Program-made: the position numbers and the translations under genes
Part shown: positions 1 to 64,000 of the stretch, in pieces
Layout: each line of letters begins with the position of its first letter
Numbering within the stretch: the first letter of the stretch is position 1
The notes under the pieces: generated by a model
Told to the model about the DNA's origin: nothing
Databases searched by the model: none
What the model saw: the letters and a program-made list of their open reading frames with translations, nothing else
Assembly (NCBI GenBank): GCA_009761415.1
Contig: QUOL01000001.1
Span: 3,348,001 to 3,412,000, forward strand
Length of the DNA stretch: 64,000 nucleotides
Direction: 5' to 3'
Origin: Sarcomyxa edulis
Taxonomy: Eukaryota > Basidiomycota > Agaricomycetes > Agaricales > Mycenaceae

Positions 1-1399
1 CAGAATTGGTGTAGACGGGCGTGACATACGTGAGGAAGTTCACGGAGAGGCTCTTGAAGAAGAGAGGAGAGATTGAGCCTATCTCGAGTTTTCAATATTC
101 TCTGATAGTCAAAGAAATCGCCTGCTCGGTCTCCGAGTTTCTGAACGTCCAAGCGATATTCTACACAGGCGTTAGGATTGATGGAGAAGACACGGCGAAA
201 GACTGTACCGGAAACCATGTACTCCCACATTCCTCCAGCGACAATCTCTTTTCGATGGGAAGCATCGTTGACAGCACGCTTCAGGCCCTCCATCCTGATA
301 TACTCAGCGTCTGTCGTCGTAGCTGCCCAAACTGACGAAATAAACCAGAGGGAAGGATTAGCATCGGATGGAAAATAGTCGGACTCTGATTCATATTCAC
401 CTCCTGCATTATATATATTATTTGCCATCCCAATCCACTGTAGCAACGTGTGCGCGAAGCTCATGAGCGCAAGTAGGAGCCCGTCGCGTTGGTCACGTAG
501 CACTCCAAGGAGGACAGATGCTTGCGATATTACCTGTATCATAGTGCTGAATATGTGCATCGCCATATTCACTGTATCCCATGCGATACTAGAACGCCCG
601 TGCGGTGGAAATGCTTTCTCGAGTTGTCGCTGAATGACTGGATCGTCAAAGGTGGGAACGTCCAAACGTGCCATAGCGTAGAATATATGAGCAGAGTAAT
701 GTTGCTTTATGCGAGAGTTTAGTGGAATTGATAATCGGCTTTTGCTATATCGCAATAGACGGGTGGCCAGCGAACAAAGAAACCGACCGACCGCGACTCG
801 AAAGAGAACCTGCTTGTCAACTGTCCGACTGTCGACAGCATTTTGAACCTTCAAAACTGATTAGGCTCAGATATATCTATGTGTGTTTGTACAGGCTCTC
901 ACTATTACGAGTAACTGCCCAGAGTACCTGGACGCCACATTAGTACGCGTGTCCGACGAGAGAGGACCCGTGGTGCATTACCAAAGTGCTACAGCGGGGA
1001 CTAAGGCTGATATCACCTTCCGGAGCCAAGGGTCAGTAACGTAGCTGAACGCCAGGTGAGCGGACGCACCTCTAAAACCAGATAAACCGAAAGCAAAGTA
1101 AAACACTGACTGATACTTCCGATGTCTGTGATCATCCTCCATACATAGGGAAAGCTGTTGATCATCTCAAAATAGGCCTCGAATCTCGAAGAACCTGGGA
1201 GGTGAGCCGTTTCAGGCTGAACCTCCTCGTACAGATCCCAGACACCAAGACGTGTGTGCTTGACATTCTTAGTGTCTGCAGGATCAAATTTGCCTTTACT
1301 ACTGCCATGAGTAGCGCGTTTCCCTCGTCTCATGCGCATCGTGGTTGAGAGGAAAGGGACACAGTGAGTAGCAGACGGAACTGCGGTGAAGGCCTGCAA
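1..1399 (-). CDS. ABC half-transporter-like membrane protein, N-terminal part (runs off window)
   Basis: This is the 5' part of a minus-strand gene cut by the window edge. The exons I can join in one frame are 1399-1070, 1016-982, 927-903 and 848-30, with GT-AG introns; the third intron boundary has a perfect TACTAAT-like branch site, and a donor GTATGT at 29-24 leads out of the window. The frame holds LGVWDLYEEVQPETA, MARLDVPTFDDPVIQRQLE, LGVLRDQRDGLLLA and LGDRAGDFFDYQR. From memory these match the membrane half of a fungal family of ABC-type transporters whose nucleotide-binding domain would lie outside this window. No Walker motif is visible here, so the ABC assignment rests on the N-terminal family pattern. 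The start could also be at 1339 or 1333 (MRMRRGK). The 25 and 35 bp exons are unusually small but keep the frame. Confidence 0.7.
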
Positions 1400-2429
1400 C
1401 TTGAAGGAGCAGACTCCACCAAAAGCTGTAATTCCGAGTCGAAAGCGCGCTTGAGTCGATCACAATTCACGCAGCAGCCTCGCGTCATAATGCATAATTC
1501 CTCCAATTGCAATTCGCGTTGACCCCAACTTAATGTTTACAACTCAAAGACATATGCTGCAAATACAAGAGGAACGATACTGGTTCAATCAGTCGAGCTC
1601 GTTCAATACAACACGGTACCCTCTCAGATAAATATTGTATGCCGAGCAGATTGATGAGTACCGAGTCAGACATTTTCGCAGATTTCGTGCGATCATCTTC
1701 ATCCTAATAGATCGGCAGAAGTTGCAACTGGGGAGGGTTGGTGAGGAGTGTTCCTCTGAGTAGTCGAGCTGTTGAGAAAGAAAGACATTGCCAAACACAA
1801 TGCCCCATGGGCCTGTAGTATGTTGAGCTAAGATGGATTCCTTGGAGCCGATATATGAAGCATCGCATCTGTATGGACGCAACAAGGATGCGACTTCTCT
1901 TGAAACGAGAGAAATTGCTCTTGTATGAGAAGGCCTGACTTTGGAAATGCGTCGCAAGCATTTATGACAGCAGATATAGCGACAATGATCCAATATTGAC
2001 GGCAAGGCACTACTCGATACGAATCCCGAACATCCCTGGTCCAAGTTCGTGTATCTGACGCAAGAAACACTGTAGGACGAGAATGAGTACAACACTCGAA
2101 AGATGGAAAAAGAACGTGCAATTTTTGAATCAGCATCGGTTGACTGTACTTTGCCCGTGATAGATCCGACCATATTCCCAGAGATCGTCTTGAGTGGATG
2201 GTGAGTGGTTATCACTACTGGGGCTGTAAGCGTTTAGGGAACGACCTCCATCCAAGAATCTGCCAGTGGGTTGCACCGTTGCAGACCGTAAAGCGGCGAC
2301 TCGAATGTCACGCAGTCACAGACATTGGTTCGACGCGTCGAACCTCGCCACGCGCACTGTCACGATTGATTCTTAACTTCAACTTTCAAGTCACTGTGCG
2401 GCCCCGTGCCACCAAGTACTTAGCCTCAA
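1400..2429. other. Intergenic region between divergent genes; no supported gene
   Basis: This is 1.0 kb between the start of the ABC-like gene and the F-box gene. The longest ORF (minus strand, 2215-1589, 208 codons) has no recognisable domain and overlaps equally long ORFs in another frame. It may be a decayed small gene or chance. The promoters of both neighbours should lie here. Confidence 0.5.
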
Positions 2430-4806
2430 ATGGTCGCTCAATTCCCGGACGAATTGATAAATGAGATTCTGTCAACCGCGTTGGCAGTCTCTGAAGAGAT
2501 GTTCACTTCAAAATCCAAAGACTCGCCTTTCTTACGCTACGACAACCCCTCAAGTTCTGTCATTCTCGAAGTCTGCAAACAATGGCTTCGAGTCGCAACG
2601 CCTCATCTATACCACTTCATTGTCGTTCGTACCAAAGGCCAGGCAAAGGCCTTGGCTCGCACTTTTCGTACGAACCCAGCCTTTGGCTTGTTCGTCCGAA
2701 AAGCGCGTCTCGAGGGTGGATATGGCGCGCCAATGGGCGCAATTCTTCTCGCAACCCCAAACGTCACGGACCTTTTTCTTTCGCTGGACATACGGTCAAA
2801 TGATACTGTCCCTGGTCTATGCCGGTTGTCTTCCTTGAATCCTGTTCGTGTGATCCTCCAGGACTTTGATCATAACCACAATAGGCCGACCGATCAAGTC
2901 ATTAAACATCTATGTGAATCCATTCCGCAGTGGAAAAGATTGGTATGCGGTTTCTCTTCTTTCCTAGTTTGGTTGTACTGATATGCCTTTTGAAATGAAT
3001 CTAGAAAACATTCGACTGCCCATCTGCGAAGAGGGGCGAACCTATCATCATGGCTTTGAACCGGTCTAGTACCCTGGAAATACTCCAATTGTCGTACATG
3101 AATTGGGAACACTTGAGCGCAGTGAAATGCCCATCTATCAAAACCATATACATCGCAGACACCAAAAAGTGGAGGTGGCGGGAGGCCGAATTTCGTGCCG
3201 AGGTAGACGCAGATAGCAGGCTTCAAGAGCTGGTAAAATATGCTCCTGTCCCGTTCGTCTTTCTCTTCTTTTCTACACGACCTTTCGCAAACTTATCCAC
3301 AGGAGTCGCACCGAAACTCTTGCACCGCCGACCGTCACGAGAATCACTGCCAAAAGTCCCTCATTTGTTCCACTTGCCTCCGTATCCGTGGAAGATAGGG
3401 CCTTCATATGGACCAAAGTGATTACATTTGCCACTACGTACGACGGCGCGGACGCCATGAAACCAAAGAGCCCGAAACTCAGTCGCTGCACAGCCTGCAC
3501 TCGCATCTCCTTGTTATTAGTCTCGAAAGAATTCAATGTAGGTCCTCGTTCTCGATACTGTGACCTCACTTGATCATTGACGGTTTGGTGACAGAGACTG
3601 TCTCACCCCGTGTTGTATGGTCACCTCAGGTTTTTCCGAAACAGCGGGTTAGAATTGTTCGCAAAGCGCCTTACATCGGATCCCTCTCTCGGGCGTCACG
3701 TTCGTTCCTTGTACTTTCCACGCCCCGAGGACTCAAGCGGCCTCCATATATTGGATAAGATTCTGGACTTGATGCCCGAACTCCAGCAGCTCCAGGGCAT
3801 AGACAATGAATTTTCACGAACTGAAACTGCTTTTGAGACCATCAAATGGAGTGTATTCAAAATCCTCGCAAACCTGGCGGGCCATTCTCTCGTCGTACTT
3901 CGGACAGTCAAAATTACAGCTCCATACAACTCTCAGTCTCCTGCTATATTCGAAGGATTCAGTCAACTTCGCCATCTGGACTGGTATTCCGAAACCGTAT
4001 TCTCCAGAGAATTTGACAAGGTATCCCCAAAATGCCTTGCTAATTTGGAGCAACTTAGCGTGTTCCAATGTCATGGGACATTCTGGGACGCCCTGAAACA
4101 TATGAGGTACATATTTGACTCATGTAACTATTTTCATAGATCTGACGCGTCTTATGCCAGCTTGCCCTCTCTCCAGCGCCTCATTTTGCCTGGGAACTAT
4201 ACATTGGAATCATTGCGTCCATTTCTCCAGACACACGGGGGAAAGATACGCCATCTGGAAATTTCTGACTACTCGAAAGGGATTTTGTCCGCTTGTCCAG
4301 CGATCACTGTGCTGGTATTGGAAACGGTGCATCTTCTCGACACTCGCAGTCTCTCTGAGTATATTGATATTATTTGTTCAGCCCCCCAGTTTCAGCGATT
4401 TTACTTGCACACCCGAGCACCAGTGTTTGTCCAAAATCATCGTCCGTTCAGATGCAAAGTCCGTGGCCTTGAATCGTGAACCATTTGTTTGTTTACTTAC
4501 CGTTCGTTCGTGTACCAGCTTCAAACATAGTGCCCCTAGCTGGAAGAATTTCTTAGACTTTGTCGATTGGTCGCAGTTTTCGGCGCTGCGCGAAATCCAC
4601 TTCGAGGACTGTCAATGGCCAACACAAGAGTACGTTCCTTCTTCACTCTTTGGTGTGTATTAAGGCCTGATAAAACTATTCTTGCCCATCCCCCTAGGCG
4701 CGATTTTGCGAAACATTTCTGGGTTGAGGCCGCGGAACTCATGTGGCCTTGGGATGTGCGGTTGACCAATAAACAAGGTATAAGCTGGAAGCCGCGATTG
4801 AGGTAA
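2430..4806 (+). CDS. F-box-type protein, two-part agaricomycete family, probably frame-damaged
   Basis: The first part starts MVAQFPDELINEILSTAL, a fungal F-box-like opening, then VCKQWLRVATPHLYHFIVVR. A 50-60 bp intron follows after WKRL (donor near 2944). A second part from about 3310 reads SFVPLASVSVEDRAFIW and LLLVSKEFNRLSHPVLYGHL, a second F-box-like segment followed by leucine-rich stretches. The last exon, after an intron in 4640-4699, ends HFWVEAAELMWPWDVRL and stops at 4804-4806. F-box proteins recruit substrates to SCF ubiquitin ligases; the substrate is unknown. Two joins do not keep frame. The intron-like stretch at about 3235-3310 gives the wrong phase, and near 4424 the frame must shift by one base to continue into KIIVRSDAKSVAL. 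The gene may be a decaying paralog, or the assembly may carry errors. Confidence 0.6.
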
Positions 4807-4935
4807 AATGCTCAAAGAGTGTCTAGCATTGGTCGAAAGTTTTATTCGACCGCGCAAAACTGCATGCATCAATAAGCCTATGAAGGCCCGGTATCTACAA
4901 CTCAGTCCTAGATAGATTAAGCGCTCGACGCATTC

Positions 4936-5757
4936 CTAGGAGGCTTTGTTCCCTTTATTCCCTTTGCGTTGTGATCCAAAGTAATATCGCGTGCGGCCGA
5001 TTCCCAAGAACCAAGCCATTCTGGATTCAGGTATCAATGAAAGATGAAAAGGGTAGCTCTAGATGAAGAAATACCTGACGGAGAACAGGACGAAAGTGAA
5101 TGTGATGTTGCCGTGAGTTGTGCCATTCCATACAGCAGGGTTCAACTGTAGGTCCTTCGGCAATCCAATAAAGGACGCGAAGATGCTAAAAGCGAAGAAA
5201 AATCGAGCTGTGTTCAGTGTCACGTAGTTGGTGGATTCCCTACTGTGTCAACTAAACGCATCAAATCTATCAGTTGTAGTCGATGCAACTCATCGTTAGC
5301 AACTAAAGAGGTACATACATCCGCAAAAGCCAGTGCTGCCAAACTCGCACCGAGTATACGTTCCTGTGCAACAGGATTATCCGGCAGTGCATCTCTGACA
5401 GCTCTGAACACTAATGATGATAGAAGGCCCAGTAGCATGTAGCCTGGGAAGGGCTTCAGACCAGAACACTGTCAACAGTGAAACAACGCGAACAGTTTAC
5501 GAGTTGGTAGATGGCCATGATCGACCGAGGCTCGATAGATGTGGGAGGAGCCGATGTGTCTGAGTACGGAATCAATTGGTTATAGAACCAACTTGCTCCG
5601 GAGAAGCACCAGACGATAATTGAAGGTATGATAGTCGAGACTGCCAGTACCGTGTTTAGCATGGCGACCAAGTACTCAAGTCAGCAGTGAACTCGCCTGG
5701 TTCCGCATAGACAAAAAAAGCGTAGTAGAATCCTGGTAAAGCGAGGAATCCTGTCAT
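4936..5757 (-). CDS. Small multi-pass membrane protein, DUF7704 type
   Basis: Spliced minus-strand gene. It starts MTGFLALPGFYYAFFVYAEP at 5757. Later exons hold ALPDNPVAQERILGASLAAL, then WNGTTHGNITFTFVLFSVR, then AWFLGIGRTRYYFGSQRKG with the stop at 4936-4938. The hydrophobic stretches fit about four membrane helices. The order of an N-terminal LPGFY...EP block, a central QERILGASLAAL block and a C-terminal WN...FT..L..R..WFLGIGR block is what I know of the fungal DUF7704 family of about 150 residues. No biochemical function is known for the family. The first intron boundaries (around 5690) were not resolved. The gene ends 129 bp from the convergent F-box gene. Confidence 0.72.
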
Positions 5758-6134
5758 GTTTTTTCTGGGAAAAGTTAGAACTGACTCTGAGAGTCAACTG
5801 AGAGTCGTGAGTCGTGACGGAACAACTTGGAGAGACAATCCTGAATGATAGTGGTATGACTGAACGTGCGTGCGGAAGCCTCCAAAATCAACAACAGTAT
5901 ATATCACGCGCTCCGTCAAATTGAATGCTTGTTGAAAACAATTTTCTCTCGACGGTAGTTTGACGGAAAAGAGGGCTCGAAGGAGCTTGGAGGTTATACA
6001 AGACCCTGTTCGAGAACCCCATCGCTCATTGTAATCTTTCTACTGAGTATAGACACACATCCAACTCCAGCCTCAAGTCTGGCCCAACTCACATAATCGT
6101 ACAGGGTATTCAGATTGTACATACTCTGGAATGT
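5758..6134. other. Intergenic, promoter of the DUF7704 gene; nothing else seen
   Basis: This is 377 bp between the DUF7704 start and the stop of the thiolase gene, both on the minus strand. It must hold the DUF7704 promoter and the thiolase terminator. No ORF, repeat or RNA gene was recognised. Confidence 0.5.
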
Positions 6135-8137
6135 TCACAGTTTTGCATGTTGCAAGACATAAGCCGAGGATTTCTTCGACTTGACTTTGTCGACATCCTC
6201 AAAAGTAACCGGACGACATTCGATAGCGTGGTTGTATCCCAACCTGTCACGCAGTTCGTCAGTTTGAGTACCAGTATGAGCACAAGATGTTGAGTAGATG
6301 TGACTTTACCTAGCCTTCCCATCTTCCCCGCCTGGTTTGAAAAATTCCGGTCGACGTAAGAGAGAGATGACTACTGCGCCTCCTAGACCGACGTTATGCA
6401 CGAGTCCATATTTACCGCGTTTATCTGGAATGTCGAACAGCCCTGGTGCTTGCATTGGTCCTGCCCCTAGAAAAGGTAATCCAGTCGGGCAATGAGCAAT
6501 GGGGAATCCACGTCGTATGGAAAAGTAAGTATGAAAGGTTTACATTCGCGTAATTGCACTGATGAGTATATCGGCATTAGAGTCAAAGCACAGTAACTAT
6601 GGAGAATCCACGTACTAGAGATGTAGAAGTGCATTCCAAGACCTGTAGCTCCGAGGGGATGGCCTTTGGCTTCGAGGCCTCCACTTGGATTGATCACGTA
6701 TTTACCGCCGTACTGTCAATAGCAAGACGGACGAGCGTAAGTCGTCAATGACATTGTTCATGTTGATTGTACGTTGAAACGCACCGTGTTGTCACCGCGC
6801 TCTACGAGCCTATGCGATTCGCCGGGCGGACAAAGTCCAAGTGCCGGATACATGATGAGCTGCATGCATGAAGCAATGTAAATATGACACCGACAATGCA
6901 GGATCAACAAAAACAAACCTCATTGGCAGCAAAACAATCATGCAACTCAATAACCCCGACGTGATCTCTCCCCTCCCCTTCCCCGAAGCCAGCCTGCTTG
7001 AAGACCTGATCCGCACACTCCTTTGTCATTCCGTACCCGACGACCTCCATGGCGCTTTTACTCTGGAATGCTGCAGGGCCGTCGGTGGTCAGTGCTTGTG
7101 CGACGATTTCGATGGCTTGGTTTTCGAGTTTGTGGGTGTGAACGAAGGATTCTGAGGCGACTATGCAGCAGGCTGCTCCGTCCTACGAAGACGAGGGTGT
7201 TAGTTGTGCACGGAAAGAAAAATAGAAGAGATACGGACGGAAGTAGGACTGCACATGAACTTGGTGAGTTCGTTTGTGATCTTGGGCGCGTTCAACACTT
7301 CTTCTACGCTCCATCCATTGCGGAATTGGGAGTATGGATTATTGACGGAGTGTTTATGGTTCTTGGAAGCTAATTAGTATACCATCCATGGTGAGTCGCG
7401 GGTTTCCGAACGATAACGATGTGAATGTAACGTACCGATTTTCGCAAGATGCCCAATATTAGCACCATACTTATCGAAATACTCCTTCGCCCCATTGCTG
7501 AACATCCTCGGAGACCCAGGCCCATGATTCACACCCAAACCCTCCAGTTCCAACTCCTTGGTGCGTTCATCAAAGAGATGCATAGGCGAGAGTCTATCAG
7601 GAAAGTTGGTCCCTAGGCTCCCGGGTTTCATCCTTTCGAAACCGAGAGCGAGAGCGCATTCGCAAAGGTTGGCTTTGACGAGATTGTTGGCTTCATAGAG
7701 GGCAGTGCTGCCTGTTGAGCAGTTATTGTTTACGTTGGTGATGGGGATGCTGGTTAAGCCTAGGTTGTACAGAGAGCGCTAGGAGGGAAAGTAAGTTATT
7801 TAAATCGATGATATGAGGAGTGGGGTACGTACTTGACCGCTTGTAGAGTCTCCGTAGCAGTAGCCGACGTAGGCTCTCTCGATCGCGTCGTATGTGATCC
7901 CTAGTATAGTATTAGCAAAAATATCGATACCCAGGCGGGCGGCAGGATGCACCTGCGTCTAAGAGGGCTTTCGTAGCAGCTTCAAGGCCCATCTATACAG
8001 TAGATGTGGGTCAGTTCATCTGTCCTTGTCCTTGTAATGCTCTGGGTGCGTACATCCTCGGTAGACCTAAGACCTCTTGGCTTGATGAAAGCCGTACATC
8101 CCACTCCAATGATGAAAGTCCGTCGTCCTTGTTTCAT
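6135..8137 (-). CDS. Peroxisomal SCP-x-type 3-ketoacyl-CoA thiolase
   Basis: Spliced minus-strand gene starting [20 protein letters not shown] at 8137 and stopping at 6135-6137. The motifs of the sterol carrier protein x thiolase family appear in order: [11 protein letters not shown] with the nucleophilic cysteine (about 7710-7735), MKPGSLG...[14 protein letters not shown], the HDCFAANE box (about 6925-6950), [17 protein letters not shown] with the second catalytic region, and [20 protein letters not shown]. The last exon ends VLQHAKL; AKL is a type 1 peroxisomal targeting signal. The expected role is thiolytic cleavage of 3-oxoacyl-CoA in peroxisomal beta-oxidation. There is no downstream SCP2 lipid-binding domain, so this is the thiolase-only form. 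The first intron follows RGLRSTED. Confidence 0.92.
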
Positions 8138-8400
8138 GGCTGGCGGTTGACGATTGTGCGAGGTACGAGAAGCGAGGATGGGTGGCTTTGATGCATGGTA
8201 TACTTTACCGGGTTTCGGGTGTAGAGTGGCCGTATAGAGGTCACCAGGTATGAAGAGTACGTTATGGGAACAGACGTGTCGACCTACATATGCTGGAAGC
8301 AAGAATACATACAAAATACTAGCAGCCGACTGGGAGGATACAGGATACCAACTGTATAGGTGTCTAATGATGAAAGAGAAGTAAGGAGGGCGTGTATATG

Positions 8401-9743
8401 TTACCGCTGAGTCGTATCCTCGAAAAGGAAATTGATCAACTTTGTCACGACCTCTACATTGACGCTATTCCCGATCAGCCTGTATTTTGTTTTGGTGGAG
8501 ATGCCGTCCGGCCATGTGAAGGAGCGTTGGTTACTCGAGCTCAAGGGGAGGTCAGCTGTGTGCGGGTCTTCAAAGCTGAAGAGGCGGAGTAGCTCAGTTG
8601 GGGAGAAGTAACGCAGGCGGAGGGGGTGGAGGATGTGGACTGGGTCTGGTTCGGAGGAGTCCTGACACTGACACTGAGCTAGGAATTGATTGAATGTGGT
8701 GGTGGTCTAGGAATGTATTGATGTACAGAGGAGAGTGTGATTGATTGAGTGACTTACGTCTAGGCGTTCGTTCATTTGGAGGATGGATCCCGAACGTTCG
8801 ACTAATTGTGTGTATCCTGAAACACCAGGTTCAATTCAACGATATATAAAGGAGGCAGGAAGACAGGGAAGACCTCTGGTGAAACAGCATGTCCTGCGAG
8901 ACGAGGGGAGAACGATATCAAAGAGTCTTCCCCATTTTTTGAGAACGCGATCTGGTATGGCGTAAGGAAGTGATTGGCATTGGTCTTCGGGATCAAGGTA
9001 GCTTCGAATTTCTTTGACGTGATTCAGGTCCAATGATGTGTCTGATCTGGGGTCCATCCAGTCTTTACCGCGGCCGGGGATGTGCCTCCAGATGTGATCC
9101 GCATTGTTGGGAAGGGCAAAGGTGAGAGGTCGCAACTTTGCGAGGAGGTAATAACGTAGACGCGAATTTGGGGTACCAAACTGGAGGGGGGTCAATAGGA
9201 GCTCACAGACGGTGTAGCCCAGGGATGTTAGGGTGGATACGAGAATTTGACGGGTTGTCGAGGCCTGTTGGAACTTAGCAAGACGAGGGTAGCAGAGATT
9301 GAACTGGAAGCACCTCAAAACCTGCTACATTCTCGACCAAGAGGTAGTCTGGATGTGAGTGTGTGGCAGCAAGTTCAGGAAGTACGGATGTGATGAGATG
9401 TAGAAACGACTTTGCTCGAGGGTCGGCAGCACCTTTGGCCTTTTGGTTGAGAACAGTATAAGGCTGGCAAGCTGGCGACATTAGCCATAGGTTTGCCTCA
9501 TATCCAGCTAAAAAAGATGCTGTCAAAGTAGATATATCTAGCTGGACAAGAGGTAAGCCACTGCTGATGGTCTATGAGGGTGCCCACCTTTTGTACGATT
9601 TCTCCGTGGTTTGCTCTGTAGACACTCGCCGCTGTCTGGTCCCAGTCAAATGCACAGACAATGGATCCATCCACGGTGCTTCTGTCTAGTGCATAGTGTA
9701 GTCCGCCTATTCCACTGTAAAACTCCAGTCCCCGTATCACCAT
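8401..9743 (-). CDS. DNMT2: Dnmt2/TRDMT1-type cytosine-5 methyltransferase
   Basis: Minus-strand gene starting MVIRGLEFYSGIGGLHYALD (AdoMet-binding motif I) at 9743 and ending at 8401-8403. The first intron (50 bp, after HGEIVQK) gives in-frame continuation into LTASFLAGYEANLWLMSPACQPYT, the motif IV region with the catalytic cysteine. LLVENVAGFE (motif VI) and LQFGTPNSRLRYYLLAKL (motif VIII) follow. The later exons read RTCCFTRGYTQLVERSGSIL, then LRYFSPTELLRLFSF and YRLIGNSVNVEVVTKLINFL (motifs IX-X). This is diagnostic of Dnmt2, which in characterised members methylates C38 of tRNA-Asp rather than DNA. One oddity is SPACQP where the family normally has SPPCQP. The divergent PHD gene starts 244 bp away and the two may share a promoter region. 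Confidence 0.93.
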
Positions 9744-9987
9744 CGTCCCACAGTGTCTAGAATCAAAGCAGTGATTACGTAATACCATACATTGATCACG
9801 GTTGCTGAATTGTTGTCTCAATTTTCAGGCATTTAGCTAGTTCGACCGCCGGCGGGTTCAACCAGGTTCATCCAAGTTCATCTTTGTCGTATCTTTTGTC
9901 GTATCTTGAACGCAAGCTGCAACAAGCCCAAGATATATACAAGCTTCAGCGCACTTGACAACGATTATCGACTTTGTTTTACCTCGC

Positions 9988-12900
9988 ATGGTCGAACCGC
10001 AGAGTACCGGTCAAGTGGACGGCCAAAAACAGACCCAAAAACAATCCTTGATCCAGCCTGAAGATGTAGAGACTACCAGTCTGAACTCGAGGTGAGTAAC
10101 TGAGTTGAATACATCGGCCAAATCTAACTAGAGGAGTCTCCGTTCAGTCCCGTCCGTACAAATCAGCTTTTGCCCGCTTTCTCAGCAAGGCAATACTCTC
10201 ATTTGCCTACTCCACAAAGGCGAGTACACCAAGATCACACTATTAAACTAGCAGAACCCACCTAACCAACTCCTGTAGCCCCCACAACCTTGGTCAATAT
10301 GTTCAAGCTGTTCAGAGTACTCCAGAATCTCCGCTGCCTCATCCGTTCGTACACCCCACTTCTATATTTATACACAGCGCTCACACCCAGCATACACTAG
10401 TCCACACACATCGTATGCATCATTGGCCCCCGCTTCCTTTGGAGAGAGGCTCGCTTCCCAGCTTTCGTGCGTTATCACCTCTGATCTGCGACTCAACGGA
10501 CTAACACATCTTCAACAGTGACGGCGTACGACCCTCGGGCCAACAAATAATGACACCAGAATCTAGGTCCGTTACGAGATTCTTTACCTCCAGCTACGAC
10601 TGAAGCCATCGATCTTCAGCCCTTTTGTTCTACGTACCACATCTCCTCGCAATTTGGCTACCCCACGATACCAGTGCGTCCTCTCATTGACATACGTGGT
10701 CTATATTCCCACAGCAGTCCTATAGCCCATCTTCGGCAGTAGATACCAGCACTCCCAAGCCATCCACTTCTAGGTACATACATGCAACTACATCCCTGTT
10801 GCACTCGTATTAATCCGTCAGTAGTGTTAAACTGGAACCCGCGATGAATAGCCTCGCTCCAGCACACAGAATAACATCGCCCATTTCCGCATCATCTTCA
10901 GAACCATCTTCCCATTCCCGACTCTCCTCACCTTTTGTAGCCAGACTCTCTCTCTCTGATCGCAATGCTTCTAGAACACCTCTCAAATCCAGACCAACGA
11001 CTCCTCCAGTCCACATCGATGACGTTTTCTCCATTTCACAACCTATCGCTTCATCTTCGACGTCTATACACACCCCACCTACATCTCCTCTCTTGCAGCC
11101 TGCTGCTCAGCTCCAAGAACCCACCTCCATCGCGGGCGGCGAAATAGAACGCATACGACTCCGGATGCTAGAAACAAGCATAGCCCAAGTACAAGAAGCT
11201 GAGAGTCGACGACCAGAGTACCTTAAACGCTCGAAACGATCGATTTCCGAGGCAGATCCAACGGTTACTGAGGCAGTCGAGTTAGAGGAGAGGGAGATGG
11301 GTTTACCTGGTGTCGGAATCACTGTGAGCCCTAATAAGGGACGTAGGTTGAAATTGTTCCAGGAAACTTCAGAAGAGAGTTTCGAAGAGAGCTTGATGGC
11401 GGGTGGTTATGGGTTATACGTGAGTCGTTAGCCTTTACCTACTTGCATCGATTGATCTAATAGCCTTTTGTGTTCCTGTTCGAAAGCGTACGGCTGATTG
11501 GGTCAGACAGCCGCAGCCCATGCCTGTGCCTATGCCCAAAGTGGTGCCTACGAATGTCATCGAAATTCCAGAAGTGGAGGCAGAGCCTACTGAGAAAGAA
11601 CTGAGGAAGCGGCGACGCTTGGCAGCGTTCCGCCAACGTCATAACACGACTGGAGGACCTTCTACGAAACTATTCCCCGTGGAGCTCGAAGGCAAAGGGA
11701 GGGTTATAGTGGATGTGCCCAACGAGCAAGAACTAGTTCCTTTGGAAGAGCCTTCGCCTGCGAAGAAACGGGGTGGGAATCGACGTAAGAAGAAGGGAGC
11801 GGTAGCGGAGCCTCATTTGACTGCCAAGGAGAAGAGGGCGTTGGCTGCTGCTGCCGCTGAGCGCGATGCGGAGGTCATGCAGGGGTTGCCGAATTGGCCT
11901 GATGCGGAGTTTCCGTGGCGGTTGAGGAGGGAGGAGAGGTGGGAGCTAGCGAGGGCGGAGAATGAGGAGAAGTTGAAGTGGATTGAGAAGTTTTTGGATC
12001 GGGATACGGACGAGGAAGAGGAGGGCGAGGAAGAGGAAGGTGAGGCGTTTTCGTCGACTGCCTGGGGTCAGATTTATGACTCTACGGCTGTTTCGGCGCC
12101 TGTTAAAATGGGGAGGGGGAAGATGGTTCCGCTTGCTGCGAACCCGAATCCCAACCTAAGTCTGGGTATGCAGAAGCTGATGAGGAGGAGGAATGCATTT
12201 TTCCCTAGTGATCCAGCTGATGCTAGAGCTGCTTTGCTTGCCAAGAAGTCTGTCCGGGCGTTGTCGTATCGACATCAGAGGAAACATCGAGAGGAGGAGG
12301 AAGATAGCGACGAGGAAGAGGTATGCATATGTCATGGTCGGGATGATGGTCGAGAACTTGTTCAGTGCGATAGTTGCGAGACGTGGTATCATTTGCATTG
12401 TATTGGGATCAGGAGCATTGCAGAGTTGGGAAAAGAGGAAGATCCGTGGTTCTGCCATCGGTGCGTAGCTGCGACCAGGACACCTTCCCCTTCGCCAGAC
12501 CCCGAGATGTTACTTTCATCGGAACCGACGCTAGTGCCTACGGATGAGCAACCCACGGTTCAGCCCAATCATGATGGACCGTTCTTCCATGGCTCGTTTC
12601 AAGACTCTCCCATGCCAGCCTGGGGACCACCTAGAACGCCTACGAGAAGTGGTGATACGGGATCATCATTCTCTTCCGGAACGTCATGGATCGAAGCCTC
12701 GAAGCATGGACCCTCGACGCCACAGAATCATTCGCAGGGTGTGAGGGTGTACACCAACACGACTCCAAGTCCATTTGATAATTTTGGATACAACGAATCG
12801 CCCTTTGATCCCAACTCCACTCCGTCGCGAGGTATCAAGTTTGGTGCACCGTTTACGACTCCAAAGAATAATCTATGGTCGACGCGTGCTAATGGTTTGT

Positions 12901-13202
12901 TCCCGACGCCGTCTAGACCGGGACGTGGGTCTTCTGATAGGGCGAATGCACCGAGTGGGGGTGGGTTGCTGTTGGATGATAGTGGGGGAGGGTCGTTCAC
13001 GCCGTATCGGAACCTACCCTCATATGACGAGTCGCCCATTCGTCGTAATGGTCTTTCTGCTGGCCGTCGAATTATGGAGTCCCCGTTTTTGTCTAGGCCT
13101 CTTCCGCCGCCGCCTGCGTTGCAGGACTCGCCTATTATGCGGTCAAAAGGGAAGGAACGACGAGATGACCGTGCTTTGTCTGACATGCGGGGTGGGGATT
13201 GA
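9988..13202 (+). CDS. PHD-finger nuclear protein, uncharacterised
   Basis: Multi-exon gene. I place the start at 9988 (MVEPQSTGQVDGQKQTQKQS), because the donor GTGAGT and several small downstream exons (QLLPAFSARQYSHLPTPQ, HNLGQYVQAVQSTPESP, FGERLASQL) keep an open frame. The two large exons are about 10844-11420 and 11515-13202. The protein is Ser/Pro/Thr-rich with many TP and SP sites, a lysine-rich stretch (KKRGGNRRKKKG), an acidic run, and one PHD zinc finger in the second large exon: CICHGRDDGRELVQCDSC, ETWYHLHCIGI and WFCHRC, about 12330-12465. PHD fingers of this sort read histone H3 tails. The repeated TPxR/SP sites suggest phosphorylation by proline-directed kinases. No catalytic domain is visible. 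The exact borders of the five or six small 5' exons are uncertain. Confidence 0.75.
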
Positions 13203-14105
13203 CGGTCACGGTACGTTTGTGTCCAGATTACTAGGTGCACTCGACCTGACAGCGCGTTGTTGTATAGACTTGCACATTGAATATGAACCCGAACGACCGA
13301 GCTACCAATTGCCATGATTATGAACACTTAGAACGCGCTATTCAGCGTGTCGACGCGTTATATTTTTTTATTGTGTTCGTATCGTATGCCTCCCTTTGAT
13401 CTGCATTGATTTTTTGCAGTCTATTTTCTTTTTTGCTATGATGTATAGTTAGTTATCTGGTATCTTAGTGCTGTTGCAGAAAATAAAAATGTATCATACC
13501 ACGCTTTGCCAGCTCAAGGTGGTCTCGAGACCGTCCAGCGAGTATTCGATCGTGTGATCGCTGCTCCACGCGTCGGCGCCTAACTGGGCCAGAAAAGCAG
13601 CTAAAATTTGGCCTGTTAGTGGGGACTGGCAATGCACTGCCGGAGTTTGAAATTTGGCGTTCAGGTGGCGCGCACCAGATGTCGCGGAAATGTGGTCGCA
13701 TTTATAGTAGCCTTCTACAACATCTTTACCCATTAACTCTGATGATGGAAACAAATAAGGGTAGAATAGAAAGAAATTGTTAGGGACAGATTCTCTTTTT
13801 GCTGTCTCTTAGGTCTGATAAATATTTATTTCACCTCATTCTCATACTTCCAAGTACAGAGTAGATGTTCTGTCCCCAACATATCCTTTAAAATGTAATT
13901 CTTGTATTTATTCTGATTTTTAAAGTATTTAAATCTCGTTGTGGAGACCACCTATGAAAGTATGCCGAGGGCACCTGAAATCGCAGTCTTAGGGGCTATT
14001 GTCACGCAACGTGCCTTTGTCGCGATAATCGCGTGACACGGAAATTGCATCCGTCGAACATATCTATGCGTTTTTACCCATAATTCCTGTGTATAGCACT
14101 CCCTG
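13203..14105. other. Intergenic, AT-rich, one short minus-strand ORF of unknown nature
   Basis: This 0.9 kb stretch begins with the AT-rich 3' flank of the PHD gene. A minus-strand ORF at 13754-13494 (86 codons, ending LDGLETTLSWQSVV) reads like protein but lacks a recognisable domain and could be a relic. The stretch 13760-13950 is AT-rich with no ORF. Around 13990-14040 there are repeated GTCACGC / CGCGTGACAC words. Confidence 0.4.
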
Positions 14106-14690
14106 ATGCCTCCTAAAAAGAGATCAAAGCCACAGCAAGCACACTCAATAGAGAGCCTCACTACACTTAGATCCTCGAACAAAGAAAATGATGCTGGACC
14201 CTCGTCACTTCATATGGTCTCTCCCGGCGAGTCAGGACTCAAGCATCTATGGTCTAAAGCGGCCAAGGCACTCAAGAAACAGACTGACAAGGTCAAAGTC
14301 TTACAGAGCACTCAGCACAACAACCTGGCTCTAGCCGCCAAAAATCGCGAGAAGGCGAACCTGAGCAAAGCTAAAAAGGCTAAGATCGCCTCGGTGATTG
14401 ACGCTGTTTCCCCGAGACTCGACGTGGCCGAGATTGAGAGGTCTCCAGGGACTAATGCAGAACTTGAGCTGCAACTCGATTGGCATCGGAGGCACGATTC
14501 GAGCATTCCGAAAAAATCTGTTGCCAAGACCAAAAACCTCAAGATTCAGGCCCTTGTAGGAGCAGTAGGTTGTTACAACACCCGGGCATCTACTTCAACA
14601 GAAGGGGTTGAGTTTGGAGCCTTAGATGTAGATATGGATGAGATAAACGACGACGGTATGGACAGCGACGAGTTCGACCCGGGATATTGA
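14106..14690 (+). CDS. Small basic hypothetical protein with acidic tail
   Basis: Intronless ORF of 194 codons starting MPPKKRSKPQQAHS. It has a very basic N-terminal half with predicted helical Lys/Ala-rich sequence (about residues 45-95, SKAAKALKKQTDKVKVLQ), a central LELQLDWHRRHDSSIPKKS block and an acidic C-terminus (DVDMDEINDDGMDSDEFDP). I recognise no domain. The lack of introns in an intron-rich genome, and the LDWHR...IPKKS...K pattern, recall small proteins that occur near fungal transposons, but this is only an impression. It could be a domesticated or orphaned mobile-element gene, or a nuclear DNA-binding protein. Confidence 0.5.
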   Translation: MPPKKRSKPQQAHSIESLTTLRSSNKENDAGPSSLHMVSPGESGLKHLWSKAAKALKKQTDKVKVLQSTQHNNLALAAKNREKANLSKAKKAKIASVIDAVSPRLDVAEIERSPGTNAELELQLDWHRRHDSSIPKKSVAKTKNLKIQALVGAVGCYNTRASTSTEGVEFGALDVDMDEINDDGMDSDEFDPGY

Positions 14691-15002
14691 TCATTTTAGA
14701 CTCTAGAAGCTCACTTGATTGTAGTTATATATTATATACACTAGATACTATAGACGTACATCGTTTTGAAGGTGCACGGTAGCCTTGAACTGGTTCTTCG
14801 AGTCAAAAAGATGATACAGAAAATCAAGACCACTTCAATCTCTCGTTAGAGTGACGTACAAACAAGTACAACGTGAACGCAGATCGAACCGAGATTGCCA
14901 GTCCCCACTGTTAGCGCCTGGCTCATTCGTTGGCCCCACTGCTCTCCTCTCTTTCGATCTCGGACTCAAAAATGCTGGATGAAGTTAGGCTTGAGGTCGA
15001 GG
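14691..15002. other. Intergenic, nothing recognised
   Basis: This 0.3 kb holds the 3' flank of the small basic protein and the promoter of the next gene. The frame of the next gene is open upstream of 15003 but has no ATG there. Confidence 0.4.
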
Positions 15003-16799
15003 ATGCTGATCGTATCCGCATTGCAATTGTTTGAATCTCTCGCTGATGGCACTGATTTGCCCAATCGATTACAGTCTGTTGACCTCCTGTTCATCTTTCA
15101 GGCACTCTGCGCTCTAAAGTTCAAGCCAGTCGATCGATCCTTTACCTGTGCGTACGTTCCTGTTCTGTTATACTCAGATCTCAATAGGCTAACCACTCCT
15201 CATTAGCCTATGCCCTCGATCTTTGCGGCAGGTTCCCTCTCCCTACGCAGTCTGAGCCCTCGTGGCGAGTCCATGCTCTCGCGCTTGAACGCAAATACAC
15301 CGATCTCCAATCCAAATACGAGGCTGATCAGATCAGTATGTTATCCGAATTCTGTCCCGGTACTACAAATTCAAAACTAAACGCCGGCCTGGGGTTTGTA
15401 ATAGAAATCCTCTCATTGAGTGCTACAGCGACGGCTTCGGTTCACGCGACCCCGACAGAAAATTCCACGTTGAAGAAAAGACAAAAGAAGAAAGTCTCTG
15501 ACAAACGGTCGGAAGCTCGCGCAAGTCTTGAAGCTGTTCTGGATGGCTTGGACGATCGTACGTATGCTCCCTTCTGCGCTCCCGCACAGCCCATGGCCAC
15601 ATTTGTCTTGATCTTGAGGCTGTTTATCCACAGGCGCCGAAATTCTCGCAATCACAGGCCCCCGCTCTGTCGTGGCATCCTTTGAGACATTTCAGCGATT
15701 GATCGAGGTCATGGACGAGGACATTCCGACGCAGCCCGCCCTCCTCGTGTCCGTGACGTGTCGCGCCCTTGAGGCCCTTGGTGGCGCCCTCCAGAATATT
15801 TTGCCTCCCTACGTGCCAACGCGTGGATCTTCCCGCTTGGTACAGACTTTGTCGAGTTTGCTGTCAAATTTACTTGTCATCGCTCTGCCTCTCCTTCACA
15901 AATCAAAGAAGAAAAAGAAAGCTCTGGATACTGAAGGTCTCGACACGGTTCTGGGCGTACTTGCTACGAGCATATTCGTCCCAATAATACGCTCCTTCAC
16001 TTCGTTGTCTCAATCGTACATCGCGTCTCTTCTCTCTCCGTCTGACGACAAAAATAGATCACGCAACGAGAAACAGAAACCGGATCATGACATTCGAACA
16101 GACCTACTGTCTCTCTTCCAGAACGCTTTTTCTGTCTTCGCCGAGCTTGCTTTTCAATCTCGCCCTAGTCTGTATGGTTTCAGAGATATTTTAGCCCTCG
16201 ATGCCGTACACGAACTCGAAAAACTGTATCCTTCCCCGAATGGGCATACGACGGTGACCAATGCCGACGGCACAATGGACAAGCCTGTGAAACCTGTCTC
16301 TCTCATTCACCGTCGAATTCTAGTCTTGGCCAACAAGGACGCGTTATGGTATCTTTGCAACATTCTTCACGTTGTCTTCACTTCGATTCTCCCAGGCGTA
16401 TCCTTACCGCCAAGATCCGTTTCGCAAGAAGGCAATAGCGGAGACGACGGACTTCTCAAGGAAAGGCTTTTAGCTTGTCTTTCTGGTCTTATTCGGCGCA
16501 ATGAAACTCGAACGCCAAAACACGCTCATGGTCAACAAGACTCCACTGCTAGCGAACTTTCGTCAAGGTCGGATGGGAAAGATGGTTTAACTTCGCAGGG
16601 CAATGGAGACAAGGGAAGTACGAGCGCCACCGATATTAGTAAGAGCCATGAAGGCGGATCTATGGATGTTAACGTAGGTGTTAACAAAGTTACAGGAGAC
16701 AAGAAAGGAGCGAAAGAAGATGAGGTGTTGATTGACGAAGTAGGCCAAGGGATGATTATGGCCGTGCTTGAGCGGTATTGGATGTTGATGTCAATGTGA
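15003..16799 (+). CDS. Uncharacterised protein, possibly Mei4/Rec24-like
   Basis: I start at 15003 (MLIVSALQLFESLADGTDLP) because it is the first ATG in the frame that splices on. Joined exons read LLFIFQALCALKFKPVDRSF, then ALDLCGRFPLPTQSEPSWRV and LALERKYTDLQSKYEADQI (coiled-coil-like), then a Lys-rich segment (LKKRQKKKVSDKRSEA). The large last exon from about 15634 is an alpha-helical domain (ALEALGGALQNILPPYV, LLSLFQNAFSVFAELAFQS) ending in a Ser/Gly/Asp-rich loop and a final helix, with the stop at 16797-16799. The total is about 540 residues. The layout of a W-x-x-x-A-L-E coiled segment followed by a helical repeat-like region resembles Mei4/Rec24, a partner in meiotic DNA break formation. 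I hold this as a weak idea only; the gene is otherwise unknown. Confidence 0.6.
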
Positions 16800-17979
16800 T
16801 TGCATGATGAATTCACTAATGAAGAAGCCTGCTATCAACCAATAGTCAACGGCAACGAGGCGTTTGCTGTCTTGTTGATGAAGTTCGTTCCATGGGAGTC
16901 GGGGGCACTGTTTGTTGATGAAGTGGCTATGAAGCAAGCACATTCCGTACAGCAGCCTAAATGGAGTGAATCAACATGAGGCTTTGGGTTTGCTCGTAAG
17001 TTTTCAACGACTGTCTCAGCTTGGGGGGCATCAGAGATGGATGGTGGTATTTCAAGGAGATAACATATGCAAGGAGTATCATAGGCGTAGTGCTCCAGTC
17101 GTGGACGCGTGAGAGCAACCGGTTCAGACGGAAAAAGGGTGAGAATCGGACCAATTTCTGACCCTTATTAGTTTACCAAATCTCGGCGCAATACGGCAAC
17201 GGCGACAATTTTCCTTTCTATTGACAGTGATGGAAAATGAATATTGCCAGGAGTTACCCGAGCCAGGCTTGAGCCTGTTCGGCGCAGTCGGCGAGTTGGT
17301 TTCCTGCGCAATGTGGGGTGTAACATTCATTTTTACATACGCAGCCTAAACGTATTCAACTTGATTTGTACATACTTGAAAAACCATGAGGCCGACTCCC
17401 GAGTGTGCCCCGCGGGCGGGAAGGAAGGCAAGAGAGAGGAAGACTACCTTGTTTGACGTGCAAAGAGTAGCAAGAGAAGGCGCAGACCTTTGGGGGGACG
17501 ACCGACCGACCGACCGACCGTTGTTGAAGTTGGTCCACCAAGAACACGTACGTCCGTCGACCCTCGGAATCGTCGTCAAGTGTCAATCGGCAAACAGGGT
17601 CGTAGGATTGGACGGGAAGTAGTAGCGCATGGATGTGTTCCTGAGGAGTGGCACAGGTGGCACTGGTGGACCTGCTGCTCCTACTACTCCTACTACTCCG
17701 CTATTTTTCACTGGTGCAAGTGGAGTATTTCTAGTTCTGGACTGATATCGATGGATGGATTAGTTTGAATTTTTCCGGCAAATTCTTCCGAGTAAACGGG
17801 GAAATAGGAAATAGCAGGAATATATTGGATCCGAGTTGTAGTGTGATCGTGGATCTCGTTCAAATCTTGCGTTAATATTCCCATGCCCAACTTTATCCCA
17901 AATCCATACATAACATCCAGACTTCCATCATGTCCTCCTCCTACCCCCCTTCCCTTCCCCATACTCAATATCTTCTGAA
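16800..17979. other. Intergenic region with short simple repeats
   Basis: This is 1.2 kb without a supported gene. It contains a short CCGA tandem run at about 17501-17520 and CTACTACTC repeats at about 17679-17699. The pyrimidine-rich stretch 17930-17975 is the likely core promoter of the FYVE gene. Confidence 0.5.
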
Positions 17980-19290
17980 ATGTCTGCCTTGTCTCAAGCT
18001 ATGGCTGCCTTTGCTGGTAGCTATCCCCCCCTAGCCTCTGAGCATGTCGCCCACGACACGAAGCGTAAGCACAGCTTGCCACCCATGCCACTCATCCCTA
18101 TACTCACATTTCCAGTAGCATCCCCAGATTCAACATCTTCGGCGCTTCCTTCTCTCTCGAGCAGTGCTTCAACCTCTTCTTCCGACCTTGTTAGTTTATG
18201 TACCCCGCCGCCCCCACCCCAACCCATCATCACCCTCCTCACTGCTCGTCCGAACGAGCACTTGGCGGTCCTGCTCCCTGAATATTTATGGAAGGTGTGT
18301 ACCATCTTATCTTCATTAATTCCTATACTCAACTCTCGTCTTCTAGGCCGATTCACTTGCTTCGACCTGTGACAACTTTTATTGTCGCATCCGCTTTTCA
18401 TTCCTTGTGCGCCGACACGTGGGTACTATCACTTCTCAGCATCTTTCATATCGTTGATCGATTATACCCTTACAGCACTGTCGTAAATGCGGAGGTATCT
18501 TCTGCGCCAGCTGTACTACTCGCTCGTCTCTTCTCCTCGATACCTCCAAATTAGAGTTCCTTCACCCCCCTCGGAACGTTCCCCTTTCCCATTACGAGTC
18601 TCCCGAATCCCCCATTCTCAACTCCCGTGTCTGCGATGACTGCTGGGAGCAGATCGAAGGCACTTCCGTCGCTCGTACTCCAGATTTGATCCGTTCTACC
18701 TCCTCGTCACCCATCTCTTTAGAGTCTGGTTCAGGTTTTTCTTCACTTGCGTCTAGTTATACCGACGTTGCTACCCTCTCGAATTGTCTCCCCCCTTCCA
18801 TGTCTCGCCGCAGCACCCTCCGTCAAACTCCCAGTCTTACCAGTCTCAACAGCAACCCTCACAGCAATACGCCCTCTCGTCGTGTCCGTGTTCGCCGTAC
18901 GTCTCATCTAGAGACCGCAGCGGAAATAGAAGCTGTCCTCGCGGGCGAGCGCTCCTACGGTGAACTCGATGCATACCCATTGAAACGTCACAGTTCGCTC
19001 TGTAAAGCAACTGGAGGAGGACGATGGGAACCCAAACCAGTCGCCGTTCATCCTGGCTATCGCATTCCGGGCTGCAAGGCCCCTTTTGAGGAGGAGATGG
19101 AGCGCGAAGAGGCGGAGGAGAAGCAGAGACGTGCCAACCCTATTGTACAGGATGGAGGTCAGTTACTTTCTGTTTATTGCTTTTTCGACCAAAATCCTGA
19201 CAATACTTCTCAGAGTTCCGCTACCGCTTTCCCAAAGAAGCTGAACTGCCCGCCCCCATTGCGCGCAGTTTCCAGTTATCGACTTTCTGA
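17980..19290 (+). CDS. FYVE zinc-finger protein
   Basis: Spliced gene starting MSALSQAMAAFAGSYPPLAS. After a Ser/Pro-rich leader of about 100 residues comes LLPEYLWK, and introns at 18295-18346 and 18419-18475 join the parts of a FYVE domain: ADSLASTCDNFYCRIRFSF, LVRRHHCRKCGGIFCASC (about 18400-18505), and VCDDCWEQIEG (about 18627-18660). The R(R/K)HHCR basic patch binds phosphatidylinositol 3-phosphate, so the protein should sit on endosomal or vacuolar membranes. The C-terminal half is low-complexity, with RRVRVRRTSHLE. The last intron (19158-19213) changes the end: the frame closes at 19288-19290 with FQLSTF. The first zinc pair is C-x4-C rather than the common C-x2-C. No other effector domain is visible. 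Confidence 0.88.
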
Positions 19291-19746
19291 ATAAAGTCTG
19301 TCTATTATTATTGTTGTATATGCTATTGCCATCCACCTGTATCCATTTACTTGTTCCCCATATTTCTTGACGTGTGAATACTTATACCAATTGACTCTCA
19401 CTCTCGCGTTACCCCTCATATTATCTTGCTACACATACACCCTCCACACCTATGTTCACCGTCCTATCTACATTCTTTTTAGTTTCTTGATTTGTTGGTT
19501 CCGGGTCGGGTGGGGTGGTTTAGGTTATCTGTTGTTGTTATTGTCGTCGTCGCTGCTCTCGCTATGCTACCATATGGTTACCCTCTGTTACATCACATAC
19601 ATAATGACATGCTGAACATTAGAGAAAAATCCAGACCTGAATCTGACGCTAAGCTTGAGTACGTGTATATTCGAATCGCAACTCGGACGTGACTTACAAG
19701 AAACGCGCAAAGTTTGGGCGGTCACGGTCACGATCCTCTTGCCAAA
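19291..19746. other. Intergenic, pyrimidine- and T-rich; nothing recognised
   Basis: This is 0.46 kb between the FYVE and mL38 genes on the same strand. The 82-codon ORF in it is hydrophobic low-complexity from T-rich 3' flank sequence and is not supported as a gene. Confidence 0.45.
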
Positions 19747-21346
19747 ATGTTTGCAGTACGCAGGCTGCGTATTCAGGCAAGACCACCTACGCTCTGGAGA
19801 GGCAATGCTACACTACAGAACCAGCCAACTTCATCTACTGTTCCACCCCAGGACCGGTCCACAAAAAATCAGGTAAAACCAGCAACCCCAGAGGCTGCTA
19901 CACCCGAGACTCTCGTTAGGCTCCCTCGGAAAGGATTGCGCAGAAATTCGCGACCTAAAATCTCTGTCGACGCACCTCGGAAATGGAACAGAGCGCTTGC
20001 ACCAGGAGTTCTTCCCGTCTACGATTATGCTCTGCAGTTAATCAAGGCGGACAGTGTAAAACTCAAGAAAGAGGCGGAGAGTCTGAGGCAGGTAATAAAG
20101 GATACAGAGGCAAGGATCGGAAGGGTAGGACGGCATGAGAGGAGCGAGGAGGAACAGGCGGAGGACGATAGGGTGTTGAACGATTGCCGGAAGAGGTTGG
20201 AGATCCTAGAAATCCAGAGTGAGATCAATTTGCCTAGTGTTCGTTGGGAATGCGCAAATGCTATGGGTACGTGTATATAAATTCTTTGTGGGCCGTATAC
20301 TCATTTGGGCTGATGTGTAGTGGATATGTCGAAACCCGTCCATCGGCATCTCGTTGAGCAGAGATGGAGGAACGAGGGAGCTCTGGATTTATTGGTCCGT
20401 TGTTTTGTGCAATCCATAGAGGTTAATCCTAACCATGGTTATCACAGATGGAACGTCTTCATCAGATGAATGTCATCCCCGATGTCATTCCAGACTTGCA
20501 CCCGTCGTTCGATTTACATGTCACGACACGGACAACACCTAGAGAATTTCATCAAGAGAAGAAATTTTACAAGGATATAGAACCTGGAGTATTCTTGCTC
20601 CCAGGACAGGTATGCTTGGGTTTCAATTGTTCATAGAAGGTCTTTTAACGAGGCATGTCTTACCATAGACAAGAGACACGCCGAAGTTATATGGCAATGT
20701 TTTCCATACCGATGTGCGGCTTTATACCATGATCATGGTCGACCCAGGTATGAACCTACGCGTCTTGTATTCTGAGTATCGCTAACTCGTTGGTAACAAG
20801 ATGTTCCCGACGAGGAGACTGAAGGATTCAAGACCTACCTCCACTGGATGAAGTATGCCGATTGATTCTTTATTCTCGTTCAGAATGCACTAACAACTCT
20901 TCGCAGACCCAACATTGCGCTTTCGGCCCATTACAGAAATCGTATTCCTGACTTGAACTCGCACACGCCGTACATACCTCCTCATCCTCAGCAAGGAACG
21001 CCATACCACCGTTATGTCATCCTTCTCCTCCCACACATGTCGCCCACAAAAGAACTTCCTATACCCGTGGTTCCGGACAACGAACGACTTGGTTTTGACA
21101 CCAGAAAGTTCTTCAGCGAATGGGGTCTCTCTGGCGTTAACGGTGGAGGTGCACACATGTTCAGAGAAGTATGGAACGAAGATGTCTCGAAGATCTACGA
21201 GGAAGTTCTTAGTACGTGTTCTTAATTTTCCCTTTTTTTGCATCGTACTGATTGCGTTTTTAGAACTGGACGAACCGAGATACGGCAGACCACAGAAGCC
21301 AGACAAGTATGCCGAGGTCAAACAGATCAAGAAGTATGTTTGGTAG
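19747..21346 (+). CDS. MRPL35: Mitochondrial ribosomal protein mL38 (MRPL35), PEBP-fold
   Basis: Spliced gene starting MFAVRRLRIQARPPTLWRGN, an Arg-rich, acid-free leader fitting a mitochondrial targeting peptide. Exon 1 runs to about 20265 and holds RKWNRALAPGVLPVYDYAL and a charged coiled segment. Later exons give VHRHLVEQRWRNEGALDLLM, ERLHQMNVIPDVIPDLHPSF, YTMIMVDPDVPDEETEGFK, TYLHWMKPNIALSAH, and HRYVILLLPHM. The DPDVP...YLHW pattern is the phosphatidylethanolamine-binding-protein fold that mL38 carries. The protein ends QIKKYVW at 21344-21346. It is a structural protein of the mitochondrial large ribosomal subunit. Six or more introns of 45-60 bp interrupt it. Confidence 0.9.
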
Positions 21347-22167
21347 GATGTGCTTATTATCGTTTCCTATCCATGTGCAATGGAGAAATTTGCGGCTCTT
21401 TCTCTCTTCATGTCTACGAGTTGGAGTGCCAGCGTTTGCAGTATGGACCTTGTGATATCGGTCTCTGTCGTTGGCTAAAATGCGCACTACCCCTATGCTC
21501 GTACCTGGGAAGTAAACTACTATGGATGGTTATCGTACGCTCAAATATCGGGGAACGTAGAAGAAGCCCGTCAGATGCATTTAGACTCTTCCAACAAGGC
21601 TCGATGCTCAACTGGTTGATGGCCGGCGCCATTTTGACTGTCTTTGCATCGATGAGAATAACCATGAGAATGAAAGACCTTTAGCAGTGCTCGCATGAAC
21701 CTCGGGTTTGAAGGTGGGTGACGGATCAGAATGTGATTCTACTTTCTGAAATCAAGCAGGAAAATTGTAGACTGGCACGTCAAATGATACGGAGTTAGTA
21801 CAAAGTGTTTTGGTAGACATGCGTATGAAAAGTAACAGTATGCTCCGGATGGAATGGTATGATTACTGAAATTGTGATAAAAAATCCTGATGGTGTGGTA
21901 AAAGGTACGCCCTCCATACGCTCGTCGCTGAAGCATAGACGCCGACCAGGATCAATCGTGGAATCCTGAGCTAGGACCTGGGAGTGGTCCGTATGACGAC
22001 GTATTGAGTGGTACGAAGTTTGAATCCAACGTCCGGTCATCGTAGGAGATATGGACAATACTGGCAAGATGAACAGTCAAGGATATTGGATGAATGCTCG
22101 GATGTTACTTACTAGGGAAGGTTTTCCATTATTTCGACCATGCTTGGGAAGGCGAGATTGCGTCGCC
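21347..22167. other. Intergenic flank of mL38; no supported gene
   Basis: This is 0.8 kb after the mL38 stop and before the TIR element. ORFs of 65-148 codons occur on both strands but overlap each other and show no domain. Confidence 0.45.
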
Positions 22168-22176
22168 AGACGATAG

Positions 22177-22291
22177 GGATAATTCTATTCAGCAACCCCG
22201 GTTGTCGACAACAACCCCCCCAAAGTATTAGTAAGCCTGTTTATTCAAGCTTGTCAGTGCTCGGGGTCTTCCACTCGCTCGATCGCGAGGA
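22177..22291 (+). repeat. Left terminal inverted repeat of the Mutator-like element
   Basis: 115 bp, starting GGATAATTCTATTC, inverted with respect to 23376-23490. Confidence 0.88.
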
Positions 22292-23375
22292 TTCTCACCG
22301 GCGCGTTCGTAACTTCACTGTGTGATGAAGTAGCTACTCATGTTACAGTGCACATTGCATAGACAAGAGCACACAGCTATTAGTCACTATCTAGCCAAAG
22401 ACACAAAGTTCTGTGGAGTGAGTCCGAGTGACTCGATTATTTTAGCCATGCTAGATATTGGGTAGGCAGTGGGTGTAAATTGAGCTCAGGTGCACGTGTA
22501 CTACGTGTCGGTGCGTACAACTTGGTGATACCCTATTTTTTGAAGTATAACTGTATAAGTTCTAAGGTATCTGACGGTCTACTCAGAGCACGAGAACTCC
22601 GACGCGATGCAGCCGAACTTTGGCCCGACGCGCCCAAGACGCGTCTTTCGTATGTGATGTCATATGTAGGTTACAACAAATCCTCCAACATCCGTTCCCG
22701 ACCAAAGTTAGGTCAAAGGGTACCTCATCTGAGAACCTTCACAAACAATTCTCTATTCGAGACATATCTGGTGCACGTATTTACTCGTGAATAGTAATGA
22801 AGAAGGTATGCCTCAGAGTCTCCGTGACGTGAGCAGACCTACATAACTATTCAAGTACCTTGAGGAAGAGTATCTCACTAGTCGGAAATCGTAGCTTCAG
22901 CCAAAGTTGATTCGACGCGACGACGTACACGCGAACGCGCCGGTGGGATGTAGCGATATCGGATCGCTATTCGGATCACCTTCCTCTTTCGGAAGGCTAT
23001 CCTTCTCTCTCCCCAATTCTCGATACATTCACGTTCGTTCCATCGCTTTCCACCAGCCCGCGTCGACACGCACTCTAGGCTCTCTGGAAAGCTATCTTAC
23101 TCACTACTACTTACTCTACCTAATATTCCGGACGCCGTACGGAGCACCCAGAACCAGGTCTTTCTTACTTACATTCAGTTCACTCGATCACTTGGTCTTG
23201 GTACGTCCGTAGGCCTTCTAAAAATAGCTACCTCATCCTAGTATAAAGGACAGGCTCTTTGTACTAGATACAGTAGCTTTAACCCGAACGACGAACACTT
23301 AAACCAGTTACTCCTTGTTCCAACCTAAGCCCGTGTGCGTTACCGTGACTTGTCACTCTACCGTCACATGGGACG

Positions 23376-23490
23376 TCCTCGCGATCGCGCGGGTAAAAGA
23401 CCCCGGGCACTGACAAGCTTGAATAAATAGGCTTACTAATATTTTGGGGGGGTTGTTGTCGACAACCGGGGTTGCTGAATAGAATTATCC
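23376..23490 (-). repeat. Right terminal inverted repeat of the Mutator-like element
   Basis: Reverse complement of the left repeat with about 7 substitutions, followed directly by AGACGATAG. Confidence 0.88.
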
Positions 23491-23759
23491 AGACGATAGC
23501 TAGCGCGATATCGAGATAAATGGAAGAACATTCCAACTCGGAAGATTCGAAATCTTTGAGAAGACTATCACTGTACTAGGTTATCAACAGTCAGTCGGTA
23601 GCGAGAGATTGGCGAGAGATACAGGTTTTCGAAGTAGAATAGGCATGATGGGGAGTTTTGAGATGGTTCAGAGTCAAGCGGCCGGGTTGGCCGGGGTCGA
23701 GCAGCGACTTGCGCTTGCCTCTGGCACTCATCGAATCTACAATTCTGCTTCAACCCACC

Positions 23760-28756
<4,997 letters not shown>

Positions 28757-28920
28757 TGATGATCTGGATGTACTTTTTGTGTAGATGATACGATGCTATG
28801 GCATAGTTACTTGCATGTAAATATGCGAGCTTCTAGACTTCTCTACTCCGACACACCAAGAACAGCCAAGAACTCGTCAATTACTCTGTTTCATAGAGCC
28901 CACTAGCATTGTCACTTGCA

Positions 28921-30762
28921 ATGCCCTCAGTAGTAGATGGGGTATCTCCTTCAGCGTTTAAACTCCAGCATTCTTCACCTCTAGATACCCTCGTACGAAG
29001 GACTTCGTCTCGTCGAGTGAATGCGGCCGCAAGTTCAGCTCAAACATCCTCTCATTCCTCGTATACTCAATCTTCACCCTATGTATCCAACCAACACCTC
29101 TCGACCCCTCCCAAAGGACAAGATTCATATCAGCAGCGTCCACCCGTTTCCCCGCTGTTGCATAGTCACTTTGGCCGCAGTTCCGTCGCGACCGCGTCGT
29201 CCGGTGACGAGAACTCGTACTTGGGAGCAAGGGCATCGACGTCGTCGTCTTCTCCAGGTGAATACAGCCAGGAATTGGAGTACCGATATTACGACGATGA
29301 TAGTATGTATTCCGAAAACTCAATGGCCACACCGGCATTGCGAGACTCGTGGCAATCCTCACGATCCTCGCAAACCGTCAAGGCAGGTCACCCCGAAGAA
29401 CGGAGTAACCAGGATAGGAACTATGATAGGAATCCTGGCATAGACCCTGTCTCATCGATGCCTACAGTGCTCATTTCATCTCCTATACCGGATCACAGCC
29501 CCCGGGCAGGTAAAGCTCCTATTACTGGAGCGGTCCCTGCCAACTTCTCGCGCCCAGTGAGACCTCCGCAACAATCTCCAGCTCTCCCACCCGAAGACCA
29601 GAAACGGCGCGTACTAGAGCGAAATACCCGTCATCCTTCATCATCCAACCTATCCGCATCGCCATCTTCATCCCAGTTTCAATCCAATCAGTCTGTTTAC
29701 CCCCTTGGGCGTGATCAATCTTTTCATAAGACCGAAGGTTCATCAGCATCCTCGCAAAGAGCACCCAGTCCCGCGTCTCGTCCTGATCCGTCACATATAG
29801 CCTTGATTCCATCCATGTACAACTCCAATGCGTCATCATTGGCCCCTGGAGCGCTAAACGCAAAACATCCCTCTACGGCTAGGTCTCCATCACCCACCAG
29901 CGTCTATTCTGATTATTCGTTCTACCAGTTGGACAGTGCAACACCCTCTCCTACTGGTAATTTCCCTCCTGGTATAACAGGTCCGAATAATCGTGCCCGG
30001 GAGTCTCAACATACACGACCACCACAATCTCCTTTACCAGCGCCACCAACCAATACCCCTTCAACACCGCAACAATACCTGCAACTTGGAATCCAGCACC
30101 ACGAAGCTAATCGTCTCAAGGAGTCGGCTATATGTTTTGAGAAGAGTGCCAAGGAACAAGGTGGATGTGGCGTTGGCATGCTTATGTGGGGTATGACTTT
30201 GAGGCACGGTTGGGGATGCGAGAAAGATGAGAAATTGGGCTTCAAATGGTTGACCAAGGCTGCAGAGAGTGCTGTAGGTGATCTTGAGAATGCCCGAGTG
30301 GGTGGTGGTTTAGACTCGTCCGCCGTCAAGGTATGTAAAGCCCCTAACTTTCTTGGAAATGGTCCATTGACCGCAAAATCCATCACAGTCGGAATTGGTG
30401 CTTGCGATCTATGAGGTCGGCCAATGTTTCTTCCAGGGTTGGGGTGTTCCCAAGGATCAGAAGATGGCCGTGGTACGCAATTTCGTAGCTCTGCACGTAG
30501 ATCGGGCTAATCTCTAAATCAGAGCTATTACACTGTCGCGGCTAAACTGGGTGATGCGGATGCTCAGAGTGACTTGGGCTTCTGTCTCGCTAGCGGAAAG
30601 GGTTGCAAGAAAGACCGTAAAGAGGCAGCAAAGTGGTATCGGGCAGCTGTCAGTAATCCGCTACGTTTTATGTTCTCCTCTTTGCTCACTTGTCATACAC
30701 AGGTTGCCCAAGGTGCTAGCGATATTGGCTTGGCCTGGATTTACAAGGAAAAGTTCCAATAG
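28921..30762 (+). CDS. Sel1-repeat protein of the Nif1/Dsf2 (Chs4-like) type
   Basis: I start at 28921 (MPSVVDGVSPSAFKLQHSSP), the first ATG in frame. About 370 residues of Ser/Pro/Gln-rich, disordered sequence precede a block of Sel1-like helical repeats: YLQLGIQHHEANRLKESAIC, FEKSAKEQGGCGVGMLMWGM, and, after introns near 30330-30387, 30472-30521 and 30650-30701, AIYEVGQCFFQGWGVPKDQK, DAQSDLGFCLASGKGCKKDR and QGASDIGLAWIYKEKFQ with the stop at 30760-30762. Sel1 repeats are protein-binding solenoids. The sequence resembles fission yeast Nif1, an inhibitor of the Nim1/Wee1 pathway, and budding yeast Dsf2, rather than chitin synthase activator Chs4, though all share this repeat type. It is probably a cytoplasmic scaffold at cell ends or the division site. 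Confidence 0.8.
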
Positions 30763-31089
30763 CTACTAACCAAGGCATGAGCTTATTTATTTCACCTTCT
30801 CACTTGTATCCTATTATACCTGTCAATAGTCTATGCTCGTCGTATTTCGTTTCGCGTGTGACATCTGTTGGCAGATTGCAGAGCAAGATCTCCAGCACTG
30901 GATGGGAATCCATCGAGCCCATGCCAACTGGGGCGAATGTCGAAGAGATTCGACTGGAAAGTGTAATGGGGCTCTCCCCTGGGGCTCGGACGTTCGTAGA
31001 GCCCACAGACGGTATGCATGCACGAATCTGCAGATACACTTGTATAAAACTTCAGAGAGGTCTCAAAATCGTCGGTTATCGAGCGTACC
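30763..31089. other. Convergent 3' region
   Basis: This 0.33 kb between the ends of the Sel1 gene (+) and the LSM gene (-) should hold both terminators. ORFs on both strands overlap and have no domain. Confidence 0.45.
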
Positions 31090-31440
31090 TTATATGTATT
31101 GCCCATCTCGAGGTCTTTCGTCGTGAGCTCTTTGTGCCTCGGCCTTGACCACCAACTTCCATGGTATCATCACCTGTCCCACAAAACGTCCCTCTGGATG
31201 ATTATTGCCAGCATCGAAACGATATTCTTCCGTGTTGACCAGCAGGATGTTAAGTTTCGCGTCGGTGCCTACAAACATGCCGATGAATATACGGCCGTCC
31301 TGTGCAAATACACGAAGGGTTTGACGAAGGAGTGATTTGAGACGATGCAATGCTGGACTTGGGTTGTATAATGGACGTATGAGAGGAGGCATGCTAGCTG
31401 AACCAGGAAAGACGAGACTTGGAATTGTGGATGAAGACAT
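31090..31440 (-). CDS. LSM-domain protein, probable NatC auxiliary subunit (Naa38-like)
   Basis: Single-exon minus-strand ORF. I start at 31440 (MSSSTIPSLVFPGSASMPPL); the frame is open to 31524 but the first codons there are unlikely. The Sm fold reads LLRQTLRVFAQDGRIFIGMF, VGTDAKLNILLVNTEEYRF and GRFVGQVMIPWKLVVKAEAQ, with the Sm1-type D-G-R...G and L-N-I-L-L block. The C-terminus is short and charged (HDERPRDGQYI). The pattern fits Naa38/LSMD1, the third subunit of the NatC N-terminal acetyltransferase, better than a spliceosomal LSM protein, but I cannot exclude another LSM paralog. Its start lies 69 bp from the divergent DPM1 start. Confidence 0.75.
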   Translation of the reverse strand: MSSSTIPSLVFPGSASMPPLIRPLYNPSPALHRLKSLLRQTLRVFAQDGRIFIGMFVGTDAKLNILLVNTEEYRFDAGNNHPEGRFVGQVMIPWKLVVKAEAQRAHDERPRDGQYI

Positions 31441-32595
<1,155 letters not shown>

Positions 32596-32678
32596 TCAAT
32601 GATGTCATTCCGCATACACCCAGCCAGCCCCGCATATAGTCAGCTCTCCAGCCCTATTCTTCTTCACTTAAGCCCATC

Positions 32679-33581
32679 ATGAGTCTCCTACAAGATGTCT
32701 TGCGCTCAACAGCCGATTCGTTGGCCATCGAAAACAGACTCAACGGCGCACATTTCTCAGCCAGACCACCCCCGATCGACAGAGACGATTCAGACGACGA
32801 ACTCGTCAATGTCGTGAGTCAGCACGTTTCCACTGTCCACTCACATCGCTCACTTTAGTGTCAGGTCTCGCTTCCCGGTACACCAGCTCGCACCCGCCCA
32901 TCATCACCCACTAGGGGTGTAGGCGCCGCCGCACGTCCGATACCTGGCCCTTTACATCTACGAGCAACATCACGAACCGATCCTCTCAAAGCCTTACCAA
33001 CAGAGATATCTCAACGAATATTCACGACTCTGTCCATCAAAGACCTGGCCAAATGCGCGCGGGTCTCGAAGAAATGGAATAGAAGTCAGACAATAAATTA
33101 TGGTGCGTAATACGATGTCTCTATATGCTCTCGCGTTTACGCTGCTGTATAGTCTGGTTTCAGCGTTATAGAAAAGAGAACTTTCAGGACGCTAGTCTAC
33201 CACCGGGGAAATGGACAAAACGAGAATCCAAACAGAACTGGGTATGTTGCACAACTAAGTCCATCTCCACCACCGACTCACCTCTCACGATAGCGTCTTC
33301 TCTATCTGCAACCGACCAACGGTCGCGCATCCACCACCGACGTCGGCGGCTTCCGTAGCTCCGGCTACTCTTCTCCTAGCATCTCGAGTTCAGGATACCA
33401 AACACCGAAAGAATTAAAAGAAGAGAAATGGAGACAGGAAGCGGAAACTGCAGCAAAGCCAGGAAAACTCGAAATGAGAGGAATGTACAAGGAGCTTGGC
33501 GGAAGAAAAGTCAGAGGAAAGGGCAAATTAGGAGCAGGTGGTGTTCGGGATAGGGGTGGATGGGATGATGGAGGCGATTGA
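32679..33581 (+). CDS. F-box protein
   Basis: Three-intron gene starting MSLLQDVLRSTADSLAIENR and ending GGVRDRGGWDDGGD at 33579-33581. After a disordered leader (SLPGTPARTRPSSPTRGVG) comes LKALPTEISQRIFTTLSIKD and LAKCARVSKKWNR, a clear F-box, then VWFQRYRKENFQDASLPPGK and WTKRESKQNW. The C-terminal tail is Lys/Arg/Glu-rich. The F-box would bind Skp1 in an SCF ubiquitin ligase; no substrate-binding repeats are visible. The gene starts only 83 bp after the DPM1 stop on the same strand and is the last recognisable host gene before the repeat-rich half. Confidence 0.85.
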
Positions 33582-34319
33582 GAGACATGCCAGTTTTGGA
33601 ACAGACTTTACCTTCAAGAAGGTTTCCGGAGACCCATGGTCTTAGTCGGCGGTCGCCCAGCAAAACACTCTGTTCGGCTGTCGCCGCAATAGCCGAACGT
33701 CTCGTAAATACACATTTTGTAATTGCATCCTGCACAGGGCAAACCCGCGAAATATGCTGGCGCAATAGTCCTGGAAATTCAATAGTCTCCAAAATTCAGC
33801 CGCGGATAGGTGTCGTGATGAATCACGTTCTCGCTGACAGCCGTAGCTTGCTCCTGGTAGACAGGGCAATTACAGGTTTAGTCAGGCTCCTAAAACCAGC
33901 CTCGGCTAAATTCCTGAACACGTTAGTGGAAGGTCTTTGAGGTCCTGAATTTTTGGCGCTTAACGGTAGTCTGGATCATCTGTCATACCCTTTACCGTAA
34001 GTCAAAAATCGTGACTTACACGTGATCGACCAAATACAACCACCTTTTTTGACGCGTCGCGTCAGGTCGCGTCTCCCTCCCTTCTCGCATGTCCTAGTCG
34101 ACCAATACCCTTGTATATGCACATAAAACTCTTAAATTATTGTCATGACCCCTTCGTCTCACTACCGTTGCGAGTATAAGTCTCCAAATGAGCTTAATGC
34201 TGCTCAGCCAACTCTCTTGTCTGCCGACTCTTCGCATTCTCTTCCAACTCCAGTCATTCCCCCTCGAGCCAACAATAATACCTTATCAGAGCCTCAAGAT
34301 ACTTCTTGAACCTCGAGTA
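33582..34319. other. Boundary into repeat-rich DNA; no supported gene
   Basis: This stretch has a 120-codon ORF on the plus strand (33578-33940) with no domain. A small palindrome GTAAGTCA...TGACTTAC lies at 33998-34020. A short open stretch from 34145 (MTPSSHYRCEYKSPNELNAA) ends at a stop just before the solo LTR and may be a gene fragment. Confidence 0.4.
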
Positions 34320-34487
34320 TGTGGGGATTTGTGCTAAAGAACTCTGCCTTATTTCGCTTTCAGCCACTTTACTTGTTTACTATTGTTTACTTCAGATGAC
34401 TTAGCCTTCCCTGGAGTCAGCTCACTGCTCTTTATCTTTGACAGTGAAGCTCGACTCCAGTGCTCTCTGAAGTGTCTCCCTTCAATA
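34320..34487 (+). repeat. Solo LTR of the copia family (short form)
   Basis: 168 bp matching the 226 bp LTR of the copia element at 44740, from TGTGGGGATTTGTGC to CTCCCTTCAATA. It lacks one copy of an internal repeat unit (about 58 bp). The five bases on each side (GAGTA and TAGTT) do not match, so no target duplication is seen. Confidence 0.85.
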
Positions 34488-34840
34488 TAGTTTGCAATCA
34501 CAACTGACTTTCAACAGGATCATTCAACAAGCACAGCCCATCCATACTCATCCAACAATGACAAGCATCTCAGGCCACTTCTGGTCATCCACAATACCAC
34601 GCCCACAGAGAGGAAGTGCCAAGTTCTCACGATCACATGTCACCGGAAGAAAGAAACCCCCCAAACTTAGAACCCAGACACTAAAGTGTCCAGGCACACG
34701 TACCCAACTTGTACCATGCTTTGACTGTGCTGTACCAGGACAATTGGCTTGAGGAAGTTATTAAGAAGAGGTTTTACATGTATAGAAAAATGTAGACCAT
34801 GTAGACTAATGTCCTATCCTGTACATCAATAAGTTCCAAG
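34488..34840. other. Repeat-flank region; no supported gene
   Basis: An 86-codon plus-strand ORF (34492-34752) contains KCPGTRTQLVPCFDCAVPG but no recognised domain. Confidence 0.4.
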
Positions 34841-35147
34841 TCAACTTTTCCAAGTGTGTTTTGTACCTGCGCGGGAAGCACATGATTTGCATGTATAATC
34901 TCTCAGAATCAGCTCTAACTCTACACAATCAGAGTGTGGTGAGTGGAGAGGCACATTTGTGGCAGGATATAAGACTTACCCAATGTGTTTCACACCCCGC
35001 TTTCTTGCATTCAATAGCCTTTCGGTGCTCCTCAGATACCACGACCCCGCATAGACACTCCGAGTCGGCATCATGAGCTTTACATTTGCGTGGACAAGGG
35101 TGAGTTTGAGAAGACACATTTGAGTTTGGATTGTCCGAGTCTGTCAA
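34841..35147 (-). pseudogene. PHD-like zinc-finger fragment, probably transposon-associated
   Basis: The minus-strand exon (start around 35138) reads HPCPRKCKAHDADSECLCGV and HRKAIECKKAGCETHW. A GTAAGT donor follows and the next exon (34841-34910) continues LELILRDYTCKSCASRAG to a stop at 34841-34843. Together these give a Cys4-His-Cys3-like PHD finger: C-x-C, C-x4-C, H-W and C-x2-C. Upstream, the sequence SRLSNPGAKISSWFDEHITA (about 35180-35260) looks like an earlier exon, but the join would need a 25 bp intron, which is too short. I therefore read this as a decayed gene. Similar PHD-like fingers occur in agaricomycete transposon-associated proteins. Confidence 0.5.
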
Positions 35148-35901
35148 TTGAGGAGGTTATAGTACGGATGTATTTGAAGCTGTGATGTGTTCATCAAACC
35201 AGCTGCTGATTTTGGCACCTGGGTTTGAAAGACGAGACATTGAAGTAGGTTGAGAGCTGCAAGTATTGGGTTCAATCATCTGCTACACAACACTAGATCA
35301 GCAGGGCACAAGAAATCTCATGTAATCAATTTGATGTTAACATACCATCATAGACCATCAAAGTCACTTTTGGTAGCGGTGTAGGGACATATAAAGTTAT
35401 CCACTGAACGCTGCCTCAGATGTGTCTTTTACAGCAGGATCCAGATATGGTTCAAAATAGGGTTTTATAGGGGGATTCGTGCTCTGTACACGCTTCAAAG
35501 CTGTAGAGGTGTCTGAAAAGCTGTCTGACAAGGTCACATAAAGAATCTCAAGCCCAATGCCTGAACTTACCTACCTGCTCGGTGTATTGAAGTTTTGATC
35601 CGGCACCCCCTTTCTTGAAGCATAAAAGAATTAAACCATCTGGATCAAGCTTATTCTTGAAGCGCACCATAGCAAGTTGAATATATATGTATTCATCACA
35701 GGCACAGTGGTTCTAATTGACCTTGTGCCTCAAATTGGACTCATGCCTCTAATAGTCAAATTTTTCTTATACTGGTTTAAATCGAGCCTGTGCCTCAAAT
35801 ATTTTGCTGCTTCAATTCGAACACAGCGCTAGATCCACGCACAAGTTCGAATCAAGTGTGTGCCTCAAATTGAGCTTGTGCTTCAAATTGATGATGTGCC
35901 T

Positions 35902-35993
35902 CGGACTAATCATGTGATTTGATGACGTGCAAACAAGTGTATGTTTTGGAGAGTACACTCGTTCGCACGTCATCGAACCACGTGATTAGTCCA
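35902..35993. repeat. Long imperfect hairpin (foldback)
   Basis: Arms of about 38-40 bp start GGACTAATCATGTGATTTGA and return as ...CACGTGATTAGTCC, with a loop of about 14 bases. The pairing is imperfect. It could be a foldback or MITE remnant, or the hairpin of a mobile element end. Confidence 0.6.
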
Positions 35994-36279
35994 AGTGCGC
36001 GCCTTTACGCAGGTTTGAATACCGACCGTGCATATATTTTATAATATTTTTGCAGACACCCTTTTCCATCACAGTTGCGCTTGAATCAAGCACAACTGCG
36101 ATATGGTTCATCAAACATGAACTGTTACTCTGCAGTGTCAAAGCTCATGCCCTGGATTGGAAAGGAATTTATTTGACAACAAATGCAGCAAAAATGCAGG
36201 TAAATGTAAAATGATCAGGCCCTGTGAATGAACATAGATTGAAAGTGGAAATGGCAATAAACATGCCCTACATCTCAGT

Positions 36280-36432
36280 ATTCCCTGTTTTCTCAGTGTA
36301 TCTCAGTGTTTCTCAGTGTCTTCTCCAGGTTTTCTCAGGTGTTTTCTCGGTGTTTTCTCCCAATTTATCTGAGTTTTCTCGGTGTTTTCTCAAGGGTTTT
36401 CTCATCGTTTTCTCAAGGGTTTTCTCAGCTTT
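36280..36432 (+). repeat. Degenerate TTTTCTCxGTG minisatellite
   Basis: About a dozen variants of a 10-15 bp unit built on TTTTCTC (TTTTCTCAGTG, TTTTCTCGGTG, TTTTCTCAAGGG). Open frames in it are low-complexity Phe/Ser/Val translations and not genes. Confidence 0.7.
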
Positions 36433-37139
36433 GCTGTCCGCCCATCAGACAGATTATATATTTTCCGACATCTGGGAGTTATTCAGTATGTTGTACACAC
36501 GTCAATACTTATGGTCCCAATACAAGGGAAAGCACATTGTCTGCACAGCCAGATAACCGCCCGGTCAACCTTAGCACTCTCCGAGGATAAAAATTCCGTC
36601 GAAACTAAAGTATGTTTGTGTTGTGTTCCTACTCCTTGTCGATCCTCAGTTCTTATAGGGACCAAAATTCCTTGGAGGAATACCACCGCACCAAAAACAA
36701 ACTGTTCTGAAAGTAAGACTTCATTCAATTTGCAATGTGATTGTCTGATCACCTCTGGTTTAGCAAGGATTGTGTCTCTTCATTACCTCCTACAGAAGAC
36801 ACCCATCCTACCGTCAAAATGGCTACCATAGACAAACTTACCTTGGGCTCTCCAGCTGGTACTTTACTTTCAGAAAGTATTGTACAGTGGATTGAACAGC
36901 TTGTGGAGACAATTTGTGCTTGGATGTTCACCTACAGACTTGGAACCTGTTAGTTGCCTGTTTCTGTTTCAGAGTATCTGCTGAACTTACGTCTCAGCTA
37001 TTTTGCTGATCTCCATAATGGAACATTCCAAGGTTTATTGCAGTGCTCGAGCGGTAGAAGAGTGGCTGAGAGGAGCCACTCAGCTCAGCAAAAATGTGGA
37101 TGTCGGACAGTTGGGCCAAAATGTATGAGGCAGGTCTTA

Positions 37140-37224
37140 CAGCAGTTCCGCCAAATAATGACAATGATTGATTTTTTAATTTTGAGAATTTTCAATCCAA
37201 ATGAGGAAATTTGTTGCTTTTGCC
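37140..37224 (+). repeat. Left TIR of the Tc1/mariner-type element
   Basis: 85 bp, identical to the reverse complement of 40654-40738. Confidence 0.92.
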
Positions 37225-37295
37225 CGTCACGCCCAAGTCCCGGGCCTTTTGCTCTCGCCTCACACGCTCTCAGTCGTTCGTTTGTATCCTCAACT

Positions 37296-39182
37296 ATGCC
37301 CAATGCTACCCCGTCAGACGAGGAAGCTCTCCCTGAGATGTCAGTGGCTGAAGATCTCCGTGAATCACTCAAGATGGCTGTCGAGGCACGCCCCAGTTGT
37401 ATGTCAATTCACAGTTCTCAGTTTCGAATCTCTACAGACTCTACTAGCTCGACTGATTGCAATTCTTTCATAGGTAGCAAATTCCTTGTAATGAGTCCAG
37501 GTCTAATTGCCCTGAGGAACAAACAGAAGGCTGCGAAAGATCGCGCAAAGAACAGGAAGATTGCAACAAAAAAAATCAAAGTGAAAGTTGCTTCCACCAC
37601 TCCTGCCATGAGCTCCTCCCAACCCACCTCTCAACCGTCTGTCTCATCCACCTCTCTCGGAAAACAAAAGGCTGTTACTGTCGATACAGATGTGATTGAC
37701 ATTGACTCCGAAAACGACTTCGACGAACTTGCACTCGAGAATCCCAAACCGAAGAAGAAATCCAAAGGCACTACCACTCCTATTCCTGTCTCTATCCCTG
37801 TCTACATCAACATTGTTGGACCAGCATCTAAAGTTCTAGTCAAAGGTAAAGCAACACCACCTGTTGTACTTCGTCGTGGTCCATGCCTTCTCGATACATC
37901 AACTGCCAACTTTGACACTCTCCTCGTCCTCATCTCCGAGAATGCACCATGCCCCAAATCCCATATTGTTCAAGCAAAATTGACCTGGAAGTTCGACAAA
38001 CCAGCTAACAGTGTCCAAAACCCTATCGTACACGAAGTTGGTTTTTGTGTCATGGCCGACGCAGCCGCCGCGAAGAAGAAAGACAATTCTATCACCATCG
38101 AGATGCCACAGCCAAAACAGCCGGATGATTATGTGGTATGTTCTTTTGTCTATTCATCTACAAATCTGACGAGCTACACCTTCTATAGCCATGGGTGAAA
38201 ACCAAAACTGTAAATGTACACGAAGACCAAATCTTTCCGTACAATGAAATGATACCCGAGGCCGCACCAACTTCGATACGCCAACAACAGGTAAGCCTCC
38301 CTTTGTAAATCGTTCAGGATAGATGCTGATGCGCATATATGACCAGGTCTCTCTGAATCAAACTTCGGGAGCATCACAAGAGCTCGTTCGAGAGCGTTAC
38401 CCTGTTGGAAATAATCCCCTTTATCCTGGTATACGCGTATACACGGAAGACTCCACTAAGGTTGCTAATCCTCGTTCTTGGGAGCTCACCGATACACAAG
38501 TACAGATATGGGGTGTTCATTTAGTAAGCATATACTTACTTCGAGATCTCTATCCGTTATTTGGCTACTGATACTATCTAATAGGCTGCTGGGAGAACTA
38601 CTCTTGATGAACCACCAACCTCTATCCACTTCAGCGATGCACAGAAAATCAAATCTGGTCGCGCCGTTCGAGCTTCCGAATCCACTATTGTCCCACCCAT
38701 TGCGGCTATTGAGTCTATTGTTTCTCCCACCATTCCTACCGCAGCTCCTCTTATTCTACGACTGATTCTCTACTTCAGCAACTGCTCATCATGCAGTTTC
38801 AACAGCAACAACAACAATTTCAACTGCACCCACATCAATATCAGCCCTTCCCTCCTCTCGTTCCTGCACCTGCACCTGCACCAGCCACACCCGCTTTACC
38901 ACCACCTGTAGCACCAATTGCTTTGGCGCCAGCATCTCCGCAAAAAACCAATCTTCTTCGGCCGGTCTCTATTTCTGAATTTTGTACACGTTAAATGTCT
39001 CCGACACCGATAAAGGACGCCTCGAAACTCTCAAATTTGAGCCTGGAGATGAGTATCTTGAGAAGCTTGGAAGAGAAGATTGGGGAGATAAAGGAGTCGG
39101 CTTTACGGCTCTTGGATGGGCCCGCTTATTGGGGAAAAATCGTCAGTTTCTCAAAGATGTAAAGAAAGGAGAGTGGGTCTAA
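37296..39182 (+). CDS. Passenger gene of unknown function inside the Tc1/mariner TIRs
   Basis: The start is 37296 (MPNATPSDEEALPEMSVAED), just inside the left inverted repeat. The first exon reaches 38135 with LIALRNKQKAAKDRAKNRKI, a basic KKIKVKV stretch, acidic DVIDIDSENDFDELALENPK, a KPKKKSK nuclear-signal-like run and TANFDTLLVLISENAPCPKS. Introns at about 38136-38189, 38290-38345 and 38524-38584 keep the frame through PWVKTKTVNVHEDQIFPYNE, YPVGNNPLYPGIRVYTEDST and TTLDEPPTSIHFSDAQKIKS. A Gln/Pro-rich segment (FQQQQQQFQLHP) and a last block GDEYLEKLGREDWGDKGVGF then GWARLLGKNRQF end at 39182. Two joins near 38720 and 38985 need a one-base frame change or unseen introns. I recognise no domain. 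The protein looks nuclear and may assist transposition, or it may be a captured host gene. Confidence 0.6.
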
Positions 39183-39452
39183 TGTTTCCGAGTTTTTCCT
39201 TGCATCATGTCTCTCTGTTGCAGTCGTTCGCATTCACATTCGAGTTCTGTAGTTTTTGTTGTCTCAATCAGCTTTTCGTCGTCTTTCTGTTTTGTTGTCC
39301 AACCGCATAGTACTCTGTAGTATTTCACAATCATATCGCGCATTCACCAGCGACTGATGCCAGCAATCATTGTAAGTCACACTCGTATGCAGTCTACTAT
39401 TATAGTACAGGTCAATCTGACTTCTCGATGTTCATTCAGGACCGTCCCAGGC

Positions 39453-40611
39453 CTAATCTACATAGCCTGCATGCCGAAACCATCCTTCCGCCATTTCTCC
39501 AGTAATACACCCACATGCTTCTAGCAAAACTGCAATTGGATCCTCTGCATCTCTGATAATCTGTCCGTGGCGCCTGAGATACACTTTTACTGTGAGATCA
39601 TATATATAAGCATACAAAAGATAGTCACGGTGAAAGTCGGGACTTACAAGTGCTGAAAGACTCCTCAATTGGGTTCAGGTCCGGGCAATACAGAGGAAGG
39701 TACGATAGCAAGCAGCCTGATATACGAGAACCATCGTTGAGCTCGTCAAATCTGAGAGATGGAGGTACACGGACCTGAAGCTTGAACAAGATCCGCAAGT
39801 GCAGTATTATGATGTATACGGCAGTTGTCGAGAACGAGAACACTTCTGTTGTCTGGATATGGGCCATACGGGGTAGCTATTGGTTGTTTATATGAGTGAC
39901 TTGATGGAGAATACAAAGAGAAACTCACCACATCTTCGGCAACAAAATTGTAGAAGTCAAACGAGTCTAATGACCCAGGTATTACTCGAGTCGCAATATA
40001 TCCAGTCTTAGCGATGGCAGCTACTATCGAGAAGCGCTCTCCCCTCACAAACACATCAACAAAATCTGCCCGTTCTCCAACAGATGCCAAACCATATCGA
40101 CGAGTGGTGGTAGACGAGCGGTGGTGTGGTCGTTCTTCGCTGCCTCGTCAAGAAAAATGAATTGATCACCGGTGCCGTTGAAGAGGTCTCGATCTGCAAG
40201 GTTGGCCTTCCAATCTGCTCTCAATTCTTAGTCACGTTCTCGGGCTATTTTGTGGAGAAGTTTGCGGGTAAGACCTGCTTGCTGAAGATTTTCTTGGAGT
40301 GCCGAGACAGAAATGGCAATATCGTGATGAATAGCAAGCCACCAGCAGAGTTCGTCAAGGTATGTGTCTGGACCACGATTGTAGACTTCTTTGATGGCAG
40401 TAAGAACAGCCCTGGTGATGATTCGGGTACGTCCTCGGAGAGGTGAGGGTGGGCGGACAGGAGTGCCAAGCTCTTCGAAAATGTTCCGCCATCGATAGAG
40501 GCTGGACAGTGAGACGCAGAGAGTTTTACAGATGTCCGTTTCTTCCCAGCCAAGGTCCCAAAGACATAGGGCTGTTTCTTTCATGTCACGACTAATATGA
40601 CGGAAGCCCAT
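39453..40611 (-). pseudogene. DDE_3-type Tc1/mariner transposase, broken
   Basis: Minus-strand gene starting MGFRHISRDMKETALCLWDL at 40611, with an N-terminal helix-turn-helix (DICKTLCVSLSSLYRWRNIF). The catalytic core carries DQFIFLDEAAKND (first Asp), SVLVLDNCRIHHNTALADLV (second Asp) and PDLNPIEESFSTCK (Glu), with 34 residues between the second Asp and the Glu (DD34E). It ends MAEGWFRHAGYVD at 39453-39455. Introns split it after AEDV, after LVQAS and after FSTCK. An in-frame TAA follows IARERD (about 40233), and the frame changes between 40090 and 40130, next to an imperfect CGTCTACCACCACTCGTC repeat. The transposase is therefore probably inactive, while its inverted repeats remain perfect. 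Confidence 0.85.
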
Positions 40612-40653
40612 TGAGAATTGGATGGATATGAACGAACGAACGAGAACGTGTGA

Positions 40654-40738
40654 GGCAAAAGCAACAAATTTCCTCATTTGGATTGAAAATTCTCAAAATT
40701 AAAAAATCAATCATTGTCATTATTTGGCGGAACTGCTG
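40654..40738 (-). repeat. Right TIR of the Tc1/mariner-type element
   Basis: 85 bp perfect inverted copy of the left end, followed by TA. Confidence 0.92.
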
Positions 40739-40754
40739 TAAACGACCCAATTTT

Positions 40755-40980
40755 TGTTGGGATTTGTGCTATAGAACTCTGCCTTTATTTCGCTTTCAGC
40801 CACTTTACTTGTTTACTATTGTTTACTTCAGATGACTTAGCCTTCCCTGGAGTCAGCTCACTGTTCTTTATCTTTGACAGTGAAGCTCGACTCCAGGTAT
40901 ATTGTCTTACTCTACTTAATATACACATCTTTGACAGCGAAGCTCGACTCCAGTGCTCTCTGAAGTGTCTCCCTTCGATA
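40755..40980 (+). repeat. Solo LTR of the copia family (full-length form)
   Basis: 226 bp matching the copia LTR at 44740 from TGTTGGGATTTGTGC to CTCCCTTCGATA, with about ten substitutions. It carries both copies of the internal repeat. The flanks ATTTT and CTCCC differ, so no target duplication remains. It lies 14 bp beyond the right TA of the mariner element. Confidence 0.88.
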
Positions 40981-42374
40981 CTCCCCTTAACAGACAATCT
41001 ACTATACCATTTCCTTTCTTTTCCTCTCTTTCCTTCTTATTTACTGTACCTATCCTTCCCTTTTCCCCTCTCATCCTATTCGCGCTTTTTTGCGTGAATG
41101 ACATCACGCGTCACGCGCCAGCAAAGCGGTCAAGCCTGCCAGCAGCAAGGGTTTCCTCATCCTATTCTCTTTGGATTCCCCTCTGTTGTTGTGCAGGTTT
41201 TCTGCCTTCTTGAGGTTGCCCTTACAGATGCACGACTTACATTTTGGGACCCTCCGACTTGGATCTTTCAAGGATTTCTTCATCTCATGCTCATAAGGTG
41301 TAGTTCGGCCTGTGTTCATCCTATGTTCCCAAGTGGCTACATCGGGGTCCTCTGGCATGTTGAATGTGGTACGAGGGTATGGGAGTAAGACTGTGAGAAC
41401 GATCTGATAAGCCTGATCACAGCTTCGAAGTGTACCTATATTTGTGCAACCCCTTATAGACGATCATGAATATCTTTTCTTGTATACGATATACAAGAGA
41501 CCAGCATCTTTTTACTTGCATAGTAGCCCAGTCATTGACTTACAGATCCTAGTTGTTAGTACAAGAGACCAAATCGTTATATTCTTGCTAGTGAAAGACG
41601 CATAAATGAGGGCCTCTCCCCACAGCAGATGAGACGTTTACAGCAGGTTGCCATCCTGACACTATCCAAGCTTACTCGCCTTCAAGTGAATAGTCTGATA
41701 TCTCCTGTTATAAGATATGTTCAAGTGTCGCTCAAACAGCCTACAAAATAGATTAATCTCAGGGAAAGTCCAGCTTATGAGGTGTAAACGTACCAGGTGA
41801 TCAATATTGATATCAATGATACAGTCATCACCCGGTGACTGATACACCCCCACACAATGATACACGAGCTGGCTCCTGCCTCGACATCTGCACCTACTGC
41901 TCCAATTCTTTTTGTGTCCTGTTCATAAATGTATACATTCTTTTGAGACAGGAATTTTGAGTAGATTGAGTCCTCCAATATCTCTGCAAGGAGGGTGTAA
42001 TAATGAGGACATGTGATTTTGTCGGCTGCCCAAAATTTGGAACTGATATATAGACCTCGAACATGGGCCAAATTCCGAGTTTTCGAGACGGTCAACCATT
42101 GGCGCACCCCTAGCACTCATGTACAACAATTCTCATTCTTACTATCCCAGTATAATGCAGGAAAACCTCAAATATGCAAGTTTCGAGCAATGCACTGAGT
42201 GTCACATCTTCGATCGAGACACTGGCTTATCACAAGTTCTATTTCATTGATGTCAATGTATCCGTACCTGCTTCAATTTGTAGTCTATGTCAATGAGTTG
42301 TACTATCTACCTCTTTATTGACCCCCACCTCTCCTCCTTCCCCCTGGTCTCCTCATACACTCCAATCGTTCACC
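40981..42374. other. Repeat-rich flank of the pogo gene, with a possible decayed Tc1-like fragment
   Basis: No intact gene is visible. A minus-strand ORF at 42116-41775 contains CIIVWGCISHR, which recalls the VWGCIS block of Tc1-type transposases, but no catalytic residues can be placed around it. ORFs at 41098-41388 (+) and 41358-41104 (-) are mutually antisense and unrecognised. Confidence 0.4.
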
Positions 42375-44588
42375 ATGGTTGGCCGTACAAAATCTGACAG
42401 CAAAAAGCGCCAAATTGCCCGAGAGACTCATGACGGTCTCATGTCTCGTGCAGTTCTGGCATACCAAGTGGAGCTCGAGAAACCCTCCGGAATGCCACGT
42501 AAAGGCAGTCGGACCATATGTGCTGATTTCGAGACCCTCTACTTCAACGAGACCGGCAAGTCCATCAAACTCAGTCATGCGACTTTGGGGAGGCTCGCAG
42601 CAGGAGGATTGAGCCGTGCCAAAGCGAGTGAGGCAAGAGCGTGGCTCGAGGAAGGTGAGGTGAATGTTGTTATCAATTTTATCGTGGAAATGGGTAATCG
42701 GGGCTTTCCTCTCAGCCATCGGAGGCTCAAGGAGCATGTAGATGAAATCTGCCGTGCTCGTTTAGGGTCAGCCTTTCCCGAGGATGGCGTCGGGCATAAC
42801 TGGACGCACCGATTTGCAGAGAAATACTCTGATCGCTTTAAATTGTCCTGGGCTCGTCCCCTCGAGACGAAACGGGGACGCGCTGTAAATCCGAACAACG
42901 ATAAGGCATGGTGGGATTTGTTGAAAGAAACCCTCACCAAATACGATATCAAGGAGCATAATACGTACGGAGTGGACGAGGTTGGATGTCAACCGTACGG
43001 TACGGAGCGTGAGCGTGTTTTTGGAGGACGTAAACCTGGTCCACAGTATCAGCAACGGACTGGCACTCGTGAAAACATTACTGTTCTCACAACAATTTGT
43101 GCGGATGGTACAGCCCCCGCCCCCGCCATGATTTTCAAGGGAAGTGCATACCAAATGAAATGGGCTGGAAATAATCCTGCCAATGCTTCGTGAGTAATAT
43201 TCACCTTTTCTGAGCTAATTAAAAACTAAAGACGATACCAGAATTGGGTATCAAAAAAAAGGGTGGACCGATGGAGAAATCGGAGTCGAGTGGATTAAAC
43301 TCTTCGATAACGAGACCACAAGCAAAGCGAATGGGGAATATCGGCTTCTGCTTGTCGATGGTCATAATTCGCACTATACTCTGGGATTTCTCAACTATGC
43401 ACGTACCCACAAGATTCTTGTTCTCTGCTATCCCGCACGTGCCACCCATGTCTATCAGGGTCTCGATGTTGTTGTTTTCTCGGTCGTAAAGCGGATTCTT
43501 GCTGAAGAACGAGACAAGTGGCTTCGAAAGGGGAAAGTTGTTGATAAGACAAACTTTCTGGAGATATATGGGAATGCTCACCTTCGAGCCCTTACCCCGG
43601 ATGTCATCAAAGCTGCCTTTCGCAAGACAGGAATCTGGCCATTCAACCCAGCTGTAATCACCGAGGATATGATGGCACCCAGCAAAGAGACCTCTGGCGA
43701 AGGTCATCTCCCCATCATACCTCCGACCCCCATCCGTGTCATCGCTGATCTGTTACGGAAGCTGTCAGTAGAGGATGATGTGGTGGAGGAAGATGAAAAC
43801 AGTGATTTCGACGAACCGGTGACCCCTACTGCACCCCGAACAAATGTCCAAAAAGGTCTATTCAACGACGCCATCAAAAAGCTTTCCCATACCCAACTTG
43901 CCTACATCACATCTGGCGTCCCTGCGACCTCATCCAATCCTGTCCCTCCCAACACCACTCAACTACCTCCCTCTCAGAGTCTCCTCGATATTGAGCCTAA
44001 GACAACAATTGAGGCCCTACTCCAGGCCGAACTTCGAGAAGCTCGGAAGCAGATTCTCCAGCTCCAAGCTGCAAATATCCTAAACGAGTCATACTGCAAT
44101 AAGCTTCGGTTCGAGCTGGCATATAAAGAAGAGAAGGAGAACGCACCAAAGCAGAAGGGAAAGCTGGTTGGAGATGGCCTGCCGAGACTGCTATCTGGGG
44201 ATGATTTTTTCGAGAGAGTTGTCGAGTTTACAAAGTGGCAGAGGGAGGAAGCAGCCAAAAAAGCGGAGAAACAGCGAGAGAAGGAGAGTATCAAGGGTGC
44301 TGTAGAAGACTGGAAGAAGAGAGAGAAAGAGAGGAAGAAAGAGAACCAAGCCAGGAAGGACCCGGTCGCTATCACGAGGCACTCGAAACCTGGGAAAAGG
44401 CCAAAGCAAAGTGGGTTTCCAGTGGTAAAAAGGGGAAATTTGGGGTTTTAAGACCGAAGCAGGAGGTATTGAGCAACCAGAAGTCCAATCCAAAGCCCAA
44501 GGTAGGTGTAGATGCCGAAGAACTGGCAGAAATCGAGTTGAGCGAAGGTGAGGAGGATGCGGAAGACGTCGAAGACGAAGATGACTAA
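42375..44588 (+). CDS. Pogo/Fot-type (DDE_1) transposase with C-terminal frameshift
   Basis: Two-exon gene starting MVGRTKSDSKKRQIARETHD (exon 1 42375-43189, exon 2 from 43242). The N-terminus has a psq-like helix-turn-helix (TICADFETLYFNETGKSIKL) and a CENP-B-type region (GFPLSHRRLKEHVDEICRAR, VGHNWTHRFAEKYSDRF). The DDE_1 core shows YGVDEVGCQPYG, LLLVDGHNSHYTLGFLNYA and LDVVVFSVVKRILAEERDKW, the last with the third acidic residue. The tail is Lys/Glu-rich and coiled (IEALLQAELREARKQILQLQ). Near 44368 the frame shifts: one reading ends at 44451, but RYHEALETWEKAKAKW continues in another frame to an acidic end at 44586-44588. This would remove only the tail. I found no terminal inverted repeats around it. 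Confidence 0.82.
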
Positions 44589-44739
44589 GCCGGTCACTTG
44601 CATTTCGCCGGGTGGAAGTCGCGTGTATCATTGGCCGGTGAATCCCGAAAAAGCACCTATGTCAACAAAATGGGTGCCCAGCAGTAAATACTCTCTCAAT
44701 CTTCGCAAATTTAGTTTCATTATATACATTAGAAGCATA

Positions 44740-44965
44740 TGTTGGGATTTGTGCTAAAGAACTCTGCCTTTATTTCGCTTTCAGCCCCTTTACTTGTTTA
44801 CTATTGTTTACTTCAGATGACTTAGCCTTCCCTGGAGTCAGCTCACTGCTCTCTATCTTTGACAGTGAAGCTCGACTCCAGGTACGTCGTCTTACTCTAC
44901 CTAATATACATATCTTTGACAGTGAAGCTCGACTCCAGTGCTCTCTGAAGTGTCTCCCTTCAATA
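44740..44965 (+). repeat. 5' LTR of the copia element
   Basis: 226 bp, TGTTGGGATT to CCTTCAATA. It holds two copies of TATCTTTGACAGTGAAGCTC... separated by about 30 bp. Confidence 0.95.
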
Positions 44966-45334
44966 GGTTATGGGCCCTGCGCTTTAACAGCCTTATCAGA
45001 TTGATCGCCTGTCACCAGCTCCTGCAAAAATCATTTTCACTCTATCTCCCTCACCCCTGCTCGGATATCTACCAAACTCATTTTCTGACACCTTATACAT
45101 CATCCCCACCTACCCCTATCACCCTGCTTCCCAGATCCAGTTTGATCTCTGACAACAACTGCCAGCTCATTTTTCACCAAATTCGACGCTACTCGCTCAG
45201 TTTTTATCGGATCGTCCTAAATCTGTTACCAGTCTCTTCCCCTCGTAATTCCGCTCCTAAACGTTTTATTCGTTCCCTCATCGCTCCAAAACTCCGCCCT
45301 CACCGTCAACCTTTCTCTGAAAAACTTCGAAATC

Positions 45335-48300
45335 ATGTCTGACTCCACACAATCTTTCCCCCTCCTCCTCAATGACTCCAACTACACCTCTTGGGCTGAC
45401 ACTATGCGCGCCCACTTCTCTACCAAGGGCCTCTGGCTTGCTACTGAGGGTTCTGACCCTCAACCTGGTCCTTTGGATCCATCGGCACCTACTGCCGCTG
45501 AGAGGAAGGAGTTGAGGGACTGGAAGTTGTCTTCATCCAAGGCTAGTGGGGAGATCTTTTTGGGAGTGGAAGAGAAGCAGAGGGTGCATATTAGAGGCTT
45601 GATTGGGGATCCAGTGAAGATGTGGGAGAAGCTGAGGGAGGTGCATGGGCAGAAGGTCTCTGAACCAAGGGTTAGCAGAAGGGGCACTAGGGGAGCCAAG
45701 GGCAGAAAGAAGACCGTGAAGGAGGCTCAGGAGATCACAGTGGAACCCCCCATCACCACTCATTTCGAGTCTGTTGGCTATGCCAGTGCTCTATCATTTT
45801 CTGATCGCTCTTCCTGGCTAAAATCTCATGCAGCCACTCACTGGATTGCCGATACAGGTGCTTCCTCACATATGACTCCTCATCGTCACTGGTTCCGATC
45901 TTACTCTCCCCATGTCATTGGTGTTCGTCTCGCCGATAGCTCGGTCATCTATTCTGCAGGTATTGGCTCTGTGGAGTTCCACCCTGTTGTGAATGGTGTC
46001 CAGATGCGTCCTATAGTCTTCCATGATGTCCTTCATGTCCCTGCCCTCGGCAGCAACCTCCTCTCCCTCTTCCATCTCACATCTCGAAAGGGCTATGCCA
46101 TTAAAATCATCGGACATACCGCTAGCTTCTTCATCAATGATGTTCTCCTCTTCACGGCTACAGTCACCGATCGGAATCTGGGTTATCTTGACGGTCATCC
46201 TCGTTCTTTTCCAGCAGAGGTAGCCAATTGAGCCAGCACTTTGCCGCTTGATCTGAGTCTCTGGCACCGGCGTTTGTCTCATCTCAACTACGTCGACGTT
46301 AAACGCATGCTCAGCAAGAAACTCGTCACCGGCATCTCTCTTGAGTCTCCCAACAAACCCGATCCCATCTGTGAGCCTTGCATTGCTGGCAAGCAACACC
46401 GTCACAACATTCCTCTAACTGCTACTCGTCGAACGAAGCCTTTAGCTTTGGTCCATACGGATCTGAAGGGGCCTATGCCTGTTCAGACTCCGGAGGGCTA
46501 TCGCTACTGGATGACGTTCATCGACGATGCTACGCGTTACTGGGTGGTTGCCTATCTCAAGCGCAAGAGTGACGCGTTTGCAGCCTTCAAGTCTTTCAAA
46601 GCTTATGCTGAGAAGGCTCTGGGGGTGCCGCTTCGCAAGATCCGTGATGACAAAGGGGGTGAGTACATGGGGAAGGAGTTCATTCAGTTCTGTGTCGACC
46701 ATGGCATTGCCAGACAGCACACTGAGCCCAACGAACCGCACCAGAATGGAGCTGCAGAGCGCCCAAACAGAGAGATTGCTGAAGCTGCTACCTCTCTTAT
46801 GGTTGAAGCCAAGCTCCCTGCGTCGTTCTGGGCTCGTGCCGTCTCTGCCTATGTCCACACTCGGAACAGGACACCCACTTCTGCCTTGAACGGCGAAGTC
46901 CCTTATTCTGCTTGGAAGAAGAAGAAACCTGACGTCTCTTACTTCCGAGTCTTTGGATGTCTCGCTTACGTTCTCATCCGCAAGGAGAAGCGTAAAGCGC
47001 TCCAACCCCATTCTAGGAAGTGCATATTTATTGGATATCCAGAAGGTGTAAAAGCATGGCTCTTCTGGGACCCGGCTGCTAAGAAATTCATCACCAGCAG
47101 CCACGCGGTCTTTGATGAACGCTACTACCCTGGTAATTCCCCTACTGCGATTAACTTGCTTGACGATCTGCCTTCCTCAGACCCTCTTCCTCCTCCTCCT
47201 CCGCCTGCCTCAGTCTCTTCAGATGATGACGATGTGCCGCATCATGGGGGAGATGACGATTTAGACGACTTTAGAGTTGATGCACCACCTCCTCAGCCAC
47301 CTCAGCAGCCTAATGCAGGCGATGCTCCAGGTAATGCTCCGGATTTTGCTCCTCCTGTCGCACCTCCTTTACCACCTCAACCTCCTCTACCACGTACTCC
47401 CTCTCCTCCTCCACAAGCTCGACGTCGTAATCCTCCGCGTCTGCAGCGTCCCAAAGGTTCTATGAACTTGCAGGATTTGCAGCGACACAACGTCCCAGCT
47501 CCCTTACAACGCCTCCCAACTCCAGCAGCAGCTCCAGCTCCTCCTAGACCAGAATCACCGGATCCTCTTCAGATGACTCCGCCTCTGCCAACTGCTCCTC
47601 TCCCTGATCATCCTCCTGCCGCTCCTCCTCCTCGCCAGTCTGTTTCTCCTGATCCACTCGATAACTGGGACACACCACGCAAGCCACCTCCAGTAATCGA
47701 TTCAGACTCGGATGAAGAAGATGTCGAAGCTCAGGATGTTGCCAGTGATCCAGATGTCCTGATGGCCGGTCTTGAATTTGTGGCCACAGCCCAATTCGAC
47801 GACTATCTGACCTGGACTGAGTTAGCAGCAGAGCTCTTTCCAACCAAGGAGTTTGCTTTGCGAGCTGCAGCTTTCAAGGCGTCCAGTTCTCATCAGAACG
47901 AGCCACGCAGTTTCAAGGAAGCGATGGAGCCCTGAACCGGAGCGCACTCGCTGGCTGAATGCTGCCACTGAAGAGATTGAGTCCCTCGTTCAGAACGGCA
48001 CTTTCAAGCTAGTTGAGTTGCCGCCTGGTGCAAGGGCCATTGGGAGCAAGTGGGTGTTCAAGGTAAAACGGAATGCAGATGGCTCTGTTGAGCGCTACAA
48101 GGGCCGCTTGGTTGCTCAAGGCTTCTCACAGCGCCCTGGCTTTGACTACACAGAGACGTTTGCTCCAACGCCGCAGTGGTTGTCTCTCAGAGCCATACTC
48201 GCTATCGTTGCTATCGAGGACTTGGAGTGTGAAAGCATCGACATCTCGTCTGCTTTCCTGTATGGTTGGTTGAAGGAGAAGGTATACATGCGTCAGCCTG

Positions 48301-49465
48301 AAGGGTTTCAGACCAAACCTCCTCACTGGGTGATGCTTCTCATCAAGTCTCTTTATGGCTTGAAACAGTCCGGTCGCAACTGGCACTTGGAGCTGAACAC
48401 CACCTTGGAGAAGATGGGGTTCAAGCGGATTGTGTGTGAGAACAGTGTCTGGGTCTACCTTCGTGACGGTGTGCGCATCATCATTCCTGTTTTCATTGAC
48501 GATATGACGATTGCAGCCAAGTCCAAGGCCGACATCCAGAAGGTCAAGGAAGAACTCAAGTCCCACTTCAAGCTTCGTGACTTGGGTCCCACTTCTTTCC
48601 TTCTGGGAGTCGAAATCACTCGTGACCGTTCCACTCGCACCCTCAATCTCTGCCAGCGCCAGTACATCATCGACCTCCTCCAACGTTTCAATCTCTCTGA
48701 AGCTAATCCTGTCTCCACTCCTCTCGACCCCAACATCAAGCTCAGTGCGTCCATGTCTCCAAAAACTCCGGAAGAGATTGCAGCGATGCATTCTATTCCT
48801 TACATCAACGCTGTAGGTGCTTTGTCTTATCTTGCCATTGCAACGCGCCCAGACATCTCTTACACGGTCGGTGTGCTTGCACGCTTCTGTAAGAATCCTG
48901 GGATGCAGCACTGGGCAGCCGTCAAACACCTCCTTCGCTATCTCAAAGGCACCATGGACTACAAGCTTTCCTACTCTCCTTCCGATTCCCCTGAACTGTT
49001 CACCACCTACACCGACGCAGACCACGGCGGCAATCCTGACAACGGACGATCTACATCTGGCTACGTCGTCAAGATGGGAACCGGTGCCATTGGCTGGCGC
49101 AGTCGACTTCAAACCCTGGTTGCTCTTTCCACCACAGAAGCTGAGTTGTTGCAGCTACTTATGCCGGCACTGAAATACTTTATCTTCGCAACCTCTTCTC
49201 TGCTATGGGTTACTCGTTCGACACACCATCCACTCTGCACATCGACAACAACTCCGCTCTGTCTGTTGCCAAAAACCCGGAACACCACGGTCGTATGAAA
49301 CACTTGGATCTTCGGTTCTACTGGTTGAGGGACGAGGTGGAGAAAGGACACATTGGTCTCAAGTATCTTCCGACGGCTCAGATGCCTGCAGATATCTTGA
49401 CCAAGGCGTTGGGAAGGATGAAGGTGTTGGATATGGTGAAAATGCTTGGTTTGCGTAAAGGTTGA
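45335..49465 (+). pseudogene. Copia Gag-Pol polyprotein gene, broken
   Basis: It starts MSDSTQSFPLLLNDSNYTSW at 45335, a copia Gag N-terminus. Gag stops matching after KMWEKLREVHGQK (about 45655) and resumes close to the protease, so the rest of Gag, including the expected zinc knuckle, is missing. Protease has HWIADTGASSHMTPHRHW (D-T-G-A). An in-frame TGA at 46229-46231 precedes the integrase, which shows LSLWHRRLSHLN, CIAGKQHRHN (zinc-binding), LVHTDLKGPM, IRDDKGGEYMGKEF and NEPHQNGAAERPNREI. A Pro-rich linker follows. A frame change near 47930 leads to reverse transcriptase (IGSKWVFKVKRNADGSVERY, IPVFIDDMTIAAKS). RNase H (LFTTYTDADHGGNPDNGR, LHIDNNSALSVAKNPEHHGR) is interrupted near 49147, where two bases appear missing, and ends LGLRKG at 49465. 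Confidence 0.93.
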
Positions 49466-49494
49466 TTTTGCAGAGTTGCATCATCATGGGGGAG

Positions 49495-49720
49495 TGTTGG
49501 GATTTGTGCTAAAGAACTCTGCCTTTATTTTGCTTTCAGCCCCTTTACTTGTTTACTATTGTTTACTTCAGATGACTTAGCCTTCCCTGGAGTCAGCTCA
49601 CTGCTCTCTATCTTTGACAGTGAAGCTCGACTCCAGGTACGTCGTCTTACTCTACCTAATATACATATCTTTGACAGTGAAGCTCGACTCCAGTGCTCTC
49701 TGAAGTGTCTCCCTTCAATA
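49495..49720 (+). repeat. 3' LTR of the copia element
   Basis: 226 bp, one substitution from the 5' LTR. Confidence 0.95.
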
Positions 49721-49955
49721 GCATATATATACAATGTAAAAAACCGATTTCAAGAATGTCCTCTGAATTTTTCTGGAGAGCTCAATTACAAAAGCACTGT
49801 ATCATTCGACGGGTGATGACTGTAACAATGCAAATGACTTGATGAAGACAAAAGAGTTGACGAGGCCAGAATTGGGTGAACAGCAACAACAACAGTTGCA
49901 GCAGACAATGTGCTCTCACTTGTAGGTAGTGCTACCAAGGAGAGCAGTGTGACGG
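49721..49955. other. Short spacer after the copia element; nothing recognised
   Basis: 235 bp from the target duplication to the start of the next LTR-like repeat. The bases GACGG lie just before that start. Confidence 0.4.
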
Positions 49956-51469
49956 TGTGATGAGGACTGCGGCGCTAGGTGCGAAATAGTTTCTGCAACC
50001 TAACAGTAGTTCGTCCACTAAGGGTTTAGGTGACGTTTATTTGAGGGGATTTGTACTTGACGGTAATACCTAAATGCTCGAGGATTTTATAAGTAAATAT
50101 AATGGAGAGGTCTAAATGACCTCTGTGAGAATTATAACGCGACGAGAGAAAGCCCTCTCGAATTTAGAGGTAAAGGAACTGGGAGCGAGCGACTTTACCG
50201 ATCGGTTTATGGTCACAGTAATAGTTTGTTCGGATTTGGTCGATTTCGGAAAGGCGATCGGTCGAAGCAATTCGTCAGAAGGTGAGAAGTGAGCTACTTC
50301 TCCTTGTAGATAGTGGGTTTGTTGATTATTTCGTTCGTACAGAGATGGGGGGGGGGTCTACCCGTAGCTACCGTAATGTATTTTACAAGTCCGGTATAAG
50401 TATTCATCTCCTCCTGCGATTAGGGGTTCGCCTTTCCACCCCTCGAGGCCTATTTCCGATAAAGAACGATGCACGAAGCATGAACCGGATATTGGTTCCA
50501 CCGGGGAGATGTCCGTTAAAATTTGTAGAGCGTATTTCGAATGCAGACTTTTCGTTTCCGATCGGTTGTGTCGAAGGGCAACCCCTTATTGTCGCTATGT
50601 CGGTCTTTGACGAATTTCCTACCGAATCGGCCGCTTTACTGGATCGGTCGATCGGCCAATTCTTGGAATCGGTCGGCTACGAGCCATAATCCTTGGATAG
50701 AGACGACAATCGGCAGCTCCTGGAACAGCATGTCGCGTTGAATGGTGATACACATATGCTTCATCTTGTCTTGATAGATCCATAACTTGGAATCGCTTGG
50801 TGATTGGGTCAACCGATCGGCCAGTGCAAAGGATCGGTCGGTCGCGCGCTCGAAATCTTAAGCCGGGATAAACTGGTTGGCCGTTTAATTGGATCGGCCA
50901 ATCGGCCATGGTATCATCTGCATGGATAAGATCCGTAACTTGGATTGCTGGATGACTAGGTTGGCCGATCGGTCAGTGCATAGGATCGGTCAGTCGCACG
51001 TTCGAGTCCTTATACCAAGATAAGTGTCGGCCGATCGGTTGGTGCATATTATCGGTCGGTTGCGCGTTCAAATCCTTAGACCCAGATAACATCAGGAAAA
51101 TGCACTTTTCCCTAGAGCACCCTGAGGGTAAGCCAGAGCTCCCCAGAGCTTCCCAGAGCTTCTCAGAGATCCCAGAGCTTCAGAGCACTCAGAGCGTCCT
51201 GGGAAGCTTTAGAGACAAGTTACCTTAGCCAGAGATCTTAAAGATGTCATGGGGTATCCTGGGGCTAATTCAGAGCAATTTTAGATACTCTCAGTGCCAC
51301 TCTGGATAATCTCAGTGCTATCCCAGATAACCTCAGTGCCTGTCAGATTTATTGAGTGCAATTCAGAGCTTTTAGAAATATCACATTTTCTTGCATACAA
51401 GTCAAGTTTTATTCAATTAAACACATATATTCATAGTCTTCTACTACATTATAACTACAAGAGAGCTAG

Positions 51470-52110
51470 AAAAATAGAGGAAATAGTAGAGAAAAGGGTG
51501 GAGATAGTATAGGGAGGTGACAAAAGGTTGGAAGGTGGTGAAAAGAAGTAGGAGGTGAAAAAGAGCTGGGGAAGGGTGCAAAAGAGATGGGGGAGGGTGG
51601 AGAAAGGTAGAAAAAGGTACAAGGGGATGGATTTAAGGTAGGGGGAGGGACAAAGAGGTGGGAAAAGGTAAAAAGAGGTGGAGAAGGTGGAGAAAGGTGA
51701 AGGGAAGGTGGGGAGAGGTGGTAAGAGGTAAAAAGAGGTAGGGGAAGGTGGAGAAATGTAAAAGGGAGGTGGGGGGAGGTACAAAGAGGTGGGGGGAGGT
51801 AGAGGAAGGGGAAAAGAGGCAGAAAAAGATGGTGAAAGGTGAAAGGGAGGTGAGAGAGGTCAAAAAAGGTGTGGGGAGGTATGGGGAGGTAGGGGAAGGT
51901 GATAAGAGGTAGGGAAAGGTGAAGAGGGAGGTATGAAGAGATCTAAAGAGGTGGAAGCAGGTAGAAGATGGTACAAAGACATGGGGAAGGTGAAGGAAGG
52001 TGAAGGAGATATAGGGAAGGCAAAAAGAGGTGGAGAATGGTAGAAAGAGGTAGAGGGTGATGGAGGGTGGTAGAGGGTGGTAGAGGGTGGTGAAGAAAGT
52101 GGTGAAAAGA
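51470..52110 (+). repeat. Polypurine minisatellite
   Basis: About 640 bp of nearly uninterrupted purine strand made of variable AGGTGGGGAAAGGTAG-like units. The long antisense open frames here are Pro/Phe/Ser/Leu low complexity and not genes. Such a tract can form triplex DNA or stall replication. Confidence 0.8.
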
Positions 52111-52606
52111 TGGTGATAGATATGCAAAAGATACAACATATCTTCTTTCCCTGTTCCTGGTTTCTTCCTTCCCATCTCTAAGCTCTCCATCCTCCAGGGT
52201 TATTGGTAGGATCTAGAAGCAGAATATATCATCAGAAAGGACACAAAAAGAAACATATCTACAGCAGCAAAAATGACAGCAAAATTGCCATGTCACCAAT
52301 TGCTGTGCTCCAGCTTCTTCAAAGAGCGGATTAGTAAGCCAAGATGACCAGGAACACTGGTATTGAGGATGTAGATGATAGAGCAATTAGTGGAAAGAAG
52401 AGGGAGGAAGGTGGAAAGAGGAAGAGGAAGAAAGGAGAGAGGAAGAAGGGTGATGAGCTGGCAGCCAAGTTCGCTTTCAGAGTGACGTGACACCATCACA
52501 TGTGCAATGTCACGTCACACAACGAGCGAATTTCTCTAAGTCCAAAATGTGTTTGCATAAGAGGCTATACCTCAGGTTGATAGGACGAAGATAGTCATGC
52601 ACATGC

Positions 52607-52690
52607 ATGGTCTTGTAGACTATTGGTTAAGTTGTCAGTTTTTGAAGTCATGTGCGTGTTAAGTGAAGGTCCCGAGTTCAATCCTTGCTG
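52607..52690 (+). ncRNA. tRNA-like Pol III head (SINE or tRNA relic)
   Basis: An A-box-like TAGACTATTGGTTAAG with a GAC/GTC D-stem is followed about 45 bases later by a perfect B box GTTCAATCC (GWTCRANNC) in CCCGAGTTCAATCCTTGC, where a near-complete T-arm can pair. The acceptor stem is not convincing, so this is a tRNA-derived sequence, not a working tRNA gene. Confidence 0.4.
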
Positions 52691-54090
52691 AATGCATTTA
52701 TTTTCTTCGATGTCCTAGTCATCCGAAATCTGTTTTTTACTCTATTTTACATCCTTTTTTAATGGTATGTCAGAGCATCCCAGGGTGTCTGAGGTACTCT
52801 GGGAAACTACTTATTCCTAGGGCATCTCAGAAAGCTCTCAGACAACTCTCAGAGCTTCTCAGAGCTTCTCAGAGTCTCTCAGAGCATTCAGAGCTCTTAA
52901 AATACCCTGAGATGCTCTGAGATGCTTTGGGAAGCTTTTGGTTCTCTCAGAGCATGTGAGAGACAAGTGACTTTTCCTGATGAAGTGTCGGCCGACTTTG
53001 TAACCGAACCTTCTACAGAAAGCGATCGCGTTTGGCCTCCTACTAAGTCGATCGGCAACGTTCCAATTCAAATTCGTAGGATAGGCCTTGGTCTTACATG
53101 GTTGGCAGCGATAGCCAGGTCTCGGATCCTTTCAGCGACCGATCGGCTGATAGATAGGGAGGTTCGTGAATTGTGTATCAGGAATGATAGGCTAGGCCAC
53201 CAGGTACGTGTGGGCGCAAGGTACAAGGGGTGATAGGAGCGTGTGTGTGGATTGGGTGATCGGTATTTCCAGAGGAAAATGCGTTTTGGCAGGAAGTTCA
53301 TGGGTAACTGTCTGACGGACGGGATCTTTTTTAGGAGTCGTGGAGTCGTCTATTGAAACTTTCAAACACGTATACGTCTTTGGTGATTGAAAAGGGTGTG
53401 ATTACGCCCTGGTCAACGCCGATAGGTGCTGACCTTCAGTCGTGACTTCTTCTAGACTGTCGTCAATCGGTCTGGTGACTGGTTGAACTCTTCATCTGTG
53501 GGAATACAGGGGTAATGGCTGAGGAAAGTCGTCAAAGCGTGAACGTAGTACTGAGCGGGTAGGTGAGGGATGGTCTTTCGGGGAGAAACCTAGATCGGCA
53601 TGGGGTTAATGTCTTCGTACTCATGAAATGGATAGGAACTAGGATGTCGCAGGCTAGGGATGTTCACATCCTCACAACGGATACCCAGCTAGGGTTTTAC
53701 CTTACCTATATATACTCTTCAGTTCCTAGCCCGTGAATAGGGCTTACCTATATTTTTGTTTCCTCTTCCCAAGAGTGGCTGCATTGTTTACATCTGTTTA
53801 GATCACAGGCTGTAGATAGTGTGCCTTCAAGATCTTAGAATATTATCTTCTTTATCATATCATCTAAACACCCCATTCAGCTCATAGCTTCTCATCTTCA
53901 CTGATAGAGTAACCTAGTGGGCACGGGGCTACATTGATATTCTTTCCGCGTTTGCCAGGAGTCATTAGATCCTGCCTGGCATCCGCAATCCTCTCATATT
54001 CTCTTATCTGATCACTCAGTGCCCAGTCGGGCACACCATTATACCGCTCTACGACTTGCCAGCTATATTGTGCGATTCAGACCGATAAAT

Positions 54091-54432
54091 ATTTGTGGAC
54101 GCTAAGCGCTACAAGCGGCAGTCACTGTTGCATGGGCGTTGACGACATGGTGTGGAGAAGGTGGAGGCTGAGCGAGAACGCACCTTCTAGTTTGATTGAG
54201 TCGTTAGTCCGCTCCGACAATCCCAACATGAATCAACGACATCACATCACCCATCACCACATAGACCCAGCACCCAAGGAGATTACCGACCGGATGGATC
54301 TGATTTTCATAGCAGCCGTTGCCGTCCAGAGACTGATTCTGCTGAGAAGGATAGCGTAGGTGCTGTGAGAGACAAATCGAGAAAAAGAAACGGACAACAT
54401 ACAATCATGCAGCCGTTACAGCAGAGTGCCAA
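54091..54432. other. No recognised gene
   Basis: A plus-strand 88-codon ORF (54093-54359) and a minus-strand partner overlap. Neither shows a domain. Possibly part of an older gene cut by the MITE at 54435. Confidence 0.35.
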
Positions 54433-54623
54433 TAGGGTGTTTCACACCCATCCAACTTTGGCCCAACTCGATCTCCAACTTCGTCTCCAACTTCGCACCA
54501 ACTTCGACATTAATTCCGGTAAATCCTGCGTAATCAAAAAATAAAAAAAATATCTGAGTTGGGGAAATGAGTTGGAAGGCGAAGTTGGAGCAAAGTTGGC
54601 CGTCAAATCGTGCTTGGGAGCAC

Positions 54624-55148
54624 TAGTGTTTACAGGTTGGGTTGAACCAACCGGAAAAATAACCGAAACTGGACCGAACCCAACCGCCCGCAACCGGACC
54701 GACGGTTGCGGTTGGTCCACTTCCGAATTCAGAAAACCGACGGTTTTCAACTGATCGCAACCGGTTTCAACCAAAACGACGCTTCGGGGGCTCGAGCCCG
54801 CGATCTCGTGACTAAATCGCCATATGTTGGCAACTTTCACCACTTCACCAAGTAGAATTGTAAATGTTTTGTCATTTAGAGCCTTGTACGGGGCTCAATG
54901 CACCTTCAATATGCTTTGTTATGGGTACACAATCTTATATAGTGCTAAATACCACTTAAAAACGTCGAAATGCGGTCAAAAACCGGCAAAAAACAGGTTG
55001 CAATCAGTTTTTAAAAAACTGGTTCCAACCGGGTTTGAACCGGCTTCGGTTGCCGTTGGGCCGATTTCGGCGGAATGAAAACCGGTCGCGGTTTCGGTTT
55101 TTGAAAATCTGGGCCAAAAATTGGACCAAACCGGACCTTTAAACACTA
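54624..55148. mobile_element. Inner MITE-like element with GTGTTTA ends
   Basis: The ends GTGTTTACAGGTTGGG and its inverted partner ...CCTTTAAACAC are flanked by TA at 54624-54625 and 55147-55148. The interior is rich in ACCGG/CCGGTT words and contains a tRNA-like stretch on the minus strand. The element is about 521 bp and non-autonomous. Confidence 0.7.
54780..54857 (-). ncRNA. tRNA-like sequence inside the inner MITE
   Basis: On the minus strand, TTGGTGAAGTGGTGAAAG resembles an A box and CGCGGGCTCGAGCCCCCG contains a B-box-like GCTCGAGCC in a T-arm-like stem. The spacing of about 45 bases fits a tRNA, but no full cloverleaf was found by eye. The similarity suggests a tRNA-derived origin. 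Confidence 0.35.
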
Positions 55149-55200
55149 TCGAGTTGTGCCCGAGTTGGGCCCGAGTTGGCCGGGTGTGAAACACCCTAAT

Positions 55201-56385
55201 GCTTCCCCTCGTGTGTTCCACCGTGATATGGACTAGTGTGAGGCTGACCGAGGGACTAACGTCTATCTCAACAGGCCTGTGGGCCTGAACCCGCCTGCGA
55301 GAACAAACGGTGGTTGCAAAAGGTGCGTGTAGGCAGTAGTTCCGCAAGATGTTGTATGATAACAAAGTGGACTTCATCGAAGCTGTGAGAAGTGGGTTAG
55401 GGTTGGTAGCTAGGGCGGCATGCTTACATGACTTGATCTGGGTTGACGCCATTTGAGCAAGTAGAGGCATGCATAGGATTATGGTGGGGCTGGAAGGTCC
55501 AGCACTGCTGCTATGTTGCGACTCGAGGCTCATTTGGACGGCCGCAGCTCCTGGCCCATGTTTTGACCGCCACGACATGAGTTTTGACACCAGCGCTTAC
55601 CTGCCTCACAAAAGTTGCGGGTTTTTTCAGCCTGCACACCTTTTTTTTTTTGGCCGAGTTTTTTTTCCTAACGGGGACTTTCTTTCTTGTTTTTCCCGGA
55701 GATTTCTCAAAGATTTCTTCTATGTTTCTGGGAAAAAGTCTTTTCTATGCAAAAGTTTTTTGATTCTCGTTTTGGGACATGTATCCTTATTGGGGAAGAA
55801 AGAAAGGAAAAACAAAGGAGGAAGAGGGAAGGTGGGTGGGGGTGAAAAAGACGTATGTACGGGAGAGTACGTCGAGGACGAGGAAACGATGGATGTGGAA
55901 GGAAGGAAAGAAGTGAAGACGACGGAAGTCGTCGCTTTCCGGAAGTCTTCCACGCCACGTGCATGAAAAGCTGTGCTCTCTCATCCCGGTCCTCCTTTCG
56001 GATCACGTCCGTTTTGTGCTGGTTCTGCTCTGTTCCAGAGAGGACGGAAAAAGGCATGTATTGTGTATCTAACAATCTATCATACAGTGCTACGGACAGC
56101 CATCGAGTTTTGGGAGAGAAGAATCTCTGACCACCAAGAGGAGGCGGAGAGTCTTCAGATGTGTGACCGTAGCGTAGAGGGAAGAGGGGAGACAGCCCAA
56201 ACGGAACGAAGCCGCAGGCGCGTCGACCTGAGGAACGAGAGGAAACACGACAACCCAAAATGTGCATGGGCACAAAGCCAGGAAGAGGAACGTACAGTAC
56301 GAGTGAAAATTTAAACAGAAAGAGTGATAGGAATAATAAAGAGTGGATGATTAAAGGAAAGAGAATAATCGAGAAATTGTGTGAA
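55201..56385. other. Spacer before the tyrosine recombinase fragment; no supported gene
   Basis: This 1.2 kb has overlapping ORFs on both strands (55456-55966 +, 55590-54976 -). The minus strand reads plausibly in short pieces (FDEVHFVIIQHLAELLPT, about 55320-55375), which may be exons of a damaged gene interrupted by the MITE. T-rich and A-rich runs follow at 55635-55830. Confidence 0.4.
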
Positions 56386-56880
56386 TCAAGGAGTAGGGGC
56401 TACGTGTCTCGGTTTGGATTTCTTTAGAATTCCTTTCACGTGATTCTCCAATAATTCCGCATGTAGGGGAGCCACAATTTCTAAGTTTCTCCAATATGTG
56501 AGGAAGGCATCCGAGGACCACCTGCCCATCAGCTTAACGACGTGAGGAGCTACGCCGGCTAGCAAAAGTTCTGTGGTGCCTCCTATGCGGAAGGCGTGTC
56601 CCGTCGAGCGCGGAAGGCCATGTTCGGACCAAATCTCGTTGCAACGCGCAAGGAACTTTCGCTTTGTCAGGGCTCGATACTTGTTCCCAGCGATGCGATA
56701 CAAATAGAGAGGATAGTTTGGGGGAACGTCATTGACACTGATGTGATTCAGGAAAGTAGAATTGGGATCTGTGGGACCGTATTGACGGCAGAGAGAAACA
56801 TTTTCGCCTTTTCGACCAGCGACCTTGGTATTCGGTAAGTGTAAGATGCGAGAACCGGCAGTTGTGTGAGGGGGTTGCAT
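56386..56880 (-). pseudogene. Tyrosine recombinase (DNA breaking-rejoining enzyme), C-terminal half
   Basis: The minus-strand open frame (stop at 56386-56388) shows the end of a tyrosine recombinase catalytic domain: ILHLPNTKVAGRKG, YPLYLYRIAGNKYRALTKRK, CNEIWSEHGLPRSTGHAFRI, then GGTTELLLAGVAPHVVKLMG and RWSSDAFLTYWRNL. This gives the H-x-x-R pair, the GRW tryptophan/histidine position and the Tyr nucleophile in YW. The frame is open through the 5' side until the gypsy LTR begins at 56889, with AGCGC (56884-56888) in between as a likely target duplication. The core-binding domain and the first catalytic Arg are missing, so the LTR element has cut the gene. Such enzymes occur in DIRS-like and Crypton-like fungal elements. 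Confidence 0.82.
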
Positions 56881-56888
56881 ATCAGCGC

Positions 56889-58891
56889 TGTGATGAGGAC
56901 TGCGGCGCTAGGAGTAGATGTGCTAGACTCCTAAATGTAGTTCGCCTCTAGGGGGTAAGGTGACGTTTTCTCGGAGGGGATTTTACGTAGCGAGAAATCC
57001 TAATGCCCAGTGACTTGTAATTGAATAATATGTGTGTGAAATGGCGGTGAGGTGGGTATGAGACTTGATGAGGTGTGGAAAGGTAAAAGAAAGCTTCGGA
57101 CAGCTGTAAGTTTGTTCTCGGAGAACCAACAGAGGCTTCGGACAGGTGGTAAACTGGTCTCGGAGGCTCAACGAGTGCTTCGGACAGCTATAAGGCGTCT
57201 GCGGACAGGTAGCGGAGACTTTGGACAAGTGTGAACTTGTCTTCCGAGGGCTAACGGATGCTTCGGACAGCTATAAAACATCTTTGGAGAGCTATTGAAG
57301 GCTTCGGACAGCTGTGGACTGGTTTTGGAGAGCTTCCTTCGTCCTGGAGTGGTACTGCGGACTTTTCGGAACGATAAGGGACGGCTATCGAGGAATGAGG
57401 TACGTTTACTCCTGATTTCTTTTCTAGTCGAGTCCTTTTTCTCTTGTTTGGCCGACTTCTGTTCCTTATTTCGGTTTCAGAAGTGTAAGAAAGAGATAGA
57501 GTTCTTTTAGAGAGTGACTGGGCAGTTGGTCGATTGGTGATTCTCTACGGTTCTGGTCCACACTGGTTCTATCTACCGTTCTCCATGTCCTATCCTACTT
57601 TATATATGAATTCCTTGCCTGTCCTTGCCTAATTCTTCACCCCGAATGCCATCCCAAGGTCCCCGAGATCTCCAATGATGAAACAGATCCGGTATTGATT
57701 TTGATGTGTCCGAACCTCGCTCAGCGTGAAAGGTTAGGGTCGGAGGTGTTTTCTGAGAGTGTTGCAAGGTGAATTGTGAAGGGATGAAACATATCCGAGT
57801 GAGCAGGACGATAGGGAGCTTCCGATAAATTTTTCTAAGATATGACGGCCAAAGTTACCCGAGAAGAGTGAATTTGATGTAGGTTGCTAGGCGGAGACCT
57901 GTAGTGTCTTTGTTAGCGGGCAATACCTCGCTTACAAGTGCTGTGTCATGTGATAAACACAGAAGGTAGCACATTCCATGGCACCACTTGGTCAGGGTGA
58001 ACGGAGGCCTTAACGAGGTGTCCAGATGCATGGAAAAGAGTGAATTGAGATCGCAATGTAGAGGGAATATGTCCGATTTGATAGGAGGAACAGCTCAGGG
58101 CAGCAAGCATCACGTTAGCGGTATGTTGACCGGTGGCAATGTTTTGTCGGTCAAATCTCTCTCGATGAGGTCTTCTAGAGGTGAAAAGGAGCCTGCTGAG
58201 ACGTTTTGGGATCTGTCCAAAGGATCTAGGGGGTTGCGGAGAGGTGATCGAGTACGTTGAGCTTTCGGTCAGGTGAAACGACGATAGGGAATTGGGTTCT
58301 GGCAGTAAATTTCCTTTGGAGAAGTTGTTCGTGTGTGATTTCAGGCATTCCGAAACGTTCTGAGTGTAACGATCCGTGGGTCGGCGTCGTTCCGAGACCA
58401 GTAAACGTCGAGGGACTGGCTGGCGAACTCCACGAAGGAGTTGGTGTACCTACTAGGTTAGAAGCGCTCCTTCAGACGGGAGAGCAACCCACGAGTCGGT
58501 TCTCCGGAAACGTGACGTGGCTGCTCTCGCTACCCAGCCGGTTATCCGAGGAAGGGGTCTGAAGTGCACTAACGAATATGATTATGTTTCTGGGTTTCGA
58601 CTCACCGTTCACTTAGGGAGTGAGTCAAAGATACTAAGAGCTCGCGATTCCTAGTCCACGTCGAGGAATCGAGAGTATTGTGGTAGTAAAAAGAAGATGA
58701 TCATTTCGTGTAACTATGGAGTCATATAAGGCCTTGAGCGTGACGCGTGACGTGACCCGGAACAACGGATACCGCACCGCGCCACGTGCCGGAAAGTAAA
58801 AGAAAAGTAAAGACAAGACATGAATGCGTGTATGAGTGATGAAGATAAAATGAAGAAGGAATAGGAAGTGAATGTCCACAGATACGTTACA
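56889..58891 (-). repeat. 3' LTR of the gypsy element (about 2.0 kb)
   Basis: Read on the minus strand it begins TGTAACGTATCTG at 58891, just after the polypurine tract, and ends ...GTCCTCATCACA at 56889 (TG...CA). The length of 2003 bp is inferred from these two ends; the 5' LTR is outside the window for comparison. The interior has repeated CTTCGGACAGCT words (57090-57320) and no gene with a recognised domain. Confidence 0.68.
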
Positions 58892-58910
58892 GAGCCCCCC
58901 TACTTTCCGG
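58892..58910 (-). other. Polypurine tract of the gypsy element
   Basis: On the minus strand GGAAAGTAGGGGGGCTC lies directly before the LTR start. It would prime plus-strand DNA synthesis. It contains the stop codon (TAG) of the upstream ORF. Confidence 0.75.
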
Positions 58911-61464
58911 CGTCGATGGCGGGGTCCCAGAATTCCGGAACGTTGATATCGACCAAGGGAGTCCTGTTCCATCCAGTGCGGAAGCCCAGGGTAATGTCGT
59001 CAAGCGCCTTAATAAAATCGGCCTTCTCTGGAACGAAATCTGGTCGTCTGAATCCGTGACTGGGGCCGCGGAGCCAATGTACCCAACCGCCGGCCGTACG
59101 AAGATTCACTCTGCCCTCCTCGAGCTGCTCGAAAATAGTCTCGAAGGCGGCTTCGCAGACCGTACCCCATTCCCCGCGGTAATGATGCAGAGCACGGGTT
59201 AAAGCGTCATGAGTCGGCCAAAGAGTTTTGTCTGTTTCGCTATCGCCGCACTTGACGGCTCCGTAGATGGCGTTCTCCTCCTCTTTGGAGAGCTTGTCGG
59301 CTTGAGCGTAAGTAAACGATTCTTTGTCGAGCCACCCCTCCTGATGAACCGTGACTTGGATGGAGGGTCCCTGCATATAGCGAGCCATCAATTCGACACC
59401 TCCGTACTTTTTGGCAATCCAAGCTATGGGTCCGCCCATCGCGATTGCCGCGCTCGCATGGGGACGATCCAATACTTTCAGGAGTTCTGCCCTGTATCGT
59501 CCGTACAGTTCTCGACCCCCTCTACCGTTTTCCAAGGGACGGTCTAAGAATCCTGTCTCGTAGTACGCCGCCGCGGCTAAGTCTCGTTGAGTGACGATCT
59601 GTGGACGAAAGAGATGGAGGTGCTCTGGTCGTATTCCCACCCGGAAGGCTAGGCCATGGTTAATGGCGCGCTCGAGGATTTGTCCGATATCGTTCCACCC
59701 CTCAACGCAGTTCGCCCATAAGCGCATCCTGACTTCCGAGGCTGGTTCAACGTAGAGAATTCCGTGCTGCAGGAAAAGCTGATTCCAGCGAGCGCCCTCC
59801 GGCACCGCTGATACCTCGCTGATACGTTCTGGCAGGCTGGGGCAGAACTTACGGCCCCAATCCTTCATGTCATCGACAAAGGCGGAGCGTTGGTTGAGGA
59901 TCATAGGTTCGTCCTGCATGACCGGTGAAGCCGCCCGCACAGTGGGAGTTACGGAACGACTACGAGGAGGGAGTCCAACGCTCCTCACAGGGGAGGCGCT
60001 ACGAGAGGTAAGGCGGTCCCGCAAGTCCTGAGCCGCCGCGGGAGTATCGTGGGCCCCCAGAGAGGGATCCTGAATGCGCGATGCCGCCCGACGTTGGCGG
60101 TTGGTAGACACGCCCCAAGGCCGTTCTTCGGTTGCGCGAGGTACGAGGCTTAAGCGTTGAAGTAGGCGCGGTTGAGGCGAGGACGAGACTGGTTGCTCCC
60201 GTTCTCCCCTTTCATTGTACACATCGCCCTCCCTGGGCGCGTAGCGGACCTTAAAGATTTCCCGTACGTCCTGAGTCTGGTCCTCGTCCACTTGATACGG
60301 GTCCCAGTGATATCCTAGCGCGAGGAATTGCGCTTTGACTTCGGGCAGCCAGTTGATACACTCTATGGGCCGATAGCGCAAGTAAACGATCTGCTCAGTC
60401 AAGGATTCCCTGACCCGGAGGAAGAAGTAGAGATTCTGATAGCGTTCCTCTCGATAGGCGCTAGGGACGTGTCGACGGCGCCAACCTACGTAGTCGACCA
60501 TCGAGTGATAGAAGTGTCCCTCGCCTAGGTTGCGATCTTCCACCGTGAACGATTGGAAACGGTCTTGGGCAAACTCATCGAAACGAACGAGGTCGGGAAA
60601 GCCCTCGAGGAGTCCCGGGACGCTAGCTGAACTGGTGTCGTCGAAAGGACTACGAGTGGAGGCGTACTCGTGGTAGAATTTGAGGAATCTCGGAGAATAC
60701 CGGGTGAAACGGGGGTCGGATTCTTCCTTCTCGGTCCAAGGGTAGCATACGGGAACGTCGTTGGCTACGAGGAAACCGATGTTCATGTTGGCCCAATCCT
60801 TTGAAAGGTCTATTAGAACCCCTCGTTTCTTCCTCCCTTGAACCTTCCACTCCAAGATCTCCTCCTGTACTTCGACTGAAAGGCCCAGAGACCATACAGA
60901 TATGGCGCTCCACCATCCTAAGAATCCTAAGTGGTCTAGAGCGGCCCTCTGCACAGAGGTAGCGGCTATCTCAGCGTCCTTCTCGTCTTCCCAGAGCAGA
61001 CTTAGCTCTGAAAAATCGATGTTTTCCGGAATCGGGCTGGTAGACCCGTAATCCGTGTCCTTTCGGACACGCTCGCACAATCGATGGAGATTCAGGAGAT
61101 CAGTTCGCGCTCGGTGAAGCCAGTCTCGAGGTATAATGAAGCTGGAGTAGGTCTGATCTGCTGGAACGGCTACACTCCTGTCTAACCCTAGGTACCACGC
61201 ATCGGTCTCGGCAGCCTCGAGAGGGATATACGCTGCCCACACTTTCTGAAGAGTGTTCCAGGAGATTTCCCGGGACCATTCTCCTTCCAATAGTATGCCA
61301 GTGGGGCCATAAACCGGGGGTGATGGCGCGGCTCCTAGGTCGAAGGCTTCCGGAGGGATGATTTGGTCGGGGCAGTTGAAGTAGACCCACTCGGTAGCGT
61401 TGTGGATACGAAAAGTGGGAACGGGCACGACACCCTGAGAGTTACAAAAACGATATTCAGACAT
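58900..61464 (-). CDS. 854-residue ORF of unknown function, in the env position of the gypsy element
   Basis: Single uninterrupted minus-strand ORF starting MSEYRFCNSQGVVPVPTFRI at 61464 and ending DAGK at 58900-58902. It has an N-terminal region (WVYFNCPDQIIPPEAFDLG, WYLGLDRSVAVPADQTYSSF), a central part with VCYPWTEKEESDPRFTRYSP and QEEILEWKVQGRKKRGVLID, and a disordered Ser/Arg/Pro linker (SRSASPVRSVGLPPRSRSVT). The C-terminal region has WNQLFLQHGILYVEPASEVR, AIAMGGPIAWIAKKYGGVEL and GGWVHWLRGPSHGFRRPDF. I see no signal peptide, membrane helix, zinc knuckle, protease or polymerase motif, so neither Gag nor a classical Env fits. The TATA-like TATATAA and CT-rich leader at about 61580-61640 suggest its own promoter. 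The ORF ends 8 bp from the LTR, so it belongs to the element. Function unknown. Confidence 0.85.
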   Translation of the reverse strand: MSEYRFCNSQGVVPVPTFRIHNATEWVYFNCPDQIIPPEAFDLGAAPSPPVYGPTGILLEGEWSREISWNTLQKVWAAYIPLEAAETDAWYLGLDRSVAVPADQTYSSFIIPRDWLHRARTDLLNLHRLCERVRKDTDYGSTSPIPENIDFSELSLLWEDEKDAEIAATSVQRAALDHLGFLGWWSAISVWSLGLSVEVQEEILEWKVQGRKKRGVLIDLSKDWANMNIGFLVANDVPVCYPWTEKEESDPRFTRYSPRFLKFYHEYASTRSPFDDTSSASVPGLLEGFPDLVRFDEFAQDRFQSFTVEDRNLGEGHFYHSMVDYVGWRRRHVPSAYREERYQNLYFFLRVRESLTEQIVYLRYRPIECINWLPEVKAQFLALGYHWDPYQVDEDQTQDVREIFKVRYAPREGDVYNERGEREQPVSSSPQPRLLQRLSLVPRATEERPWGVSTNRQRRAASRIQDPSLGAHDTPAAAQDLRDRLTSRSASPVRSVGLPPRSRSVTPTVRAASPVMQDEPMILNQRSAFVDDMKDWGRKFCPSLPERISEVSAVPEGARWNQLFLQHGILYVEPASEVRMRLWANCVEGWNDIGQILERAINHGLAFRVGIRPEHLHLFRPQIVTQRDLAAAAYYETGFLDRPLENGRGGRELYGRYRAELLKVLDRPHASAAIAMGGPIAWIAKKYGGVELMARYMQGPSIQVTVHQEGWLDKESFTYAQADKLSKEEENAIYGAVKCGDSETDKTLWPTHDALTRALHHYRGEWGTVCEAAFETIFEQLEEGRVNLRTAGGWVHWLRGPSHGFRRPDFVPEKADFIKALDDITLGFRTGWNRTPLVDINVPEFWDPAIDAGK

Positions 61465-61929
61465 AATGTCCTATCGAGCGAGATCGCCAAACCGGTTATC
61501 CGAGGGATAACGATCTCAGCCTTCGTTGGGGAGCGAAAAAGTAATCCAGAGACGCTATATCCCTTCCGAAGACACTACTCGTAGGAGGGAAAAGTGGGAG
61601 AAAGGAAGAAAGAAAAGCAAAGAAATTGATAAGGATTATATAAAACTTCTCTATTCCCATTAACTGGGTACTAAGATCCCTCATCCGGACCGTCGGCTCC
61701 AAAATTCGCATGGTTGTGTGAACACGGAGGATGTTTACTACGCGCTCTTGATGTGCCAGGGCCTCGGTGCGGTTGAAGGTAAAAATACAAGAAAAGAGAT
61801 CAGTCCAGGAAGCGAAGAAAAGAAAGTCGAAAGTCTATGAACGCGACCAGGCTCTTCACGCCTGGGGACGTTCGTGTTCGTCGAGTCATTATTAATCGTT
61901 AAGGTCGTGAGGATTTCCGTGACGAATGA
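61465..61929 (-). promoter_or_regulatory. Spacer between gypsy pol and the 854-residue ORF, with promoter-like sequence
   Basis: On the minus strand a TTTTATATAATCC box (about 61640) is followed by a CT-rich stretch and then, about 175 bp later, by the ATG at 61464. This looks like a fungal promoter driving the second ORF separately from pol. No gene is present. Confidence 0.5.
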
Positions 61930-64000
61930 TCACGAAGCTCTCCGGGGTTTCTGAGCTTCGACGGTGGCCATGAAGTCCTTGAGAGCAGTTGGGGAATTTT
62001 TTAGATGCTGGATTGGTTCCCAGGTGTCGAACTGAGGGCTATAGCCTTCCCACCTAACCAAGTACAAATATCCATTTCCGGACTTCTTCAGCTTACGCGC
62101 TAAGATCTTCTCCACCGGGTACTCAGTCTTCGGGGGTTTCTTGAGTCGCACTTTCAGTTCTGGCAGTTTGACGCGTTTCCCAAATGCTTCGGGCGACGAC
62201 TCGTAGGCCTTCAAGTGTTCGTAGTTGAAGACTGGAGAGCCCGGGTAAGCACTGCTCATCTTCAGGCGATAGACCTTCGGATTGATCTTCTGCAGTACCT
62301 CAAAGGGTCCTATCCAGCGCTGTACCAGCTTGCCGCCTTCTCCCTTGGACTCAATCCATTCTAGGCTGTGTGGATTAACCAACACCAACGACCCTAGTTT
62401 AAACTCCGGAATCGGGCGGCGTCCCTGGTTATGGGACAGGTTCTGCTTTTCCTGCGCTCTCGCAATAGCCAGTCGAGCGTCCTCCCGATGCATTTGTACC
62501 TGATCTAAGAACTTGGAAGTCTTCCTATTGGTCGTCGAGTTGTATTCTCTAAGCTCCGGATGCTTGGAATTGCCGAAGAAATCCAAAGGGGATTTGGGTT
62601 CGAATGAGTACAGCAAGAAAAACGGGGATGCCCCCGTGGATGAGTGTATTGAAGAGTTGTACGCGAACTCCAGTAAGTGCAGCCACTCCGCCCAAGAAGT
62701 CTTGTCGTTGGCGGTGTATGCTCTCAACATGGTTTCCAGATAACGATTCACTATCTCGGTCTGCCCGTCGTGCTGAGGGTGATGGGACGACGAAAGTGCC
62801 ATCTTTGTCTTGAGGAAGGACGACACGGCTTTCCAGAAGTCTGAAGTCCATCGAGGATCGCGGTCAGTCACTATACTTTCGGGCAGGCCGAATCGCGACA
62901 CTACGTTCTTGGTAAAAAGGTGCGCGAAGTCTTCCGAGGATATTCCCGTCGTAGTCGGGATGAATTGAGCATGCTTCGTCAGTCGATCGACCACGACGTA
63001 CACAGCGTTGAAGCCCTGGGATAACGGCAAATTCACCACTAGGTCCATGGAAATGGATTCGTAGGGTCGAGACGGAATTGGGTTTGAAATGAGGAACCCG
63101 TATCTGGTGAAGTTGGAATTCTTGGTTTTCTGGCACACGTCACATGATTTGCAAAAAGCGAGTATGTCCACTTTCATTCTTTTCCAGTAGAATTTAGCGC
63201 TTAACTTTTGCCATAGTCGTTCAGGGCTGGCGTGAGCCGAAGTCATGGGGCTCTCGTGCGCCTCCGCTAATATCCAAGCTCTCTGAGACCGAGGAACGCA
63301 TAGCCGTGGATGGTAATCCGCGTCTCGGAAGTACAGCAGCCCTTCCTCGTCCCTGAAGAATCGCTGTCCCGGTTTCCACTCATCATGACCGTCGTCCAAT
63401 TGCTTCCAGACGAGTTTAAACGCTGGGTCCTCCAGGTATCCGCGCACAAATTCTTGACGTAAGTCCTCCTTCAAGGCAACGTGGAAATTCGGAGGAGGGT
63501 TGATCGCTCCCCAATATTCTGCGGAAGTCTCTAACGTATCCAATTGGTCCTCGTCAGTCTCCGTTAATTCTGGAGTTTGCTCTGCCTTGTCTTCGTCAGC
63601 GACTGAGGTAGACGCTTGTTGTTGGAGCGGGAGTTTTCAAGACAAGCCTCCAAGTCCCAAGCCACGAACGTGGCCCTCTTGGCCGGTGCCGACAGATACA
63701 TACGCTCAGCCTCCTCGGCCATGGTGGAATCGGGTCGGATAGGTTTCTCCTCATCGAATACTGGAGAATCGTGAGGAGGGGGAGCCCGAGAGAGACGAGA
63801 CAGCGGGTCGACGTTAGAGTGGGTCCGACCTGCCCTATGGACAATTTCCAACTTTTCGAAAGCGGAAAAGATGGCCCCCCAAGCCGCCAGACGGCGGTTT
63901 GCGTTCTCGTACGTCCGGGCCCACTGTAGCGCGGAGTGATCCGTCACCAGTATGATCTGCTCGCCTTCAATGAATGGCTGAAATTTCACCAAGCCCTCCT
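61930..64000 (-). pseudogene. Gypsy Pol: RNase H, integrase and chromodomain, frameshifted and cut by window edge
   Basis: The right part (63992-63564) has the end of RNase H: IILVTDHSALQWARTYENAN and HRAGRTHSNVDPLSRL. A one-base frame change near 63640 leads to the second frame (63620-61930). This holds the integrase zinc region (HESPMTSAHASPERLWQKLS, CKSCDVCQK), the catalytic core (ESISMDLVVNLPLS, IVTDRDPRWTSDFWKAVSSF, HHPQHDGQTEIVNRYLETML) and a GPF-type motif (RWIGPFEVLQKI). A C-terminal chromodomain reads YPVEKILARKLKKSGNGYLY then LVRWEGYSPQFDTWEPIQHL. The chromodomain can steer insertion toward methylated-histone chromatin. The frameshift would inactivate the polyprotein unless it is a sequence error. 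Confidence 0.92.

What the first reader, a model, noticed from the sequence alone, without database searches (positions are those of the whole stretch)
37138..40740. A second, unrelated gene enclosed by the perfect inverted repeats of a Tc1/mariner-type transposon
The 85 bp inverted repeats are identical and flanked by TA, so the whole 3.6 kb moved as one unit. Beside the DDE transposase it carries a multi-exon plus-strand gene starting just inside the left repeat and converging on the transposase. Most Tc1/mariner elements have one gene and are much shorter. The passenger encodes a basic/acidic, nuclear-looking protein with no domain I recognise. It may be a captured host gene, or a partner needed for transposition, which would be a new two-gene Tc1/mariner lineage.
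Basis: partly seen in the sequence, partly recalled or inferred. Interest (0 to 1): 0.78.

Follow-up and report, generated by a model that had tools for sequence, protein, structure and literature searches.

The report
Two-gene Tc1/mariner transposon in a fungus
A jumping gene of a very common type, which normally carries only its own cut-and-paste enzyme, here belongs to an old fungal lineage that also carries a second, conserved gene, so the extra gene is probably a working part of the transposon and not a stray passenger.

Summary
A 3,599-bp element (37140-40738) is bounded by 85-bp identical inverted repeats, flanked by TA, and carries a minus-strand DDE_3-type transposase and a convergent five-exon plus-strand gene. 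Both genes are broken in this copy; the doubtful places near 38,753 and 38,990 are frame damage, not introns.

The second gene is not a one-off capture. In the same genome 7 of 12 places found with related transposases carry it, convergent. A relative on contig C2 and three more distant lineages (C40, C1b, C5) have both genes in open frame. The five versions share a motif and two phase-0 introns. Profile alignment of the other four to the C40 family beats 36 shuffled or reversed controls. Relatives are unnamed proteins of mushroom-forming fungi. A model of one shows PB1-like and SAM-like domains.

A 1.5-kb one-gene family falls inside the two-gene tree, so gene 2 is probably ancestral, lost once, and not strictly required for catalysis. 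Best reading: a two-gene Tc1/mariner lineage with an oligomerising partner protein. The partner's function is inferred.

The parts
37138..37139 (.). TA target-site duplication, left
   Evidence: sequence
37140..37224 (+). left terminal inverted repeat, 85 bp, identical to the right one
37296..39182 (+). gene 2 (accessory protein), exons 37296-37398, 37474-38135, 38189-38290, 38347-38523, 38585-39182; frame broken near 38753 and 38990 in this copy
   Evidence: one open frame across both places in the C11 copy
37926..38135 (+). part of gene 2 that aligns, weakly, with the second half of the PB1-like region of the C40-type relatives
   Evidence: hhalign; model of 37776-38135 alone of low confidence
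38500..38640 (+). gene 2 core motif W-(A/G)-x(4,5)-G-x(6,9)-P-P-x(4)-F with the conserved phase-0 intron between W and G, shared by all five versions
38960..39182 (+). gene 2 C-terminal region, aligns with the SAM-like region of the C1b version
   Evidence: hhalign of the C2+window pair against C1b, E 8.6e-4
39453..40611 (-). Tc1/mariner-type transposase gene with introns; premature stop near 40230 and frame shift near 40110 in this copy
   Evidence: open-frame relative on C2
40654..40738 (-). right terminal inverted repeat, 85 bp
40739..40740 (.). TA target-site duplication, right
   Evidence: sequence

Best explanation
The 3.6-kb unit is a decayed copy of a two-gene Tc1/mariner (DD34E-type) transposon lineage of basidiomycete fungi (host group inferred from the relatives of gene 2). 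Gene 1 is the cut-and-paste transposase. Gene 2 was probably carried before the lineages in this genome split. It encodes a probably nuclear protein with a charged N-terminus, in the best-studied version a PB1-like domain, a region with invariant Cys and His, the motif W-(A/G)-x(4,5)-G-x(6,9)-PP-x(4)-F, a linker and a SAM-like domain. PB1 and SAM domains mostly make like-with-like or head-to-tail contacts (general knowledge), so the most likely role (inferred) is a scaffold that multimerises and concentrates or escorts the transposase, or shields the element from silencing, and so raises transposition without doing the chemistry. Shown: the pair, the layout, the homology by way of the C40 family, the conserved introns, relatives in open frame, the folds in one relative. 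Inferred: function, nuclear location, and the history of gain and loss.
Against: Four near-identical 1.5-kb elements with an open transposase (48% identical to C2) have no gene 2, so gene 2 is dispensable there or supplied in trans. The tree has ten rows; shuffled labels do as well in 57 of 500. Direct gene 2 comparisons that bypass the C40 family are weak: C2+window against C1b 8.6e-4, against C5 0.013, C1b against C5 0.49. C2-type gene 2 found no relative in the protein database, perhaps because low-complexity words filled the candidate list. The fold is from a relative; the window's own model failed (pLDDT 49). Whether relatives in other fungi sit beside a transposase could not be looked up. 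No RNA evidence.
Confidence: 0.66

Rival explanations
1. Gene 2 is an anti-silencing or expression regulator of the transposon, not a partner of the transposase: it protects the element from the host's cytosine methylation and is under selection only where silencing is strong.
For: Relative to C2, the transposase half of the C23 copy has 21 changes to T/A against 6 the other way, 15 of the 21 at CpG, as expected if these elements are methylated. One-gene relatives exist. Of five gene 2 proteins scanned (C2, C1b, C5, P0001, P0002) none matches a Pfam enzyme family over its cut-off.
Against: The window against C11 comparison is less one-sided (22 of 48 and 17 of 30 at CpG). Nothing here distinguishes regulation from assembly; no methylation data.
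Confidence: 0.22
2. Gene 2 is a host gene captured once by the ancestor of these elements and carried passively.
For: PB1 and SAM domains are common in host signalling proteins (general knowledge). One short open frame related to the C-terminus of the C5 version lies at C36 without a transposase seen in the 5 kb fetched.
Against: Open frames, motif and introns kept across lineages whose transposases are 33-37% identical; no full-length copy away from these elements in the searches with four versions.
Confidence: 0.08
3. A recent, one-off capture of an unrelated gene in this copy alone.
For: Only the unusual length.
Against: Gene 2 is in the four copies found of the family and in three other lineages.
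Confidence: 0.01
4. Two nested or adjacent elements: gene 2 belongs to a different transposon into which a one-gene Tc1 inserted, or the reverse.
For: Convergent genes with their own promoters could come from two units.
Against: One pair of repeats encloses both genes in five elements with the same order and only about 50-270 bp between the two stop codons; no further long inverted pair around either gene alone was listed, though a search for short ones was not made.
Confidence: 0.03

Closest known systems
DD34E Tc1-like elements of the IS630-Tc1-mariner group
   Same: [quoted passage not shown] counted on the sequences)
   Different: usually one gene, and 1.3-2.5 kb given as the typical length (PMC8533490, passages seen); here 2.8-3.6 kb with a second conserved gene
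Ciliate Tc1/mariner elements with several genes: Tec and TBE (PMC7325037, section 8 read) and Sardine, Thon, Anchois (PMC3464196, passages seen)
   Same: Tc1/mariner transposase plus further genes inside the repeats; a hypothetical second gene shared between related elements; Anchois is also 3.6 kb
   Different: their extra genes include a tyrosine recombinase or a zinc-finger protein, others are hypothetical; no tyrosine recombinase match here. Whether their hypothetical genes resemble this gene 2 was not compared
PIF/Harbinger and related PHIS transposons (PMC4482050, passages seen)
   Same: two-gene cut-and-paste design: DDE transposase plus an accessory protein
   Different: different transposase superfamily; [quoted passage not shown]
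Ant1 of Aspergillus niger (recalled, not read; the four papers listed are not about it)
   Same: fungal Tc1/mariner-type element carrying extra coding DNA
   Different: recalled as capture of a fragment of a known host gene; here a conserved gene in several lineages

Membership tests
Tc1/mariner (IS630-Tc1-mariner) superfamily | DDE_3 catalytic domain and N-terminal helix-turn-helix | tested here: met
   C2 transposase: PF13358 7.2e-28, HTH_23 6.1e-7; window transposase 66% identical to it and itself 29.0 bits to DDE_3 over a 28.6 cut-off
Tc1/mariner (IS630-Tc1-mariner) superfamily | terminal inverted repeats | tested here: met
   85 bp identical; also in C2, C40, C1b, C5 and the four 1.5-kb elements
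Tc1/mariner (IS630-Tc1-mariner) superfamily | TA target-site duplication | tested here: met
   TA on both sides in window, C2, C1b, C5, L045, L046; C40 has TA on one side only; L047, L048, C11 and C23 not printed
Tc1/mariner (IS630-Tc1-mariner) superfamily | empty site restoring a single TA | tested here: inconclusive
   joined flanks found no empty site; the right flank is a repeated LTR and only 40 of 63 candidates were scored
Ciliate multi-gene Tc1/mariner (Tec, Sardine, Thon) | tyrosine recombinase as an extra gene | tested here: not met
   no such Pfam match at E up to 5 in C2, C1b, C5, P0001, P0002; the C40 and window versions were not scanned
PIF/Harbinger-type two-gene transposons | accessory protein with Myb/SANT domain | tested here: not met
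   no such Pfam match in the same five proteins
PB1-domain proteins (gene 2 relative P0007) | PB1 fold | tested here: met
   [not shown]
PB1-domain proteins (window gene 2) | PB1 fold | tested here: inconclusive
   single-sequence model pLDDT 49
SAM-domain proteins (gene 2 relative P0007) | five-helix SAM fold | tested here: met
   [not shown]
SAM-domain proteins (window gene 2) | five-helix SAM fold | not tested
   only aligned, by way of C1b (E 8.6e-4)

The most novel reading that the evidence does not exclude
Mushroom-forming fungi host an old two-component Tc1/mariner system in which a transposon-encoded PB1-SAM protein polymerises and drives transpososome assembly or anti-silencing, with one-gene derivatives living off it in trans; Tc1/mariner transposition would then not always be a one-protein reaction.
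Probability: 0.4. Interest if true: 0.8.

Novelty: new variant of a known kind. Interest (0 to 1): 0.66.

Why it matters
Tc1/mariner transposases are the textbook case of self-sufficient, one-protein transposition, which is why they serve as vectors across species (general knowledge). A fungal branch that has kept a second gene through deep divergence suggests a helper function that can be tested directly with one of the open-frame elements, and may explain some of the unnamed, repeated proteins of Agaricomycetes. It also gives a natural experiment: related branches with and without the helper in the same genome.

Tried and rejected
Protein database search with C2 gene 2, whole and residues 160-542: no match among 7,995 and 7,998 scored candidates; composition-rich words may have crowded out true relatives. 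PDB sequence search with the A2 profile: nothing at E up to 10. Viral and prokaryotic contig collections with A2: 27 and 24 pattern matches, none confirmed. Model of the window's own stretch 37776-38135: low confidence, not used. Foldseek: no match at E 0.001 or better in the PDB or among viral models. Empty site: none. Weak Pfam matches of gene 2 (CCDC47 3.5e-4 in C1b, below its cut-off and over a stretch that includes its acidic and lysine runs; the others 0.08 or worse) were taken as chance.

Rejected: recent capture; two nested elements; introns at 38720 and 38985 (they are frame breaks). Literature: the listings (no paper); none of the titles and abstract beginnings shown describes this pair. 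Passages were looked at in PMC7325037, PMC10799480, PMC3464196, PMC4482050, PMC8533490, PMC4112212 and PMC4054914, and none of those seen does. A 2017 survey of fungal cut-and-paste transposons (PMC5751038) is not held, so an earlier mention cannot be excluded.

Rows dropped: of the 15 relatives, P0009, P0012 and P0015 were left out of alignment A2 (12 of 15 used). From the transposase tree, L047 and L048 (near-identical to L045 and L046), C11 and the C13 fragment were left out. Of the six classical Tc1 places over the cut-off (C4 twice, C12, C20, C38:865359, C15), two were fetched; C38:56587 and C28:70846, below the cut-off, were not looked at. The counts from own-genome searches are lower bounds, as those outputs say.

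Full report
What is there. The element runs from 37140 to 40738 (3,599 bp) between TA dinucleotides; its first and last 85 bp are identical inverted repeats. On the minus strand, from 40611 to 39453, lies a transposase gene. On the plus strand, from 37296 to 39182, lies a second gene with exons 37296-37398, 37474-38135, 38189-38290, 38347-38523 and 38585-39182. Both are damaged: the transposase has a premature stop near 40230 and a frame shift near 40110, and gene 2 loses frame near 38753 and again near 38990. In the 92-95% identical copy on contig C11 one open frame runs across both gene 2 positions, so these are decay and not exon borders. The C11 transposase has a stop of its own.

Copies in the same genome. 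The window lies in a 35.6-Mb assembly of 40 contigs. The repeat was found three times: the two arms and one arm of the C11 copy. With the read-through gene 2 protein as query, relatives appear on C11, C2 and C23; with the transposase, at 12 places in all, the window included. Seven of the 12 carry gene 2: window, C11, C2, C23, C40:944162, C1:3010502 (called C1b) and C5:1014301. Four near-identical places (C37:831502, C1:639150, C1:693577, C1:3861284) and one fragment (C13:267177) do not; tblastn with five gene 2 versions gives nothing better than E 0.027 in those loci. The C2 element (about 3.64 kb, arms 82 bp at 96%) has both genes in open frame. C23 is a 96-98% copy of C2 with two insertions in gene 2; its gene-2-side end was not fetched. 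C11 has lost the 5' half of gene 2 next to a retrotransposon LTR fragment.

Three further lineages. C40 (about 3.0 kb), C1b (2.8 kb) and C5 (3.1 kb) have arms of 73, 78 and 46 bp at 93, 78 and 83% identity, an open transposase and a convergent open gene 2 of 450, 384 and 467 residues. The exon joins are mine, chosen by splice signals and frame, not by RNA. Their transposases are 33-37% identical to those of window, C2 and C23.

Are the second genes the same gene? They share the columns W, P, P and F of the motif W-(A/G)-x(4,5)-G-x(6,9)-PP-x(4)-F. Profile alignment of the C40 family against C1b gives 5.1e-20, against C2 2.2e-6, against C5 4e-5 and against the window alone 5.9e-4, while the best of 32 shuffled and 4 reversed controls gives 0.013. 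Direct comparison of the outer lineages is weaker: the C2+window pair against C1b 8.6e-4, against C5 0.013 (the level of the best control), and C1b against C5 0.49; the link therefore runs through the C40 family. Independent support comes from introns: the phase-0 intron just after the W motif and a phase-0 intron 57-61 codons before it lie at matching places in all five; the first intron is phase 1 in four and phase 2 in C5. The transposases of C2, C40, C1b, C5 and the one-gene family likewise share two introns.

Order of events. In the transposase tree, whose midpoint root falls between this group and two classical one-gene Tc1 elements of the same genome, the 1.5-kb one-gene family is sister to window plus C2 and C23 (supports 92/99 for that larger group and 94/96 for window plus C2 and C23), with C40, C1b and C5 outside. 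The tree needs two changes of the label; shuffled labels do as well in 57 of 500, so ten rows are suggestive only. A third transposase intron shared by C2 and the one-gene family but absent from C40, C1b and C5 agrees with it. The simplest history is one gain of gene 2 before these lineages split and one loss in the 1.5-kb family.

Likely working. The anatomy of the transposase and ends is ordinary Tc1/mariner. Gene 2, with interaction domains and no enzyme match, is best read as a helper: a multimerising scaffold for transposase and ends, or a shield against silencing. CpG decay of the C23 copy (15 of 21 C-to-T or G-to-A differences at CpG) suggests these elements are methylated, which fits the second role; the window against C11 comparison is less one-sided (22 of 48 and 17 of 30). 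The four one-gene elements show that the chemistry can probably go on without it, or that it acts in trans.

What is known. Several-gene Tc1/mariner elements are described in ciliates (PMC7325037 section 8 read; PMC3464196 passages seen) and a two-gene design in PIF/Harbinger (PMC4482050 passages seen), whose authors wrote in 2015 that the function of the additional genes was still unknown. I found no description of a fungal Tc1/mariner element with this gene in the listings, but the library lacks most subscription papers and one key survey. I call it a new variant of a known kind.

Noticed in passing
window 44740-49726: A copia-type LTR retrotransposon (type judged by eye from its open frames) with 232-bp LTRs 99% alike at 44740-44971 and 49495-49726.
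   Followed up: no
window 40755-40986: An LTR of the same family, 93% alike, starts 14 bp to the right of the transposon's TA; 39 further matches to its first part are listed in the genome, a lower bound. A fourth in the window lies at 34319-34550 (63% ungapped; 97% over its first 85 bp).
   Followed up: partly
L004 5600-5760 (C11): The C11 copy of gene 2 begins abruptly next to a fragment of the same LTR family, so the 5' half of gene 2 was lost at an LTR junction.
   Followed up: partly
L055 2370-2702 (C36:715896): A 111-residue open frame resembling the SAM-like C-terminus of the C5 gene 2 (37% identity, E 2.7e-8), with no transposase seen in the 5 kb fetched: relic or host gene.
   Followed up: partly
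L045, L046, L047, L048: Four near-identical 1.5-kb one-gene DD34E elements with open transposases, apparently young.
   Followed up: partly
C23:1035000-1046400 (L043, L044): The C23 copy holds an insertion of about 190 bp and one of about 7.6 kb in gene 2, and CpG-biased decay in the transposase half.
   Followed up: partly
L050 8643-9753: Two further inverted-repeat pairs (33 and 29 bp, 97 and 100%) about 1 kb apart, outside the two-gene element.
   Followed up: no
G000 C38:56587-56820: A weak DDE_3 match (below cut-off) inside a 1,543-residue open frame.
   Followed up: no
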